Origin: Geodermatophilus telluris
GTDB lineage: Bacteria; Actinomycetota; Actinomycetes; Mycobacteriales; Geodermatophilaceae
Length of the DNA: 64,000 nucleotides
NCBI RefSeq assembly: GCF_900102745.1
Contig: NZ_FMZF01000007.1
Span: forward strand, 186,001 to 250,000
Reading direction: 5' to 3'
The notes under the pieces are model-generated. The model made no database searches. It saw nothing but the letters and a program-made list of their open reading frames with translations, and had not been told where the DNA came from. Positions 1-64,000 of this stretch are shown here, one piece after another (position 1 is the first letter of the stretch; each line of letters starts with the position of its first letter). Both the position numbers and the translations under genes were made by a program.

Positions 1-444
1 TGGCCGTCGTCATCGACCTCGACGACCTCGCCGGCACCGCCACCGGCCCGGAGGCCGCCCGGATGGGCTTCGGCGCCGTCGTCTCCGCCGCGAGAGCCCG
101 CTGGCTGGCCTGCGACAGCACCGTCAGCCGCGTGGTGTTCGGCCCCGACGGGGCACCGCTGGACCTGGGCCGCGAACAGCGCCTGGCCAACCGGTGTGGC
201 CCCTCCGCAGGGGCCCACCGCGAGCTTGCGAGTGGTGGGGGGCGGAGGGGTCCTTTCTCTGGTGCACTGGCTCGACGGCGGCGAGACCAACCTCGCCAAC
301 TCCGCCCTGCTGTGCGAACGGCACCACACCAAGGTCCACCACGGCTTCCGCGTCGAGCGACGACCCGACGGGCGGTGGCGCACCTGGCGCCCCGACGGCA
401 CCGAGATCGGCGTCCCACCACCGCTGCTGCAACCCGCCGCCTGA
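1..444 (+). pseudogene. DUF222 / HNH endonuclease family protein, C-terminal part, disrupted
   Basis: The gene enters from the left edge in frame 3 and reads GAVVSAARARWLACDSTVSR then VVFGPDGAPLDLGREQRLANR, the linker that precedes the HNH nuclease of the actinobacterial DUF222/13E12 family. At about 195 the frame is lost and a short hairpin repeat begins. Family similarity resumes in another frame (frame 1) with LVHWLDGGETNLANSALLCE and RHHTKVHHGFRV, ending at 444. The roughly 30 residues that normally carry the Cys-rich first half of the HNH fold and the catalytic AHH are missing, replaced by repeat DNA. The locus should therefore not make an active nuclease. Family assignment is from motif memory; the upstream part lies outside the window. 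Confidence 0.8.
198..256 (+). repeat. Dispersed hairpin repeat, copy A (inside HNH relic)
   Basis: About 59 bp shared with copies at 16775-16836 and 18775-18833. Outer arms GGCCCCTCCGC and GCGGAGGGGTCC pair except for one bulged A. Between them lie CCCACCGCGAGC and TTGCGAGTGGTGGG, which form an inner stem. It sits exactly where the HNH reading frame breaks. Confidence 0.8.
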
Positions 445-463
445 CCCCCCGACCGGAGTCGCA

Positions 464-497
464 CCCTCCTCCCGTTCCACGTGGAACGGGAGGAGGG
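464..497. terminator. 34-bp perfect palindrome between convergent genes
   Basis: The left arm CCCTCCTCCCGTTCCAC (464-480) is followed without a spacer by its exact complement GTGGAACGGGAGGAGGG (481-497). It lies between the end of the rightward HNH relic (444) and the end of the leftward carboxypeptidase gene (534). A bidirectional intrinsic terminator is the simplest reading, although there is no clear T tract. A protein-binding palindrome centred on CACGTG is the alternative. Confidence 0.65.
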
Positions 498-533
498 CAG
501 GCGTGCGTGGTCGCCGGCGTGCGGGTCGGCCCG

Positions 534-1769
534 CTACCCGCGCTGACCGGTGCTGTCGGTCAGGGCGGTGTCCGCCGTCGTGCCGGCGTGCGACCGCTGT
601 CCCGGTACGGCCGGGGGCTGGTCGCCCAGTGCGGAGCCGGCGGCGCGGTCGGCGACGGTGGAGCACAGGGCCAGCAGCGCGGCGGTGATCTCCTCGATGA
701 CGGGCACCATGTCCGGGTAGTCGGGGTGGAAGCTCTTCGGGATCGACGGGCGCTGCCGTCCCCACTCGATGGTGAAGCCCAGCACCCGGCGGTCGGTCCG
801 GTCGGTGAAGTGGCGGGAGAACGCCCAGTCGTCGGAGGTGCCCGAGGTCGGGTAGAGCCCGACGGCGCTGCTCACCGAGTACTGCCGGCCGTGCGCGGCC
901 CGGATGGCGTCGCGCATGACGCCCGACAGCGCGACGGCCTCGTCCAGGTCGGCGGCCGGCAGGTACTCCCGGTACTGGTGCGGGTCGCCGCCCGGGGTGG
1001 CGTCCGGGATGCCGCGCTTGCCGTCCCAGGCCGCGTTGGCGAACGTCATCGACGGGTCGGTCGTCTGGTCGTCGTCGTCGCCCCAGTTGTAGAGGATCAT
1101 CTCGCCGAACGAGTGCACGTCGACGAAGTGGGTCACCGACGGGTACCGGTCGAGCAGCCAGGTGACGTTGGCGGTCTCCGGCTCGGAGGCGGCTCCCGGT
1201 CCGCGGTAGACCTCGTCGCACGGGTCGTCGGAGGTCGCCACGGGGGCCTGCGGGCTGAACGCCGTGGTGTGGTCCCACAGGAAGTCGTAGTTGCGGTTGA
1301 GGTCCACCCCCGGCCCCCGCCCGCCGCCGCCGGGGCAGCGCGGGTGACCGGGACCGGCCGGGCGGCGGTTCTTGCGCCACATCGGGTCGCGGGTCATGGA
1401 GTGGTGCCGGCCGTCCGGGTTGACCTGGGGGAGGACGACCACGTCCAGGGTGGTCACGATGCGCCGGACCTCCTCGGCGCTGGTGCTCGCCCCGCCCTGG
1501 GTGATGCCGGTGCCGGTGCGGTAGGCGTCGGTCAGCAGCCGCGCCAGGTTGACCAGGATGTCGGGGCTGCCCCACTCGCGGGCGTGCACCCCGCCGAGCA
1601 GGTAGACCCCCGCTCGCGCGGTGCGGGCCGCCCCGATGCGCAGGGCCGAGCAGGTGCGCCCCTCCCAGGTGCGGTGCGGCAGCGGGGTCAGCTCGGTGAA
1701 CGCGGCGTTCTCCGGCCGCGCGGCCAGCGCGAGGGCCGTCTCCACCTCGGCGACGTTCAGGTAGCTCAC
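534..1769 (-). CDS. M14 family zinc carboxypeptidase
   Basis: Predicted metallocarboxypeptidase that trims C-terminal residues from peptides. The 411-residue protein carries the M14 zinc ligands HAREW (His62, Glu65) and VHSF (His219), the substrate-binding WRKNR and DLNRNYDF stretches, and the general-base Glu335 in IEWGRQRP. No signal peptide is visible. The GTG start (1767-1769) overlaps the TGA of the upstream small gene (1766-1768), so the two are probably translationally coupled. That upstream product looks like a detached M14 prodomain. The last 30 or so residues are low complexity. Substrate type (A, B or T-like) cannot be read from the sequence. Confidence 0.88.
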   Translation of the reverse strand: MSYLNVAEVETALALAARPENAAFTELTPLPHRTWEGRTCSALRIGAARTARAGVYLLGGVHAREWGSPDILVNLARLLTDAYRTGTGITQGGASTSAEEVRRIVTTLDVVVLPQVNPDGRHHSMTRDPMWRKNRRPAGPGHPRCPGGGGRGPGVDLNRNYDFLWDHTTAFSPQAPVATSDDPCDEVYRGPGAASEPETANVTWLLDRYPSVTHFVDVHSFGEMILYNWGDDDDQTTDPSMTFANAAWDGKRGIPDATPGGDPHQYREYLPAADLDEAVALSGVMRDAIRAAHGRQYSVSSAVGLYPTSGTSDDWAFSRHFTDRTDRRVLGFTIEWGRQRPSIPKSFHPDYPDMVPVIEEITAALLALCSTVADRAAGSALGDQPPAVPGQRSHAGTTADTALTDSTGQRG

Positions 1770-2092
1770 GACCGGTCCTCCCTCGTCTGCGCGCTCCCCG
1801 TCTGCCCAGCTCCTGCCTGCATCGCCGCGGCCAGCTCGGCGGCGAACCTGTTGCCCTGGCCCACCTGCCCGAGGTCGGCGCGGGCGGCCTCGTCGACGTC
1901 CTCGTGCCGGTCGACCTGGTACCCCGCGCCGACCAGGCGATCGATGGCGGCCTCGTCGGCCAGGGCGTCGACCCGGGCCCGCTCGCCGTCCTCGTGCAGG
2001 GTCTGCGGGAGGACCCGCACGCCGTGGACCCGCACCAGGTCGGCCATGGCCTCCCGGCCGGCTCCGTGGGCGGTGATGTGGAAGACGGGCAT
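1766..2092 (-). CDS. Small protein resembling an M14 carboxypeptidase prodomain
   Basis: 108 residues, ATG at 2090-2092, beginning MPVFHITAHGAGREAMADLV. The segment VDALADEAAIDRLVGAGYQV followed by DRHEDVDEAARA resembles the N-terminal prodomain of bacterial zinc carboxypeptidases, where an acidic 'GY.V..HED' stretch precedes the catalytic domain. Its stop overlaps the GTG start of the M14 enzyme. The longer reading frame reaching 2290 would run through the divergent promoter region of the aidB-like gene, so the ATG is preferred. I infer a role in folding or inhibition of the partner peptidase. No catalytic residues are recognisable. Confidence 0.6.
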   Translation of the reverse strand: MPVFHITAHGAGREAMADLVRVHGVRVLPQTLHEDGERARVDALADEAAIDRLVGAGYQVDRHEDVDEAARADLGQVGQGNRFAAELAAAMQAGAGQTGSAQTREDRS

Positions 2093-2239
2093 GGGTACCT
2101 CCGCGCAGCGGGTGGGGACGCGGGACGGCGGTGCGCCGCCCGCCGGGTCCTGGGTGGGGTGCGCGGTCCCAGTACAGCGGGCCGCCGTCACCGCTGCGTC
2201 ACGGCTGCCGCGCGGGCCGCAGGTCGTACGGTGCCCGCC

Positions 2240-3868
2240 GTGAGCGCGACGCACGAGGTCACCAACCAGGTCCCCCCGCTGGTCGGGCACGACCCGATCG
2301 CCGGTGACGCCGCGCTGCGCGAGGCGTGTCTGCGGTACGCGGACGAGGCCGCGCTCGCGTCACTGACCGAACTCGGCGCCCTCGCCGGCAGCGAGCAGGC
2401 GCGCGAGTGGGGCCGCCTGGCCGACGAGCACCGCCCCGTCCTGCGCACCCACGACCGCTACGGCCACCGCGTGGACGAGGTCGAGTTCCACCCCGCCTGG
2501 CACGAGCTGATGAGGGCGGCGTTCGCGCACGGGCTGGCCGGCGCGCCGTGGGCCGCCGCGGACGCCGGCGACCGGCACGCCCACGTCCGCCGCGCCGTCG
2601 GGTACCTCGGCTGGACGCAGGTCGAGGCCGGCCACGGCTGCCCGGTCACCATGACCTACGCCGCCGTCCCCGCGCTGCGGGCCGCCCCCGAGCTCGCCGC
2701 CCGGTACGGGCCCGGCCTCACCGGGACCGGCTACGCCCCCGGCCTCACCGACCCCGCCGCCAAGCCCGGCCTCGTCGCCGGCATGGGCATGACCGAGAAG
2801 CAGGGCGGCTCCGACGTCCGCAGCAACACCACCCGCGCGGTGGCCGGCACCGACGGCACCTACGCCCTCACCGGCCACAAGTGGTTCACCAGCGCGCCGA
2901 TGAGCGACTTGTTCCTCGTCCTCGCCCAGCTCGACGAGGGCCTCTCCTGCTTCCTCGTCCCCCGGGTGCTCCCCGACGGCAGCCGCAACGTCTTCCGCCT
3001 CCAGCGCCTCAAGGACAAGCTCGGCGACCGCGCCAACGCCTCCGCCGAGGTCGAGTTCGACGGCACCACCGGCTGGCTCGTCGGCGACCCCGGCCGGGGT
3101 GTGCCGACGATCATCGAGATGGTCAACGCCACCCGCCTCGACTGCGTCGTCGGCTCGGCGGCCACCGTCCGCGCCGCGCTCACCCAGGCCCTGCACCACG
3201 CCCGCCACCGCCGGGCCTTCGGCGCTCCGCTCGCCGACCAGCCGCTGATGCAGCACGTCCTCGCCGACCTCGCCGTCGAGAGCGAGGCCGCCACCGCGCT
3301 GGCGGTCCGCCTCGCCGCGGCCGTCGACGCCGGGGAGACCGCGTTCCTGCGGCTGGCCGGCGCCGCGGCCAAGTTCCTCGTCTGCAAGCGGACGCCGACC
3401 GCCGTCGCCGAGGCGCTCGAGGTGCTCGGCGGCAACGGCTACGTCGAGGAGTCGGGCCTGCCGCGGCTGTACCGTCAGGCGCCGCTCAACTCGATCTGGG
3501 AGGGCTCGGGCAACGTCATCGCCCTCGACGTGCTCCGCGCCCTCGGCCGCACCAGCGAGTCGCTGGCCGCCGTGACCGCCGAGATCGAGCTCGCCCGCGG
3601 TGCCGACCGGCGCTTCGACGCCGCCGTGCAGCGCCTCGCCGCCGAGCTCGGCGACCCCGCGCCGCTGCCGGTGCGGGCCCGCCGGGTCGCCGGCCTGCTC
3701 GCCCTCTGCCTGCAGGGCTCGCTGCTCCTGCGGCACGCCCCGGCCGAGGTCGCCGACGCCTTCTGCGCCTCCCGCCTGGGCGGGGACTGGGGAACGGTCC
3801 TCGGCACGCTGCCGGCCGGCGTCCCCGCCGCCCGTCTCGTCGCGCGGTCCACGGTCACCGCTGTCTGA
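2240..3868 (+). CDS. aidB: AidB-like acyl-CoA dehydrogenase family flavoprotein
   Basis: 542 residues, close to E. coli AidB. The signature MGMTEKQGGSDVRSNTTRA, the FAD-contact HKWFTSAP, and the C-terminal LEVLGGNGYVEESGLPRLYR with IWEGSGNVIALD are typical of the AidB / isovaleryl-CoA dehydrogenase branch. E. coli AidB is induced by alkylation damage and binds DNA; general acyl-CoA dehydrogenase activity is weak in that family. I chose GTG 2240; an in-frame GTG at 2231 is a near alternative. It is divergent from the M14 pair. No Ada or AlkB genes lie nearby, so a damage-response role is only inferred from the family. Confidence 0.85.
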   Translation: MSATHEVTNQVPPLVGHDPIAGDAALREACLRYADEAALASLTELGALAGSEQAREWGRLADEHRPVLRTHDRYGHRVDEVEFHPAWHELMRAAFAHGLAGAPWAAADAGDRHAHVRRAVGYLGWTQVEAGHGCPVTMTYAAVPALRAAPELAARYGPGLTGTGYAPGLTDPAAKPGLVAGMGMTEKQGGSDVRSNTTRAVAGTDGTYALTGHKWFTSAPMSDLFLVLAQLDEGLSCFLVPRVLPDGSRNVFRLQRLKDKLGDRANASAEVEFDGTTGWLVGDPGRGVPTIIEMVNATRLDCVVGSAATVRAALTQALHHARHRRAFGAPLADQPLMQHVLADLAVESEAATALAVRLAAAVDAGETAFLRLAGAAAKFLVCKRTPTAVAEALEVLGGNGYVEESGLPRLYRQAPLNSIWEGSGNVIALDVLRALGRTSESLAAVTAEIELARGADRRFDAAVQRLAAELGDPAPLPVRARRVAGLLALCLQGSLLLRHAPAEVADAFCASRLGGDWGTVLGTLPAGVPAARLVARSTVTAV

Positions 3869-3994
3869 TCCTCCGGCGCTCCACTACCCTCGGGTAGGCG
3901 TCGCGCACGGACCGACTTCCCACTCGTCCCGGTCCGGTCGCCGATCGGCCTGCCCGGCAGGCCCGGCGAGCGGCGACAGGGGGAGAGAGAGCAC

Positions 3995-6097
3995 GTGCAC
4001 CAGACCCACCACGCCGGTCTGCCGGCTCCGCCGGACCTGCTGTCCGGCGTGCCGGACGCCGTCTGCCGGCTCGACCACGAGTGGCGCTTCACGTGGGTCA
4101 ACGCGGCCCTCGCCCGGCTGCTGCAGCGGCCACCCGAACGCCTGCTCGGCCGCCCGGTGCGCGAGTGCTTCCCCGACGTCCTCGGCTCCGAGCTGCAGCG
4201 GCACGTGCACGCGGTCCTGGCGGACGGCGAGCCGCGCGCGTTCGAGTACCTCTACGGACCGGCCGACCGCTGGTTCGAGGTGCGGGCGACGGCCGACGCG
4301 CACGGCGGCGTGGTGGTCTTCCTGCGCGACGTCGACTCCCGGTACCGCGCCCAGGCCGCCCAGGCCCGCGCGCTGCAGCGGACGACGGCGGTGCTCGACG
4401 CCCTGCCCTCCCCGACGGTGCTGCTCGACGAGACCGGCCGGATCCGCACCGCCAACCGCGTCTGGGCGGGCAACGCCGACCGGGTGCGCGCCAGCGGCTG
4501 GCAACCGGCCGACGTCGGCGACGACTACCTGGCCCGGATCGCCCAGGGCCTCCAGCCGGCCGACGTGGAGCGGATCACCGCCGGGCTGCACCAGCTGCGC
4601 AACCAGCCCTCCGGCGGCCCCGCCCGCACCTTCGCCCACGACTACTCCCACGACCTCGGCGGCGAGCAGACCTGGTGGCGGCTGCAGGCGGCCCGCGTGG
4701 ACGACACCGGCTCCGTCGTCATCACCCACACCGACCTCACCGAGCGCGCCCGCGGCGAGGAGCGGCTCACCTGGCAGGCCAACCACGACGACCTCACCGG
4801 CCTGCCGAACCGCGCGCGGCTGCTGCAGCTCATCGGCGAGGCGCTCGAGGACCAGGAGTCCCGGACCGCGCTCCTCTTCCTGGACCTCGACGGCTTCAAG
4901 ACCGTCAACGACTCCCTGGGCCACGCCGTCGGCGACGAGCTGCTGCGCCAGGTGGGCACCCGGCTGACCACGCAGGTCCGCCCCGGCGACGCCGTCGGCC
5001 GGCTGGGCGGCGACCAGTTCGTCGTCCTGGCCCGGTCCTGCGACACCCCCGAGGCCGCCTCGCTGGCCTTCCGGCTGCAGCGCTCCTTCGGCCGCCCGTT
5101 CGTCGCCGGCGGCCTGTCGGTGCCGGTGTCGGCCAGCATCGGCGTCGCCGTCGCCCAGCCCGGCCTGCGGCACGCCCACCAGCTGCTCAGCGACGCCGAC
5201 GCCGCCGGCTACGAGGCCAAGGCGGCCGGCCGCGACCGCGTGCACCTGTTCTCCCCGGGCCTGCGCGACGCCGCCCGCTGGCGGATGGACGTCGCCACCC
5301 GGCTGCGCGACGGGGCGCTGGACCAGTTCGTCGTGCACTACCAGCCGGTGGTGCGCCTGGACACCGGCGAGGTCGAGGGCGTGGAGGCGCTGCTGCGCTG
5401 GCAGCACCCGGAGCGCGGCCTGCTCGCCCCGGACGCCTTCCTCTCCGTCGCCGAGGAGACCGGTCACCTCATCCCGATCACCCGCTGGCTGCTGCACGAG
5501 ACCACCCGGCAGGCCGCCGAGTGGGCGCAGCAGGGCCTCTCGCTGCGGATGGCGGTGAACATCAGCGCCCGCCACTTCTCCGCCGAGACGCTGGTCCGCG
5601 ACGTGCGGACGGCGCTGCGCGAGTCGGGACTGGCGCCCGAGCAGCTGATGCTGGAGCTGACCGAGACCACGGTGGCCGAGGACCCGACCCGTGCCGAGGA
5701 CCAGCTGGCCATCCTGCGGGGCTTCGGCGTCCGGGTGGCCATCGACGACTTCGGCACCGGCTGGTCGTCGCTGGCCCAGCTCATGGCGCTGCCCATCGGG
5801 ACGCTGAAGATCGACCGGTCGCTGATCAGCGCCGCCGAGCGGCTGGCCGCCGGGGGCACCGGCGCGGTGCTCGGCGCGATCGTCGGGCTGGCGCACAGCC
5901 TGGGCATCCGGTCGGTGGCCGAGGGCGTGGAGACCGCCGAGCACCTGCGGATGGTCCGCGAGGCCGGGTGCGACCTCGCCCAGGGCTACCTGCTCGCCCG
6001 GCCCATGGCCTCCGGCGAGGTCACCCGCTGGGCCGACCGGGTGCGGGCCGGCGGCGGGGACTCCTGCGCCCTGGCGCTCGCCGGGGAGCTGCGCTGA
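3995..6097 (+). CDS. PAS-GGDEF-EAL protein with degenerate GGDQF site
   Basis: 700-residue soluble signalling protein. Two PAS-like sensor regions (about 10-110 and 130-245) precede a GGDEF domain (about 255-415) and an EAL domain (about 435-690). The cyclase signature reads GGDQF, with Gln341 replacing the catalytic-site Glu, so diguanylate cyclase activity is doubtful. The EAL domain keeps EALLRW (Glu464), ELTETT, DDFGTGWSSL and EGVET, so it should hydrolyse c-di-GMP. It is best read as a phosphodiesterase whose GGDEF part may sense GTP; that is inference. GTG start at 3995. No membrane segments are evident. Confidence 0.92.
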   Translation: MHQTHHAGLPAPPDLLSGVPDAVCRLDHEWRFTWVNAALARLLQRPPERLLGRPVRECFPDVLGSELQRHVHAVLADGEPRAFEYLYGPADRWFEVRATADAHGGVVVFLRDVDSRYRAQAAQARALQRTTAVLDALPSPTVLLDETGRIRTANRVWAGNADRVRASGWQPADVGDDYLARIAQGLQPADVERITAGLHQLRNQPSGGPARTFAHDYSHDLGGEQTWWRLQAARVDDTGSVVITHTDLTERARGEERLTWQANHDDLTGLPNRARLLQLIGEALEDQESRTALLFLDLDGFKTVNDSLGHAVGDELLRQVGTRLTTQVRPGDAVGRLGGDQFVVLARSCDTPEAASLAFRLQRSFGRPFVAGGLSVPVSASIGVAVAQPGLRHAHQLLSDADAAGYEAKAAGRDRVHLFSPGLRDAARWRMDVATRLRDGALDQFVVHYQPVVRLDTGEVEGVEALLRWQHPERGLLAPDAFLSVAEETGHLIPITRWLLHETTRQAAEWAQQGLSLRMAVNISARHFSAETLVRDVRTALRESGLAPEQLMLELTETTVAEDPTRAEDQLAILRGFGVRVAIDDFGTGWSSLAQLMALPIGTLKIDRSLISAAERLAAGGTGAVLGAIVGLAHSLGIRSVAEGVETAEHLRMVREAGCDLAQGYLLARPMASGEVTRWADRVRAGGGDSCALALAGELR

Positions 6098-6212
6098 GGT
6101 GATCCAGCGGGTGCGCCGCCGCGCCGTCCGCCGGGCCGGCTCGCCCACCGGGCCGCCGGCGCCGCCCGACCCACCGGCCCCCGCCGCGGTGGAGGCCGGG
6201 CAGACTGCCCCC

Positions 6213-6902
6213 GTGACCGAGACCACCGGTACGGCCGTCCTCACCGGTGCCGACGCCGACCGCGGCCGCGGCCGGCCGGCGCTGGACCTGCTCATCTGGG
6301 ACGCCCCCAACATCGACATGACCCTGTCGACGGTCATCGGCGCGCGGCCCACCGCCGCCTCCCGGCCGCGCTTCGACGCGATCGCCGCCTGGTTCGTCGA
6401 CGGCGCCGGCGACCCGGGTGCACCGGACGCCCCCGAGGTCGAGGCCTGCGTCTTCGCCAACATCCCGCCGGTGGTGGGGAGCATGCGCGGCTGGGTCGAG
6501 GCGCTGCGGGGGTTCGGCTACGCCGTCTTCGCGCGGCCCAAGCAGCAGCCCGACGACGACATCGACCAGGACATGCTCGACCACATCGGTGTCCGGTCGC
6601 ACAGCCACCGGCTGCGGCGGCTGGTCGTGTTCTCCGGCGACGGGCGCAACTTCGCCGAGCCGCTGGAGGAGCTCTCCCGTGCCGGCACGCAGGTCGTCGT
6701 CGTCGCGTTCAGCGAGGTCGCCGGCTACGCGATCGGCTCGGAGCTGATCGAGTTCATCGACATCGAGGACGTGCCGGGCGCCTTCGCCGCGCCGCTGGAC
6801 CGCGTCCGCCTCGACGCGCTGCCGCCCGACGGCGCGTGGCTGCGGCCCACCCGCAGCCTGCGCGACTTCGTCTCCACCTGGAGCGCCCGCCGCAACGGCT
6901 GA
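6213..6902 (+). CDS. NYN domain (LabA-like, PIN-fold) protein
   Basis: 229 residues from GTG 6213. The reading frame is open back to a GTG at 6099 that nearly touches the previous stop, but that extension is Pro/Arg-rich and unlike the family. The fold is marked by LLIWDAPNIDMTLS, an acidic PDDDIDQDML block and VVFSGDGRNF, giving the Asp residues expected of NYN/PIN metal-dependent ribonucleases. A family role in RNA cleavage is plausible but untested for most members. It follows the EAL gene closely and may be co-transcribed. Confidence 0.8.
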   Translation: MTETTGTAVLTGADADRGRGRPALDLLIWDAPNIDMTLSTVIGARPTAASRPRFDAIAAWFVDGAGDPGAPDAPEVEACVFANIPPVVGSMRGWVEALRGFGYAVFARPKQQPDDDIDQDMLDHIGVRSHSHRLRRLVVFSGDGRNFAEPLEELSRAGTQVVVVAFSEVAGYAIGSELIEFIDIEDVPGAFAAPLDRVRLDALPPDGAWLRPTRSLRDFVSTWSARRNG

Positions 6903-6950
6903 TCGGCCGGCGGCGGTGTCCGGCGGTCCCTCCCGGGGAAGGGAGGGGCC

Positions 6951-7187
6951 ATGGCGGTGTGCGAGGTCTGCGGCAACGACTACGCGATGAGCTTCGAGGT
7001 GGTGGCGCAGGGCGTCACGCACACCTTCGACAGCTTCGAGTGCGCGATCCACCGGATGGCGCCGATCTGCGAGCACTGCGGCGTGAAGGTGGTCGGCCAC
7101 GGCATGACCGTCGAGGGCCAGTTCTACTGCTGCGCGCACTGCGCCCGCGCCGAGCACGACGGCGCGGCGGTGGCCGACTCCGCCTGA
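6951..7187 (+). CDS. Small Cys-rich zinc-ribbon-like protein
   Basis: 78 residues starting MAVCEVCGNDYAMSFEVV. Cysteine pairs occur as CEVC near the start, FECAIH and ICEHCG in the middle, and FYCCAHCARAE near the end, an arrangement suggesting two small metal sites. GGAAGGGAGGGG precedes the ATG as a good ribosome-binding site. Similar short proteins are annotated as prokaryotic metallothionein-like or hypothetical in actinobacteria. Function is not known; metal or redox binding is inference. Confidence 0.75.
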   Translation: MAVCEVCGNDYAMSFEVVAQGVTHTFDSFECAIHRMAPICEHCGVKVVGHGMTVEGQFYCCAHCARAEHDGAAVADSA

Positions 7188-7193
7188 GGGCGG

Positions 7194-7691
7194 TCAGTCG
7201 GTGGGCAGCTCCGGCGCCCGCGGCTCGGGGACGTGCGTGCTGAAGCCCTCGATCGGCTGCAGCCCCGAGGGCAGCCGCGCCCACACGTGCTTGCGGCCCG
7301 GGCGCCGCTCCCAGCCGTAGTCGACCGACAGCTGCGCCACCAGGTGCAGGCCCATCCCGCCGAGGGAGGGATCCCGGTCGACGGCGGGCACCGGCGGCTT
7401 CTCGGGCGCCTCGTCGCTGAGGTCGAGCAGCCACCCCGCGGGGCTGGCCACCACCAGCGCCCGGACGTCGCCGCCGCCGTGCCGCAGCGCGTTGGAGGCG
7501 AGCTCCTCGAACACCAGCAGCAGCCCGTCGCGGGCGTCGTCGGTGGACGACGAGCTCACCGAGGGGTGGGCGATCCGGGCGCGCAGGTCGGCCCGGACGC
7601 GGGACACGACGTGCATGGCCTCCAGCTGCCAGTGCCAGACGTCGCCGGCCACCGAGGGCACGGCTGCGCGCGGCCACGTCTCCTGGCCCAT
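7194..7691 (-). CDS. RsbW-like ATP-binding anti-sigma regulatory protein
   Basis: 165 residues with a GHKL-type ATPase fold. The N box reads VFEELASNALRHGGG, followed by LLDLSDEAPEKPP and the Gly-rich DPSLGGMGLHLVAQL that closes over ATP. This is the HATPase_c_2 family of serine kinases that bind sigma factors or anti-anti-sigma factors. ATG at 7689-7691 was chosen; the frame is open further up. It is divergent from a GAF-ANTAR regulator, and a close paralogue lies at 16844-17269. Its sigma or STAS partner is not identifiable here. Confidence 0.85.
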   Translation of the reverse strand: MGQETWPRAAVPSVAGDVWHWQLEAMHVVSRVRADLRARIAHPSVSSSSTDDARDGLLLVFEELASNALRHGGGDVRALVVASPAGWLLDLSDEAPEKPPVPAVDRDPSLGGMGLHLVAQLSVDYGWERRPGRKHVWARLPSGLQPIEGFSTHVPEPRAPELPTD

Positions 7692-7829
7692 CGCCACCCC
7701 TCGCGTCCGCTCCGCGACACCACGCCCGACCGGCTCCATCCTGACCGAAACCCGTCGTGGTCGCAGCGGCGGCCCCTCGGAGGCGGCCGCCGTGCCCCCC
7801 GGCGGCCTGCCGTTGGGCAGGATGGGGCC

Positions 7830-8525
7830 GTGGAAGCCCTGTGGCGAGCACTGAGCCGGCTGCGCCTGGCCGACCGCGAGCTGGCCGACGTCCTCGGCGA
7901 GATCACCCGGCTGGCCGACGAGCACGTCCCCGGCGCCGAGTCGACGTCGATCACGCTGCTGCGGGGGGACACCGCCGTCACCGCCGCCCACCACGGGGAC
8001 ATGGCGCTGGCCGCCGACGAGATCCAGTACGAGCGCGGCTACGGCCCCTGCATGGACGCCGGGCGCGGCGGTGTGGTGCTGCGGATCGACGACATGACCA
8101 CCGAGCAGCGGTGGCCCGACTACGCCGCCCGGGTGGTCGGCGTCGGCGTCCGCAGCTCGTTGTCCACACCGCTGCCCTACCAGGGCAGCTCGATCGGCGC
8201 GCTCAACACCTACTCCACCCGGCCGGCCGCCTTCGTCTCCGACGCCTCGGCCGAGGCCGCCCGCGAGGTGGCCGAGGCCGTCGCCATCGCGGTGGCCAAC
8301 GCCGACGCCCACGCGCAGCTGGGCGAGCAGGCCCACAACATGCAGCGGGCGATGGAGTCGCGGGCGGTGATCGAGCAGGCCAAGGGCGTGCTCATGGCGC
8401 AGCGGCGGGTCGACGCCGAGGCGGCCTTCGACCTGCTGCGCGAGGCCTCGCAGCGCTACAACCGCAAGCTGCGCGACATCGCCGCGGGCATCGTGGCCTC
8501 CACGCACCAGCCGCCGGCGGGCTGA
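7830..8525 (+). CDS. GAF-ANTAR domain RNA-binding antiterminator-type regulator
   Basis: 231 residues from GTG 7830. A GAF sensor (about 15-160; YGPCMDAGRGG, RSSLSTPLPYQG, GALNTYS) is followed by a C-terminal ANTAR domain (about 170-225; RAVIEQAKGVLMAQRRVDAE then AFDLLREASQRYNRKLRDIA). ANTAR domains bind paired RNA hairpins and suppress termination. The GAF ligand is unknown. It is divergent from the RsbW-like gene, a common pairing in actinobacterial stress circuits. No dual hairpin target was found immediately beside it. Confidence 0.9.
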   Translation: MEALWRALSRLRLADRELADVLGEITRLADEHVPGAESTSITLLRGDTAVTAAHHGDMALAADEIQYERGYGPCMDAGRGGVVLRIDDMTTEQRWPDYAARVVGVGVRSSLSTPLPYQGSSIGALNTYSTRPAAFVSDASAEAAREVAEAVAIAVANADAHAQLGEQAHNMQRAMESRAVIEQAKGVLMAQRRVDAEAAFDLLREASQRYNRKLRDIAAGIVASTHQPPAG

Positions 8526-8531
8526 GCCGGC

Positions 8532-9479
8532 TCAGCCGACCCGGGCGGCGAGGCCGGTCAGCCGGCCGACCAGGAACTCGACGGCGGCCGCGCTGTCCAC
8601 GGTCTCGGCGACGTCGACCGCGGTGGGGGAGTCCGACACCGCGCGCCGGTCCACCAGCGTCTGCCCGCGCCCGGCGCCGCGGGTGGTGTCGACGACGACG
8701 TCGCGGCGCACCGTGCCCAGCGTCCCGGGGACGATCGCCTCGGTGAGCGCGAGGGCGTCGTGGACCACGACGCCGGTCGTGCCGGACGAGCCGCGCGCCC
8801 GGTCGAGGTACTGCTGCAGGATCGCCGCCGCGCTCGCCCCGACCGGCCCCGCAGCGGCGAAGCGGGCGACCCCCTCCTCGCCGAGCACCGTGGGCAGCGT
8901 GACGTCGAGACCGACGAGCACCGTGGGCACCGTCGAGCCCAGCACCCGCGCGGCGGCCTCCGGGTCGGCCCACACGTTGAACTCCGCGGCCGCCGTCACG
9001 TTGCCGCCGCGCCCGGCCGAGCCGCCCATCAGCACCAGCCGGCCGATCCGCTCCGCCGCCTCCGGGTAGGTGGCCAGCAGCAGCGCGACGTTCGTCCACG
9101 GCCCGATGGCGGCCACGGTCACCGGCTCGTCGGACGACAGCAGCAGCTCGGCCAGCGCCACCACCGCCGGGCGGGGGTCGACGGCGGCCGGCGACGGCGG
9201 CAGCTGCACCCCGCCCAGGCCCGCCGCACCGTGCACGTGCCCGGCGCGCTCGGGCTGCGGGTACACCAGCGACTCGGCGGCGCCGGCGGCCACCGGGACG
9301 TCGGAGCGGCCGGCCAGGTGCAGCACCCGCAGCGCGTTGTCCGTCGTCTGCGGCAGCTCCACGTTGCCGTGCACGGTGGTGACCAGCCGCAGGTCCACCT
9401 CGGGGCTGCCCAGCGCCAGCAGGATGGCCAGCGCGTCGTCGATGCCGGGGTCGGTGTCGATCACCAGGGGTCGGGGCAC
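8532..9479 (-). CDS. Nucleoside hydrolase (IunH/Rih family)
   Basis: 315 residues. VIDTDPGIDDALAILLAL near the N terminus is the family's Asp-rich calcium site. EFNVWADPEAAARVL and VVHDALAL supply the remaining substrate and metal contacts. The enzyme hydrolyses N-ribosides to ribose and base; base preference cannot be predicted. Start is GTG 9477-9479, directly before PRPLVIDTDPG. It is divergent from the ATP-grasp gene with about 39 bp between starts, so the promoters must overlap. It could supply purine bases to the urate pathway encoded 40 kb away, but this is speculation. Confidence 0.9.
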   Translation of the reverse strand: MPRPLVIDTDPGIDDALAILLALGSPEVDLRLVTTVHGNVELPQTTDNALRVLHLAGRSDVPVAAGAAESLVYPQPERAGHVHGAAGLGGVQLPPSPAAVDPRPAVVALAELLLSSDEPVTVAAIGPWTNVALLLATYPEAAERIGRLVLMGGSAGRGGNVTAAAEFNVWADPEAAARVLGSTVPTVLVGLDVTLPTVLGEEGVARFAAAGPVGASAAAILQQYLDRARGSSGTTGVVVHDALALTEAIVPGTLGTVRRDVVVDTTRGAGRGQTLVDRRAVSDSPTAVDVAETVDSAAAVEFLVGRLTGLAARVG

Positions 9480-9518
9480 GCCGTCATCCCAGCAGATGCC
9501 GTCGGGCAGGATCGGCGC

Positions 9519-10433
9519 GTGCCCGACGTGCTCCTCGCCAGCTGCGCCCCCGCTCTCGGGGAGGACGAGGACGAGCCGCTGCTGGTGGCCGCGCTCGCCG
9601 CCGAGGGCCTGACCGCCGAGGCCGCCGACTGGGCCGACGACGGCGTCGACTGGGGTGCCGCGCGGGCGGTCGTGGTCCGCTCGACCTGGGACTACGCGCC
9701 GCGCCGGGAGGAGTTCCTGGCCTGGGCGCGCCGCGTCGAGACGGTCACCGCGCTGCACAACCCCGTCGGCGTGCTCACCTGGAACACCGACAAGCGCTAC
9801 CTGCGCGAGCTGGCCGCCGCCGGGGTGCCCGTCGTCCCCACCGCGTGGGCGGAGCGGCCCGCCGAGGTGCCCGCGGCGCTGGACCGCTGGTCCGGCGACG
9901 TCGTGGTCAAGCCGGCGGTCTCCGCCGGCGCCCGCGACACCGCCCGCTTCGGCCCGGCGGAGCGGGTGGCGGCCACCGCGCTGGCCGAGCAGGTGCTGGC
10001 GAGCGGCCGGGCGGTGATGGTGCAGCCCTACCTCGACCGGCTCGACGCCGAGGGCGAGACCGGGCTGGTCTACGTCGACGGGCGGTTCGGCCACGCCTTC
10101 GGCAAGGGGGCGCTGCTCGCCGGGGCGGCGCTGGGCCCCGGGCTCTACGCCGAGGAGGAGATCACCCGCCGCACCGCGACCCCCGGGCAGCGCGCGCTCG
10201 GCGACCGGGCGCTCGCGTGGGTGGCCGCGCGCGCCGGTGGTGCCCCGCTCTACGCCCGGGTCGACCTGGTGCCCGGACCCGACGGCGACCCGCAGGTCAT
10301 CGAGGTGGAGCTCACCGAGCCCAGCCTGTTCCTCACCACCGACGACCGGGCCGCCGCGCGGCTGGCCGCCGCGGTCAGTGCCCGGCTCGGTCCCCCTCCC
10401 GCGCCTCGGCCCGGCGCCGGGGCAGCGCGGTGA
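9519..10433 (+). CDS. ATP-grasp domain ligase, DcsG-like
   Basis: 304 residues from GTG 9519. VVVRSTWDYAPRREEFLAWA and NPVGVLTWNTDKRYLRELAA match the N-terminal part of ATP-grasp proteins related to the cycloserine-biosynthesis ligase DcsG. DVVVKPAVSAGARDTARF, MVQPYLDRLDAEGETGLVYV and QVIEVELTEPSLFL form the ATP-grasp core and metal site. It should join a carboxylate to an amine at the cost of ATP; the substrates are unknown. No other cycloserine genes are present. Its last 59 bp overlap the end of the convergent permease gene. Confidence 0.82.
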   Translation: MPDVLLASCAPALGEDEDEPLLVAALAAEGLTAEAADWADDGVDWGAARAVVVRSTWDYAPRREEFLAWARRVETVTALHNPVGVLTWNTDKRYLRELAAAGVPVVPTAWAERPAEVPAALDRWSGDVVVKPAVSAGARDTARFGPAERVAATALAEQVLASGRAVMVQPYLDRLDAEGETGLVYVDGRFGHAFGKGALLAGAALGPGLYAEEEITRRTATPGQRALGDRALAWVAARAGGAPLYARVDLVPGPDGDPQVIEVELTEPSLFLTTDDRAAARLAAAVSARLGPPPAPRPGAGAAR

Positions 10434-11730
10434 CCAGGTAGAGCAGCACGCCCACGGCGAGCAGCACCCCGGCCAGGGCCCAGGTGCGGGCCTCCTGCTG
10501 CCACAGCAGCAGCAGGCACGAGGCGATGCCCAGCACCGGGACCACGGCCGGCACGCGGAAGTGGTCGCCCTCCACCCGGTCGCGGCGCAGCACCAGGACC
10601 GCGGCGTTGGTGCTGAGGAAGACGAACAGCAGCAGGAGCACCACCGTGCTGGCGAGCGTGGCCAGGTCGCCGACCAGGGTGAGGGCCATCGCCACCACCG
10701 TGGTCACCGCGATGGCCACCCACGGCGTGCGCCGCCGCGGCAGCACCCGGCCGAGGACGGCGGGCAGCAGGTGCTGCTCGGCCAGCCCGTAGGCCATCCG
10801 GCTGGCCATGATCATGGTGAGCAGGGCGCCGTTGGCGACCGCGACGAGGGCGACCAGGCTGAACAGCCAGTCGGGGACGCCGGCGTCGGCGGCGCGGACG
10901 ACCTCCAGCAGCGGCCCGCTCGAGCCGGCCAGCTCCTCCGGCGGCAGGACGACGGCCGCGGCCAGGCCCACCAGCACGTACACCGCGCCCGCGGTGAGCA
11001 GCGCGCCGAACAGCGCCCGCGGGTAGACCCGCCGCACGTCGCGCACCTCCTCGGCGACGTTGGCCGAGGTCTCGAACCCGACGAAGGAGTAGTAGGCCAG
11101 CAGCGCCGCCGCGAGCACCGCCGTCCCCGCCGACACCCCCGGCGGGAACTCCAGCGCCCGGCCGGGGTCGCCGTCGCCGCGGCCCAGCACCACGGCGCCG
11201 AGGACGACGACGAGCACCAGCCCCGAGGTCTCCACCAGCGTCATCACCAGGTTGGCGCGCAGCGACTCCTGGATGCCGCGGGCGTTGAGCAGCGCCACGG
11301 CCAGCAGGAACACCAGCGCGGCCGGGGCGGCGGGCACGTCCAGGAACACGCCGAGGTAGTCGCCGGCGAAGGCCAGCGCGAGGCCCGCGGCGCTGGTCAC
11401 CCCCGCGGCGAGCATGCAGAAGCCCACCAGGAAGGCGACCACCGGCGAGCGGAACGCCCGCTCGGCGAACACCGCCGAGCCACCCGCCCGCGGGTACTTG
11501 GTGACCAGCTCCGCGTAGCTGCCCGCCGTCAGCAGGGCCAGCACCAGCGCACCCAGCAGCGGCACCCAGATGGCGCCGCCGACCTCCCCGGCCACCTCGC
11601 CGACGAGCGCGTAGACGCCCGCGCCCAGCACGTCGCCGAGGATGAAGAGGAACAGCAGCGGGCCGGTGACGGCGCGGCGCAGCTTGGTGTCGGACGCGGC
11701 CGGGGCGGTGTCCGTGGGCGGGGAGGTCAC
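10375..11730 (-). CDS. APC superfamily amino acid permease
   Basis: 451 residues with about 12 hydrophobic segments, beginning after a short polar N terminus. LGDVLGAGVYALVGEVAGEV is the conserved unwound first helix of APC transporters. YYSFVGFETSANVAEEVRDV is their helix 6 with the following cytoplasmic motif. It probably imports amino acids or a related metabolite by proton symport. Start is GTG 11728-11730. The 3' end overlaps the convergent ATP-grasp gene by 59 bp, so transcripts would be antisense to each other. Confidence 0.88.
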   Translation of the reverse strand: MTSPPTDTAPAASDTKLRRAVTGPLLFLFILGDVLGAGVYALVGEVAGEVGGAIWVPLLGALVLALLTAGSYAELVTKYPRAGGSAVFAERAFRSPVVAFLVGFCMLAAGVTSAAGLALAFAGDYLGVFLDVPAAPAALVFLLAVALLNARGIQESLRANLVMTLVETSGLVLVVVLGAVVLGRGDGDPGRALEFPPGVSAGTAVLAAALLAYYSFVGFETSANVAEEVRDVRRVYPRALFGALLTAGAVYVLVGLAAAVVLPPEELAGSSGPLLEVVRAADAGVPDWLFSLVALVAVANGALLTMIMASRMAYGLAEQHLLPAVLGRVLPRRRTPWVAIAVTTVVAMALTLVGDLATLASTVVLLLLFVFLSTNAAVLVLRRDRVEGDHFRVPAVVPVLGIASCLLLLWQQEARTWALAGVLLAVGVLLYLVTALPRRRAEAREGDRAGH

Positions 11731-12046
11731 CCACCCGAGTCTGGGTGGGCCCGGAACCACCCGCCAACCGGGACGCCGTGGCACGCGACACGCGGCGCGC
11801 CGGGGCGTGTCCCGGGGTGACCGGAGGCCTCCCCGGCGGCTCCCGAGCGTGCGGGCCACCGGCTTGTCGACAAGTGCTCGGCGGCAGCGCCGGGTCGCCG
11901 AACCGCAGGTCAGAGGCTCGCAACGGTTGCGTCACGGGGCCGGTGCGCGGTGTCGTGAACGGCCGTTCAGGGGCGCCGTCGTCCCTACCGTTCACCTCGT
12001 CCGCGGCACCTTCCCCGGCCGCGGACACAGACCCCAGGAGGACGGC
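11731..12046. promoter_or_regulatory. 316-bp intergenic region with inverted repeats
   Basis: Region between the divergent permease and Pro-rich gene; no gene is seen. A perfect 14-bp palindrome TGAACGGCCGTTCA occupies 11956-11969, and a further half-site CCGTTCAC lies at 11988-11995. CCCACCC/GGGTGGG arms with a 6-base loop lie at 11730-11749, at the permease start. An AGGAGG ribosome-binding site precedes the ATG at 12047. A repressor operator for the Pro-rich gene is inferred. Confidence 0.5.
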
Positions 12047-12817
12047 ATGGCGATCGACAGGGCAGCTGCTCCGTCGTCGGCGACCCTGCCGGACGACCTG
12101 ACGGCGGTCGGCCTCGCCGGCCTGCTCGACCTGCTCGAGCGGGCCGACGCGCTGCCCCGCCGGCCGCGCCCGCGCCGGGCGGTGGCCACCCGCTCGCCCG
12201 GCGCGCCGCGCACGCTGCGGCCGCTGCCGGTGGCCCGCCCGGTGCCGGTCCCGCGGCCCCGCCCGGCGCCGCCCGTGACGAGCGCGCCCGCGTCCGCGCC
12301 GGTGCCCGCGCCGGCCGGTTCGCGGCTGCGTGCCCGGCTGCGGGCCGCGACCCGGCGCCTGGCGCTGTGGGGCGCCGGCCCCGGAGCGGCGCACGCCGCG
12401 TGGCCGACGGCGCCGGTCGTGGTGCCCCCGCCGCGGCCCAACCCGCTGCGCCGCCTCGCGTCGTGGGGCGCCGGCCCCGGTGGCGCGCACCTGGCCTGGG
12501 GCCGGCCCGCCCCGGCCCGCCCGGCGGCCTCCGGCCCGGTCGTGCTCACCGAGCTGCCCAGCACCCCCACGGTCCAGCCCGCGGCGTCTTCCCCCGCCGC
12601 GGCGCTCCCTCCGGCCGGGACACCCCGGCCGGTCCCCCCGCACCGCCCCGGCGGGACCGGCCCCGGGCTGGCCCCGGCCGGCTGGCCCGCCCGCCCGGCG
12701 GTGCTCCGGAGCGGGACCGGCCCACCCGGCCGGTCCGGCTCGGCGCGGGCCCGGGGCGACCCGGTGCCCGGCACGGCCCGGGGCTCGCCCCGGCCGCCGC
12801 CACCGGCTCCCGACTGA
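12047..12817 (+). CDS. Pro/Ala/Arg-rich protein with internal repeat, unknown function
   Basis: 256 residues; ATG 12047 is well supported by AGGAGG nine bases upstream. A short ordered N terminus (DDLTAVGLAGLLDLLERADA) is followed by a disordered, Pro- and Arg-rich remainder. Two copies of a motif are visible, RRLALWGAGPGAAHAAW and RRLASWGAGPGGAHLAW, about 40 residues apart. No signal peptide or transmembrane segment. I do not recognise a family. The extreme basic, proline-rich composition would fit a nucleic-acid- or surface-associated protein, but there is no direct evidence. Upstream DNA carries a putative operator. Confidence 0.6.
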   Translation: MAIDRAAAPSSATLPDDLTAVGLAGLLDLLERADALPRRPRPRRAVATRSPGAPRTLRPLPVARPVPVPRPRPAPPVTSAPASAPVPAPAGSRLRARLRAATRRLALWGAGPGAAHAAWPTAPVVVPPPRPNPLRRLASWGAGPGGAHLAWGRPAPARPAASGPVVLTELPSTPTVQPAASSPAAALPPAGTPRPVPPHRPGGTGPGLAPAGWPARPAVLRSGTGPPGRSGSARARGDPVPGTARGSPRPPPPAPD

Positions 12818-12999
12818 CCCGCAGCGCGCCCCCTCCCCGGGGACGCCGTCCCAGCCCTCGCCCGACGAGGACGACGGGCCCGGCCACCACTTCCCCCCTG
12901 GGTGGCCGGGACCGCCGGACCGGTCGCGCACCGCTCCCCCCGGCCCCCGTGGCCGCCCCCTGGCCCTCCTCCGCGGCACCGCCGCCGACCGACCGCACC

Positions 13000-13210
13000 G
13001 CACGACCGCTCCCGCCTCGACCCACCGCCGGCTGCTCCTCCCCGGACAGCGCGCGGACCCTCCCGGGAGGCGCGGACGACCGCTGCGGCGCGCGGCCGCC
13101 GGCAGCCCCGCACCGACAGACCACGGCGCACGACCGCTCCCGCCTCGACCCACCGCCGGCTGCTCCTCCCCGGACAGCGCGCGGACCCTCCCGGGAGGCG
13201 CAGACGACCG
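13000..13210 (+). repeat. 83-bp direct repeat, two copies, period 128 bp
   Basis: Positions 13000-13082 and 13128-13210 match with a single visible mismatch (g versus a near the 3' end). Each copy begins GCACGACCGCTCCCGCC and ends near GGAGGCGC. The offset, 128, is not a multiple of three, so the copies fall in different frames. This argues against a coding repeat. Confidence 0.85.
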
Positions 13211-13473
13211 CCACCGCGCCCCGCCGAGCGAAAGCCGCGAAGGAGGCGACCCCCAGGCACCCGCCGGTGCCCGGGCGGACGTCCCCCCGTCCCCCGGGTC
13301 TCTGACCGGCCGGACCTGGCCGGGACGGGCGCCCGACGGCCGGCCCCGGCCCCTCGCGGGCCGGACCGGTGGAGACGTGCGGCGCACCCGGCCGCGGTCC
13401 GCCAGGCCCGGCGCCGTCGAGCAGCGGCCAGGACGGCAGCCCCGCCCCGCGGGCGCCGCGCGTCACGGCCGAC

Positions 13474-13537
13474 GACGGGCGCCCTCCCCGACCCCCACCC
13501 GGCAGCGCCGCCGGGACGGCCGGGGAGGGCGCCCGTC
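13474..13537 (+). terminator. Large nested hairpin (17-bp perfect stem)
   Basis: Arm GACGGGCGCCCTCCCCG at 13474-13490 pairs exactly with CGGGGAGGGCGCCCGTC at 13521-13537. The 30-base loop holds a second stem, CCCGGC with GCCGGG. There is no U tract, so it could be a terminator, an mRNA-stabilising structure or a DNA cruciform. It sits about 120 bp before the protease start. Confidence 0.55.
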
Positions 13538-13655
13538 CGGCGTCACCGGACCGGAAAACACCGGAACCCGGGGGTTGCGCATCTCGTCCGTGTGCGGTTC
13601 GTTGCTCTCCGGAGGCACGCCAACGGCGGTGTGGCCTCACGACGAGGGGACGAGG

Positions 13656-14531
13656 ATGCACGCACGCACGAAGGCGGTGCTGGCCGGCACCGCTGCGCTG
13701 CTCACGGTGGGACTGGTCGCGCCGGCACCGGCCGGCGCGGTCACCGGGGGGATCGAGGACCGCGGCAACACCTACGCCAACGTGGGGATGCTGGCCTTCT
13801 ACGACGACGGCGGCCGCTACCGCTGCTCGGGCACGCTGGTCTCGCCGACCGTGGTGGTCACCGCGGCGCACTGCACGGCCGGCACCGAGGGCGACACGAT
13901 CGTCTCCTTCGACCCGGTCATCGACGAGGCACCGCCGTCGGACCTGCCCGTCGCGGGGGACACCGCCGCGGGCTACGGGCCGGCCGACGAGCTCCCCGCG
14001 GGCTGGCACCGCGGCACCGCGCACACGCACCCGCGGTACTCCGACTTCACCGACCAGGCCAACTGGAACGACGTCGGCGTCGTCGTCCTGGACGAGGCCG
14101 TGGCCGGCATCGCGCCGGCGCAGCTGGCCGCGCCGAACGAGCTGGACCGCTACGCGCAGCCCCGGCTGAACCACACGGCGTTCCGCGTCGTCGGCTACGG
14201 CACCGAGGTGCGCCAGGCCGACTCCGGCCCGCAGAAGCCGACGCCGATGAGCTACCCGATCCTGCGCCGCTACACCGACGTCGTGGGTCAGAAGCTGACC
14301 CCGCAGATCCTGCAGGTCAACGGCAACGAGCACGACGTCCGCGCCGGCGGCGGCACCTGCTTCGGCGACTCCGGTGGCCCGTCCTTCGCGCCCGACTCGG
14401 GCCACCTGGTCACCGTCACCAGCTACGGCTACACGTCCAACTGCCGTTACATCGACGGCCTGCAGCGCGTGGACGTCCCCGTCGTGCAGAGCTGGCTGGC
14501 GACCTTCGGGGTGACCCCCGCGGCGGGCTGA
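13656..14531 (+). CDS. Secreted trypsin-like (S1) serine protease
   Basis: 291 residues, ATG 13656 with a GAGGGGACGAGG ribosome-binding region. A signal peptide (MHARTKAVLAGTAALLTVGL then VAPAPAGA) ends near residue 28, followed by VTGGIEDRGN, which resembles the mature N terminus of S1 proteases. The triad is visible as His72 in VTAAHC, Asp139 in NWNDVGVVVL and Ser239 in CFGDSGGPSF. Cys pairs at RCSG/AHC and GTCFGDS/SNCRY suggest extracellular disulfides. It should degrade protein outside the cell. A strong terminator follows. Confidence 0.93.
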   Translation: MHARTKAVLAGTAALLTVGLVAPAPAGAVTGGIEDRGNTYANVGMLAFYDDGGRYRCSGTLVSPTVVVTAAHCTAGTEGDTIVSFDPVIDEAPPSDLPVAGDTAAGYGPADELPAGWHRGTAHTHPRYSDFTDQANWNDVGVVVLDEAVAGIAPAQLAAPNELDRYAQPRLNHTAFRVVGYGTEVRQADSGPQKPTPMSYPILRRYTDVVGQKLTPQILQVNGNEHDVRAGGGTCFGDSGGPSFAPDSGHLVTVTSYGYTSNCRYIDGLQRVDVPVVQSWLATFGVTPAAG

Positions 14532-14544
14532 CCCCCGCACACCA

Positions 14545-14580
14545 GGGAGCCCCGGTCCGTACCCGCGGACCGGGGCTCCC
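14545..14580 (+). terminator. Intrinsic-type terminator after the protease gene
   Basis: Stem GGGAGCCCCGGTCCG (14545-14559) pairs perfectly with CGGACCGGGGCTCCC (14566-14580) around the loop TACCCG. It begins 13 bases after the protease stop. There is no long U tract, as is usual in high-GC actinobacteria. Confidence 0.85.
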
Positions 14581-14689
14581 GTGCGTCCCGGACGGTGTCG
14601 TCTCGCCCACACCGGTTGGAGGGGCGCGCCCCGACGTGAGAGAAAGGACGGCGGACCGCCCGCCGACCGCACCGAATGGAACCGCCCCT

Positions 14690-16774
14690 GTGACCCTGCC
14701 CGAGCAGCGTCCGGGGTCCCCGGGCGGAGCGCCGCCCCGCCCGCTGTCCCCGCTGTCCGACGACCCCGAGGTCAGCCGGCTGCGCTTCGAGCTGGCCATC
14801 GACGCGGCCGGCATCGGCAGCTTCGACTGGGACCTGGTCACCGGCCGGCTGACGTGGGACGAGCAGCTGCTCGCGCTCTTCGGCTTCGAGGAGGGCGAGT
14901 TCGGCGAGACGATCGACGCCTTCGCCGCCCGGCTGCACCCCGACGACCGCGAGCGCACCCTGCAGGCGCTGCAGGGCGCCATCGACACCTGCGGCGACTA
15001 CGCCGCGGAGTTCCGCGCGGTACTGCCCTCGGGCGAGATCCGCTGGATCGAGGGCCGCGGGCGCGCGCTCACCGACGCCTCCGGCGTCGCCGTGCGGCTG
15101 CTCGGGGCCGGTATCGACACCACCCGGGTCCGCGAGGGCGAGGCACGCGTCTCGCGGGTGCTGGAGACCATGCGGTCGGCGTTCTTCGCCCTCGACCGCC
15201 GGTGGCGGTTCACCTACGTCAACGCCGAGGCCGAGCGGGTGCTGCACCGCTCCCGCGAGGAGCTGCTCGGCGGGGTCATCTGGGAGCTGTTCCCGGCCGC
15301 CGTCGGCAGCGACTTCGAGACCCACTACCGCGCCGCGGCGGAGGCCGGGGAGGAGCGGGTCTTCGAGGCGCACTACCCGCCGCCGCTGGACGCCTGGTAC
15401 GAGGTGCGCGCGTGGCCGGGCCCCGACGGGCTGTCGGTGTACTTCCTCGACGTCACCGAGCGGCGGGCCGCCGAGCAGCAGGCCCGGGACAGCGCCGCGC
15501 GGCTGGCCCTGGTGGCCGAGGTCAGCGCGCTCATGTCGACCGCCCTCGGCTCGTCCACCGCCGAGGAGCGGGCGCTGCAGCGGGTCGCCCGGGCGGTGGT
15601 CCCGGTGCTCGGCGACTGGGTGGTCCTCACCCTCTCCGACGCCGTGGACGGCCGGATGCGCGACGTCGCCTCGTGGCACCGGGACCCGGCGCTGCGGACG
15701 ACCACCGCCACCTACGCCGGCCTGCGGCTGGCCTCGGTCGCGCCCGACGCCCCCGTGCTGCAGGCGCTGGAGTCCGGCCGGCTGCTCACCGTCGACGACG
15801 TGCAGGCGGTCGTGCGGCCGACGCTGCCCGAGGGCGAGGTGCGCGACGTCTTCGACGTGCTGGCGCCGCGCTCGGCGGTGACGCTGCCGCTGCTCGCCCG
15901 CGGGCGGACGCTGGGCGCGCTGAGCGTCTACCGCGGCAGCGACCGCCCGGCCGCCGACGCCGAGGACGTCCGCGCCGCCCGGGAGGTCGCCGACCGCGTG
16001 GCGCTCGGGCTGGACAACGCCCGGCTGTTCGACCAGCAGCGCCGGCTGGCCGAGGCGCTGCAGCGCAGCATGCTGACCGCGCCGCCGCAGCCCGACCACG
16101 CCGAGATCGTCGTCCGCTACCAGCCGGCCGTGCAGGCGGCCCAGGTCGGCGGCGACTGGTACGACGCGTTCCTGCAGCCCGACGGCGCCACGGTCCTGGT
16201 CATCGGCGACGTCGTCGGCCACGACACCGAGGCCGCCGCCACGATGGGCCAGCTGCGCGGGATGCTGCGCGGGATCGCCCACCGCGGCGACCACCCGCCC
16301 GACGCGGTGCTGACCGAGCTCGACGCCGCCGTCGACGGGCTCGGCCTGCACTCGATGGCCACCGCGGTGGTGGCCCGGGTGGAGCAGACGCCGGAGCAGC
16401 GCGCCGCCGGCCGCACCACGCTGCGCTGGTCGAACGCCGGCCACCCGCCGCCGCTGCTGCTCACGCCCTCGGGGGAGGTGCGCACGCTCGGCACCGAGCG
16501 CGGGGAGCTGATGCTCGGCGTCGACCCCGGCGCGCGGCGGTCGTCCTCGGCGGTGGAGGTCGCCCGCGGCTCGACGCTGCTGCTCTACACCGACGGGCTG
16601 GTCGAGGGTCGCGACCTGCTGCTCGACGAGGGCATCGAGCTGCTGCGGACGGCGCTGGCGCAGCTCGCGGACCTGCCGCTGGAGCGGCTGTGCGACGCGC
16701 TGGTCACCCGGCTGCGCCCCGAGGGCCTCCAGGACGACGTCGCCCTGGTCGCCATCCGCCTGCACGCCCAATAG
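14690..16774 (+). CDS. PAS-PAS-GAF-PP2C (RsbU/SpoIIE-type) phosphatase
   Basis: 694 residues from GTG 14690. PAS 1 (about 30-150; AIDAAGIGSFDWDLVTGRLT) and PAS 2 (about 160-265; ALDRRWRFTYVNAEAERVLH) precede a GAF domain (about 285-450) and a SpoIIE-type PP2C phosphatase (about 455-694). The metal-binding Asp residues are present in GGDWYD (487-492), VIGDVVGHD, LLLYTDGLVEGR and LQDDVALVA. Such proteins dephosphorylate STAS anti-anti-sigma factors when the sensors fire. It faces a convergent RsbW-like kinase gene, a likely functional partner. No STAS gene lies beside it. Confidence 0.92.
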   Translation: MTLPEQRPGSPGGAPPRPLSPLSDDPEVSRLRFELAIDAAGIGSFDWDLVTGRLTWDEQLLALFGFEEGEFGETIDAFAARLHPDDRERTLQALQGAIDTCGDYAAEFRAVLPSGEIRWIEGRGRALTDASGVAVRLLGAGIDTTRVREGEARVSRVLETMRSAFFALDRRWRFTYVNAEAERVLHRSREELLGGVIWELFPAAVGSDFETHYRAAAEAGEERVFEAHYPPPLDAWYEVRAWPGPDGLSVYFLDVTERRAAEQQARDSAARLALVAEVSALMSTALGSSTAEERALQRVARAVVPVLGDWVVLTLSDAVDGRMRDVASWHRDPALRTTTATYAGLRLASVAPDAPVLQALESGRLLTVDDVQAVVRPTLPEGEVRDVFDVLAPRSAVTLPLLARGRTLGALSVYRGSDRPAADAEDVRAAREVADRVALGLDNARLFDQQRRLAEALQRSMLTAPPQPDHAEIVVRYQPAVQAAQVGGDWYDAFLQPDGATVLVIGDVVGHDTEAAATMGQLRGMLRGIAHRGDHPPDAVLTELDAAVDGLGLHSMATAVVARVEQTPEQRAAGRTTLRWSNAGHPPPLLLTPSGEVRTLGTERGELMLGVDPGARRSSSAVEVARGSTLLLYTDGLVEGRDLLLDEGIELLRTALAQLADLPLERLCDALVTRLRPEGLQDDVALVAIRLHAQ

Positions 16775-16836
16775 AAGGACCTCCCTGCCCCCCACCGCTC
16801 GCACGCTCGCGGCGGGCCCCTGCAGGGAGGCCGTTC
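16775..16836 (-). repeat. Dispersed hairpin repeat, copy B
   Basis: Begins immediately after the TAG of the PP2C gene as AAGGACCTCCCTGC and ends GCAGGGAGGCCGTT. The arms pair apart from one bulged A. Compared with copy A, the base pairs near the loop have changed on both sides (CTGC/GCAG versus CCGC/GCGG). It lies between convergent genes and may act as a terminator. Confidence 0.8.
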
Positions 16837-16843
16837 CAGCACC

Positions 16844-17269
16844 TCACCTGCGGGGGAGGACCGCCCAGACGGTCTTGGCGTCGCCCTCGACGTACCAGCC
16901 GTGCGCGGTCGACAGCTCGGCGATCAGGTGCAGGCCGAGGCCGCCCTCGCTGGGGTCGCGGTCGACGGCCGGCGTCGGCGGCGTCCGCGGGTCGCCGTCG
17001 GAGACCGCCACGAGGAACGCGTCGCCGGTGCGCCGGACGCAGGCCTCCACGCGGCCGCCGCCGTGGCGCAGCGCGTTGGAGGCCATCTCGTCGAGGACGA
17101 GCAGCAACCGGTCGCGCAGCTCCACCGGGCCCTGGGCCGCGGTGTGCCGCCGCAGCTCCTCCCGCACGCGGGGCAGCTCGGTGACGTCGGAGAGCCGCCA
17201 CTGCAGCCCGTCCCACGCCGGGGGCGGGGACGCCGAGGGCCAGCCCGCACCGGCCACTCCCCGTCCCAC
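16844..17269 (-). CDS. RsbW-like ATP-binding anti-sigma regulatory protein (second copy)
   Basis: About 141 residues from GTG 17267-17269; GTG 17255-17257 and longer starts are possible. The ATPase boxes are LVLDEMASNALRHGGGRVEA, AVSDGDPRTPP and DPSEGGLGLHLIAELS, closely parallel to the paralogue at 7194-7691. It would bind ATP and phosphorylate or sequester a STAS or sigma partner. It is convergent with the PP2C phosphatase gene, separated only by the hairpin repeat. Together they form the two enzymatic halves of a partner-switching circuit; the STAS and sigma parts must be elsewhere. Confidence 0.82.
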   Translation of the reverse strand: MGRGVAGAGWPSASPPPAWDGLQWRLSDVTELPRVREELRRHTAAQGPVELRDRLLLVLDEMASNALRHGGGRVEACVRRTGDAFLVAVSDGDPRTPPTPAVDRDPSEGGLGLHLIAELSTAHGWYVEGDAKTVWAVLPRR

Positions 17270-17345
17270 CCGGTGTCTCCTCGCCTCGAGCCCTCGTCCC
17301 GGGGCTGCACGTCGAACACCTGCGTATGGCTCGCCGGGGGGCCGC

Positions 17346-18835
<1,490 letters not shown>

Positions 18836-19036
18836 TCAGCCTCCTGCGGTGGGGGCGAGCACCTCGAGGGCGTCGCCGGGGGTCAGCGCGGTCGCCGCCC
18901 AGCTGCTGCGCGGGACGACGTCGCCGTTGCGCGCGACGGCCACCCGGTCGTGGCCGGGCGCCCGGTGGGCCACCAGGTCGGCGACGGTGGCGCCGTCGGC
19001 CAGCTCGGCCGTCTCGCCGTTGACGGTCACCTGCAC
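18836..19036 (-). CDS. thiS: Sulfur carrier protein ThiS
   Basis: 66 residues with the ubiquitin-like MQVTVNGETAELADGATVAD start and the obligatory C-terminal Gly-Gly (VLAPTAGG), whose thiocarboxylate donates sulfur to ThiG. Start is GTG 19034-19036, three bases beyond the thiO stop, so the genes are coupled. The adenylating partner ThiF is not in this window. Confidence 0.95.
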   Translation of the reverse strand: MQVTVNGETAELADGATVADLVAHRAPGHDRVAVARNGDVVPRSSWAATALTPGDALEVLAPTAGG

Positions 19037-19039
19037 GGG

Positions 19040-20152
19040 TCAGTCCCTCCGGAAGCGGTCGGCGGTGAAGGGGGCGGCCACCTCCGGCAGCGCGCCGTCG
19101 GCGAGCAGGCCGGCGACGGCGTCGGCGGTGACGGGAGTGAGCAGCACGCCGTTGCGGTGGTGGCCGGTGGCCAGCACCAGCCCGGGCAGCGAGGCCGGCC
19201 CGAGCAGCGGGGCGTTGTCCGGCGTCCCCGGGCGCCAGCGGGCCAGCGTCTCGACCAGCTCCAGCTCGGTGATGCCGGGGACGACGTCGATGGCGTCGTG
19301 CAGCAGGTCGTGCACGCCGCCGGCGGTGACGGTGGGGTCGAAGCCGCGGTCCTCGACGGTGGCCCCCACGACGAGCCGGTCGCCGCCGTAGGGCACCAGG
19401 TAGACCTGCCGGCCGCGCACCAGCGCCCGCACGGTGCCCTCGAGCAGCCCGTCCGCGCCGGCCAGCCGCAGCACCTGCCCCTTGACCGGCCGCACCGGCA
19501 GCGGCGGGACGCCGGGCAGCTGCCCGCTGCGGGCGCCCAGCGCCAGCACGACCTGCCCGGCGCCCAGCGTCGTCCCGCCGGCCAGCCGCAGCCCGGTCGC
19601 GCGGCCGCCGTCGACGGCGAGCCCGGCCACCCGGTCGCGCACCAGCCGCACGCCCTCGGCCTCGGCGGCGGCCAGCAGCGCGGCGTGCACCGCGCGGCCG
19701 TCGACGGAGTGGTCGCCGGAGACGAGCAGGCCGCCGCGCACCCGCGGGGTGAGCGAGGGCTCACGGCGCCGGGCGGCCCGCGGGGTCAGCCGCTCGGCGG
19801 CCAGCCCGAGCTCGAGCTGGAAGGCGTGCAGCGCGGCGAGCTCGCGGACGTCGTCGTCGTCGAAGCCGACCACCAGCGTGCCCGCCGTGCGCAGCCCCAC
19901 CGGCCGCCCGGAGGCCGCCTCCAGCTCGGCGGCGAAGGAGGGCCAGCGCTGCAGCGAGGCCAGGCCCAGGCGCAGCAGCGGCTCCTCGCGGTAGCCGGCC
20001 TCGGTGACCGGGGCGAGCATCCCGGCGGCGGCCGCCGAGGCGCCGGTGCCCGGGGCGTCGTCGACCACGGCCACCGACAGCCCGCGGCGGGCGGCCCGCC
20101 AGGCGACCGCCAGCCCGACCAGCCCGCCCCCGGCGACGGCGACGTCGGTCAC
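19040..20152 (-). CDS. thiO: Glycine oxidase ThiO
   Basis: 370-residue FAD-dependent D-amino-acid oxidase-fold protein. It opens with the dinucleotide motif VAVAGGGLVGLAVAWRAARR and ends with TGHHRNGVLLTPVTADAVAG, typical of ThiO. It oxidises glycine to the imine that ThiG uses, the aerobic route in actinobacteria and bacilli. GTG start at 20150-20152 overlaps the cytX stop by four bases. It is followed by thiS with a three-base gap. Confidence 0.93.
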   Translation of the reverse strand: MTDVAVAGGGLVGLAVAWRAARRGLSVAVVDDAPGTGASAAAAGMLAPVTEAGYREEPLLRLGLASLQRWPSFAAELEAASGRPVGLRTAGTLVVGFDDDDVRELAALHAFQLELGLAAERLTPRAARRREPSLTPRVRGGLLVSGDHSVDGRAVHAALLAAAEAEGVRLVRDRVAGLAVDGGRATGLRLAGGTTLGAGQVVLALGARSGQLPGVPPLPVRPVKGQVLRLAGADGLLEGTVRALVRGRQVYLVPYGGDRLVVGATVEDRGFDPTVTAGGVHDLLHDAIDVVPGITELELVETLARWRPGTPDNAPLLGPASLPGLVLATGHHRNGVLLTPVTADAVAGLLADGALPEVAAPFTADRFRRD

Positions 20153-21462
20153 CGGCGCCGGTCCCGCAGCACCAGCGGCAGGGTGAGCGCGACGGCGACG
20201 CCGAGACCGACCAGCGAGGCCGACCAGCCGTTGGCGGGGTCGACGCCCAGGTCGGCCTGCCGCGCGGTCCACCACGCCGTCCAGCCCGCGCCCGGACCGG
20301 GGAAGGACGTCGGCAGGGTGAGCTGGTAGGCGGCGAACCCCGCGGCCCACGGCAGGAGCAGCAGCGGGCGGGCCGGGGCGGTGTCGGAGGTGTCCCAGCG
20401 CCCGCGCGGGGCGGTCCAGTACGCCACGACCAGCACGCCGGCCAGCGGCACGAACACCGCGCCGATGAGGAAGAGGAACGGCTCGTAGGCGGCGACGTCG
20501 ACGGTCAGCGCGAGCAGCGTGGCGACCGCGCCCACGGCCAGCGCGAGCGCCCGCCGGTCGAGCCGGGCGACGACGTTCTGTGCCGAGACCGCCGTGGAGT
20601 AGAGGTTGGCGAAGGCCTCGTCGAGCTCCACGGCCACCAGCACGAGCACCGCGACGGCGCCCAGCGGCACGGCCAGCAGCGCGTCGATGACGTCGAGCCC
20701 GGCGCTGCCGTAGGCGGCCAGCGCGAGCACGCCGAGCACGAACATCCCCACGGTGGCCAGGCCGTAGCCGACCGCCGAGCCGACGCCGGCGGCCCGGGCG
20801 CTGCGCGCGTGGCGGGTGTAGTCGGCGGCCAGCGGCAGCCAGGACACCGGCAGCGCGATGACGATGTCGGCCGCCGTCCAGAACGACGTCGCCCCGCCGC
20901 CCTGCAGCGGCGGCAGCGGCTCGCGCAGCACCTCGACGAACAGGTAGCCGACGGCGGCCAGCGCGGCCCACACCGCGTACCGGGAGAGCACCCGGACGAC
21001 GCCCAGCGGCCGCAGCGCCATCGCCGTCGCCAGCACCCCGGCGGCGACGACGAACGGCCAGCGCGGCGCGTCGAGCACGCGGGAGGCGGCCTCGGCGATG
21101 ACCACGATCTCGAAGGTCGCCCAGCCGACGCACTGCACGAGGTTGAACGCCGTCGGCAGCCACGAGGTGCGCCGGCCGAGCAGCCCGCGCAGCAGCACCA
21201 TCCCGGGGACGCCCTCCCGCGCGCCCGCCGCGGCCACCAGCCCGAGCAGGGTCGCGCCGACAGCCGCGCCGACGACGACCGCGGCGACGGTGACGCCGAG
21301 CGGCCGGCCGGGCAGCACGACGAAGACGGCGGCCACCGGCAGCAGCACGCTGACGCCGAGGTTGGCCCACAGGCCCAGGTTCGCCCCGAGCCCGAGCGTG
21401 CGCGGCGGTGCCTGGTCGAGGGTGAGGGGGGCGTCGGCGGTGCCCCGGACGTCGGTGCTCAC
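20149..21462 (-). CDS. cytX: NCS1-family transporter CytX, probable HMP permease
   Basis: 437 residues with about 12 transmembrane segments and the NCS1 cytosine/purine permease layout. The N terminus TLGLGANLGLWANLGVSVLL and the segments FNLVQCVGWATFEIVVIAEA and LPLAADYTRHARSA resemble CodB/CytX. It is first in the thiO-thiS-thiG-tenI operon and directly behind a TPP riboswitch. In the CytX group this context points to uptake of the thiamin pyrimidine HMP or a precursor. GTG start at 21460-21462. Confidence 0.88.
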   Translation of the reverse strand: MSTDVRGTADAPLTLDQAPPRTLGLGANLGLWANLGVSVLLPVAAVFVVLPGRPLGVTVAAVVVGAAVGATLLGLVAAAGAREGVPGMVLLRGLLGRRTSWLPTAFNLVQCVGWATFEIVVIAEAASRVLDAPRWPFVVAAGVLATAMALRPLGVVRVLSRYAVWAALAAVGYLFVEVLREPLPPLQGGGATSFWTAADIVIALPVSWLPLAADYTRHARSARAAGVGSAVGYGLATVGMFVLGVLALAAYGSAGLDVIDALLAVPLGAVAVLVLVAVELDEAFANLYSTAVSAQNVVARLDRRALALAVGAVATLLALTVDVAAYEPFLFLIGAVFVPLAGVLVVAYWTAPRGRWDTSDTAPARPLLLLPWAAGFAAYQLTLPTSFPGPGAGWTAWWTARQADLGVDPANGWSASLVGLGVAVALTLPLVLRDRRR

Positions 21463-21467
21463 GACTG

Positions 21468-21552
21468 CTCCCTACGCCGGCATTACCCGGTCAGGTTCCA
21501 GCGGTCGGCGGCGCGCACAGCCGCCCTCTCAGCCCGGTCGCCCCGAGCTCCC
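21468..21552 (-). ncRNA. TPP riboswitch (THI box) upstream of cytX
   Basis: Read on the minus strand, the leader contains GGGGCGACCGGGCTGAGAGG, then GGAACCTGACCGGGTAATGC and GGCGTAGGGA. These are the conserved P2 CTGAGA and the P4/P5 ACCTGA...GGTAATGCCGGCGTAGGGA elements of the TPP aptamer. The aptamer ends about six bases from the cytX GTG, so control is probably by masking translation initiation rather than by a downstream terminator. Confidence 0.95.
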
Positions 21553-21597
21553 GCACATGGCGCAGGTCACGATACGCACCCCGTAGGGTGCTCCGCC

Positions 21598-22185
21598 GTG
21601 CCGGTCGCCGAGCTGCTCACCCGCCACCCCGACGCGTGGCGGCGGGCCACCCGTGCTCCGTTCCTCGACGCCGTCCGCGACGGCACGCTGCCCGCCGGGG
21701 CCTTCGACACCTGGCTGGTGCAGGACGCGCACTTCCTCGCCGACCTGCTGCGCTTCCAGGCGCGGCTGCTCGCCCGGGCGCCGCGGCCGGCGCAGGCGGT
21801 GCTGGCCGGCGGCTGCGTGGCGCTGGTCGGGGAGCTCGACTGGTTCGCCCGGGTCGCCGACGCGCGCGGCCTCGACCTCGCCGCGCCGCGGCTGCCGGCC
21901 ACCATCGCCTACGGCGACCTGCTGTACCGGCTCGACGCGGCCGACGCCGCGACCGCGCTGACCGCGCTCTGGGCGGTCGAGCGGGCCTACCTCGACGCCT
22001 GGTCGGCCGCGCTGCCCGGCGCCGAGCCCTACCGGGAGTTCGTCGAGCACTGGACGGTGCCCGGCTTCGCGTCCTACGTGGCCGGGCTGGAGTCGGCGGC
22101 CGACGACGCCGGCCCGCCGGACGAGGCGGTGTTCCTCGAGGTGGCCGCCGCGGAGGAGGCGTTCTGGGCGACGGCGCTGCCGTGA
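21598..22185 (+). CDS. tenA: TenA family protein, Glu-type (TenA_E-like)
   Basis: 195 residues, GTG 21598. Helical TenA fold: FDTWLVQDAHFLADLLRFQA, GELDWFARVADARGLDL, YGDLLYRLDA and YREFVEHWTVPGFASYVAGL. The canonical thiaminase II Cys is absent at the expected place, which suggests the Glu-type subgroup. TenA proteins salvage degraded thiamin by hydrolysing aminopyrimidines to HMP. No ribosome-binding site precedes the GTG, but a small GCACCC/GGGTGC hairpin sits just upstream. The next gene overlaps by four bases. Confidence 0.85.
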   Translation: MPVAELLTRHPDAWRRATRAPFLDAVRDGTLPAGAFDTWLVQDAHFLADLLRFQARLLARAPRPAQAVLAGGCVALVGELDWFARVADARGLDLAAPRLPATIAYGDLLYRLDAADAATALTALWAVERAYLDAWSAALPGAEPYREFVEHWTVPGFASYVAGLESAADDAGPPDEAVFLEVAAAEEAFWATALP

Positions 22186-22817
22186 GCCTGTCCGCCGAGC
22201 TGTGGGGCGGCAGCGCCGACCTGGCCGCCGCCGCGCTGGAGCACCCCTTCGTCACCGGGATCGCCGACGGCACGCTGCCGCGGGAGCGGTTCGCCGGCTA
22301 CGTCGCCCAGGACGCGTTCTTCCTCGAGGCCTTCGCCCGCGCCTACGCGCTCGGGGTGGCCCACAGCCGCGACCGCGCGACGCTGGAGGCCTTCGCCGAC
22401 CTGCTGGCCGGCGTCCGCGACGAGCTGCGGCTGCACGACGGCTACGCCGCGCGGTGGGGCATCGACCTCGCCGGCGTGGAGCCGACGCCCGCGACGTCGG
22501 CCTACACCGAGTTCCTGCTGGCCACGGCGGCGCTGGGCGACGTCGGTGAGACGTGCGCGGCGATGACGCCGTGCATGCGGCTCTACGCGCACCTCGGCCA
22601 GGGTCTCGTTCCACGTGCGACCGGGCCCTACCGGGAGTGGGTGGACACCTACGCCGACCCGGCCTTCGCGGAGCTGGCCGCCACCCTGGAGGCGCTGCTC
22701 GACCGGCTGGCCGCCGGCACCCCCGCCGTCCGCCGGGCCTACCGGCGGGCGATGGAGCTGGAGCTGGGCTTCTTCGACGGCGCCTGGCGCGGCGGGGGTA
22801 GCGTCGGCGGGCAGTGA
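22182..22817 (+). CDS. tenA: TenA family protein, Cys-type (TenA_C-like)
   Basis: 211 residues. It has the classical TenA motifs PFVTGIADGTLPRERFAGYV, QDAFFLEAFARAYA and AMTPCMRLYAHLG, with Cys131 at the active-site position of thiaminase II, then YREWVDTYADPAFAEL. It should hydrolyse aminomethyl-HMP to HMP or cleave thiamin. GTGA overlap with the preceding Glu-type tenA means both salvage isoforms are made together. It is followed directly by a TPP riboswitch that controls thiM. Confidence 0.9.
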   Translation: MSLSAELWGGSADLAAAALEHPFVTGIADGTLPRERFAGYVAQDAFFLEAFARAYALGVAHSRDRATLEAFADLLAGVRDELRLHDGYAARWGIDLAGVEPTPATSAYTEFLLATAALGDVGETCAAMTPCMRLYAHLGQGLVPRATGPYREWVDTYADPAFAELAATLEALLDRLAAGTPAVRRAYRRAMELELGFFDGAWRGGGSVGGQ

Positions 22818-22891
22818 CTCGGGGTGTCCGCCGTCCGGCGGGCTGAGAACACACCCGCCGAACCTGTCCAGGTCATGCTGGCGAAGGGATG
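22818..22891 (+). ncRNA. TPP riboswitch upstream of thiM
   Basis: The intergenic RNA reads CTCGGGGTGTCCGCC, GGCGGGCTGAGAACAC, CGAACCTGTCCAGGTCATGC and TGGCGAAGGGATG, with all the conserved THI-box blocks. It begins at the tenA2 stop and ends eight bases before the thiM ATG, so it likely occludes the ribosome-binding region when TPP is bound. It splits the rightward cluster: tenA genes lie upstream of it, thiM-thiE-thiD downstream. Confidence 0.95.
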
Positions 22892-22899
22892 TCACGGCG

Positions 22900-23685
22900 A
22901 TGGACGCCGCTGCTCTGACCGGTGCCCGGTCCGCGCTCACCCACAGCGCGCCGCTGGTGCACTGCCTGACCAACACGGTGGTGCAGACGCTCACCGCCAA
23001 CGCCCTGCTCGCCGTCGGCGCGGCCCCGGCGATGGTCGACGAGCCCGCCGAGGCCGAGGGCTTCGCCGCCGTCGCCTCGGCGGTGCTGGTCAACGTCGGC
23101 ACCGTCACCCGGGCCACCGCGGAGGCGATGCGGCTGGCCGCCCGCTCGGCCGCGGGCGCCGGGACGCCGTGGGTGCTCGACCCGGTCGCCGTCGGCGCGC
23201 TGCCCTTCCGCACGGAGCTGGCCGGCGAGCTGCTCGGGTCGCGGCCGGCGGTGGTGCGCGGCAACGCCTCCGAGGTGATGGCGCTGGCCGGGGCCGGCGC
23301 GGGCGGGCGCGGGGTGGACTCGACCGCGGCCGCCGACGACGCGCTGGACGCCGCCGTCGCGCTGGCCGGGCGCACCGGGGGCGTGGTGGCCGTCAGCGGC
23401 GCGGTCGACGTCGTCACCGACGGATCCCGCACCGTCCGGGTGGGCGGCGGGTCGCCGCTGCTCGCCCGCACCACCGGCGCCGGGTGCGCGCTCGGCGCGC
23501 TGGTCGCCGCCTACGTGGCCGCCACCGGCGACCCGCTCACCGGCGCGGTCGCGGCGCACGCGCACGTCGCGCTGGCGGCCGAGGCCGCGGCCGCCGTCGC
23601 GGCCGGGCCGGGCACCTTCGCCCCCTTGTGGCTCGACGCCCTGAACGCGGTGGCCGACCTCTCCGCCGCGCAGGTGACCGCGTGA
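22900..23685 (+). CDS. thiM: Hydroxyethylthiazole kinase ThiM
   Basis: 261 residues, ATG 22900. [49 protein letters not shown] and [20 protein letters not shown] are the ThiM signatures; the last has the catalytic Cys in the anion hole. It phosphorylates the thiazole alcohol for salvage. It is under a TPP riboswitch and overlaps thiE by four bases. Confidence 0.95.
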
Positions 23686-24317
23686 GGCCGCCGTTCGACC
23701 CGACGCTGTACCTGGTCACCGACACCGCCCTGGCCGGCCCGCGCGGCGTGCCCGACGTCGTCCGCGCCGCGGTGGCCGGCGGGGTGACCGCGGTGCAGGT
23801 GCGCGACAAGACCGCGTCGAGCCGGGAGCTGTGCGCGCTGGCGCTGGCGGTCGGGGAGGTGCTGGCCGGCACCGGCGTGGCGCTGGTCGTCAACGACGAC
23901 GTCGAGGTCGCCCTGCTGGCCGGGGCCGACGGGGTGCACGTGGGCCAGGACGACCTGCCCGCGGCCGAGGTCCGCGAGCGGATCGGCCCCGACCGGCTGC
24001 TCGGGCTGTCCACCGGCTCCGACGACGAGCTCGACGTCGCGCTGGCGCTCCCCTCCGGCACGGTCGACGTCGTCGGCATCGGGCCGGTGTGGACGACGCC
24101 GACCAAGCCCGACGCGGGCACCGGCCTGGGCCCCGAGGGCGTCGCCGCGCTGGCCGCGCGCGCGGCGGCCGGCGGGCTGCGGTCGGTGGCGATCGGCGGC
24201 ATCGACGTCGAGCGGGCGCGCCTGGTCACCGGCGTGGACGGCATCTGCGTGGTGTCGGCGATCTGCGCGGCCGACGACCCGGCCGCCGCGGCCCGCGCGC
24301 TGCGGGGTGCCCGGTGA
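23682..24317 (+). CDS. thiE: Thiamin phosphate synthase ThiE
   Basis: 211 residues. The complete active site is visible: [67 protein letters not shown] and VAIGGI. It couples HMP-PP with thiazole phosphate to thiamin phosphate. This is the genuine synthase of the window, as opposed to the TenI-like barrel at 17346-17948. GTGA overlaps connect it to thiM and thiD. Confidence 0.96.
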
Positions 24318-25144
24318 CCGGGCGGGCGGGGGTGCCGGTCGCGCTCACCGTCGCGGGCAGCGACCCCAGCGGGGGCGCCGGCGTGCAGGCCGACCTCAAG
24401 ACGTTCAGCGCGCTCGGCGTCTACGGCACCGCCGTGCTCACCGCGCTGACCGCGCAGAACACCCGCGGCGTGACCGGCGTGCACCCGGTGCCGGCGGCGT
24501 TCGTCGGCGAGCAGGTCGGCACGCTGCTGGCCGACGTGACCGTGCACGCCACCAAGACCGGGATGCTCGGCACCGCCGACGTCGTCCGCGCGGTCGCCGC
24601 CGCGCTGGCCGACCGGGTCGCCGGGCCGGTGGTGTGCGACCCGGTCATGGTCGCCACCAGCGGCGACCGGCTGGTCGACGACGACGCGGTCGCCGCCGTC
24701 CGGTCGGAGCTGCTGCCGGTGGTCGAGCTGGTGACGCCGAACGTGCCCGAGGCCGCCGCCCTGCTGGGCGTGCCGCCCGCGACGAGCGTCGACGAGCTGC
24801 CCGCGCAGGCCGAGGCGCTGCTGGAGCTCGGGCCCGGGGCGGTGCTGCTCAAGGGCGGGCACCTGGGCGGGACGGAGAGCGTCGACGTGCTGGCCACCGC
24901 CGACGGCGTCGTCCTCACCCGGCGGCCGCGGGTGGCCACTTCCGCGACGCACGGCACCGGCTGCACGCTGTCGTCGGCGATCGCCGCGCTCACCGCCCGC
25001 GGCGTCGGCGGACCCGGCCACTGGGAGCCGGTGGTCGAGCAGGCCCGCGACTACCTCCAGCGGGCGCTGGCGGCGGGGGAGTCGCTGGGCATCGGCTCGG
25101 GCCACGGGCCCGTGCACCACTTCGCCGGCGTCTGGCCCGCCTGA
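24314..25144 (+). CDS. thiD: HMP/HMP-P kinase ThiD
   Basis: 276 residues, GTG 24314 inside the thiE stop. [57 protein letters not shown] and [17 protein letters not shown] match the ribokinase-fold ThiD family; the last holds the catalytic Cys region. It phosphorylates HMP twice to HMP-PP for ThiE. Last gene of the riboswitch-controlled operon, convergent with the VOC gene 5 bp away. Confidence 0.95.
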
Positions 25145-25149
25145 CCGGC

Positions 25150-25578
25150 TCACCCGCCGGGGGATTGCCCCGACAGGTCGGCCGCGGTCATGCCCGCGGG
25201 GTGCCCGGCCGGCCACTGCACGAGCTCGACGCGGCGGCCGTCGGGGTCGGTGAGCCAGGCCGTCCACAGGTCGCCGGAGCCGTCGGGTGAGCCCGGCGGT
25301 CCGGCCTCGATCCCGCGGGCGGCGAGCCGGGCGACCGTCTCGTGCAGCGCCTCGACCTGGACGACGAGGTGGTTCAGGCCGCCCGCGGTGACCGGGTCCC
25401 CGGCGGGGTCGTGGACGAGCTCGAGGCTGACGAACTCGTCACCGGGCAGCTTCAGCATCGTGAGGCTGCCGAACTCGGTCTCCGGCACGCCGCCGAGCAC
25501 CTCGTACCCGAGGCCGGTGTAGAAGGCGAGCGACCGTCCCAGGTCCGCGACCCGCAGGCCGACGTGCAGGGTCCTCAT
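25150..25578 (-). CDS. VOC/glyoxalase family protein
   Basis: 142 residues, ATG 25576-25578. Two beta-alpha-beta-beta-beta modules: MRTLHVGLRVADLGRSLAFY, then GLNHLVVQVEALHETVARLA and WLTDPDGRRVELVQW. Candidate metal ligands are His5, Glu near FVSLEL, His in LNHLV and Glu in RVELVQ, as in glyoxalase I. Methylglyoxal-glutathione chemistry is unlikely in an actinobacterium, so mycothiol-dependent or other ligand chemistry is possible. Substrate unknown. Confidence 0.82.
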   Translation of the reverse strand: MRTLHVGLRVADLGRSLAFYTGLGYEVLGGVPETEFGSLTMLKLPGDEFVSLELVHDPAGDPVTAGGLNHLVVQVEALHETVARLAARGIEAGPPGSPDGSGDLWTAWLTDPDGRRVELVQWPAGHPAGMTAADLSGQSPGG

Positions 25579-25712
25579 CCGGTTCCTCCCTCGGTCCCTC
25601 CGCGCTGCGGCCCAGCCCACCGGAGGAGGGCGTCCCGCGGAAGGCCCCCCGTCCCGGCCGCGGTGGCCCCGCCCGGTTGACGCCGCCGCCCGGGTGCCGC
25701 GACGGTGCACCC

Positions 25713-26342
25713 GTGGCGACCTCCCGACCGGTGTTCAGCCGCCTCTACGAGCGGGTGAGCAGGCGCCTCGAGGACGCCGGGATGGCGGAGCTGCGCCGCG
25801 AGCTCCTCGACGGGCTGGCCGGCGCCGCTGTAGAGGTGGGCTGCGGCAACGGGCTCACCTTCGCCCACTACCCGCGCACGGTCACCCGCGTGGTGGCGGT
25901 CGAGCCCGAACCGCGGCTGCGCGCGGCGGCGGAGCGGGCCGCTCGGGGAGCCGGCGTCGGCGTCGAGGTGGTCGCCGGCACCGCCGAGGAGCTGCCGCTG
26001 CCGGACGCCTCGGTCGACGCCGCCGTCCTGTGCCTGGTGCTGTGCAGCATCGGGGACCGGGCGCGGGCGCTCGCGGAGCTGCGCCGGGTGCTCCGGCCGG
26101 GCGGCGAGCTGCGCTTCCTCGAGCACACCGTCGCCGAGGACCGGCGGCTGCAGCGGGTGCAGCGCCTGGTCGACGCCACCGTCTGGCCGCTGCTGGCGGG
26201 CGGCTGCCACACGGCCACCGACCAGGTCGGCGCCATCGCGGCCGCGGGCTTCACCGTGCGGCGGGTCCGGCGCTTCGACTTCCCGCCGGCGCGCGTCCGG
26301 GTGCCGGCCAGCCCGCACGTGCTCGGCGTCGCGGTGCGCTGA
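25713..26342 (+). CDS. Class I SAM-dependent methyltransferase
   Basis: 209 residues from GTG 25713. Motif I reads AAVEVGCGNGLTFAHYP, then VAVEPEPRLRAAAERAA, ELPLPDASVDAAVLCLVLCS and RVLRPGGELRFLEHT, the UbiE/METTL7-like arrangement. The C-terminal HTATDQVGAIAAAGFTVRRV resembles small-molecule or lipid methyltransferases. Substrate not identifiable. It stands alone between a VOC gene and a TetR regulator. Confidence 0.82.
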   Translation: MATSRPVFSRLYERVSRRLEDAGMAELRRELLDGLAGAAVEVGCGNGLTFAHYPRTVTRVVAVEPEPRLRAAAERAARGAGVGVEVVAGTAEELPLPDASVDAAVLCLVLCSIGDRARALAELRRVLRPGGELRFLEHTVAEDRRLQRVQRLVDATVWPLLAGGCHTATDQVGAIAAAGFTVRRVRRFDFPPARVRVPASPHVLGVAVR

Positions 26343-26364
26343 CCCGCTCCGGGAAGGCGCGACG

Positions 26365-26961
26365 TCAGCGGAACAGGCGGTCCAGCCGGTAGCGGACGAC
26401 GGCGAGCGCGTCGTCGACGGTGCGCTGCTGGCCCAGCACGCTGCTCACCAGCCCGTTGGTGAGCGCCAGGAGGCCGACCACCTCGATCCGCGGGTCGACG
26501 TCGGCCGGCACCTCGCCGGTGTCGACGGCGCGCTCCAGCACCCCGGTCAGCCAGCGCTCCAGCGCGTCCGGGGCGTACCGGCCGTCGACGGCGTCCGCGG
26601 GGGCGGTCAGGCCGGCCGCGTAGTACGCCGTCCAGGCCAGCTGGTCGGCGCGGCTGTCGTCGTCCGTGGGCAGGATCGCGCCGAGGACCACCTCGAGCAC
26701 CGTGCGCGGCGGCAACCCGGTGCCGTGTGCGGCGGCGCGCTCGCGCACCCGCCGGTCGAGGCGCGCGGCCAGCTCGGGAATCCCCGAGGCCATGAGCGTG
26801 CGCTTGTCGGTGAAGTAGTACTGCACCACCCGCAGCGACACCCCGGCCTCCGCGGCCACCTCGCGCATGGACACCGCCTGCAGCCCGCGGGTGCTCGCGA
26901 TGCGCAGCAGAGCGGCGGTCAGCTCCCGCCGCCGCTCGTCGTGGTCGACCCGCCGGGGCAC
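26365..26961 (-). CDS. TetR family transcriptional regulator
   Basis: 198 residues. An N-terminal helix-turn-helix (ALLRIASTRGLQAVSMREVA, EAGVSLRVVQYYFTDKRTLM) is followed by a TetR_C ligand domain. GTG 26959-26961 was chosen because GGAGGAG lies at the right distance upstream; a longer form from 26982 would begin inside that ribosome-binding site. It is divergent from the alpha/beta hydrolase and probably represses both genes through the palindrome at 26975-26990. Confidence 0.9.
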   Translation of the reverse strand: MPRRVDHDERRRELTAALLRIASTRGLQAVSMREVAAEAGVSLRVVQYYFTDKRTLMASGIPELAARLDRRVRERAAAHGTGLPPRTVLEVVLGAILPTDDDSRADQLAWTAYYAAGLTAPADAVDGRYAPDALERWLTGVLERAVDTGEVPADVDPRIEVVGLLALTNGLVSSVLGQQRTVDDALAVVRYRLDRLFR

Positions 26962-26974
26962 CGCTCCTCCTCCC

Positions 26975-27019
26975 GGGTACACCTGTACCCAAACTGTGGT
27001 ACGACTGTATCCCGACAGT
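26975..27019. promoter_or_regulatory. Putative TetR operator and divergent promoter
   Basis: GGGTACA-CC-TGTACCC (26975-26990) is an inverted repeat of 7-bp arms. ACTGT at 26993 and at 27004 with ACAGT at 27015 add further half-site-like elements. They fill the gap between the divergent tetR and hydrolase starts, the usual place for an autoregulatory operator. The hydrolase ribosome-binding site GAGGAGG lies at 27024-27030. Confidence 0.6.
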
Positions 27020-27035
27020 GACCGAGGAGGCAGTC

Positions 27036-27944
27036 GTGCCCGTCCTGACCGCCCGTTCCGGAGACCTGGACATCGCCTACGAGGTGCTCGGGGAGCCCGA
27101 CGGCGAGCCGCTGCTGCTGGTCATGGGACTGGGCGCGCAGATGGTCGGCTGGCCCGACGGCTTCTGCGCCGAGCTGGTCGCCCGTGGCTTCCGCGTCGTC
27201 CGGTTCGACAACCGCGACGTCGGCCTGTCCACCCACCTCGACGGCCCGGTGCCGGCGCGGGCGTGGTCGCGGGTGCCGGCCGCCTACACGCTGTCGGACA
27301 TGGCCGCCGACGCCGTCGCCGTGATGGACGCCGTCGGCTGGCCGTCCGCGCACGTCGTCGGCGCCTCGCTGGGCGGGATGATCGCCCAGCTGCTCGCCGT
27401 CGAGCACCCCGGCCGGGTGCTCTCGCTGACCTCGGTGATGTCGAAGCCCGCGCCGCGGATCGGCCGGATGCGGGCCCGGACGACGCTGGCGCTGGTGCGC
27501 AGGGCACGGCGGCTCGCGAAGGAGCAGGGCCGGCCGGCGACGCCCGAGGCGATGGCCGACTTCCTGGTCGCGATGCAGGAGGTCACCGGCTCCCCGGGCT
27601 ACCCCGCCTCCCGCGAGGACCACCTCGGGATGCTGCGGGTGGCCGTGGCCCGCGACGACCAGGGCCTCACCGGGCCGGGCGCCAAGCGGCAGCAGGCGGC
27701 GGAGCGGGTCGCCCGCGACCTGCGCGCCGAGCTGGCCGCCGTCCGGGTGCCGACGCTGGTCGTCCACGGCGACAGCGACGTGGTGATCCGGCCGGAGGGC
27801 GGCGAGGCGACGGCGGCCGCGGTGCCCGGCGCGCGCCTCGTCGTCCACCCGGGGATGGGCCACGAGCTGCCCCGCGCGCTGTGGCCGGTGCTCGCTGACG
27901 ACGTCCGGGCCACCGCCGACCAGGCCGCCGCCCGTCGCGCCTGA
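27036..27944 (+). CDS. Alpha/beta hydrolase
   Basis: 302 residues from GTG 27036, chosen because GAGGAGG precedes it by five bases; GTG 27018 is in frame but lacks one. Oxyanion region LLLVMGLGAQMVGWPDGF, RFDNRDVGLST, nucleophile elbow GASLGGMIAQL, acid Asp in VVHGDSDVVI and His in GMGHELP are all present. This is the lactonase/esterase-like group often annotated next to TetR repressors. Substrate unknown; expression is probably induced when the TetR ligand is present. Confidence 0.88.
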   Translation: MPVLTARSGDLDIAYEVLGEPDGEPLLLVMGLGAQMVGWPDGFCAELVARGFRVVRFDNRDVGLSTHLDGPVPARAWSRVPAAYTLSDMAADAVAVMDAVGWPSAHVVGASLGGMIAQLLAVEHPGRVLSLTSVMSKPAPRIGRMRARTTLALVRRARRLAKEQGRPATPEAMADFLVAMQEVTGSPGYPASREDHLGMLRVAVARDDQGLTGPGAKRQQAAERVARDLRAELAAVRVPTLVVHGDSDVVIRPEGGEATAAAVPGARLVVHPGMGHELPRALWPVLADDVRATADQAAARRA

Positions 27945-27969
27945 GCCGACGCGCTGGTTGACTCGGCGG

Positions 27970-28140
27970 ATGGTCTCGCCGATCCCCGAGCCGGAGCCGC
28001 TGATCGACCCGACCGAGCCGGTCCCCGACGACCCGGGCGAGCTGCTCCCGGACGCCCCCGAGCCGCTGCCGCCCGCGCCGGTCGAGCCGACGCCCGACGA
28101 CCCCGGCGGCGACCCCGGTGGGGTGCCCGAACCCGCCTGA
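27970..28140 (+). CDS. Small acidic proline-rich protein, unknown function
   Basis: 56 residues from ATG 27970 (TTG 27958 would add four). The sequence is almost entirely Pro, Asp and Glu (IPEPEPLIDPTEPVPDDPGE, EPTPDDPGGDPGGVPEPA) and must be disordered. It is the opposite in charge of the surrounding Arg-rich noise frames, which supports real coding. No family recognised. It lies between the hydrolase and the convergent mntH. Confidence 0.5.
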   Translation: MVSPIPEPEPLIDPTEPVPDDPGELLPDAPEPLPPAPVEPTPDDPGGDPGGVPEPA

Positions 28141-28164
28141 ACCACCGGCGGGCGGTCGCCGCGC

Positions 28165-29457
28165 TCAGCGCACGAGGCCGAGCAGCAGGTGGCCGTTGAG
28201 GCCGATGATCAGCGCGGCCACCACCGCGCCGGCCACCGTGGTGACCCGGCGGTTGACCCAGCCCCCCATGAGGTCGCGGCGGCTGGTCAGCCACAGCAGC
28301 GGCACCAGGGCGAACGGGATGCCGAAGCTGAGCACCACCTGCGACCAGACCAGCGCGGTCGTGGGGTCACCGCCGAGGACCAGCACGGCCAGGGCCGGGG
28401 TGAGCGTGACCAGCCGGCGGACGAGCACCGGGACGTGCCGCTTGAGGAACCCGGCCATCACCACCTGCCCGGCGTGCGTGCCGACCGAGGAGGAGGCGAA
28501 CCCGCTGGCCAGCAGCGCGACGGCGAAGGCGAGCGCGGCCCCGCCGCCGAGCTGGGCGCCGAGGCCCGCGTGCACGCCCTCCAGCGAGGTCACCTCGTCG
28601 GCGCTGCCGGTGAACAACTGCGCGGCGATGACCAGCATCGCGGCGTTGACCAGGCCGGCCACGCCCATCGCCAGCAGCACGTCCAGGCGCTGGGCCCGCA
28701 GCAGCCGGCGCCGGCCCTCGTGCGTGCGGCCGGCGGTCACGACGTCGCCGTAGCGGCCCGGCGTGAGCGCGGAGTGCACGTAGATGACGTGCGGCATGAC
28801 CGTGGCGCCGAGGATGCCGGTGGCCAGCACCAGGCTCTCCGGGCCCTCGAAGGAGGGCACCATCCCGCCGGCCAGCCCGCCGACGTCGACCCCGGCACCG
28901 AGGAGCGTGTAGGCGAACCCGGCGCCGATGACCAGCAGCAGCCCGGTGATGACCCGCTCGAAGGGCCGGTGCCCGCGCGACTGCGCCCCCAGCAGCACGA
29001 ACGCGACGACGGCGGTGATCAGCCCGCCGATCGGCAGCGGCACCCCGAACAGCAGGTACAGCGCCACCGCGCCACCGACGATCTCGGCGAGGTCGGTGGC
29101 GATGGCGACCGCCTCGGCCTGCAGCCACAGCCCCCAGGTCACCGGCCGGGGCAGCCGCTCGCGGCACAGGGTGGCCAGGTCGCGGCCGGTGGCCAGGCCC
29201 AGCTTGGCGGTCAGGCTCTGGATGAGCATCGCCATGAGGTTGGCCGCGACGATCACCCACAGCAGCGTGTAGCCGAACGAGGCGCCGCCGGAGAAGTTGG
29301 TCGCGAAGTTGCCGGGGTCGACGTAGGCGACGGCGGCGACGAAGGCCGGACCCAGCAGCGGCCAGACCCGCCGCCGTCCGGCCGGCGCGGGCGACGGGCG
29401 GGGGGTGCCGACGAGCGTCGTCGGCAGGACGGCGGCCTCGGTCTTCGACAGGTACAC
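28165..29457 (-). CDS. mntH: Nramp family divalent metal transporter MntH
   Basis: 430 residues, 11 hydrophobic segments. The metal site is intact: AYVDPGNFATNF in helix 1 and TVMPHVIYVHSA in helix 6. It imports Mn2+ and possibly Fe2+ with protons. GTG start at 29455-29457. No MntR box was recognised upstream. Manganese uptake fits an oxidative-stress-tolerant actinobacterium, which is inference. Confidence 0.95.
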   Translation of the reverse strand: MYLSKTEAAVLPTTLVGTPRPSPAPAGRRRVWPLLGPAFVAAVAYVDPGNFATNFSGGASFGYTLLWVIVAANLMAMLIQSLTAKLGLATGRDLATLCRERLPRPVTWGLWLQAEAVAIATDLAEIVGGAVALYLLFGVPLPIGGLITAVVAFVLLGAQSRGHRPFERVITGLLLVIGAGFAYTLLGAGVDVGGLAGGMVPSFEGPESLVLATGILGATVMPHVIYVHSALTPGRYGDVVTAGRTHEGRRRLLRAQRLDVLLAMGVAGLVNAAMLVIAAQLFTGSADEVTSLEGVHAGLGAQLGGGAALAFAVALLASGFASSSVGTHAGQVVMAGFLKRHVPVLVRRLVTLTPALAVLVLGGDPTTALVWSQVVLSFGIPFALVPLLWLTSRRDLMGGWVNRRVTTVAGAVVAALIIGLNGHLLLGLVR

Positions 29458-29567
29458 GGGGGCCTCGCAGGGGACGGGTCGGGGTTCCTGCCCTCGCTCT
29501 GCCCGCCCCGGGTGTCACGGTGGGGCCAGGCCGTGGCCCGCGTGGGCCGAGGTGAGGCTGGCCTGGG

Positions 29568-30311
29568 TCAGCCGGCGGTGAGTCGCCGGGCGCGCTCGAC
29601 GAGGGCGTCGATGCGCCGGGCGTGGGCGCCGCGCCAGTAGACCCGGCCGCAGCCCGGGCACCGGGAGAAGTCCCTCGCGGTGCGCCGGGTGCCCGGCTCC
29701 AGCTCGGCGGCGACCGCGGCGGCGTCGACGGCGACCGGCACCCCGTTGCACGCCGGGCACCGGGTGAGCGGCGCCAGCGCGGGGCGGAAGCGGTCGAGCA
29801 CGTCGGCGAGATGCTCGTCCGGCGCCGCGCCGCGCACCCACGCCCCGGCCGGCAGGGCGCGGCGCATCAGCAGCCCGCGGTCCTGGGTGAGCAGCACCCG
29901 GTCCTCGGCGACGGCGGCCGCGACCAGCTCGGCGTCGTCGGCGTCCGCGGCGCGGGCCTCCGGCGACCAGGCCGTGTCCAGGCCGAGCAGCCGCATCCGC
30001 CGGGCCAGCGCACCGAGCCCCACGTCGAGCAGGAAGCCACCCGGCGGCACCGGCTGCGGGCGGGGCACGGGACGGACGGCGACCGTCGCGCCGGGCCGCG
30101 GGCGCGCGTCCCGGGCGACGGGGACGCCGTCGACGAGCAGTCGGCCCACCTCGGTGAGGGGGACCCCGGCGGCCTGCACGAGGTGCCCGACGGTCGCGTC
30201 CGGGTCGGCCGCGAGCACCCGCCGGCCGGCCGCGCGGTCGCGGGCGGGCAGCAGCGGCCGCAGCGCGTCGTCGACCGCGACCGTGACGGCGGCGTCGGGC
30301 GGGCGGACCAC
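29568..30311 (-). CDS. Mut7-C RNase domain protein with N-terminal ubiquitin-like domain
   Basis: 247 residues. The first 90 resemble a MoaD/ubiquitin-like fold (DATVGHLVQAAGVPLTEVGR, LLVDGVPVARDARPRPGATV). The rest is Mut7-C: FLLDVGLGALARRMRLLGLD, DAELVAAAVAEDRVLLTQDR, then a zinc ribbon CPAC ... CPGCGRVYW. Mut7-C is a PIN-like fold presumed to act on RNA. This two-domain form is common in actinobacteria. Function not established. Confidence 0.85.
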   Translation of the reverse strand: MVRPPDAAVTVAVDDALRPLLPARDRAAGRRVLAADPDATVGHLVQAAGVPLTEVGRLLVDGVPVARDARPRPGATVAVRPVPRPQPVPPGGFLLDVGLGALARRMRLLGLDTAWSPEARAADADDAELVAAAVAEDRVLLTQDRGLLMRRALPAGAWVRGAAPDEHLADVLDRFRPALAPLTRCPACNGVPVAVDAAAVAAELEPGTRRTARDFSRCPGCGRVYWRGAHARRIDALVERARRLTAG

Positions 30312-30400
30312 GGCCGGCCCCTACCCGGACGCGGATGGGTCGGACCCCGCCGGAGCGGGCATGGGTCCGCAGACCGCACCCGCGACCCCCGGGAGTCCCC

Positions 30401-31204
30401 GTGACCCTGCCCACCGACCGCCCCCTCGCCCTCGTCACCGGTGCCTCCAGCGGCATCGGCCTGGAGCTGGCCCGGCAGTTCGCCGAGCACGGCTTCGACC
30501 TCGTCGTCGCCGCCGAGGACGACGAGCTCGACGCCGCCGCCGAGTCGCTGCGCGCGACGGGGGCGCACGTGTCCCCGGTGCGCGGCGACCTCACCCGCTA
30601 CGAGGACCGGGAGCTGCTGGTCGCCGCCGTCCGCGGGGCCGGCCGCCCGCTGGCCGCCGCGGCGATCAACGCCGGCGTGGGCGTCGGCGGGGCCTTCACC
30701 GACACCGACCTCGACGCCGAGCTGGGCATCGTGGCGCTCAACTGCGGCTCGACCGTGCACCTGGCCAAGCGGGTGGCGCAGGACATGGCCGCCCGCGGCG
30801 AGGGCCGGATCCTGTTCACCTCGTCGGTGGCCTCGCAGGCGCCGCAGCCGTTCCAGGCGGTGTACGGCGCGAGCAAGGCGTTCGTCCAGCACCTGGCTCT
30901 CGCGCTGCGCGAGGAGCTCTCGGACACGGGGGTGAGCGTCACCGCGCTGCTGCCCGGGCCCACCGACACCGAGTTCTTCGACCGCGCCGACCTCACGGAC
31001 ACCCGGATGGGGGCGACCGACGCGAAGGACGACCCCGCGCAGGTGGCCCGCCAGGGCTACGAGGGGCTGATGGACGGCGAGGCGTCGGTGTTCGCCGGGT
31101 CGCTGGCCAGCAAGGCGATGGGCCGGCTGTCGGCGGTCACGCCGGGCAACGTGGCCGCCAAGCTCAACCGGAAGATGGCCGAGCCGGGCTCCGCGGACGG
31201 CTGA
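30401..31204 (+). CDS. Short-chain dehydrogenase/reductase
   Basis: 267 residues, GTG 30401. LALVTGASSGIGLELARQFA binds NAD(P), INAGVGVGG matches the NAG motif, and the catalytic triad is Ser in LFTSSVASQAP with YGASK (Tyr and Lys). Substrate unknown. It is closely followed by two GNAT genes in the same direction. Confidence 0.88.
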   Translation: MTLPTDRPLALVTGASSGIGLELARQFAEHGFDLVVAAEDDELDAAAESLRATGAHVSPVRGDLTRYEDRELLVAAVRGAGRPLAAAAINAGVGVGGAFTDTDLDAELGIVALNCGSTVHLAKRVAQDMAARGEGRILFTSSVASQAPQPFQAVYGASKAFVQHLALALREELSDTGVSVTALLPGPTDTEFFDRADLTDTRMGATDAKDDPAQVARQGYEGLMDGEASVFAGSLASKAMGRLSAVTPGNVAAKLNRKMAEPGSADG

Positions 31205-31218
31205 GGCACGATGGCCGG

Positions 31219-31764
31219 GTGCTGCCCGGTCCCGCCGTCGTCGAGGCCGGCCCCGTCCGGCTGCGCCCCTGGCGGGACGACGACGTCGACGACGTGTGGG
31301 CCGCCCAGCAGGACCCGGCCGTGCGGCTGTGGGCCGGCGGCGTGGCGTCCCGGGAGGAGACCGTCGCGCTGCTCGCCCGGCTGACCGGCCAGCCGAACCG
31401 GGTGTCGTGGGCGGTCGCCGACGCCGGGTCCGGTGCGTTCCTCGGCTCGCTGACGCTGCACTCGGTCGACGTCGTCACCAACCACGCGCAGGCGGGGTAC
31501 TGGACGGCACCCGCCGCCCGGGGCCGCGGGGTGGCCGCCCGGGCGCTCGACGCCGCCGTCCGGTGGGCGTTCGCCACCCTGCCGGTGGACCGGGTGGCGG
31601 TGTTCCACGCCGCGGAGAACGCGGCGTCGGCGCGGGTGGCCGCCAAGGCGGGCTTCACCCTCGAGGGCCGGCTGCGCCGCTCCTACCGGTACGGCGACGG
31701 GGCCGAGCACGACGAGCTGGTGTGGGCGCGGCTGGCCGGGGACGAGGCCCCGCACCTCGGCTGA
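31219..31764 (+). CDS. GNAT family N-acetyltransferase (tandem copy 1)
   Basis: 181 residues, GTG 31219. RimJ/RimL-type GNAT: GPVRLRPWRDDDVDDVWAAQ, AGYWTAPAARGRGVAARALD (acetyl-CoA binding) and ARVAAKAGFTLEGRLRRSYR. It shares long stretches with the next gene, so the pair arose by tandem duplication. Probable substrates are protein or small-molecule amines. Confidence 0.85.
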   Translation: MLPGPAVVEAGPVRLRPWRDDDVDDVWAAQQDPAVRLWAGGVASREETVALLARLTGQPNRVSWAVADAGSGAFLGSLTLHSVDVVTNHAQAGYWTAPAARGRGVAARALDAAVRWAFATLPVDRVAVFHAAENAASARVAAKAGFTLEGRLRRSYRYGDGAEHDELVWARLAGDEAPHLG

Positions 31765-31778
31765 GGCAGGATCCCGGC

Positions 31779-32351
31779 GTGCAGCCGCTCCCCACCGAGG
31801 TGCCCGCCGGCCCGCTCGTGCTGCGGCCCTGGCGCGCGGGCGACGCCGAGGCCGTGCAGGCCGCGCTGACCGACCCGGCCACGGACCTGTGGAGCAACCC
31901 CGGACGGGTCCGCACGCTCGAGGACGCCCGGTACTGGGTGGCCCGCCGCGCCGACTGGAGCGAGGGGACGCAGGCGACCTGGGCGGTCGCCGACGCCGCC
32001 GGCGGCCGGCTGTGCGGCTCGGTGTCGCTGCACTCGATCGACCTGGTGCAGGGCGACGCCGAGGTCGGTTACTGGGCGGTGCCCGCCGTGCGGGGCCGCG
32101 GGCTGACCGCGCGCGCCGTCGACGCCGCCGTCCGCTGGGGCTTCACCGCGCTGCTGCTCGACCGGGTCGAGCTGGTGCACGCCGTCGACAACCCGGCGTC
32201 GGGGCGGGTCGCGGCGAAGGCCGGGTTCACCCTCGAGGGACGGCTGCGCCGCTCGCACCGCTACGGCGACGGCGTGCGGCGCGACGAGCTGCTGTGGGCG
32301 CGACTGGCCGACGACGACGTCCCCGACCTCCGCAGCCGCCCGGCGCGGTGA
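31779..32351 (+). CDS. GNAT family N-acetyltransferase (tandem copy 2)
   Basis: 190 residues, GTG 31779, 14 bp after copy 1. The acetyl-CoA loop is VGYWAVPAVRGRGLTARAVD; the C-terminal RVAAKAGFTLEGRLRRSHRY is nearly identical to copy 1, while the N-terminal substrate side (LTDPATDLWSNPGRVRTLED) differs. This suggests two related acetyltransferases with different targets. Confidence 0.85.
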   Translation: MQPLPTEVPAGPLVLRPWRAGDAEAVQAALTDPATDLWSNPGRVRTLEDARYWVARRADWSEGTQATWAVADAAGGRLCGSVSLHSIDLVQGDAEVGYWAVPAVRGRGLTARAVDAAVRWGFTALLLDRVELVHAVDNPASGRVAAKAGFTLEGRLRRSHRYGDGVRRDELLWARLADDDVPDLRSRPAR

Positions 32352-32390
32352 GCGGGTCGGCGTCCGGGTGGGTGGGTCCGCCTGCGGGGG

Positions 32391-32424
32391 TTGACGTGAC
32401 GGCGTCTGACATCTGAGATGTCAG
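32391..32424 (+). promoter_or_regulatory. Palindromic GntR operator over the likely promoter
   Basis: CTGACATC-TGA-GATGTCAG (32406-32424) is a perfect 8-bp inverted repeat with three-base spacer. TTGACG at 32391-32396 could be a -35 element, placing the -10 (TGAGAT, 32414-32419) inside the palindrome. Binding by the GntR protein encoded immediately downstream would block transcription of gntR-acdS. Confidence 0.65.
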
Positions 32425-33092
32425 TTGTGGCCGCCGCTCTCGCTCCCGTCGGCCGGGTGCTGCTGCGCGACCAGGCGCTCACCCGCATCCGGGCCGCGAT
32501 CGTGAGCGGTGACCTCGCGCCGGGCGCCGTGGTGAAGGACGCCGAGCTCGCCGACCGCCTCGGCCTCTCGGTCGCGCCGGTGCGGGCCGCGCTGGCCCGG
32601 CTGGTCGACGAGGGGCTGGTGGAGGCCAAGCCGCAGAGCCACACCCGGGTCACCCCGCTGCGGCCGGGCCAGGTGCGCGACGCCGCCGTCGTCGTCCGGG
32701 CCATGCACGAGCTCGCCGCCCGGGAGGCGGCCGGGCAGGTGACCGACGGCGACGTCGCCGCGATGCGCGCGGCCAACGGGCGGTTCGCCGCCGCCGTGGA
32801 CGCCGGCGACCTCGACGCCGCCCTCGCCGCCGACGACGACCTGCACGCCGTGCTGCTCGCCCGGGCCGGCAACACCGCGCTGACCGCGACCGTCGAGCGC
32901 TTCACCCCGGCCATCCGCCGGCTGGAGCGCGCCCGCTTCGCCGCGGCGCACGGCCGGGAGTCCGTCGTCCTGCACGACCGCCTCATCGCCGCCTGCGCGG
33001 TGGCCGACGTCGACGCCGCCGTCGCCACCACCACCGCGATCTGGACCGCACTGCTGTCCGAACTGGAGGAGACCCGTGACGACGCTGGCTGA
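32418..33092 (+). CDS. GntR family (FadR-type) regulator of the acdS operon
   Basis: 224 residues if ATG 32418 is used, but that codon lies inside the palindrome and has no ribosome-binding site. GTG 32427 is a plausible leaderless start just after the inferred -10. Winged helix: [43 protein letters not shown]-type ligand domain: [20 protein letters not shown] and [14 protein letters not shown]. It overlaps acdS by 17 bp, so it very probably controls that gene in response to ACC or an amino acid. Confidence 0.88.
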
Positions 33093-34098
33093 CTTCCCCC
33101 GCACCCCGCTGCTCTTCGGCCCCTCGCCGGTGCACCGGCTCGACCGGCTCACCGCGCACCTCGGCGGCGCCGCGGTCTGGGCCAAGCGGGAGGACTGCAA
33201 CTCCGGCATCGCCTACGGCGGCAACAAGACCCGCAAGCTCGAGTACCTCGTCGCCGACGCCCTCGCTCAGGGCTGCGACACCCTCGTCTCGATCGGCGGG
33301 GTGCAGAGCAACCACACCCGGCAGGTGGCCGCCGTCGCCGCGCACGTCGGGCTGTCCTGCGTGCTGGTGCAGGAGAGCTGGGTGGACTGGCCCGACGCCG
33401 TCTACGACAAGGTCGGCAACATCCTGGTCAGCCGGCTGGCCGGCGCCGACGTGCGGCTGGTCAGGGCCGGGTTCGGCATCGGGTTCAAGGAGAGCTGGGA
33501 GGCCGCGCTCGCCGAGATCGAGGCGCGCGGCGGGAAGCCCTACGCCATCCCGGCCGGCGCCAGCGACCACCCGCTCGGCGGGCACGGCTTCGCCAACTGG
33601 GCGCTGGAGGTCGCGCAGCAGGAGGCCGAGCTCGGCGTCTTCTTCGACACCGTCGTCGTCTGCTCGGTGACCGGCTCGACGCAGGCCGGGATGGTCGCCG
33701 GGTTCGCGCTGCTCGAGGAGCAGGGCGGCCGGCCGCGGCGGGTGCTCGGCGTCGACGCCAGCGCGAAGCCCGCCGAGACCCGCGACCAGGTGCTGCGCAT
33801 CGCCCGGCGGACCGCGCGGGCCATCGGCGTGCAGCGGGAACTCACCCTCGACGACGTCGAGCTCGACGAGCGCTTCCACGGCGGCGTCTACGGCATCCCC
33901 GACCAGGCCACCATCCGCGCGATGGAGACCGCCGCCCGCACCGAGGGGATGGTCACCGACCCGGTGTACGAGGGGAAGTCGATGGCCGCGGTGCTCGACC
34001 TGGTCGGCCGCCGCGAGATCGGCCCGTCGGCGACGGTGCTCTACGCCCACCTCGGCGGCCAGCCCGCGCTCAACGGCTACAGCGCGCTGTTCTCCTGA
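33076..34098 (+). CDS. acdS: 1-aminocyclopropane-1-carboxylate (ACC) deaminase
   Basis: 340 residues. PLP Lys51 sits in [12 protein letters not shown], followed by [17 protein letters not shown]. The residues that separate true ACC deaminase from D-cysteine desulfhydrase are present: Glu299 in DPVYEGKSM and Leu in [14 protein letters not shown]. The enzyme breaks ACC, the plant ethylene precursor, into 2-oxobutyrate and ammonia, giving nitrogen and lowering plant ethylene. GTG 33076 lies inside the regulator gene. The 3' end overlaps the convergent membrane-protein gene by 22 bp. Confidence 0.93.
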
Positions 34099-34379
34099 CG
34101 CACGGCGCGGGGAGCGGCGGAGGCCAGCGTCCGGCCCCCGGCGCGCAGGCCGGCGCCGATCAGCCGGCGCAGCGCGACGATCGCCGCCGCGGTGCCGAGC
34201 GACGTCCAGGTCGGCTCCGCCGCCAGCCGCAGGAGGCCCGCAGCGAGCAGCAGGTCGAGCAGGACGGCCAGCGCGAGGGCGGGACGGCGGGTGGCGGCCA
34301 GCGCGACCGTCCCGGCGACCAGCGCCAGCCCGCTGACGGCCAGCGCCAGCAGTCCCGGTACCGCCCCCAGCGAGGTCAC
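34077..34379 (-). CDS. Small hydrophobic membrane protein
   Basis: 100 residues from GTG 34377-34379, which overlaps the stop of the DUF1622 gene. Three hydrophobic stretches ([60 protein letters not shown]). No family is recognised. Coupling to the DUF1622 gene suggests a joint membrane function. Confidence 0.65.
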
Positions 34380-34774
34380 ACGCCGCGCCCGCGGTGCTCG
34401 GCCGACGCCGGGTCGGGTGCCGGTGCTCCGGTCTCCTCGGCCACCTGCCGGCGCTCCTCGGCGATCTCCCGGGACAGGAAGTAGTTCAGCGCCGTCCGGA
34501 TCGCGGCGACGGCGGCCAGCTGGCCGAGCTCGCGGAAGCTGGGCGCCACCGCCGTCCGCAGCACGTCGCTGGCCAGCTGGAACTCCAGCCCCAGGGCGAG
34601 GAACCGGCCGAGGGTCAGCCGCACCGGCACGAACGCGTGCGAGCCGCCGCGGCGCACGCCCACCCACACGAAGCGGACGAACGCCCACACCGCCCCGATC
34701 AGGATGACGGCGGCCCCGCAGGCCTCGACCACGGTGACCAGGACGCCGACGACGTCGGCGAGCAGCTCCTCCAC
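34376..34774 (-). CDS. DUF1622 family membrane protein
   Basis: 132 residues. VEACGAAVILIGAVWAFVRF, RFLALGLEFQLASDVLRTAV and AAIRTALNYFLSREI are the DUF1622 signature segments. Two or three membrane helices with a charged C-terminal tail. Function unknown. It starts at ATG 34772-34774 and overlaps the next gene by four bases. Confidence 0.82.
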   Translation of the reverse strand: MEELLADVVGVLVTVVEACGAAVILIGAVWAFVRFVWVGVRRGGSHAFVPVRLTLGRFLALGLEFQLASDVLRTAVAPSFRELGQLAAVAAIRTALNYFLSREIAEERRQVAEETGAPAPDPASAEHRGRGV

Positions 34775-34804
34775 GCCGCCGCCCCTACCCGCGCCGCGGT
34801 CCGG

Positions 34805-35503
34805 TCACAACGTGACGGCGAGGCCGTCCGGCGGCGGCGCGTCCAGGGCGGCGCGGACGTCGGGGCGCTCGGGCGCCAGCCCGGCCCCCGCCAGCACGAC
34901 GTCGCGCACGAGCGCGTGCCACCGGCCCACCGCGCGCACCATCCCGTGCCCGCCGGGCAGGGTGAACCGGGCGACGCGCACCCCGGCCCGGTGCGCCCGG
35001 ACGGCGAAGTCCTCCGACAGCCGGGCCGGCACCCACCGGTCGCCGCGGCCGTGGGCGAGGACGACGGTGCGCCCGCGCAGGTGGCCGACCGGCTCGCCCG
35101 GCGGCGTCCACGGGGCCAGTCCGCACACCGCGACCACCGAGGGGTCGTCGCCGGCCCGCAGCACGGCCCGCCCGCCCATCGAGTGCCCGACCAGCACCAC
35201 CGGGACGTCGCCGTGCCGCTCGCGCACCCGGTCCAGCGCCCAGCGGACGTCGGCGTGCGCGTCGGCGGCGTCGCCGTTCCAGCCGGCCACGCGGTAGCGC
35301 ACCAGGTAGGTGTCCACCCCGCGCCCGGAGGCTGCGCGGGACACCGCCTCCTGGATGGCGCGCATCCGGATCAGCGACAGCGCGCGCTCCCGGGGCGGCT
35401 CGACGCTGGCGACGGTGCCGCCGTGCGCGAAGACGGCCACCGCGCGGGTGCGCGCGGTGGCCGGGGTGTGGTCGAGGGCGGGGACCCGGGCGGCGGTCGT
35501 CAA
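34805..35503 (-). CDS. Alpha/beta hydrolase
   Basis: 232 residues from TTG 35501-35503, which overlaps the stop of the upstream small gene (TTGA). FAHGGTVASVEPP, VVLVGHSMGGRAVLRAG (nucleophile Ser), VLAHGRGDRWVPA (acid) and LPGGHGMVRAV (His) define the fold. Dienelactone hydrolase-like or esterase; substrate unknown. A later start is not available without losing the first strand. Confidence 0.8.
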   Translation of the reverse strand: MTTAARVPALDHTPATARTRAVAVFAHGGTVASVEPPRERALSLIRMRAIQEAVSRAASGRGVDTYLVRYRVAGWNGDAADAHADVRWALDRVRERHGDVPVVLVGHSMGGRAVLRAGDDPSVVAVCGLAPWTPPGEPVGHLRGRTVVLAHGRGDRWVPARLSEDFAVRAHRAGVRVARFTLPGGHGMVRAVGRWHALVRDVVLAGAGLAPERPDVRAALDAPPPDGLAVTL

Positions 35504-35694
35504 CGGCGGCCGCGCAGCCGGGCGCGCGCCCGGTCGCCGAGGTCGCCGGCCTGCAGGAGTGCCCGGCTCACCGGGTTCGGCCCGCGGCGGCGCTCCAGCG
35601 CCTGCCCGACGCGGCGCAGCAGTCCGGTGGCCAGCGGCACCAGCACGGTCACGATCAGCCAGACCCGCAGCCGGCGGGTGAGGAACAGCCACAT
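35500..35694 (-). CDS. Small membrane-anchored basic protein
   Basis: 64 residues, ATG 35692-35694. One hydrophobic segment (RVWLIVTVLVPLATGLL) followed by an Arg-rich tail. No known family. Its stop overlaps the hydrolase start, so the two are translated together. Confidence 0.65.
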   Translation of the reverse strand: MWLFLTRRLRVWLIVTVLVPLATGLLRRVGQALERRRGPNPVSRALLQAGDLGDRARARLRGRR

Positions 35695-35736
35695 GGTCGG
35701 GGCGTGTGCCCGGCGCCGGGGAGGTGCAACCGCCGG

Positions 35737-36759
35737 TCAGTCGGGATCGGGGGCGAGGCGGACGACCATCTTGCCGGTGTTGGCCCCCTTGAGGAGGTCG
35801 AGGAAGGCGGGGACGGCGTTCTCCAGCCCCTCGTAGAGGGTCTCCCGGACGACGAGCTCCCCCGACCGGATCCACCCGGACACGGTCTCGGTGAACTCGC
35901 CGTGCAGGTCGGTGTGGTCACCGACGAGCAGGCCGGTGACCGCCAGCCGCTTGGCGATCATCAGCGAGCTGAAGTTCCGCGGCCCGGGCACCGCCTCGGT
36001 CGCGTTGTAGGAGGAGATGGCGCCGCAGATCGTCGTCCGGCCGTGCAGGTGCATCGACCCCAGGGCGGCGTCGAGGTGCTCGCCGCCGACGTTGTCGAAG
36101 AAGACGTCGATGCCGTCGGGTGCGGCCTGCGCGAGCAGGTCGCGCACCGGCCCGTCGTGGTAGTCGAAGGCGGCGGTGAAGCCGATCTCGCGCAGCCAGG
36201 CCACCTTCTCCGGGCTGCCGGCGCTGCCGATCACCGCCGAGGCGCCGCGCAGCCGGGCGAACTGGCCCACCGCGCTGCCCACCGCCCCGGCCGCGCCGGA
36301 CACGAAGACGGCGTCGCCCTCCCGGAAGGCGGCCACCCGGAACAGCCCGGCGTAGGCGGTCAGGCCCGGCATGCCGAGGATGCCGAGGGAGTAGGTGAGC
36401 GGGAGGTCCTCGGTGGCGGGCAGCTGCCGGACGGCCCGGGCGTCGAGCACCGCGACGTCGCGCCACGCGGCGTCGGTGAGCACCAGCGCGCCCTCGGGGA
36501 CGTCGGGGGAGCGGGACACGACGACGCGGCCGACGGCGCCGCCCTTCATCACCTCGCCGACCTCCCAGGGCGCGGCGTAGGAGGGGCCCAGCCGCATCCG
36601 CCCGCGCATGTACGGGTCCACCGACATGGCCACCATCCGCACCACCACCTGGCCCTCGGCCGGGTCGGGGTGCTCGACCTCGACCAGCGCGAAGTCGTCG
36701 GGGGTCGGCTCGCCGTGGGGGCGGGCGGCGAGGTGCCACTCGCGGGCGGGGATCGGCAC
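35737..36759 (-). CDS. NADP-dependent MDR oxidoreductase, curcumin-reductase-like
   Basis: 340 residues, GTG 36757-36759. REWHLAARPHGEPTPDDFAL, MSVDPYMRGRM, VFVSGAAGAVGSAVGQFARL (nucleotide fold) and DVFFDNVGGEHLDAAL are diagnostic of the leukotriene B4 dehydrogenase / CurA group, zinc-free MDR enzymes that reduce alpha,beta-unsaturated ketones with NADPH. Physiological substrate unknown. Confidence 0.93.
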   Translation of the reverse strand: MPIPAREWHLAARPHGEPTPDDFALVEVEHPDPAEGQVVVRMVAMSVDPYMRGRMRLGPSYAAPWEVGEVMKGGAVGRVVVSRSPDVPEGALVLTDAAWRDVAVLDARAVRQLPATEDLPLTYSLGILGMPGLTAYAGLFRVAAFREGDAVFVSGAAGAVGSAVGQFARLRGASAVIGSAGSPEKVAWLREIGFTAAFDYHDGPVRDLLAQAAPDGIDVFFDNVGGEHLDAALGSMHLHGRTTICGAISSYNATEAVPGPRNFSSLMIAKRLAVTGLLVGDHTDLHGEFTETVSGWIRSGELVVRETLYEGLENAVPAFLDLLKGANTGKMVVRLAPDPD

Positions 36760-36902
36760 GGGGCGCCTCCTGCGTCGTCGGGGTCGTGCTGCCACCGGGA
36801 CGGTCGCACGTCGCACCCCGGGCGGCCACCGTCGGGACGGTGTCCGGCCCGGCGGGGACGACCGGTCCGGCCCGGCCTCCCCGACCCGGTCGACGGAGGC
36901 GG

Positions 36903-37142
36903 TCAGCCCGCGTGGGGCTGCAGGAACTCCAGGCGGTTGCCGAACGGGTCGGCGGCGTGTAACCGGTCGTGGCCGGGGAAGTCGTCGTCCCAGGTCACGG
37001 GGGTGCCCGGCGTCCACCAGCCGGCGGGCCGGCGCCGGCAGTCCGTCGACGAGCAGCCCCGGGTGCGCCGTGCGCGCCGGTGTCGGTCGACCTCGAGGTC
37101 GATGGCGTGCGGTCTCCGCCGGAGGTCGGGCGAACGGCGCAC
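36903..37142 (-). pseudogene. VOC family gene remnant with frameshifts
   Basis: The C-terminal half of a VOC/bleomycin-resistance-like protein is spread over two frames. HAIDLEVD and VTWDDDFPGHDRLHAADP with FGNRLEFLQPHAG are in one frame; RTAHPGLLVDGLPAPARRLV with DAGHP is in another. The expected N-terminal half is not found upstream. Decay after deletion is likely; a pair of sequencing indels cannot be excluded. Confidence 0.75.
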
Positions 37143-37321
37143 CGTGACCGGGGACGGCCCCCGCCTCGACAGGGTCCTCCCGTGCCGACGTCCGTCGACC
37201 GCCGCTGGTGGCGCCTCGCGTAGCGAGCGCGCCGCCGCACCCTGCCCAGGCCGCCGCTCCCAGCAGCCGGCCGGGCGACCCGCCTCCGTGACCCTGTGGG
37301 GAGCAGATCCGGAGGAGCCCC

Positions 37322-38110
37322 GTGCCCGACGACCGGGTCCCGGCCCGCGACACCGCCGACGACCTCCGGCTGGCGTTCCACGCCTCGGACCGGGCGGCGG
37401 AGCTCGCCCTCGCCCACTTCCGGGCCGGCGTCCCGGTGACGTCGAAGGCCGACGGCACGCCGGTCACCGAGGCCGACCGGGCGGTGGAGCGCCTCCTCCG
37501 GGAGACGCTGTCGGCGGCCCGGCCCGGTGACGCGTTCCTCGGCGAGGAGCTCGGCCGCCTCGGGGACGCCGACCGGGTCTGGGTGCTCGACCCGGTCGAC
37601 GGCACCGGGTTCTTCGGCCGGGGCGACCCGAACTGGCGGATCCACGTGGTGCTGGAGGTCTGCGGGACCCGGGAGGTCGCGGTCGTGACCTCCCCGGCGC
37701 TGCGGCGCTGCTGGTGGGCGACCCGGGGCGGCGGCGCCTTCGAGTCGTCCTGGCCGCGCGAGGCAAGCGCCACCCGGCGCCTGCGGGTCAGCACGACCGC
37801 GACCCTCGCCGCCGCCGTCCTCGACGCCCTGGACGACGAGTCCCGGGCCCGCCTCCCGGCCGGTGCGGCCCGTCCACCGGCGAGCCCCCTGCCGCTGGTG
37901 GAGCTCGTCCGCGGTGAGATCGACGCCTTCCTCGCGGAGCGCTACCACGCCTGGGACCACGCGCCGTGGATCCTCCTCGTCGAGGAGGCCGGGGGTCGCT
38001 TCACCGACCCGACCGGTGGACGGGCGAGCCACCGGGGCGGCGGCCTGTACTCCAACGCCGCCCTGCACGGCCGGCTGCTCGCCGCACTGCGCCACCCGGG
38101 ACGGCCGTGA
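37322..38110 (+). CDS. Inositol monophosphatase family phosphatase
   Basis: 262 residues, GTG 37322. The metal sites are FLGEELGRL, WVLDPVDGTGFFG and HAWDHAPW, in the order expected for the IMPase fold. Activity could be on inositol phosphate, histidinol phosphate or PAP; the short central region does not decide. It is followed by an NmrA-like gene. Confidence 0.88.
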   Translation: MPDDRVPARDTADDLRLAFHASDRAAELALAHFRAGVPVTSKADGTPVTEADRAVERLLRETLSAARPGDAFLGEELGRLGDADRVWVLDPVDGTGFFGRGDPNWRIHVVLEVCGTREVAVVTSPALRRCWWATRGGGAFESSWPREASATRRLRVSTTATLAAAVLDALDDESRARLPAGAARPPASPLPLVELVRGEIDAFLAERYHAWDHAPWILLVEEAGGRFTDPTGGRASHRGGGLYSNAALHGRLLAALRHPGRP

Positions 38111-38150
38111 CCACCGGGTGCGGCCCCGGCGCCCCTGGCTACGGTGAGCC

Positions 38151-38987
38151 GTGCCCGACCCGGTGATCGCCGTCTTCGGCGCGGCGGGGAAGACGGGCCG
38201 GGCCGTCGTCCGCGCACTGCTGGAGCGGGGCCTGGCACCGGCGTCGGTCCGGCGGCTCGTCCGCGACGGCCCCTCGCCGCCCGCGCCGTTCCCCGGGGTG
38301 CCGTCGACGGCGGTCGACCTGGAGGTCGGGGAGTCGGTCACCGCCGCCGTGGCGGGCGCGACCGCGCTGTACGTCGTGGCGCCCAACCTGCACCCCGACG
38401 AGCCGGCGATCGTGGGCCGGGCGGTCGCGGCGGCCCGCGAGCACGGGATCGAGCGGATCGTCCACCACTCGGTCCTGCGGCCGGGACTGCAGGCGATGCC
38501 GCACCACTGGGGGAAGCTCCGGGCCGAGGAGCTGCTGTGGGGGAGCGGGCTGGACGTGACGGTCCTGCAGCCCTCCGCCTACGTGCAGAACCTCGTGCCC
38601 GCCGTCACGGGCGGCGAGCTCGTCGTCCCCTACTCCGTCGACCGGCCGTTCTCCCTCGTCGACCTCGCGGACGTCGCCGACGTCGCCGCGCGCGTGCTCA
38701 CCGGGTCCGGTCACACCGGGGCGACCTACGAGCTCGCCGGTCCGACGACCACCGTCGCGGCCCTGGCCCGGGACCTGGGTCTCGCGGCGCGCCGCCGGCG
38801 CGAGCCGCCCGGGGACGGGGCGTCGGACGGGTACGGCCCGCGGGCGCTGCAGGCGATGTTCGACTGGTACGACCGGCACGGGCTCGCGGGGAGCCCGGGC
38901 GTGCTGCGGTGGCTGCTCGGCCGCGAGCCGCGCCACCCCGCCGAGGTCCTGTCCGCGCTCGCGTCGGGCCGGGCGCCCCGGGCCTGA
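38151..38987 (+). CDS. NAD(P)-binding NmrA-like protein
   Basis: 278 residues. VIAVFGAAGKTGRAVVRALL is the Rossmann loop; ERIVHHSVLRPGLQAMPHHW, VTVLQPSAYVQNLVPAVTGG and VDLADVADVAARVL match atypical SDR/NmrA proteins such as NAD(P)H sensors and quinone reductases. The catalytic YxxxK is absent. Role unknown. Confidence 0.82.
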   Translation: MPDPVIAVFGAAGKTGRAVVRALLERGLAPASVRRLVRDGPSPPAPFPGVPSTAVDLEVGESVTAAVAGATALYVVAPNLHPDEPAIVGRAVAAAREHGIERIVHHSVLRPGLQAMPHHWGKLRAEELLWGSGLDVTVLQPSAYVQNLVPAVTGGELVVPYSVDRPFSLVDLADVADVAARVLTGSGHTGATYELAGPTTTVAALARDLGLAARRRREPPGDGASDGYGPRALQAMFDWYDRHGLAGSPGVLRWLLGREPRHPAEVLSALASGRAPRA

Positions 38988-39060
38988 GCGCCCGCCGAGC
39001 GGGCCGGGTCGATCGCGTCCGTGACGCAGGACGACGCGCTGCCGGGCCGCCGCCAGCCGC

Positions 39061-41682
39061 TCAGGGGGAGACGGCCATCAGCGTCCCGGGCACCGCGGGG
39101 GACGGCGCCGCCCCGGCCGGCCGCGGGGTGCCCTCGACCCCGGTGAGGATCGCGTGCACCACCTCGGCGGGCACCGGACGGGCGAACAGGTGCCCCTGGG
39201 CCAGGTCGCAGCCCAGCGCGGTCACGAACTCGTACTGCCGGGCCGTCTCCACGCCCTCGGCCACGGTGAGCAGCCCCAGCGTGCCGGCCAGGTCGACGAT
39301 GGCCCGGGTGATCGCGTCGTCGTCGCCGTCCTCGCCGGCCCGGCTGACGAACTCGCGGGCCACCTTGAGCAGGTCGACGGGGAAGCGGCTGAGGTAGGCC
39401 AGCGAGGAGTAGCCGGTACCGAAGTCGTCGACGGCGATGCGCACGCCGAGGGCCCGGAGCCGGCGCAGCGTGGCCGCGGCCGTCTCCTGGTCCTCCATCA
39501 GCGCCGTCTCGGTGACCTCCAGCACCAGGTGCCGGGCGGCCAGGCCGGTGTCGGCCAGCACCGCGCGGACGTCGTCGGTGAACCCCGGTGCGGACAGCTG
39601 CCGGGCCGACACGTTGACCGTCACCGTCAGGCCCGTCGCGTCGGGGCGGGCGGCGGTCCAGCGGGCGGCCTGGGTGCAGGCCTCCCGCAGCACCAGGGCG
39701 CCGATCTCGACCACCAGGCCGGTCCGCTCGGCCAGCCCGAGGAAGCGGTCCGGCGTCCGCAGCCCGTCGACCGGGTGCTCCCAGCGGACCAGCGCCTCGG
39801 CGCCGGTGGGGCGGCCGCTGCGCAGGTCCACCAGCGGCTGGTAGACCACCCGCATCTCGCCGTCGCGGACGGCGCGGGCGAGCTCGTCGGCCGGGTCGGC
39901 CGCGGCGGGCACCCGCTCGGAGGCGCCGCGGGGCTCCTGGTCGCGCTTGACCCGGTACATCGCGTCGTCGGCGGCCCGGACGAGCGCGTCGGCGTCCGCG
40001 GTCCCGGCCCCGCCGAGGGCCACGCCGACGCTGACGCCGATCGAGACCAGCCGGCCGTCGCCCAGGTCCACCGGCTCGCCCACCGCGGCCTCGATCCGGT
40101 CGACCACCTCGCGCAGGTAGTCCTCCGCGACCGGCCCCTCGACCAGGACGGCGAACTCGTCGCCGCCGAGCCGGGCAACGGTGTCGTCGGCCCGCAGGCA
40201 CCGGGTGAGCCGCGCCGCGACGATGCGCAGCAGCTGGTCGCCGGCCTCGTGCCCGTGGGTGTCGTTGACCGGCTTGAAGCCGTCGAGGTCGAGGTAGAGC
40301 ACCGCCGGCCAGGTGCCGGTCCGGCCGGCCACGGCGATCGCGTGCCGGGCCCGGTCGAGGAACAGCGTGCGGTTGGGCAGCCCGGTCAGGCCGTCGTGCA
40401 GCGCCTGCCGGCGCAGCCGCTCCTTGAGCTCGGTCACGTGGTGCAGGCTCTGCTCCAGGCGGCCGCGCTCGAGCGAGGTGGCCACGTGCCGGGCGAAGGT
40501 CTCCAGCACCGCGAGGTCGTGGCGGCCGAAGGTGCCGACGTCGCCGACGTGGCCGGCGACCAGCAGCAGCCCGTGCACGCGGTCCTCGGTGCGCAGCACC
40601 GACACCATCGCCTCGCCGATGCCGCGGCCGCGGGCGTAGGCGTCCAGCGCCGCGGCGCCGGGCCGCCCGTTGCGGGCCGGGGTGACGCCGGAGGGCAGGC
40701 CGGCCGCCAGCAGCTCGCGCACCGGCGTGACGTCCTCCAGCGGGGCCATGACCACCGGGTCGGCGTCGTGCTCGGTGCGGGTCACGGTGGCCTCGTCGTC
40801 CCCGCCGTGGCCGAGCAGCACCAGCTCGGCCGACCCGGCGCGGAAGGCGCCGCGGACGGAGTCGAGGAAGTCGGTGAGCGCGGCGTCGAGGTCGGAGCTC
40901 TGGTGCAGCAGCGAGGTGACCTCGTGCAGCAGGCGCAGCTGCTCCTGCTGCTGGCGGGTACCGGTGTACGCCCGGTACGCGGCCAGGATGAGCACGGTGG
41001 GCAGGGCGAACAGCGCCAGCGACGCGGGGTCCTGGACCCCGGTGCGGGCGATGATCACCCCGACCGCGGCCGAGCCGACGGTGAAGGGCAGCGACAGGCC
41101 GAGCATGCCGAGCAGCGGCTGCGGGTCGGCCCGGCCCTCGGAGAGGCTGATCGCGGCGAAGATGGCCAGGTCGGCGTGCACCGTGGTGACCAGGACGGCG
41201 GCCAGCGCCGCCGCCCACGCCCACGGACCGTTGGCCGGGCCGCCGAGCGCGGCGAACACCGCGGTGCCGAGGGCCCCGCCGAGGGCGTACAGCGCCACGT
41301 TGAACGCCAGCTTCACTCCGCGCTGGCGCCGGTGCAGGACGAACGCGACCGTCGCACCGGCCAGCTGCGCCAGGACCAGGTCGGTCGGCGGGGCGAGGAA
41401 GAGGCCGGCGGCCAGGACGAGGTCGCCCATCGAGAAGGTGTGCGCCTCGCGCTGCCACTGCACGTGCACCACGAGGGTCTCGGTCAGGGCGAAGGCCACC
41501 GCCCAGACCACCCACGGCAGGGGCAGGACCGTGGTGGGGGAGGGCAGCGAGCGGACGACGACGGCGAACAGCACCGTCGCGGCCAGGGCCAGCGCCGCCG
41601 TGAGCAGCAGGATCCGCTGGGCGGGGCCCAGCCGGAGCACGCGGCTGCCCGCGGTGGGGGCGCCGTTCGCCGTCGTCGTCAC
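39061..41682 (-). CDS. Membrane-bound GAF-GGDEF-EAL protein
   Basis: 873 residues. About eight transmembrane helices (residues 20-240) form an MASE-like sensor, followed by a GAF domain (about 255-410), GGDEF (about 425-590) and EAL (about 605-860). GGDEF is intact (RLGGDEF, Glu509), as are EALVRW (Glu629), EVTETALM, DDFGTGYSSLAYL and EGVET. LKVAREFV replaces the usual LKIDRSFV but keeps the Lys. It could both make and degrade c-di-GMP. It begins 4 bp after the end of the subtilase gene, so the two look co-transcribed. Confidence 0.93.
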   Translation of the reverse strand: MTTTANGAPTAGSRVLRLGPAQRILLLTAALALAATVLFAVVVRSLPSPTTVLPLPWVVWAVAFALTETLVVHVQWQREAHTFSMGDLVLAAGLFLAPPTDLVLAQLAGATVAFVLHRRQRGVKLAFNVALYALGGALGTAVFAALGGPANGPWAWAAALAAVLVTTVHADLAIFAAISLSEGRADPQPLLGMLGLSLPFTVGSAAVGVIIARTGVQDPASLALFALPTVLILAAYRAYTGTRQQQEQLRLLHEVTSLLHQSSDLDAALTDFLDSVRGAFRAGSAELVLLGHGGDDEATVTRTEHDADPVVMAPLEDVTPVRELLAAGLPSGVTPARNGRPGAAALDAYARGRGIGEAMVSVLRTEDRVHGLLLVAGHVGDVGTFGRHDLAVLETFARHVATSLERGRLEQSLHHVTELKERLRRQALHDGLTGLPNRTLFLDRARHAIAVAGRTGTWPAVLYLDLDGFKPVNDTHGHEAGDQLLRIVAARLTRCLRADDTVARLGGDEFAVLVEGPVAEDYLREVVDRIEAAVGEPVDLGDGRLVSIGVSVGVALGGAGTADADALVRAADDAMYRVKRDQEPRGASERVPAAADPADELARAVRDGEMRVVYQPLVDLRSGRPTGAEALVRWEHPVDGLRTPDRFLGLAERTGLVVEIGALVLREACTQAARWTAARPDATGLTVTVNVSARQLSAPGFTDDVRAVLADTGLAARHLVLEVTETALMEDQETAAATLRRLRALGVRIAVDDFGTGYSSLAYLSRFPVDLLKVAREFVSRAGEDGDDDAITRAIVDLAGTLGLLTVAEGVETARQYEFVTALGCDLAQGHLFARPVPAEVVHAILTGVEGTPRPAGAAPSPAVPGTLMAVSP

Positions 41683-41686
41683 GGTG

Positions 41687-43489
41687 CTACCCGCCCCAGC
41701 CGGCGCCGGACCAGCTCATCCCGGACCAGCTCATGCCGGACCAGGACATGCCGGACCAGGACATGCCCGACCAGGACATCCCCGACCAGCTCATGCCGGA
41801 CCAGCTCATGCCGGACCAGCTCATGCCGGACCAGGACATGCCGGACCAGCTCATGCCGGACCACCTCATGCCGAGCGGCTGCCCGGCGGCCCCCGTCGGG
41901 TACCACTCGCGGCCGTTCCAGGCCCCGCCGGTCCACCCGGAGGCGGTCGTCGAGCCGCCGGTCCACGCGGTGCGCGCGGCCGAGGACGCGGTCACCCGCG
42001 CGGCGTCCCAGGCGCGGCCGGTGACGTCGACCTCGCCCTCGAGGGTGCCCCCGTCGAGGGTGAGGTTCGACGACCCGCGGGCCGCCTCGAGGCTGCCGCG
42101 CCCGGTCGACCGCGGCCACGTCTGGGCCGCCGACGACGCCGACGGCGTGGCCGCCGTCCAGGCCGTCTTGAGGTCCACCAGGCCGCGGCCCTGCGCGACC
42201 GGGTCCGCGGCCGGGAGGGCCTTGGCCGTGCCGCGCAGCAGCGCCTTGAGCTGGTCGGGGGTGATGTCCGGCCGCTGCTGGACCAGCAGCGCCGCCGCCC
42301 CGGAGACCACCGCGGCGGCCTGCGAGGTGCCGCTGCCGCGGAAGAACCGCTCGCCGGTGCGCGCCCCCGGGAACTGCGCGTCCAGGTAGGACCCGGGCGC
42401 CCGGAGGCTGACCACCGACGCGCCGGGCGCGACGAGGTCGGGGTTGCGCGTGCCGTCCCCGGTGCTCGACCACGACGGGACGACGTCGTCGCCGGTGCCG
42501 TGGGTGCCCCGGCCGTCGACCCCGCCGACGGCGATGACGAACGGGTCGTAGGCCGGGTCGTTGAGCTTTGCGCTGCCGTAGCCGCCGTTGCCCGCCGCCA
42601 CGACGACCGCGATCCCGCTGTGCCAGGCCACCTCGACGGCGTAGGCGAGCGGGTCGAGCCGGTAGTCCTGCACGCCGTCGGTCCCGAAGGACAGGTTCAG
42701 CACGCGGATGTCCAGCCCGTTGCGGTCCTTGTTCTGCACGACCCAGTCGATCGCCGCGATGACCTGCGAGACGTCCGTCGCGCCCCGGGAGTCGGCCACC
42801 TTGACGCTCACGATGCGGGCGTCGGGGGCCACCCCGGTGAAGGTCGTGCGGTCGCCGCTGGTCACCGGGCCGGGCGTGGCGGCGTCCCGGCCGGCGATGA
42901 TGCCGGCCATGTGGGTGCCGTGCCCGTAGGTGTCCAGGTACCGCGCCGGGGCGGCCGTGCACCGGTTGCCCGAGCAGGACGAGGCCTCGAAGGAGAGGTC
43001 CGGCCCGTGCACGACCTTGCCGGGTGCCGACAGCCCGTCGACCGGCACGACGCCGGAGTCGATGACGGCGACGTCGACACCGCGGCCGGTGAAGCCGCGG
43101 TCCCACATGCCGGCCGCACCGATGACGTCGTGCGTGATGGCGTCCAGCGACCCGGTCAGCGCGTTGGCCGCCTCGACGTCGGTGCCGGTGAGGTGGACGG
43201 GTGCGTTCTCGGTGACCGAGTCGACGCCGGGCACGCCCCGCAGCGCGCCGAGCCGGTCTGCCGGGACGCGGGCGCTGAAGGCGTCGATGATGCCCAGGGC
43301 GCGGCCGACGGTGCCGCCGAGGGCCTCGACGGCCCGCTCCGGACCCGAACCGGTGCCCGGCAGCTCCCGGACGATGACGTCGACGGGCGCGGCCTGGCCG
43401 GGCGTTGCCGCCGCCGCGGTGGCGGGACCGGCGAGTCCCCCGCCCAGCGCGGCGAGGACGGTGACCGTCGCCCACCGGCGCGCGTTCAT
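41687..43489 (-). CDS. Secreted S8 (subtilisin-like) protease with C-terminal MSWSG repeats
   Basis: 600 residues, ATG 43487-43489. A signal peptide (MNARRWATVTVLAALGGGLA to about residue 28) and an I9-type prodomain (VDVIVRELPGT to VTENAPVHL) precede the catalytic domain. The triad is Asp144 (VAVIDSGVV), His190 (YGHGTHMAGI) and Ser389 (GSGTSQAAAVVSG). After a Trp/Gly/Ser-rich linker, residues 540-595 consist of eleven five-residue units (MSWSG, first one MRWSG). Such W-S-G tails occur in actinobacterial subtilases and may bind cell surface or carbohydrate; that is inference. A c-di-GMP enzyme gene follows. Confidence 0.93.
   Translation of the reverse strand: MNARRWATVTVLAALGGGLAGPATAAAATPGQAAPVDVIVRELPGTGSGPERAVEALGGTVGRALGIIDAFSARVPADRLGALRGVPGVDSVTENAPVHLTGTDVEAANALTGSLDAITHDVIGAAGMWDRGFTGRGVDVAVIDSGVVPVDGLSAPGKVVHGPDLSFEASSCSGNRCTAAPARYLDTYGHGTHMAGIIAGRDAATPGPVTSGDRTTFTGVAPDARIVSVKVADSRGATDVSQVIAAIDWVVQNKDRNGLDIRVLNLSFGTDGVQDYRLDPLAYAVEVAWHSGIAVVVAAGNGGYGSAKLNDPAYDPFVIAVGGVDGRGTHGTGDDVVPSWSSTGDGTRNPDLVAPGASVVSLRAPGSYLDAQFPGARTGERFFRGSGTSQAAAVVSGAAALLVQQRPDITPDQLKALLRGTAKALPAADPVAQGRGLVDLKTAWTAATPSASSAAQTWPRSTGRGSLEAARGSSNLTLDGGTLEGEVDVTGRAWDAARVTASSAARTAWTGGSTTASGWTGGAWNGREWYPTGAAGQPLGMRWSGMSWSGMSWSGMSWSGMSWSGMSWSGMSWSGMSWSGMSWSGMSWSGMSWSGAGWGG
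41705..41869 (-). repeat. Eleven tandem 15-bp units encoding MSWSG
   Basis: Units of 15 bp, each ending in 'cat' on the plus strand. They differ mainly at the first Ser codon, AGC in some and TCC in others, and at single third positions. The two Ser codon classes are interspersed, so the array has been reshuffled by more than one duplication round. Confidence 0.92.
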
Positions 43490-43580
43490 GCGGGATCACC
43501 CCACGACACGCCTCGTCGGGTCCGGACCCTCCCGGGCCGGACCCCTGCTCTCGTGCTCACTCCGCGATACCTCCTGGTGT

Positions 43581-43612
43581 CGGTGCACATCCCTGTGCCT
43601 GGTGGTGCACCG
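43581..43612. promoter_or_regulatory. Inverted repeat in the subtilase/dehalogenase intergenic region
   Basis: CGGTGCAC (43581-43588) and GTGCACCG (43605-43612) are perfect 8-bp arms 16 bases apart. They lie in the 296-bp gap between divergent genes, about 90 bp from the subtilase start. This is a candidate binding site for a dimeric regulator; no regulator gene is adjacent. Confidence 0.45.
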
Positions 43613-43785
43613 GGAGTGATCGGCACGGGGGAGCCGGGGAGCACGGCGACCGCGGCCGCCCTCATCCCTCCGGGGCAGGTGCGGCCGCCGGCGTCGCGGC
43701 AGAGGAAGCTCTGGACACGTCCGCGGGCCGCCGGACGTGGGTCCCGCCTGTGCCTGTGCCTGTTCTCGTGCCCCGGAGGTCACCG

Positions 43786-44703
43786 ATGGACGTCGTCCGC
43801 ACGCCGGAGGAGCGGTTCGCCGCGCTGCCGGACTTCCCGTACCCGCCCGGCTACGTCACCTTCGACGCCGGCGACGGCACCCCGCTGCGGGTCGCGGTGG
43901 TCGACGTCGGCCCGGCCGGCGGCGAGGTCGTCGTCCTGCTGCACGGCGAGCCGTCGTGGTCCTTCCTCTGGCGGCACGCGATCCGCGAGCTGACCGCCGC
44001 GGGGCTGCGCGTCGTCGCCCCCGACCTCGTCGGCTTCGGCCGCTCCGACAAGCCCACCGACCCCGCGGCGTACAGCTACGCCGCGCACGTCGAGTGGATG
44101 CGGCAGACCCTGTTCGAGGGGCTGGCGCTCGCCGACGTCACGCTGGTCGGGCAGGACTGGGGCGGGCTGATCGGGCTGCGGCTGGTGGCCGAGCACCCCG
44201 ACCGGTTCGCCCGGGTCGTCGTCGCCAACACCGGGCTGCCCACCGGCGACACCCCGATGAGCGAGGCCTTCCTGGCCTGGCAGCGGTTCGCCACGACCGC
44301 GCCGCGCTTCGACGTCGGCCGCGTGGTGGCCAACGGCACCGTCACCGACCTGCCGCCGGAGGTGGTCGCCGCCTACGACGCGCCCTTCCCCGACGAGGCG
44401 TCCAAGGCCGGCGCCCGGGTGTTCCCCGCGCTGGTGCCCACCGCGCCCGACGACCCGGCGTCGGCGGCCAACCGAGCCGCGTGGGAGGTGCTCTCCCGCT
44501 GGGAGAAGCCGTTCCTCACCGCGTTCAGCGACGCCGACCCGATCACCGGCGGCGGCGACCGGGTGTTCCAGCGGCTGGTCCCCGGCGCGCAGGGGATGCC
44601 GCACACGACGCTGCGCGGCGGCGGGCACTTCCTGCAGGAGGACGTCGGCGCGGAGCTCGGCCGCGCGGTCGCCGCGTTCGTCGCCGCCACACCCCGTGCC
44701 TGA
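43786..44703 (+). CDS. Haloalkane dehalogenase (alpha/beta hydrolase)
   Basis: 305 residues, ATG 43786 with GGAGG nearby. LLHGEPSWSFLWRHAI contains the oxyanion HGEP and halide-binding Trp region. The nucleophile is Asp124 in VGQDWGGLIGLRL, followed by Trp125, the halide ligand, matching DhlA-type numbering. His lies in GGGHFLQEDVG. The enzyme would hydrolyse carbon-halogen bonds to alcohols; natural substrates are unknown. It overlaps the next gene by eight bases. Confidence 0.9.
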   Translation: MDVVRTPEERFAALPDFPYPPGYVTFDAGDGTPLRVAVVDVGPAGGEVVVLLHGEPSWSFLWRHAIRELTAAGLRVVAPDLVGFGRSDKPTDPAAYSYAAHVEWMRQTLFEGLALADVTLVGQDWGGLIGLRLVAEHPDRFARVVVANTGLPTGDTPMSEAFLAWQRFATTAPRFDVGRVVANGTVTDLPPEVVAAYDAPFPDEASKAGARVFPALVPTAPDDPASAANRAAWEVLSRWEKPFLTAFSDADPITGGGDRVFQRLVPGAQGMPHTTLRGGGHFLQEDVGAELGRAVAAFVAATPRA

Positions 44704-45811
44704 GGCGGTCGAGGAGGTCCTCGCGCAGCTGCGCCGCGAGCCCGACGTCGAGGCGCCCGACCTGGTCGCCGTCGACGCCACCGACCGGCTGCTGCTCGAC
44801 ACCGCCGAGCGGCTCCCCGGGCAGCGGGTCGTGGTGGTCGACGACACCCACGGCGCACTCACGCTCGGGGCGGTCGCGGCCGGCGCCACCGACGTCCGGG
44901 TGCACCAGGACCTGCTGGTCGGGGAGCAGGCACTGGCCCGCAACGCCGCGCGCACCGGCCTCGCCGGCTCCTACCGGCACGGGGACCTCGACACCGCGCT
45001 GTTCGACGGCGCCACCCTCGTCCTGGCCAAGGCGCCCCGGGCCCTCGACGCGCTGCGCGAGCTCACCGAGCTGGCCGCCGCCGCGGCCGACCCCGGCGTC
45101 ACCGTGCTGGTCGGCGGCCGGGTCAAGCACATGACCCTCGGCATGAACGACGTGCTCGGCGCCGGGTTCACCGAGGTGTCGGCCACGCTCGCCCGGCAGA
45201 AGTCGCGCGTGCTGGTGGCGCGCGGGCCGCGCCCGGGCGTGCGGCCGACCTTCCCCCGCTGCCGCCACGACACCGCCCTCGGCCTCGACGTCTGCGCGCA
45301 CGGCGCCGCCTTCGCCGGCACCCGGGTCGACGAGGGCACCCGGCTGCTGCTCGCCGCCCTGCCCGCCGCCGCCCCCGGCGCCCGGACGGCGCTGGACCTC
45401 GGCTGCGGCACCGGGGTGCTGGCCGCCGCCCTCGCCCGCGCCCGCCCGGACGTCCACGTCACCGCGACCGACCAGTCGGCCGCCGCCGTCGCCTCGGCCC
45501 GGGCGACCCTGCGGCGCGCCGGGCTCGACCGGGTGGCGGTCCTCCGCGACGACGGCGCGGCGTCCCTGCCCGACGGCGGGCTGGACCTCGTCGTCTGCAA
45601 CCCGCCGTTCCACCTGGGCGCCGCCGTGGTCACCGCGGCCGCCGACCGGCTGTTCAGCGCCGCGGCGCGGGTGCTGCGCCCGGGCGGGGAGCTCTGGGCC
45701 GTGTGGAACAACCGGCTGCCGCACCGGGCGGCGCTGCGCCGGCTGGTCGGGCCCACCCGGGCGGCGGCGCACGACCGGCGCTACACCGTGAGCGTCTCGA
45801 CCCGGCGGTGA
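44696..45811 (+). CDS. RsmC/RlmG-type methyltransferase
   Basis: 371 residues. The N-terminal half is a degenerate methyltransferase-like domain (VVVVDDTHGALTLGAVAAGA). The C-terminal half is catalytic, with ALDLGCGTGVLAAALARARP, ATDQSAAAVASARATL and LVVCNPPFHLGAAVV. NPPF marks base N-methylation, and the two-domain layout is that of the 16S/23S rRNA guanine-N2 methyltransferases RsmC and RlmG. The target nucleotide is not certain. GTG 44696 overlaps the dehalogenase gene. Confidence 0.85.
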   Translation: MPEAVEEVLAQLRREPDVEAPDLVAVDATDRLLLDTAERLPGQRVVVVDDTHGALTLGAVAAGATDVRVHQDLLVGEQALARNAARTGLAGSYRHGDLDTALFDGATLVLAKAPRALDALRELTELAAAAADPGVTVLVGGRVKHMTLGMNDVLGAGFTEVSATLARQKSRVLVARGPRPGVRPTFPRCRHDTALGLDVCAHGAAFAGTRVDEGTRLLLAALPAAAPGARTALDLGCGTGVLAAALARARPDVHVTATDQSAAAVASARATLRRAGLDRVAVLRDDGAASLPDGGLDLVVCNPPFHLGAAVVTAAADRLFSAAARVLRPGGELWAVWNNRLPHRAALRRLVGPTRAAAHDRRYTVSVSTRR

Positions 45812-45858
45812 CCGAGGGCCCTGGTCGTGCTCCGCGCGGGGGGCCACGGTCGGGACGC

Positions 45859-46947
45859 ATGACGACGACCGAGACCCCGCCCGTCGACGCCACCACCGCC
45901 CTCTCCGAGCGTCTCCTGGAGGCGGTCACCGCCGGCCTGGAGCTGGCCGCCGTCCACCTGGGCAGCGAGCTCGGCTGGTACCGCGCGCTGGCCGACGCCC
46001 CGGCGACCGCCCCCGAGCTGGCCGCCCGCACCGGCACCGACGCCCGCTACGCCCGCGAGTGGCTCGAGCAGCAGGCCGTCACCGGGATCCTCACGGTCGA
46101 CGACGTCGCCGCCGCGCCCGACGAGCGGCGGTACGCGCTGCCCGCGGCGCACCGTCCCGTCCTCGTCGACCGCGACGACCTCGCCTTCGTGCCGCCGTTC
46201 GTGCACGCCGCGCTGGTGTTCACCCGCCAGGTGCCCCGGCTGCTGGAGGCCTACCGGACCGGCGGCGGGCTGTCCTGGGCCGAGATGGACGACGCCCGCG
46301 ACGCCCAGGCCGCCGCCAACCGCGCCTACTTCCTCGGCCCGATGGCGGCGGAGGACCTGCCGGCCGTGCCGGGGGTCGACGCGGCGCTGCGGGCCGGCGG
46401 CCGGGTGGCCGACGTCGGCTGCGGGATGGGCTGGTCGGCCGTCGGCACCGCCCGCGCGTACCCGCGGGCGCACGTGGACGGCTTCGACGTGGACGGGCCC
46501 TCGGTGGCGCAGGCCCGGCGCAACGCCGAGGAGCACGGGGTCGCCGACCGGGTGCGGTTCACCGAGGGGGACGCCGCGGAGGCGGGGGAGCCGGGCGGCT
46601 ACGACCTGGTCGCCGCGTTCGAGTGCGTGCACGACCTGGCCGACCCCGTGGCGGTGCTCGCCGCCATGCGCCGGATGGTCCGCCCGGGCGGCACCGTGCT
46701 CGTCGTCGACGAGCCGGTGGCCGAGCGGTTCACCGCCCCCGGCGACGGCGTCGAGCGGCTGATGTACGGCTACAGCCTCACCTGCTGCCTGCCCGACGGG
46801 CTTTCCACCCACCCCTCGGCCGGGACCGGGACGGTGATGCGGCCCGACACCCTGGCCGGCTACGCCCGGGCCGCCGGCTTCACCGGCCTCGACGTGGTGC
46901 CCGTCCCGCACGACGTCTTCCGGTTCTACCGGCTGCGGACCGGCTGA
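45859..46947 (+). CDS. SAM-dependent methyltransferase with N-terminal winged helix
   Basis: 362 residues, ATG 45859. [20 protein letters not shown] and [15 protein letters not shown] form a dimerising winged-helix domain. [40 protein letters not shown] and [19 protein letters not shown] form the SAM domain. C-terminal [20 protein letters not shown] resembles small-molecule methyltransferases seen widely in actinobacteria. Substrate unknown. Confidence 0.85.
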
Positions 46948-47092
46948 GCCCCGGCCGGACGGCGCACCGCACGTACCGGAACCAGGAAGGACACCCGGTC
47001 GTGCGCGATCCGGTGCGACTCCCGCCGGTCCCCGCCGATGGGAAGGGCACCGGCGCTGCGCTGCGCCGTCCACCGCGCTCCGGGAGAGCCCC

Positions 47093-48685
47093 ATGCCGCG
47101 CACCACCTGGTCCGACCGCCCCCTGGGCGTCAAGCTGTCCGCGCTGGTCGGAGCCGGGGCGCTCGCCCTCGGCGCGGTCACGCTCATCGCGGTGCAGGAG
47201 TTCTCCGGGGCGGGCGACCGCACCGACGTCCTGCTCGCCACCACCCACGCGACCGCGGAGGGACTCGGGGCGGACATGGTGCACGACGCCGTCCGCGCCG
47301 ACGTGCTCCAGGCGCTGCAGGCCGCCCAGGCCGGCCAGGTGCAGGACCACCGGGCGGCGCAGAGCGACCTCCGGGAGCACGCCGCGGCCCTGCGCGACCA
47401 CCTCGACGCGGTCGTCGCCGACGGCGTGGGCGGCGACGTCGACGCCGCCGTCGCCGCGGTGCGGCCGGCCGTGGACGACTACCTGGCCGCGGCCGACCAG
47501 GTCGTCACCGCGGCGGGTCAGGACGTCCGGGTGGCGCAGGCCGGCTACCCGCAGTTCCTCGCCGCCTTCACCGAGCTCGAGGACGAGCTCCCCACGGTCG
47601 GCGACGCGATCGGCCGGCGGGCCGAGGCGGCCGCGGAGGAGACCACCGGCCAGCTCGACTCGGCCGGGCCCCTCGTCCTCGCCGTCGCCGGGGCGGCCGT
47701 GCTCGTGCTCGGCCTGCTCGGCTGGGCGGTCACCCGCTCGGTCGTCGGCCCGCTGCGCCGGGTCGGGGCGGTCGTGGCCGCGATGGCCGAGGGCGACCTG
47801 CGGGGCTCCACCGGCGTCGCCAGCCGCGACGAGGTGGGCCGGATGGCCGTCGCGCTGGAGACCTCGATGGGGACCGTGCGGACCGTGCTGGCCACCATCG
47901 GCGACAGCTCCACCACGCTGGCCTCGGCCACCGAGGAGCTGTCGGCCTCGGCGCAGGACCTCGCCCGGCTGGCCGTGGCCTCCGCCGACCAGTCCGGCGT
48001 GGTCGCCGGCGCCGCCGAGCAGGTGTCGCAGAACGTGCAGACCGTGTCCGCCGGCTCGGAGGAGATGGGCGTCTCCATCCGCGAGATCGCGCAGAACGCC
48101 AGCGAGGTCGCGCGGGTCGCCGCGCACGCCGTCACCGTCGCCGACGCGACCACCACCACCGTCGCGAAGCTGGGCGAGTCGTCGCTGGAGATCGCCGGCG
48201 TCGTCAAGGTCATCACCTCGATCGCGGAGCAGACCAACCTGCTCGCGCTCAACGCCACCATCGAGGCGGCCCGCGCCGGTGAGGCCGGCAAGGGCTTCGC
48301 CGTGGTCGCGAACGAGGTCAAGGAGCTGGCCCAGGAGACGGCCAAGGCCACCCAGGACATCACCGCGCGGGTGCAGGCCATCCAGACCGACACCGAGGGC
48401 GCGGTCGCCGCGATCGGCGAGATCTCCTCGATCATCGGCCTGATCAACGACTCGCAGGGCACCATCGCCGCGGCGGTGGAGGAGCAGACGGCCACGACGA
48501 CGGAGATGAACCGCAACGTCACCGAGGCGGCGCTCTCGGCCGGCCGGATCGCCGAGAACATCCAGGCGGTCGCCGGCGCGGGCACCGCGACCACGCGCGC
48601 CATGGAGGACGCGCGGACGGCGATCGACGAGGTCGCCCGGCTGGCCGTCGACCTGCAGTCCTCGGTGGCGCACTTCCGCTGGTGA
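47093..48685 (+). CDS. Methyl-accepting chemotaxis protein
   Basis: 530 residues, ATG 47093. TM1 (about 13-34), an extracellular helical domain (35-195), TM2 (about 197-217, [20 protein letters not shown]), HAMP (about 218-270) and a signalling domain. The conserved tip reads [20 protein letters not shown] then [20 protein letters not shown]. No C-terminal CheR pentapeptide is seen. No che or flagellar genes are in the window. It must work with chemotaxis genes encoded elsewhere. Confidence 0.95.
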
Positions 48686-48711
48686 GCCCCGTCCCCTCCC
48701 GGGGTGCCGGG

Positions 48712-49032
48712 TCAGGGCGGGCCGGTCCCCGTCTCCTCGTCGGAGGTCAGGGTCAGGGTGGAGGAGTGGGCGGCAGAGGGTCCCGAGACCTCCCCGTGGT
48801 CCCGGACCGGCGCCTGGCCGGCGGGCCACACCTCGACCGCCCGGAAGGGGTGGCCGTCCTGCTCGGCGGCCTCGGCGGTGAACGCCACCGGCTGCCCCGC
48901 GTCGAGGGTCCGGTACCCGGCGACGAGGACGGCCGAGAAGTGCACCCAGCAGCCACCGGGGGTGTCGGCCGAGTCGACGACGCCCCACCCCTCCTCGGCG
49001 TGCCACACGCGGACGGTGCCGAGCGACGTCAC
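48712..49032 (-). CDS. Cold-shock-domain-like protein
   Basis: 106 residues, GTG 49030-49032. LGTVRVWHAEEGWGVVDSAD, WVHFSAV and GQPVAFTAEAAEQDG follow the beta-barrel order of CspA, but the RNP1 aromatic motif (KGFGFI) is changed to EGWGVV and the C-terminal 35 residues are unrelated. Single-stranded RNA or DNA binding is plausible though weakened. Such divergent CSD proteins are common in actinobacteria. Confidence 0.75.
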   Translation of the reverse strand: MTSLGTVRVWHAEEGWGVVDSADTPGGCWVHFSAVLVAGYRTLDAGQPVAFTAEAAEQDGHPFRAVEVWPAGQAPVRDHGEVSGPSAAHSSTLTLTSDEETGTGPP

Positions 49033-49101
49033 GCACCCATCGTCGCGCAGCCGGCTCGCGGGGTGCTGGTGCCGGGTCGCCGGGGCGACCACCCTGTCGG
49101 C

Positions 49102-49581
49102 ATGAGGACGACGCGCCGCACCCCGTCCCGCCTGCGCCGGGCCCTGCCGTGGATCGGCGCGACCCTCGCGGTGCAGGGCGCCGTCGCCGTCGCGGGCCTG
49201 GTGTGGTCGCTGCGCGCGGACGAGGGTGACGACCGCTCCGCCGTCGTCCGGCGGGTGCGCGTGATGGGCGGCGCGCAGCTCCGGCCGCGGAACCCGGCGC
49301 TGTCGCGGGTCGGCCTGGACGTCGTCATGGCCGGTGGCGAGGTCGACCTGACCGGGCTGGCGCCGGTGCCGGGCGGTGTCGACGTCACCGTCCGCGCGGT
49401 GATGGGCGGCGCCGCGGTGCGGGTGCCGCCGGGCTGGCGGGTGTGGTCCGGGACGCGCGCCGTCGCCGGCGGGGTCGGGCTGGCACCCGGAGTGCGGCGC
49501 ACCGACGACCCACGGGACGCCGACCTGCGGCTGCACGGGTGGGCCGTGATGGGCGGCGTCGGCGTCGAGACCCCGTCCTGA
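49102..49581 (+). CDS. Membrane protein with LiaF-like C-terminal domain
   Basis: 159 residues, ATG 49102. One N-terminal membrane helix (ALPWIGATLAVQGAVAVAGL) and a beta-rich tail with repeated 'VMGG' turns (RVMGGAQLRP, AVMGGAAVRVP, AVMGGVGVETPS) and VPPGWRV. These repeats resemble the LiaF/YvqF cell-envelope-stress domain. No LiaRS genes are adjacent. Function is not assigned. Confidence 0.65.
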   Translation: MRTTRRTPSRLRRALPWIGATLAVQGAVAVAGLVWSLRADEGDDRSAVVRRVRVMGGAQLRPRNPALSRVGLDVVMAGGEVDLTGLAPVPGGVDVTVRAVMGGAAVRVPPGWRVWSGTRAVAGGVGLAPGVRRTDDPRDADLRLHGWAVMGGVGVETPS

Positions 49582-49590
49582 CCGCGCCGC

Positions 49591-50496
49591 TCAGCAGAAG
49601 CCGGGCGTGCCCAGCCAGGCGACCTCGGCCGGCGGGACGTCGTCGCGCAGCACGGTGCCCTCGATGAGGCCGTAGGGCCGGTCGTCGGCGTGGTAGACGA
49701 GCGTCTCGTCCTCGCCGGGGGTGTTGGACAGGCCGAACGCCGAGAGGTCCTGCAGGAAGTGGTGCCGGTTGGGCATCGACATCCGCACCTCGGCGACGTC
49801 GGCGAACCGCTCGAGCACCGCCTCGCCCATCGCGTACAGCGTCTGCTGCAGCGCGAGGGAGTGGGTGGCGGCGAACGTCTCGAGCAGCGTGGTGCGGACG
49901 GCGGCGAAACGGGCGTCCCAGTCGAGGTCGGTGCCGGTGTAGCGCCAGCGGGCGGTCACCGCGGTGGCCAGGACGCGGTCGCGGGTCTCGGCCAGGGTCG
50001 TGTAGCGGTCCCGCGGGAAGCCCGAGAATTCCGAGCCGGTGGTCTTGAGGACGACGAGGTCGCCGAGCCCGGCGAGCACGTGCACGTCGTCGCCGTCGGC
50101 CGTGACCACCGCCGTCCGCACCTCCCCGCCGGGCCGCCGGAACGCGTGCTCGTGCGGCCGGCCGCCGACGGCGATCCGCTCCCAGCCGTAGGACTCCACC
50201 GCCACCCGGGCGCCGGTGATCCACCCGTAGGAGCCGGCCAGGTGGCGGGCCAGCCGCAGCCCGAAGGCCTCGGGGGAGCCGACGCCCTCGCGCGCGAAGG
50301 CGAACACGGTGTTCTTCTGCGCGTCGGTGGTGAGCACGTGCGCGTTGTCGCCGCGGGTGTGCGCGGCCGCGAAGTCCCCGCGCAGGCTGGTGCTGACGTT
50401 CAGGTCCACCAGCTCGTGGCGGGGGGAGCTGCGGTCGACCGCGACGACGCGGACCTCCGCCTTCCCGTACTGGTTGGGTCCGAGCACGATCGCCAT
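49591..50496 (-). CDS. Urate oxidase (uricase)
   Basis: 301 residues, ATG 50494-50496. LGPNQYGKAEVRVV, TTDAQKNTVFAFA (catalytic Lys/Thr region), LKTTGSEFSGFPRDRYTTL and MPNRHHFLQDLS are uricase signatures. It converts urate to 5-hydroxyisourate with oxygen, cofactor-free. It is last in the uraD-uraH-uricase operon, 25 bp after uraH... read leftward, uricase is actually upstream-most by position 50496 only of itself; transcription runs uraD, uraH, uricase. Confidence 0.95.
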   Translation of the reverse strand: MAIVLGPNQYGKAEVRVVAVDRSSPRHELVDLNVSTSLRGDFAAAHTRGDNAHVLTTDAQKNTVFAFAREGVGSPEAFGLRLARHLAGSYGWITGARVAVESYGWERIAVGGRPHEHAFRRPGGEVRTAVVTADGDDVHVLAGLGDLVVLKTTGSEFSGFPRDRYTTLAETRDRVLATAVTARWRYTGTDLDWDARFAAVRTTLLETFAATHSLALQQTLYAMGEAVLERFADVAEVRMSMPNRHHFLQDLSAFGLSNTPGEDETLVYHADDRPYGLIEGTVLRDDVPPAEVAWLGTPGFC

Positions 50497-50521
50497 GCGG
50501 CGCACTGTTGCACGTGGAACG

Positions 50522-50839
50522 TCAGCTGCCCCGGTAGGTCGAGTAGGCGAAGGGTGACAGCAGCAGCGGCACGTGGTGGTGCTCCGCGGGCGCGGTGACG
50601 GCGAAGGTCAGCGTCACCTCCGGCCAGAAGGCGGCCACCTCCCGGTCCGCGAACCACGGGCCCGTGGCGAACACCAGCCGGTGCGGCCCGGCGACGGTGG
50701 CCTCCTCGGTCAGCCGGCAGCGGCCGTCGGCGTCGGTGCTGCCCTCGGCGAGCAGCTCGTCCCCCGCGTACAGCCGGACGGCGACCCCCGCGGCCGGCCG
50801 CCCGGCGACGGCGTCGAGCACGTGCGTCGACACACTCAC
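50522..50839 (-). CDS. uraH: 5-hydroxyisourate hydrolase
   Basis: 105 residues, transthyretin-like. VSVSTHVLDAVAGRPAAGVA, LTFAVTAPAEHHHVPLLLSP and the C-terminal YRGS are the HIUase hallmarks. It opens the ring made by uricase to give OHCU. GTG 50837-50839 overlaps the uraD stop by four bases, so the two are coupled. Confidence 0.95.
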   Translation of the reverse strand: MSVSTHVLDAVAGRPAAGVAVRLYAGDELLAEGSTDADGRCRLTEEATVAGPHRLVFATGPWFADREVAAFWPEVTLTFAVTAPAEHHHVPLLLSPFAYSTYRGS

Positions 50840-51333
50840 GACACCAGCTCCCGCACCCGCAGCTCGGTGATCTGCGCCAGCTGCTCGACGACCTCGGCGC
50901 GCTCGGCGTCCTCGTCGTTGCCCAGCCGGCGGCGCAGCTCGGCCAGCAGCTCCTCCGGCGACCGCCCGGCCGCGCGGATCAGGTAGACGCGCCCGAAGCG
51001 CTCCTCGTAGGCGCGGTTGCCCTCGACCAGGGCAGCCAGGGTGGCGTCGTCCGCCCCGCCCACCGACGCCTGCTCGCGGCGGGAGGCCGCCGCCTCGGCC
51101 GAGTCGCCCGCCACCCGCTCGCCGATCCGCGGGTGCGCGGCCAGCGCGAGCTCCACCTCGTCCCACGGCAGCGCGCGGGCCACCTCGCCGGCGCGGCGGA
51201 CGAGGGTGTCGGCGTCGGGGAAGGGCCGCGCGGCGACCAGCCCGGCGGCGAACCGGGGCGCGGCGTTGCAGGCGCGCAGGGCCTCGACCGCGGCGTCCGC
51301 CGGCCGGCCGTTGAACTCGTCGAGGCGGGACAC
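50836..51333 (-). CDS. uraD: OHCU decarboxylase
   Basis: 165 residues, GTG 51331-51333. LALAAHPRIGERV with the catalytic His, EQASVGGADDATLAALVEGN and YEERFGRVYLIRAAGRSPEE match UraD. It decarboxylates OHCU to S-allantoin, completing the three-step urate pathway with the two genes downstream. Divergent from the DUF6986 gene across about 40 bp. Confidence 0.95.
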   Translation of the reverse strand: MSRLDEFNGRPADAAVEALRACNAAPRFAAGLVAARPFPDADTLVRRAGEVARALPWDEVELALAAHPRIGERVAGDSAEAAASRREQASVGGADDATLAALVEGNRAYEERFGRVYLIRAAGRSPEELLAELRRRLGNDEDAERAEVVEQLAQITELRVRELVS

Positions 51334-51373
51334 GGTGACAGGATGGCAGCCCGGCCGGCCGAGGGAGGGTGCG

Positions 51374-52573
51374 TTGCTCGACGACGCCGTGTACGCCGAG
51401 CTCGACCGGCGGCTCGCCCCGGTCGACGCCGCGCGGCGGGCGGCCTACCCGGGCGAGCGCCCCCGCCGCCAGCCGGTGCACACCTGCTACGTGCCGGCCG
51501 ACGCCGTGGTCCCCGGCGTGGCCGCCGCGTGGGGTGCCGCGGCGCTGGCGGCGCTGGACGAGCACGGCCTGCCCGACCTCGGGTACCCGGCCGCGCTGCT
51601 GGCGGAGGTGCTGCCGCGGGTGCGCGCCAAGCTCGCCGCCGAGCCGGTCGAGGACCTGCGGGTCGACGCCGAGGACGGCTACCGCGGCGGGCCCGGGGAC
51701 GAGGACGACGACGTCCGGCGCGCCGCGGCCGCCGTCGCCGCCGACCTCGCCGCCGGCACCGCCCCGCCGTCGGTCGGCATCCGCGCGAAGTCGCTGGAGG
51801 ACCCCACCCGCCGCCGCGGCGTCCGCTCCCTCGACCTGTTCCTGGACGCCCTCGGCGCGGCCCGGGCGGTGGTCACCCTGCCCAAGGTGACCGCCGTCGA
51901 GCAGGTGCGCGCCCTCCTGCCGGTGCTCGACGCGCTGCAGGCCGCGCACGGCGTCGCGCTCGACCTGGAGCTGCAGGTGGAGACGCCGCAGGCGGTGCTC
52001 GGGGCCGACGGCGCGGTGACCCTCGCGCGGATGGTGCACGCCGCCGGCCCGCGGCTGACCGGGCTGCACTTCGGCACCTACGACTACACCGCCTCCCTCG
52101 GCATCGCCGCGGCCCACCAGGCCTCCGACCACCCGGCCGCCGACCTCGCCAAGCAGCTGGCGCAGGTCGCCGTCGCCGGTACCGGGGCGCACGCCGTCGA
52201 CGGGTCGACCAACGTGCTGCCCGTCGGGCCGCGGGAGCAGGTGCACGCCGGCTGGCGGGTGCACGCCGACCTGGTCCGCCGGGCGCTGGTGCGCGGCCTC
52301 CACCAGGGGTGGGACCTGCACCCCGCGCAGCTGGTCACCCGCTACACGGCCACCTACGCGTTCTTCCGCGGGGCGCTGCCGGCCGCGGCCGCGCGGCTGG
52401 CCGCCTACGCCGCGCGGGCCGACGCCGGCGTGCTCGACGAGCCGGCCACCGCCCGCGCGCTGGCCGGGGTGGTGCTGCGCGGCCTGGACTGCGGCGCGGT
52501 GGACGACGGCGAGGTGGCCGCCGCGACCGGACTCGACCGGGTGACGCTGGACGGGCTGGCGGGTCGCGGCTGA
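51374..52573 (+). CDS. DUF6986-type HpcH/HpaI aldolase-like protein
   Basis: 399 residues from TTG 51374, selected because GAGGGAGGG lies just upstream. LRVDAEDGYRGGPGDEDDDV, VGIRAKSLEDPTRRRGVRSL, VVTLPKVTAVEQVRALLPVL, LELQVETPQAV and GLHFGTYDYTASLGI recall the TIM-barrel citrate-lyase/aldolase superfamily, with acidic metal ligands. Actinobacterial homologues sit next to urate or allantoin genes, as here. A role in purine-ring catabolism is therefore inferred; the reaction is unknown. Confidence 0.75.
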   Translation: MLDDAVYAELDRRLAPVDAARRAAYPGERPRRQPVHTCYVPADAVVPGVAAAWGAAALAALDEHGLPDLGYPAALLAEVLPRVRAKLAAEPVEDLRVDAEDGYRGGPGDEDDDVRRAAAAVAADLAAGTAPPSVGIRAKSLEDPTRRRGVRSLDLFLDALGAARAVVTLPKVTAVEQVRALLPVLDALQAAHGVALDLELQVETPQAVLGADGAVTLARMVHAAGPRLTGLHFGTYDYTASLGIAAAHQASDHPAADLAKQLAQVAVAGTGAHAVDGSTNVLPVGPREQVHAGWRVHADLVRRALVRGLHQGWDLHPAQLVTRYTATYAFFRGALPAAAARLAAYAARADAGVLDEPATARALAGVVLRGLDCGAVDDGEVAAATGLDRVTLDGLAGRG

Positions 52574-52662
52574 CGCCCGGCGCCGCGGGCAACCCCCGGC
52601 TGCGCCTAGGCTGCTCCCGTGATGGGGCGGTGACGGGGCAGGGGGCCACCCCGGAGGCCACC

Positions 52663-55600
52663 ATGCCCGCCCTGGTGCGCACGGTCGACTGGGCGGCCAC
52701 CCCCCTGGGCCCCGAGAGCGGCTGGCCGCAGAGCCTGCGCACCGCGCTGTCGATCTGCCTGGACTCGCGCTTCCCGATGCTGGTGTGGTGGGGCGGCGAG
52801 CTGGTCCAGTTCTACAACGACGCCTACCTGCCCCTGCTCGGCACCAAGCACCCCCGTTCGCTCGGCCAGGGCGCCGCCGAGTGCTGGGCCGAGGCCTGGG
52901 ACGACCTGGGGCCCCTCGCCCGGCAGGTGCTCGACGGCGGAGGCGCCACCTACTCGCAGGACCAGCTGCTCTTCCTCCGGCGGCACGGCTACGTGGAGGA
53001 GTCCTACTGGACCTTCTCCTACAGCCCCGTGACCGACGAGAGCGGTGACGTCGGCGGCGTCTTCATCGCGGTCAACGACACGACCGCGCAGGTGCTGGGG
53101 GACCGCCGGCTGCGCGCGCTGCGCGACCTCGGCGAGCTCTCCACCGCCCCGGTGGGCAGCGAGGCCGAGGCCTGCCGGGCCGTCGTCGACGTCCTGGCCG
53201 CCCACCGCGCCGACCTGCCCTTCGCCGTGGCCCTGCTGCGCACGGCCGGCGGCGCGTTGGAGGTGGCCGGCACCGCGGGTGTCACCGACCCCGCGGTCGT
53301 CCGGCGTGACGACCTCGGCGCCGCCGTCGAGCGGGTCGCGGCGGGCGGTCGCAGTGAGGTCGTGTCCGGGCTGCGCGAGCACGCGGGGGACCGCCTCGCC
53401 GCGGTTCCCGTCGGCGACCTGCGGCCCGACCGCGCCGTCGTCCTCCCGATCACCACGGCGGCGGCGGCCGACACGGCCGGCGTCCTCGTCCTGGGGGTCA
53501 ACCCCTACCGCGCGCTGGACACCGACTACCGCGGCTTCACCGAGCTCGTCGCCGGGCACGTGTCCACCGCCGTCAGCGACGCGCAGGCCTACCTCGCCGA
53601 GCGCCGCCGCGCGGAGGCGCTCGCCGAGCTCGACCGCGCCAAGACCGACTTCTTCAGCAACGTCAGCCACGAGTTCCGCACCCCGCTGACGCTGATCATG
53701 GGACCGGTCGCCGAGCTCCGGTCCTCCCCGGTGGCGGCCGCCGACGCCCGGGTGGCGCAGGAGCTGGAGGTCGTCGAGCGCAACGCGCTGCGGCTGCAGA
53801 AGCTGGTCAACACCCTGCTCGACTTCTCGCGACTGCAGGCCGGCCGGATCGAGGCCCGCTTCGAGCCGGTCGACCTCGCCGCGGTCACCGCCGAGCTGGC
53901 CAGCGTCTTCCGCTCGGCCTTCGACCGCGCCGGCCTGACGCTCACCGTCGACTGCCCGCCGCTGTCCCGGCCGGTGCACGTCGACCGGGACATGTGGGAG
54001 AAGGTCGTCCTCAACCTGCTCTCCAACGCCCTGAAGTTCACCTTCACCGGCGGGGTCACGGTGCGGCTGCGCGAGGAGGCCGGCGGGGACGGTGGCGGGG
54101 ACGGCGCCGCCGTGCTCACCGTCGCCGACACCGGCACCGGCATCCCCGCCGCGGAGCTGCCCCGGCTGTTCGAGCGCTTCACCCGGGTCTCCGGTGCCCG
54201 GGCGCGGTCGGGCGAGGGCAGCGGCATCGGCCTGGCCATGGTGCGCGAGCTGGTCGCGCTGCACGGCGGCACGATCGACGTCGAGAGCACGCCCGACGTC
54301 GGCACCGCGTTCACCGTCGTGCTGCCCACCGGCACCGGCCACCTGCCGGCCGACCGGCTCGCCGCGGCGGTGCCCGAGGCGCCCGCCGTCTCCGCGGCCG
54401 CCGGTCCCTACGTCACCGAGGCGCTGCGCTGGCTGCCCGGGGGAGAGGGCGCGGCCGCCGCGCCGGAGACCGTCCCGGCCCGCGCCGGCCGGGTGCTCGT
54501 GGCCGACGACAACGCCGACATGCGCGACTACGTCGTGCGGCTGCTGTCCCCGGTGCACCGCGTCCAGGCCGTCGCCGACGGGCAGGCCGCGCTCGAGGCG
54601 GCGCAGGCCGACCCGCCCGACCTGGTCGTCAGCGACGTGATGATGCCGCGCCTGGACGGCGTCGGGCTGCTGGCCGCGCTGCGCGGCGACCCGCGCACCG
54701 CCCGCGTGCCCGTCGTCCTGCTGTCGGCCCGCGCCGGGCAGGAGGCGGCGGTGGAGGGCCTGGCCGCCGGCGCCGACGACTACCTGGTCAAGCCGTTCTC
54801 CGCGCAGGAGCTGCTCGCCCGCGTGGACGCCCACCTGCAGCTGGGCCGCGCCCGCCGCGCGGCCGAGCAGCGCTTCACCGCCATGGCCGACCTCGCGCCG
54901 GCGCTGATCTGGGTGGCCGACGGCGAGGGCCGCCGGGTGTTCCTCAACGCCGGCTGGAGCGCCTTCACCGGCCGCCCGGCCGAGGAGGAGCGGGGCGAGG
55001 GCTGGCGCGAGGGCCTGCACCCGCAGGACCGCGACCGCTACGCCCGGACGGTGGCGGCGGCGCTGCAGCGCGGCGAGGGGTGGGAGGTCGAGTTCCGGCT
55101 GCGCCGGGCCGACGGCGCGCACCACTGGCTGCTCGAGCGCGGCGCGCCCATCGGCGGGGACCCGCGGCAGGGCGCCGTCGGCAGCTGCACCGACATCAAC
55201 GCCCGCTACCGCGAGACCGAGCGGCAGACGCTGCTCGCCGAGGTGGGCACCGCGCTGGACCGGGAGACCGAGGTGGAGGGCCAGCTGGCCGGCCTGGCCC
55301 GGCTGCTGGTCGAGCGGCGGCTGGCCGACGCCTGCACCGTCCGCCTGGTCGGCGACGACGGCCGGCTGCGCTACGTGGGCCACGCCGGCCTCGACGGCGA
55401 CCCCGCGGAGGCGCCCGCCGGCCTCGAGCCGCACGGCGGGCTGGGCCGGGTCGTCCTCGACACCGGCGAGTCGCAGCTGCGGCCGCGGCTGGACGGGCGC
55501 GGCGACACCGGCGTCCGGCTGGACCTGAGCTCGGCGCTGGCCGTGCCGCTGTCGGTCCGCGGCGCCGTCCGCGCCGTGCTGGCCCTGGGCCGCCGCGAGG

Positions 55601-57705
55601 ACGCCCCCGCCTTTCACGACGACGACCGGGCACTGGCCGAGGAGATCGCCGCCCGTGCCGCGCTCGCCCTGGACAACGCGCTGCTGCTCGCCGAGGAGCG
55701 GGCCGCCGCGCGCCGGCTGGGCCTGCTGCAGCGGGCCACCGCGGAGCTCTCGGCGGCCAGCACGCCGGTCGACGTCGCCCGCGCCACGGCCGAGCAGGTG
55801 GGCACGCTGACCGGCCACGGCAGCCGGGTCGGTGTCTTCGAGCTCGACGACGCCGGCCGCGAGCTGCGCCTGCTCGCGCTCACCGGATCGGCGCCCGAGG
55901 CCGAGCGGCAGTGGGCCCGCATCCCGCTGTCGGCGCCGCTGGCGGTCACCACGGCGGTCACCGAGCGGCGGCCGCTCTGGGTCGAGGACATGGCCGACTG
56001 GCCGGGCGCCCGCGGCGGCGACGGACTCCCCGACGGGCAGGTCACCACGCTGGCGGCGTTCGGCCTGACCTCCACCGTGGCGCTGCCGCTGGTGGTGGCC
56101 GGCCGGGTGGTCGGCGTGGCGGGCATCGGCTTCCCGGAGGCCCGCCGCTTCGGCGCGGCCGAGCGCGGCATGCTGCTGGCGGTCGCCGAGCAGTGCGCGC
56201 AGGCCCTCGACCGCGCCCGCCTCTACCGCGCCCAGCAGGACATCGCCTCCACCCTGCAGCGCGACCTGCTGCCCCAGGAGCTGCCGCGGCTCGACCGGCT
56301 GGCCCTGGCCGCCGAGTACCTGCCCGGCGCCGCCGGCACCTCCGCCGGGGGTGACTGGTACGACGTCGTCGAGCTCGGCGGCGGGCGGGTGGCCGTCGCC
56401 GTCGGTGACGTCGTCGGCCAGGGGCCCGCGGCGGCCGGCGTCATGGGCCAGCTGCGCAGCGCCCTGTCCGTGGCGCTGCTGCAGGGCAGCTCGCCGGCCG
56501 AGGCGCTGGAGCTGCTCGACCGGTTCGCCGCGCGGCTGCCCGGCGCCCGGGCGTCCACCGCGGCCTGCCTGGTCCTCGACTGCGAGGCGGGCACGGTGCG
56601 CTGGGCCCGTGCCGGCCACCTGCCGCCCCTGCTGCTCGCCGACGGCTCCGCCACGCTGCTCGAGGACGGCGCGGGCGCGGTGCTCGGCGCCGTCGGACGG
56701 CGGCCCTACGCCGAGGGCAGCGCCACCGTGACGCCCGGCGCGACGCTGCTGCTCTACACCGACGGCCTCGTCGAGCGCCGCGGCGAGCCCCTCGACGCCG
56801 GCCTGGAGCGGCTCCGGACGGCCGCGGCGGGGCTGACCGCCGTCGACCCCGCCCGGCTGACGCGCGCGCTGCTCGCCGCGGTGCTCGACGACTCCACCCC
56901 GCCCGACGACGTCGCCGTGATCGCCGGCCGCCTCACGCCCCCGCCGGTGCACGAGACGCTGCCGGCCGACCCCGCCCGGCTCAGCCGCGTCCGCCGCACG
57001 GTGACCGCCTGGGCGCTGGCCGCCGGCCTCCCCGAGGACAGCCTCGACGACCTGCAGCTGGCCCTCGGCGAGGCCCTCGCCAACGCCGTCGAGCACGCCT
57101 ACGCCGCCAACGGCGGCGAGGGCCGGTGCGAGTACCGCCTCGAGCGCACCCCCGACGGCAGCGTCGACGTCTGCGTCCGGGACGAGGGCGTGTGGCGGCC
57201 GGTGCCGGCCGACCCCGGCCACCGGGGCCGCGGCCTCGAGCTGATCTCCGCCCTGGCCAGCGACGTCGAGGTGGCCCGCACGCCCGACGCCCAGGGCGCC
57301 GACGGCGCCGGGACGACGGTGCGGTTCCGGTTCGTGCCGGCCGGGCCGGGCGCCGCCGACCCGCCGGTGCGCCGGGGACCGGCTCCGTCGGCGGCCGGGC
57401 CGGCGCGCCTGGCGGTGCACCGGGACGGCGACGGCCTCCGGCTGGAGGTCACCGGCGAGGTCGACCTCGCGGTGGCCCCCGCGCTGCGGGCCGAGGGACT
57501 GCGGGCCCTGGAGGAGCTGCCGCCGGGCGGGCGGGCGGTGCTCGACCTGCGGCCGGTGACCTACCTGGCCAGCGCCGGCGTGCACCTGGTGCTCGAGCTG
57601 CGGTCGGCGGCGGCGGCCCGCTCGGGCGGGCTGGACGTGCGGACCCGGCCGGGCTCGGCGGCCGAGCGGGTGCTCGAGCTGGGTGCTCAGCTGGGCCGCC
57701 GCTGA
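52663..57705 (+). CDS. Giant hybrid sensor kinase-PP2C-RsbW-STAS signalling protein
   Basis: 1680 residues, ATG 52663 with GGAGG six bases upstream (GTG 52630 also possible). Domains in order: PAS (1-145), GAF (150-310), HisKA with phospho-His336 in NVSHEFRTPL, HATPase (NLLSNALKF, DTGTGIP, GSGIGLAM), receiver with Asp658 in VVSDVMMPRLDG, PAS (750-870), two GAF (880-1030, 1040-1200), SpoIIE-type PP2C (GGDWYD ending at 1234, GDVVGQG, YTDGLVE, PDDVAVI), RsbW-like ATPase (LGEALANAVEHAY, Asn1474), and STAS (VTYLASAGV, Ser1637). It joins a two-component relay to a full partner-switching module. No output sigma factor is adjacent. Confidence 0.93.
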   Translation: MPALVRTVDWAATPLGPESGWPQSLRTALSICLDSRFPMLVWWGGELVQFYNDAYLPLLGTKHPRSLGQGAAECWAEAWDDLGPLARQVLDGGGATYSQDQLLFLRRHGYVEESYWTFSYSPVTDESGDVGGVFIAVNDTTAQVLGDRRLRALRDLGELSTAPVGSEAEACRAVVDVLAAHRADLPFAVALLRTAGGALEVAGTAGVTDPAVVRRDDLGAAVERVAAGGRSEVVSGLREHAGDRLAAVPVGDLRPDRAVVLPITTAAAADTAGVLVLGVNPYRALDTDYRGFTELVAGHVSTAVSDAQAYLAERRRAEALAELDRAKTDFFSNVSHEFRTPLTLIMGPVAELRSSPVAAADARVAQELEVVERNALRLQKLVNTLLDFSRLQAGRIEARFEPVDLAAVTAELASVFRSAFDRAGLTLTVDCPPLSRPVHVDRDMWEKVVLNLLSNALKFTFTGGVTVRLREEAGGDGGGDGAAVLTVADTGTGIPAAELPRLFERFTRVSGARARSGEGSGIGLAMVRELVALHGGTIDVESTPDVGTAFTVVLPTGTGHLPADRLAAAVPEAPAVSAAAGPYVTEALRWLPGGEGAAAAPETVPARAGRVLVADDNADMRDYVVRLLSPVHRVQAVADGQAALEAAQADPPDLVVSDVMMPRLDGVGLLAALRGDPRTARVPVVLLSARAGQEAAVEGLAAGADDYLVKPFSAQELLARVDAHLQLGRARRAAEQRFTAMADLAPALIWVADGEGRRVFLNAGWSAFTGRPAEEERGEGWREGLHPQDRDRYARTVAAALQRGEGWEVEFRLRRADGAHHWLLERGAPIGGDPRQGAVGSCTDINARYRETERQTLLAEVGTALDRETEVEGQLAGLARLLVERRLADACTVRLVGDDGRLRYVGHAGLDGDPAEAPAGLEPHGGLGRVVLDTGESQLRPRLDGRGDTGVRLDLSSALAVPLSVRGAVRAVLALGRREDAPAFHDDDRALAEEIAARAALALDNALLLAEERAAARRLGLLQRATAELSAASTPVDVARATAEQVGTLTGHGSRVGVFELDDAGRELRLLALTGSAPEAERQWARIPLSAPLAVTTAVTERRPLWVEDMADWPGARGGDGLPDGQVTTLAAFGLTSTVALPLVVAGRVVGVAGIGFPEARRFGAAERGMLLAVAEQCAQALDRARLYRAQQDIASTLQRDLLPQELPRLDRLALAAEYLPGAAGTSAGGDWYDVVELGGGRVAVAVGDVVGQGPAAAGVMGQLRSALSVALLQGSSPAEALELLDRFAARLPGARASTAACLVLDCEAGTVRWARAGHLPPLLLADGSATLLEDGAGAVLGAVGRRPYAEGSATVTPGATLLLYTDGLVERRGEPLDAGLERLRTAAAGLTAVDPARLTRALLAAVLDDSTPPDDVAVIAGRLTPPPVHETLPADPARLSRVRRTVTAWALAAGLPEDSLDDLQLALGEALANAVEHAYAANGGEGRCEYRLERTPDGSVDVCVRDEGVWRPVPADPGHRGRGLELISALASDVEVARTPDAQGADGAGTTVRFRFVPAGPGAADPPVRRGPAPSAAGPARLAVHRDGDGLRLEVTGEVDLAVAPALRAEGLRALEELPPGGRAVLDLRPVTYLASAGVHLVLELRSAAAARSGGLDVRTRPGSAAERVLELGAQLGRR

Positions 57706-57824
57706 CGCCCACCGGCTCCCCCGGGCGGGTGGCAGGGGACACCCCGCCGGGAGGTGTCCCGCCGGGTGTTCCACAATGGGGTCGGACGGCTGGGGACCAC
57801 CGGCCCAGAACGGTCGAGGGGCCC

Positions 57825-58862
57825 GTGGATCCACTCGCTGGGGCCTCCGCCACGCAGGCGGAGCCGGGACGCTCGCGCGCGTCCGTCGGGCAGCCCCCGC
57901 CTGCCTTCTCGCACGCCGCGGCCGCGGTCCAGTCCGCCGACGAGCTCGTCGCGGTGGCCGCCGCGTGCGTCGAGGAGGGGCTGCAGCAGGGGGACCTGCC
58001 GGTCCTCGCCCTCGCCCCGGAGGTGGCCGCGGCGGTCCGCCGCGCGCTCGGCGCAGGGGCCGCTGCGGTCGAGGCCGACGAGCGGATCGCGATGCGCGGG
58101 GTCCGGGCGCCCGACGCCCTGGTCGTCGTCCGGCGCTTCCTGGAGCAGGCGCGCAGCAGCCGCTCGGGCCGGCTGCGCGTCGTCGCCGAGCCGCAGTGGG
58201 GGACCGACCCGCTGCGCTGGCGCGAGGTGCGGCGCTTCGAGTCGATGTCCAACGCGCTGATGGCGCGGGCGCCGGTCACGGCGCTGTGCGTCTACGACCG
58301 CGGGCGGCTGCCCGCCGACGTCGTCGCTGCGGCGCGGCACACCCACCCCGAGCTGATCATGGGTGGCATCCGCGTCGCCAGCAGCGGCTACCACCAGCCG
58401 GAGCAGTACCTGCGCGAGCTCGCCGCCGTCCGCGAGCCGGTCGAGGACGGCCGGCCGGTGCTTGTCGTCGACGGCGCCCCGACCCTGCCGGCGCTGCGCG
58501 GCGCGCTCCGGCAGGTCCTCGCCGACCTGGTGCCCGACGAGGACCGGCGCGCCGACCTGCACCTGGCGCTCGCCGAGGTGGCGGCCAACGCCTTCCGGCA
58601 CGGGCGGCAGCCGGTCTCGGCCCGGGTCTGGACCGACGGCGCGCGGATGGTCTGCACGATCACCGACTCGGGCACCGGCTTCGACGACCCCCTCGCGGGC
58701 TTCGTGCCCGCGCACGGCGACGACCTCGCCGCCGGCGGGATGGGCCTGTGGCTCGCGCGCAAGCTGTGGGACTCCGTCGACCTGCGGCGCGGCCCGCACG
58801 GCCTCACCGTGCGGTTGAGCACCCGCCTCGGCGACCCGCCCGGGCGGTCCAGCGCGGCTTGA
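57825..58862 (+). CDS. MEDS domain / HATPase anti-sigma-type regulator
   Basis: 345 residues, GTG 57825. The first 210 residues follow the MEDS (DcmR-like sensory) fold seen in actinobacterial sensors (AFSHAAAAVQSADELVAVAA, TALCVYDRGRLPADVV). The C-terminal part is an RsbW-like ATPase (LHLALAEVAANAFRHGRQPV, TITDSGTGFDDP, AAGGMGLWLARKLWDSV). It lies 120 bp after the giant kinase gene and may take part in the same circuit. It senses an unknown, probably C1-related or redox ligand. Confidence 0.88.
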   Translation: MDPLAGASATQAEPGRSRASVGQPPPAFSHAAAAVQSADELVAVAAACVEEGLQQGDLPVLALAPEVAAAVRRALGAGAAAVEADERIAMRGVRAPDALVVVRRFLEQARSSRSGRLRVVAEPQWGTDPLRWREVRRFESMSNALMARAPVTALCVYDRGRLPADVVAAARHTHPELIMGGIRVASSGYHQPEQYLRELAAVREPVEDGRPVLVVDGAPTLPALRGALRQVLADLVPDEDRRADLHLALAEVAANAFRHGRQPVSARVWTDGARMVCTITDSGTGFDDPLAGFVPAHGDDLAAGGMGLWLARKLWDSVDLRRGPHGLTVRLSTRLGDPPGRSSAA

Positions 58863-58894
58863 CGCTGTCGATCCCTCACTGCTGAGCTACCGGC

Positions 58895-59398
58895 GTGGAG
58901 GACGCCGTCGACCTCATCCTCGAGCAGTGGGCGCGCGAGCGGCCCGACCTGGACTGCTCGCCGATGGGGGTCATCGGCCGGATCACCCAGCTGCAGCGGG
59001 AGGTCCACCTCGCCCAGCGCGCGACCTTCGCCCGCCACGGCCTCGACGCGCCCGCCTTCGACGTGCTGGCCGCGCTGCGCCGGGCGGGCGAGCCCTACCA
59101 GCTCACGCCGAGCGCGCTCATGCGCACCGCGCTGGTCACCTCCGGGGCGATCACCCAGCGGCTGGACCGGCTGGAGGAGAAGGGCCTGATCACCCGCACG
59201 CGCAGCGAGGCCGACGGCCGGGCCGTCGTCGTCACCCTCACCCCGGCCGGCCGCGCGGCGCTCGACGCCGCGCTGCCCGACCACCTGGAGACCGAGCGCG
59301 GCCTGCTGGCCGGGCTCTCCCCGGCCGAGCTCGCCCAGCTCTCCGGGCTGCTGCGCCGCTTCCTGGTCACCCTCGGGCGGCTGCCGCAGCGTCCCTGA
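58895..59398 (+). CDS. MarR family transcriptional regulator
   Basis: 167 residues, GTG 58895. Winged helix: FDVLAALRRAGEPYQLTPSA, VTSGAITQRLDRLEEKGLIT and RTRSEADGRAVVVTLTPAGR, the last including the DxRxxxVxLT wing motif. No obvious target gene is adjacent besides the MEDS protein. Ligand unknown. Confidence 0.92.
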   Translation: MEDAVDLILEQWARERPDLDCSPMGVIGRITQLQREVHLAQRATFARHGLDAPAFDVLAALRRAGEPYQLTPSALMRTALVTSGAITQRLDRLEEKGLITRTRSEADGRAVVVTLTPAGRAALDAALPDHLETERGLLAGLSPAELAQLSGLLRRFLVTLGRLPQRP

Positions 59399-59460
59399 GC
59401 CCCGGTCCGCTGGGCCGTCCTCCCCTGTCGGGCCGGATCGGCGGCTCCTGGCGTCGGTCC

Positions 59461-59622
59461 ATGACTGGGAAGCCACTGCGGTGCCGGTTCGGGTTGCACT
59501 CCCACGTCCGGCGACACCCGGAGGGCGAGCTGCCCCCGGAGCCGGACGACAAGGTGTGCCGGCGGTGCGGGAGGCGCACGGGCGCCCCGTTCGGGCGGGC
59601 GCCGTGGGTCCTCCCGGGGTGA
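59461..59622 (+). CDS. Small CxxC protein, unknown function
   Basis: 53 residues, ATG 59461. KPLRCRFGLHSHVRR near the start and DDKVCRRCGRRTG near the end give Cys-x-x-Cys plus a Cys/His pair, enough for one zinc site. Similar very short proteins occur across actinobacteria without assigned roles. Ribosome-binding site weak. Confidence 0.55.
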   Translation: MTGKPLRCRFGLHSHVRRHPEGELPPEPDDKVCRRCGRRTGAPFGRAPWVLPG

Positions 59623-59649
59623 CGTCCTCGGTGGTGCGCGGGGCCGGCG

Positions 59650-60663
59650 TCAGTCAGCGGGCGGCACGTCCTCGGGGTGCAGGTCCGGACGCACCCGCAC
59701 GAAGCGCAGCGGGTGCCGGAAGACGCCGGCCTGCAGCGCGGCGTCCGCGCTGACCTCGACGACGACGCCCGGCTCGACCCGCGTCAGCGGCACCGACAGC
59801 CGCCCGCCGCCGAAGCGGCCGGTGCCGATCCGGTCGGGCCAGGGGTGGTCCGGCCCGGCCGGGGTGAGGACGGCGGCCAGTTCGGCCGCGGCGGCGGGGG
59901 AGAGCGGGCTGGTGCGGCCCACGACCACCAGCTCGCCGTCCCGGTAGCGGCCGGCCACCAGCTGGCTCGGCCGCTCGAGCGTGCCGACCACCCCGCCGGC
60001 GAGCACCTCCGTCGTCTCCCAGGACTTGACCTTCAGCCACTCGCGGCGCCCGCCGGCGTAGCGGGTGGCCGCGCCCTTGGCGACCAGGCCCTCGACGCCG
60101 AGGGGGCGGAGGTCCTCGGCCCAGCCCCGGGCCTCCTCCGGGTCGGCGGTGAGGGGCGAGAGCTGCAGCGGCGGGGCCCAGCGGGCGGCCAGCTCCTCGA
60201 GCCGGGCCCGGCGGGTGCGCAGCGGCCGGGCGCGGGTGTCCTCCCCGCCGGCGGCGAGCAGGTCGAAGGCGACGTAGGAGGCCGGGTGCGCGGCGGCCTG
60301 GGCCGCCATGCGCGACAGGGGGGTGACCATGCGGCGCTGCAGCAGGCCGAAGTCGAGGCGCTCGCCGTTCCAGACGACGACCTCGCCGTCGAGCACGGTG
60401 CCGGCCGGCAGCTGCGCGCGGGCGGCCGCGGCGACGTCGGGGAAGCGCTCGGTGAGGTCGCGGCCCTGCTTGGACCACAGCCGCGTGCCCGCCCCGCCGC
60501 GGACGACGACGAGCCGGTAGCCGTCCCACTTGGGCTCGTAGCGGCAGCCGCCGGGCAGCGCGTCGGCCCGCGGCAGGTCCCGCACCGGCTTGGCCAGCTC
60601 GACCGCGACCGGCCCGGCGAGGTCCGGCGGCAGGTCCGGCAACCCCGGGACGGTGAGCGGCAC
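59650..60663 (-). CDS. ligC: ATP-dependent DNA ligase, LigC-like
   Basis: 337 residues from GTG 60661-60663; a longer in-frame start upstream is unlikely. The adenylated Lys45 is in YEPKWDGYRLVV. DGEVVVWNGERLDFGLLQRR, SYVAFDLLAAGGEDT, EGLVAKGAATRYAGGRREWL and KVKSWETTEVLAG are ligase motifs III to V. The OB-fold C-terminal domain follows. The LigC group acts in repair rather than replication in mycobacteria. Confidence 0.92.
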   Translation of the reverse strand: MPLTVPGLPDLPPDLAGPVAVELAKPVRDLPRADALPGGCRYEPKWDGYRLVVVRGGAGTRLWSKQGRDLTERFPDVAAAARAQLPAGTVLDGEVVVWNGERLDFGLLQRRMVTPLSRMAAQAAAHPASYVAFDLLAAGGEDTRARPLRTRRARLEELAARWAPPLQLSPLTADPEEARGWAEDLRPLGVEGLVAKGAATRYAGGRREWLKVKSWETTEVLAGGVVGTLERPSQLVAGRYRDGELVVVGRTSPLSPAAAAELAAVLTPAGPDHPWPDRIGTGRFGGGRLSVPLTRVEPGVVVEVSADAALQAGVFRHPLRFVRVRPDLHPEDVPPAD

Positions 60664-60858
60664 CGGGACAGCGTCGGGGCTGCGCGCCCCCGGGTGCAGG
60701 CTCCCGAGCTGCGGGATCACCCGTTCTGGGAGGGTCGCGACGCTCCGCGACGGCACCGGTCGCGGCGCACGCCGGCGGTCGCGGCGTCTCGGCTCGATCG
60801 GGTCACGGTGCTGCGGCGGGGGTCACGTCCGGTGGCGGAAGGAGCCGGCCGGGGAAAC

Positions 60859-60874
60859 CGTTGAGGTCTCAACG
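60859..60874. promoter_or_regulatory. Palindrome upstream of the FMN reductase gene
   Basis: CGTTGAG-GT-CTCAACG (60859-60874) has perfect 7-bp arms with a two-base centre. It ends 29 bp before the GTG, in the position of an operator over the promoter. MarR- and HxlR-type regulators use similar sites. Whether the MarR gene at 58895 acts here is not known. Confidence 0.55.
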
Positions 60875-60903
60875 AGTCGTTCCCGCCGTCCACGGAGGTC
60901 CCG

Positions 60904-61479
60904 GTGTCCCGTCCCGTCCTGCAGGTCATCGCCGCCAGCACCCGTCCCGGCCGCCGGGGCATCGCCGTCGCCCGCTGGGTGCAGCGCCTGGCGCAGGAGC
61001 ACGGCGGCTTCGACGTCGAGCTGGTCGACCTCGCCGAGGTGGCCCTGCCGGTGTTCGACGAGCCGAACCACCCGCGGCTGCAGCAGTACACCCACCAGCA
61101 CACCAGGGACTGGAGCGCGACGGTCGCCCGCGCCGACGCGTTCGTCCTCGTCACCCCGGAGTACAACCACTCCTTCCCGGCGTCGCTGAAGAACGCCCTG
61201 GACTACCTGTCGGTCGAGTGGGCGGACAAGGCGGCCGGGCTGGTCACCTACGGCGGCGTCTCGGCCGGCCTGCGGGCGTCGTCGGCGGTCAAGCCGGTGC
61301 TCGGCGCGCTGCGGGTGCACACCGTCCCCGAGGCGGTCTCGGTGCCGTTCTTCGCCCAGTTCCTCGACGAGGAGGACGAGTTCGTGCCCAACGCCGAGCT
61401 CGAGGCCGGCGGCAAGGCGATGCTCGACGAGCTCGCCCGCGTCACCCCCGCCCTGCGCTCCCTGCGCGCCGCCGCGTAG
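60904..61479 (+). CDS. NAD(P)H-dependent FMN reductase / quinone reductase
   Basis: 191 residues, GTG 60904. VLQVIAASTRPGRRGIAVAR binds the FMN phosphate and FVLVTPEYNHSFPASLKNAL is the conserved flavodoxin-like loop of the NADPH_dep_FMN_red family. It probably reduces quinones or azo compounds. The 3' end overlaps the convergent NUDIX gene by 38 bp. A palindrome upstream suggests repressor control. Confidence 0.9.
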   Translation: MSRPVLQVIAASTRPGRRGIAVARWVQRLAQEHGGFDVELVDLAEVALPVFDEPNHPRLQQYTHQHTRDWSATVARADAFVLVTPEYNHSFPASLKNALDYLSVEWADKAAGLVTYGGVSAGLRASSAVKPVLGALRVHTVPEAVSVPFFAQFLDEEDEFVPNAELEAGGKAMLDELARVTPALRSLRAAA

Positions 61480-62011
61480 CCGGTTCCCGGCCGCCCAGCA
61501 GGAGGAGGGCCCAGGCGGCGAGGGAGGGACCGTCGGTGAACCGGCCGTCGCGGACCATCGCCCGCAGCTCGGCCTCCGGCACGAACGCCGCCACCATGTC
61601 GGCCTCGGTCGCCTCGCGGGCGGTCGGGCCGGGCGTGAGGTCGGTGGCCAGCCAGACGTCGAACTCCTGGGTGGACAGCCCCGGGGCGAGGTCCGCGTGG
61701 CCGAGGTGCTCGAGCCGGCCGGCCCGCAGGCCCGTCTCCTCGGCGAGCTCGGCGCGGGCCAGCTCCTCCGCCGTCCCGCTGCTGCCCGCCGCCCAGGTGC
61801 CCTGGGGGAACTCCCAGGCCCGGCGGCCCAGCGGGTGGCGGAACTGCTCGACCAGCCAGAACCCACCCCGCTCGGCGGCGACGACGACGGCGAAGTCGGG
61901 CTTCTCGACGACGGAGTAGACGCCGGTGGAGCCGTCGGCCCGCTCGACGGTGTCCTCGCGCACCCGGATCCAGGGGTTGCGGTAGACCTCCCGGCTGCCC
62001 GTCGTCCGCAT
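61442..62011 (-). CDS. NUDIX hydrolase, ADP-ribose pyrophosphatase-like
   Basis: 189 residues, ATG 62009-62011. REVYRNPWIRVREDTVERA and FRHPLGRRAWEFPQGTWAAG lead into the NUDIX box TAEELARAELAEETGLRAG. The Arg of the REUxEExGU consensus is Ala here, but the metal-binding EE pair is kept. FVPEAELRAMVRDG closes the domain. It likely hydrolyses ADP-ribose or a similar dinucleotide. It is divergent from the DUF1992 gene. Confidence 0.88.
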   Translation of the reverse strand: MRTTGSREVYRNPWIRVREDTVERADGSTGVYSVVEKPDFAVVVAAERGGFWLVEQFRHPLGRRAWEFPQGTWAAGSSGTAEELARAELAEETGLRAGRLEHLGHADLAPGLSTQEFDVWLATDLTPGPTAREATEADMVAAFVPEAELRAMVRDGRFTDGPSLAAWALLLLGGREPATRRRAGSAGRG

Positions 62012-62045
62012 GCAGCGCAGCCTGGCAGAGGCGGACGATGGGGCG

Positions 62046-62531
62046 GTGACCGACCGCAAGCCGCCGGGCGTGTCCTTCGAGACGTGGGTCGAGCAGCAGA
62101 TCCGGCAGGCGCAGGAGCGCGGTGACCTCACCGGCCTGCGCGGTGCCGGCCGGCCCCTGCCGGCGTGGGACCCCGACGAGACCGCCTACGACTGGGCGAT
62201 CGCCAAGGCCCGCCGGGAGGGTGTCTCGCCCGCGGACATGCTGCCGCCGGGGCTGGCGCTGCGCCGGGAGCGCGACGAGCTGCCCGCGCGGGTGGCCGCG
62301 CTGCCGTCGGAGGACGCCGTGCGGGCTGTGGCCGAGGACTACAACGCCCGGGTCGAGGCCTTCTGGCGGCGACCGGCCGAGAGCCGCTGGTCGCCGGTGC
62401 CGGGCCTGGCCGACGTCGACGCGCTGGTCGGGCGCTGGCGCGCGGACCGGCCGCCGCCCGCTCCCGAGCCGCCGGCCGCGGAGGGCGCGCCCACGCGGTC
62501 GCGCCGCCGCTGGTGGCAGCGGCGGCGCTGA
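62046..62531 (+). CDS. DUF1992 (DnaJ homologue C28-like) protein
   Basis: 161 residues from GTG 62046; an upstream in-frame ATG at 62010 would overlap the divergent gene. KPPGVSFETWVEQQIRQAQE, RGDLTGLRGAGRPLP, ELPARVAALPSEDAVRAVAE and YNARVEAF are the DUF1992 signature. The C terminus is basic and disordered. Function unknown in bacteria. Confidence 0.85.
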   Translation: MTDRKPPGVSFETWVEQQIRQAQERGDLTGLRGAGRPLPAWDPDETAYDWAIAKARREGVSPADMLPPGLALRRERDELPARVAALPSEDAVRAVAEDYNARVEAFWRRPAESRWSPVPGLADVDALVGRWRADRPPPAPEPPAAEGAPTRSRRRWWQRRR

Positions 62532-62543
62532 GCCGGGATCCGT

Positions 62544-62906
62544 TCACGCGGGGACGCGGTCGAGGAAGCCGAGCACGGCGCGGATGCGGCCGTCCCCGTC
62601 CGTGACGGCGACGTCGAACCCGGTCACCGGGGCCTCGGCGCCGTCGGGCCCGAGGTGCCACGTGAAACGCACCTGCTCGTGGTGGGCGTCGGCGTCCCCG
62701 GCGGCCCGGAAGACGAACCCGGGGAACTGTGCCTGGACGGCACCGATGAGGCCGGCGAGCTGCTCGCGGCCGGAGACGTCGGCCACCGGGTCGGTGTAGC
62801 GCACGTCCTCGGTGAACAACGCGTCCACGAGAGCGCGGCGGGCGGCGGGGTCGGTCTCGTTCCAGGCGGCGAGGTAGCGGTCTGCGAGGTCGGGGGTGGC
62901 GGTCAC
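62544..62906 (-). CDS. NTF2/SnoaL-like protein
   Basis: 120 residues, GTG 62904-62906. DLADRYLAAWNETDPAARRA, LVDALFTEDVRYTDPVADVS and VTGFDVAVTDGDGRIRAVLG describe the cone-shaped SnoaL fold. It may be an isomerase, a hydroxylase or a ligand carrier. It is followed upstream by a membrane-protein gene transcribed the same way. Confidence 0.85.
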   Translation of the reverse strand: MTATPDLADRYLAAWNETDPAARRALVDALFTEDVRYTDPVADVSGREQLAGLIGAVQAQFPGFVFRAAGDADAHHEQVRFTWHLGPDGAEAPVTGFDVAVTDGDGRIRAVLGFLDRVPA

Positions 62907-62938
62907 GGCGGTCTCTCCTCGTCTCGTGTCCGGTGCGG

Positions 62939-63349
62939 TCAGTGGGTGCGGAGGGCGGTGAGCTGCAGGGCGGCGAAGCCGGCGACGACGGCGGCCTGGA
63001 GCAGCACCCAGACCGTCCCGGCGGTGGTGAGGTCGAAGCGGCCGGCGGCCACGGCGGCGACGCTGCCGGCGGCCCACAGCGCGTTGGCGCCGACGACGAC
63101 CTCCGTGGCGCCCCGCGAGACGGGCGTGCGGGCGGCGACGAGCGCGACCCCGGCGGCGAAGACGGCGAGGAAGGCGCCCAGCCCGCGCAGCGTCCCGGCG
63201 GGGACGCCGAGCAGGCCGGACAGCAGCGGCGCGGCGGCCAGGTAGGCCAGGCCGTTGACGCCGGTGACGCCGGCGTCCAGGCGCAGCGCCAGGGGGAGCG
63301 GGCCGAGAGGGCGACGGGTGGGGGCGGTGGTCGCGGTGGTGTGCGTCAT
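62939..63349 (-). CDS. Four-helix integral membrane protein
   Basis: 136 residues, ATG 63347-63349. Four hydrophobic segments: DAGVTGVNGLAYLAAAPLLS, GLGAFLAVFAAGVALVAART, TEVVVGANALWAAGSVAAVA and TTAGTVWVLLQAAVVAGFAA. No catalytic motif. It is first in a two-gene unit with the SnoaL-like gene and is divergent from an XRE regulator that may control both. Confidence 0.75.
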   Translation of the reverse strand: MTHTTATTAPTRRPLGPLPLALRLDAGVTGVNGLAYLAAAPLLSGLLGVPAGTLRGLGAFLAVFAAGVALVAARTPVSRGATEVVVGANALWAAGSVAAVAAGRFDLTTAGTVWVLLQAAVVAGFAALQLTALRTH

Positions 63350-63436
63350 GGCGACGACAGTGGCGCCGCGGGGGAGGTGCGTCGATTACCTCGCGGGTAG
63401 GCGACGCCGGACGACGCCGTCGCTAGCGTCCGCGCC

Positions 63437-64000
63437 GTGACCACCGCCGCGCGACCCGACGTCGGGGACCTCCTGCGCGGCTGGCGGCAGCGCCGCCGGC
63501 TGTCCCAGCTGGACCTGGCCAACGACGCCGGGGTCTCCGCGCGGCACCTGTCCTTCCTGGAGACCGGCCGGTCGCGGCCGAGCCGGGAGATGGTGCTGCG
63601 CCTCGCCGAGCAGCTCGACGTCCCCCTGCGCGAGCGAAACGACCTGCTGCTGGCCGCGGGCTTCGCGCCCGCCTACGGACGCCGGGGCCTGGACTCGCCC
63701 GACCTGGCCGCCGTCACCCGGGCACTGGAGCGGGTGCTCGCCGCCCACGAGCCCTTCCCGGCGCTGGTGGTCGACCGCTCGTGGGAGCTGGTGACGGCGA
63801 ACGCGGGCGTCGCGCCGCTGCTCGACGGCGCCGCCGCGCACCTGCTCGAGCCGCCGGTCAACGTGCTGCGGCTGAGCCTGCACCCCGAGGGGCTGGCCCC
63901 GCGGATCGCCAACCTCGCGCAGTGGCGGGCGCACGTGCTGCACCGGCTCGGCCGCGAGGCGCGGCTGACCGGCGACCCGGGGCTGGCCGCGCTGCACCGG
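63437..64000 (+). CDS. XRE family regulator with MmyB-like ligand domain (3' truncated by window)
   Basis: 188 codons visible from GTG 63437, running off the right edge without a stop. The helix-turn-helix reads LLRGWRQRRRLSQLDLANDA and GVSARHLSFLETGRSRPSRE. The following region, AAHEPFPALVVDRSWELVTA with EPPVNVLRLSLHPEGLAP, is the MmyB-like (MLTR) domain, which binds fatty acid-like ligands in some members. It is divergent from the membrane/SnoaL pair, the likely target. Confidence 0.9.
   Translation, partial: MTTAARPDVGDLLRGWRQRRRLSQLDLANDAGVSARHLSFLETGRSRPSREMVLRLAEQLDVPLRERNDLLLAAGFAPAYGRRGLDSPDLAAVTRALERVLAAHEPFPALVVDRSWELVTANAGVAPLLDGAAAHLLEPPVNVLRLSLHPEGLAPRIANLAQWRAHVLHRLGREARLTGDPGLAALHR

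Follow-up and report, generated by a model that had tools for sequence, protein, structure and literature searches.

In the soil bacterium Geodermatophilus telluris, a single gene at 52663..57705 (+) of the 64,000-nucleotide stretch of DNA analysed here (the window) encodes a protein with the architecture PAS-GAF-HisKA-HATPase-REC-PAS-GAF-GAF-PP2C-RsbW-STAS. The best explanation of this gene, and on balance a probable one, is a two-component-controlled partner-switching protein in one chain; its reactions, its dimerisation, its target, and the sign of control by the receiver are inferred. The protein is real and conserved in four genera, and, judging from its domains, it joins in conserved form two types of fusion that were already known and does not found a new kind.

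The translation from ATG 52663, from which residues are counted throughout, has 1680 residues and a single stop, which is terminal. Pfam matches exceed the curated cut-offs for HisKA (residues 326-394), HATPase_c (441-556), Response_reg (611-721), SpoIIE/PP2C (1240-1423), HATPase_c_2 (1433-1556), and STAS_2 (1594-1672), as well as for PAS_4 in two stretches (best 744-850) and for GAF families, in two stretches each. The chain opens with a PAS domain (residues 20-140; 52720..53082; one of the two PAS_4 stretches) and a first GAF domain (residues 150-310; 53110..53592; one of two GAF_3 stretches), both delimited with models built in this analysis. The features of a hybrid histidine kinase are all present behind them, namely a HisKA dimerisation and phospho-acceptor domain (53638..53844; PF00512, E 1.7e-16) with His336 at 53668-53670, the catalytic HATPase_c domain with its N and G boxes (53983..54330; PF02518), and a C-terminal receiver (54493..54825; PF00072, E 1.6e-24) with the phospho-acceptor Asp658 at 54634-54636. 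A second PAS domain (54892..55212; PF08448/PF08447), a second GAF domain (55285..55677; PF13492), and a third GAF domain (55762..56211; PF13185) lead to an RsbU-like PP2C/SpoIIE phosphatase (56236..56940; PF07228, E 1.3e-42) and an RsbW-like serine kinase of the HATPase_c_2 type (56959..57330; PF13581, E 1.8e-29) with Glu1470 at 57070-57072. After a variable linker (residues 1559-1587; 57337..57423), in which none of the 29 columns is invariant, the chain ends in a STAS domain (57442..57678; PF13466, E 1.2e-8), whose putative phospho-acceptor Ser1637 (57571-57573) aligns with Ser56 of RsbV. The protein is probably soluble, and in a 19-residue hydropathy scan the five top-scoring segments (up to 1.99) all fall inside GAF regions. 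A role as a defence-system protein was rejected, since a PADLOC search for such systems gave just one weak match (E 1.5e-4), on the histidine-kinase part.

Alignment with 22 relatives supports the view that these modules retain their motif residues and are under constraint. All 22 motif positions checked outside the STAS domain show no variation among the query and these relatives; they include His336, then N455, D489, and G521 of HATPase_c, D615, D616, D658, S688, and K710 of the receiver, six acidic residues of the PP2C domain, and the six positions checked in the RsbW-like domain (among them E1470, N1474, D1507, G1509, and G1524). The STAS serine is found in all 21 relatives that have this stretch, the one relative without it being L032. 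With 7 of 87 columns invariant and a mean pairwise identity of 0.48, the STAS domain ranks last in conservation among the six domains with a catalytic or substrate role; the seven invariant columns include Ser1637 and the residue aligned with Asp23 of RsbV. The preliminary description, which had been made from the sequence, thus placed His336, Asp658, and Ser1637 correctly and was right that the frame is unbroken and the key motif of each domain intact; its domain string, HisKA-HATPase-REC-PAS-GAF-GAF-PP2C-HATPase_c_2-STAS, holds for every domain listed but omitted the PAS and GAF domains in front of HisKA.

A domain-architecture search had been proposed as a check on this string, and a scan of genome contigs, sorted with our domain models, gave at least 78 relative loci. 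The STAS domain is fused in 23 of these at least 78 relatives, belonging to Geodermatophilus, Blastococcus, Actinomycetospora, and Pseudonocardia among the matches listed; this set includes one locus cut at its 5' end (L028), and some members have one extra GAF domain. Among the same matches, 31 relatives, all actinobacterial, have the histidine kinase, receiver, PP2C, and RsbW-like domains without a fused STAS domain, 23 have no PP2C-RsbW part (most of them with a second kinase module), and one further locus is cut by a contig end. Judged by the PP2C-RsbW-STAS part, the protein is present in 13 of 13 genomes of the genus, the present one included, with 12 in frames of at least 1,693 aa and one apparently split over two contigs, while eight other genomes of the order gave no full-length match to this part among the matches listed. 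Of 296 genomes sampled evenly from the class, at least two, one of them the present genome, match at E <= 1e-75, a lower bound, as only five candidates per genome were scored.

The relatives also bear on the start codon. In 10 of 12 relatives examined a GTG codon, mostly followed by Thr, lies a little over 20 codons upstream of the first conserved 'DW', and the window has a matching in-frame GTG-Thr at 52630. Because of this agreement the true start is probably GTG 52630 and not the ATG at 52663 taken previously, which would make the gene 52630..57705 and the protein 1691 aa, 11 residues longer.

The strongest evidence that the STAS domain belongs with the PP2C-RsbW part is gene order, which supports this assignment. 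Among the matches listed, a STAS gene of its own lies on the same strand directly after the stop codon in 29 of 31 PP2C-RsbW relatives that have no fused STAS domain (the exceptions, without STAS downstream, are L032 and L063), against none of the 23 relatives without PP2C-RsbW, for which a STAS gene was sought within 400 bases. We therefore regard STAS as the natural partner of this module, and the recurrence of the same partner, in some relatives as the downstream gene and in others as part of the chain, is an independent line of evidence that STAS is what the PP2C-RsbW part acts on. The separate STAS genes start three bases before the last base of the stop in 23 cases (ATGA or GTGA), at TGATG in four, one base after the stop in one, and ten bases before it in one. 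These starts were taken as the possible start nearest the stop, which gives proteins of about 94-125 aa, so the overlap with the stop is partly a matter of choice; the choice is supported by a common M(S/T/P)T start in eight aligned separate STAS proteins. The phospho-acceptor serine is conserved in 29 of 29 separate STAS proteins. In six Amycolatopsis loci (L045, L056, L061, L065, L069, and L073), further STAS genes were observed, and a PP2C and an RsbW-like domain lie just upstream of the gene for the histidine kinase-receiver-PP2C-RsbW protein.

Part of the interface known from Bacillus is conserved. Of the contacts given for Bacillus RsbW and RsbV in the accessible text (PMC7340262), Arg23-Asp23 and Glu49-Ser56 align with the invariant pairs R1444-D1601 and E1470-S1637, RsbW Asp42 aligns with the invariant D1463, and RsbV Tyr53 with the nearly invariant Y1634, while RsbW Lys44 and Ser48 are replaced by Gln and Gly in the query. 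The remaining contact residues named there (Arg84/Arg87, Tyr118, and Ile91) are not covered by the alignments; at the position of the invariant R1669, SpoIIAA and TM1442 also have an Arg. Numbering offsets of 4 and 1 fit every residue type named for the Bacillus pair within the alignments. An AlphaFold2 model of the PP2C-RsbW-STAS part (22 sequences; mean pLDDT 86, pTM 0.81) falls below pLDDT 50 at model residues 372-382, which are residues 1563-1573 in the linker. The best match to the model among solved structures is 3ke6 of Rv1364c (Foldseek E 3.5e-30), and the model also matches RsbW of the RsbV/RsbW crystal. The superposition on 3ke6 is poor across two domains (TM 0.42/0.57, rmsd 7.9), so PP2C and RsbW may be arranged differently to each other than in Rv1364c.

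From these observations the following scheme is proposed. Signals sensed by PAS and GAF domains would set the level of autophosphorylation at His336, and the phosphoryl group would pass from there to Asp658 of the built-in receiver. The receiver, together with the second PAS and the two following GAF domains, would then determine how active the PP2C domain is, by way of the helix that precedes it. The RsbW-like domain would phosphorylate Ser1637 of the C-terminal STAS domain, tethered by the flexible linker, on its own chain or on a dimer mate, and the PP2C domain would take the phosphate off again. Phosphorylation of Ser1637 in cis is likely under this scheme. The unphosphorylated STAS domain would bind the RsbW-like domain of its own chain and, to give an output, also a separate RsbW-like protein, for which the MEDS-HATPase neighbour described below or a sigma-F-type anti-sigma factor is the most likely candidate. 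More tentatively, and with rather less than even confidence, we suggest that the receiver sets the phosphorylation of the tethered STAS domain regardless of protein concentration, all steps being intramolecular, while the same chain signals to the free RsbW-like protein next door. Several points count against the one-chain switch, among them the two replaced RsbW contact residues, the low conservation of the STAS domain, the poor superposition on 3ke6, the absence of the STAS domain from L032, which both trees described below place in the fused group, the absence of a STAS gene behind L063, the negative searches for a sigma factor given below, and the loss of kinase activity stated in the title of one paper on Rv1364c.

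The neighbourhood bears on an alternative in which the chain works chiefly in trans. Downstream of the fusion lies a gene for a MEDS-HATPase_c_2 protein (57825..58862 (+), start approximate; PF14417, PF13581). A start of this gene at the stop of the fusion was rejected, since that position has a CTG codon and a likely start first appears about 120 bases on, and the sequence between the two genes forms no RNA hairpin beyond that of shuffled sequences (z -0.81; 41 of 200 shuffles fold as well). In all 13 other Geodermatophilus and Blastococcus loci with downstream DNA the MEDS domain starts 159-251 bases behind the fusion, and in two of the five fused Pseudonocardia loci a MEDS gene lies upstream, so that a MEDS neighbour is present at 15 of the 23 fused loci. 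With a free-standing companion of this kind next door, a circuit with an output in trans is more likely than a purely closed one, and we consider the MEDS-HATPase neighbour the best candidate for a free RsbW-like partner, though not an obligatory one. In this alternative the PP2C and RsbW domains of the fusion would have free STAS proteins as their main substrates, and its STAS domain would serve a different, free RsbW-like protein (the MEDS-HATPase neighbour or the RsbW of sigma F), the fusion merely co-localising the parts; the genome does contain STAS and RsbW-like genes that stand alone, and the one gene elsewhere in it that exceeds the sigma B/F/G cut-off, a sigma-F-type gene, stands beside an RsbW-like gene. 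We nevertheless hold this alternative to be rather unlikely, because no MEDS gene was found in the surrounding DNA scanned at the other 8 of the 23 fused relatives (all five of Actinomycetospora and three of Pseudonocardia), and because in the relatives with separate genes it is the PP2C-RsbW gene itself that has the STAS gene directly behind it. No sigma-factor domain was found in the ten neighbouring frames scanned, nor any sigma B/F/G match on the contig of the window. The sigma-F-type locus (L093; contig C12 of the same genome, G000, 93021-98093) comprises the sigma gene, the RsbW-like gene, a PP2C-RsbW-STAS fusion in a 621-aa frame, and a stand-alone STAS gene. Elsewhere in the window, at 15755-17191, a PP2C match on the + strand reads across one TAG and is followed by an RsbW-like frame (195 aa) on the - strand.

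Decay of the RsbW and STAS domains, which would in effect reduce the protein to a multi-sensor PP2C phosphatase with other STAS proteins as its substrates, appears improbable. The few invariant STAS columns and the absence of the domain from L032 would fit such decay, as would the residue before the serine (window 57568-57573): the query and its 23 fused relatives have Ala, Pro, or Ser at this position, where 28 of 29 separate partners have Asp. However, the STAS columns that are invariant include the serine and the residue aligned with RsbV Asp23, the RsbW-like domain keeps its six positions, and a residue other than Asp also precedes the serine in 21 of 53 STAS frames under 500 aa in the loci examined, so this change is neither peculiar to the fusion nor a sign of decay. 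We therefore do not favour a degenerate RsbW or STAS domain on the evidence of the alignments. In the fused group the non-Asp residue may be a single inherited change, and it might retune the switch for a tethered substrate.

That neighbouring genes were joined by a sequencing, assembly, or gene-calling artefact, for which one could point only to an opposite strand likewise open over the full length, as high G+C can yield, is practically ruled out by the frames of 1,693-2,112 aa in 11 other genomes of the genus (66-90% identity over the PP2C-RsbW-STAS part; the G. dictyosporus match covers residues 9-1680 at 82%) and by the same architecture in Blastococcus, Actinomycetospora, and Pseudonocardia. 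The antisense frame in question (52606-57834 (-), 1742 aa), open across the whole gene, looks like a by-product of the 77% G+C.

The one-chain switch can be compared with several known systems. Rv1364c of Mycobacterium, a PAS-PP2C-RsbW-STAS protein of 653 aa, reportedly both phosphorylates and dephosphorylates its own STAS Ser600 (PMC9138534, PMC7693655, PMC10950880). The query has PP2C, RsbW, and STAS in the same order on one chain, with the motif residues present, but carries HisKA, HATPase_c, receiver, and GAF domains before PP2C, whereas Rv1364c, by these descriptions, has a single PAS sensor and no histidine kinase, receiver, or GAF domain. The query would thus work like an Rv1364c-type switch while differing from it in architecture. 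The preliminary description had contrasted the presence of kinase, phosphatase, and acceptor in cis with the usual scheme of separate RsbU, RsbW, and RsbV proteins, adding that shorter fusions are known. The usual partners are indeed separate and shorter fusions do exist, as far as the sources consulted describe them, including Rv1364c and, among the matches listed, the 31 loci with HK-REC-PP2C-RsbW; with Rv1364c and two further short chains of PP2C, RsbW, and STAS in the present genome, the arrangement in cis is not unusual in itself.

The query also resembles the RsfS-RsfR-RsfB system of Mycobacterium smegmatis and the RsbK-RsbY-RsbV system of Bacillus cereus, in which, as described in the text available, a histidine kinase acts on a receiver-PP2C protein and this on a STAS antagonist. 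Receiver and PP2C share a chain there as in the query, but the systems consist of separate proteins, whereas the query is one chain that includes the RsbW-like kinase; receiver phosphorylation reportedly raises PP2C activity in RsbY and lowers it in RsfR. A bifunctional protein of Campylobacterota (PMC9239204) likewise has receiver, PP2C, and serine-kinase domains in one chain and a STAS target, but as described in the accessible part of that paper its histidine kinase and its STAS protein are separate, while the query has both fused. Exchangeable sensor domains that control PP2C through a linker have been put forward as a general scheme (PMC12143880, as far as its text was available). The HK-REC-PP2C-RsbW proteins of Actinoplanes, Amycolatopsis, Streptosporangiaceae, and others have the same front end and catalytic back end as the query and differ in that their small STAS protein is encoded by the gene directly behind. 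Conversely, a PAS-GAF-GAF-PP2C-RsbW-STAS frame of 1046 aa in another genome of the genus (L109; G009, contig 17) equals the back half of the query, with 52% identity over PP2C-RsbW-STAS, but HisKA, HATPase_c, and receiver domains were not found there; its cluster also has a second PP2C-RsbW-STAS set, divided between two frames, and a further PP2C frame adjoining a STAS frame. The open-access literature, as far as its text was accessible, yielded no account of a single chain that combines histidine kinase, receiver, PP2C, RsbW, and STAS.

The origin of the fused form was approached with trees of the two halves. In a quick tree of the HK-REC half, 23 of 24 fused rows form one clade (98) nested among the separate-STAS forms (node 91), the exception being L031, which lies outside on a long branch. 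In the PP2C-RsbW trees the fused and the separate forms make two groups, and the L109 frame without a histidine kinase stands beside the fused one; Kutzneria L025 changes sides, from the separate group in the HK-REC tree to the fused group in the PP2C-RsbW trees. Because the two kinds of tree differ, the fused form may have arisen by joining of the downstream STAS gene or by a swap of back ends. In the query, the HK-REC half (52663-54840) groups, well supported, with G. chilensis L021 (76% identical), and the PP2C-RsbW half with G. dictyosporus L009 (91%), a mosaic that suggests exchange of front ends between relatives. A paralogue in the same genome (L002, L099; G000 C2:841318-843936) has the order PAS-GAF-HisKA-HATPase-REC, a Pro/Ala-rich linker, and then directly an RsbW-like domain, and no PP2C or STAS domain was found in its frame with our models.

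If the one-chain switch is the correct explanation, a whole stress-signalling circuit, with two-component input, serine kinase, opposing phosphatase, and phospho-acceptor, would reside in one polypeptide. The analysis also yields a set of actinobacterial hybrid kinases linked to STAS proteins as their likely output. Nature offers three forms of the same machine, one with the STAS domain fused, one with the STAS gene directly behind, and one consisting of the back half without the histidine kinase. With these forms a direct test becomes possible of what it means to tether a substrate to its kinase and phosphatase in a partner switch, and they would also allow receiver control of the PP2C domain to be tested when all parts are on one chain.
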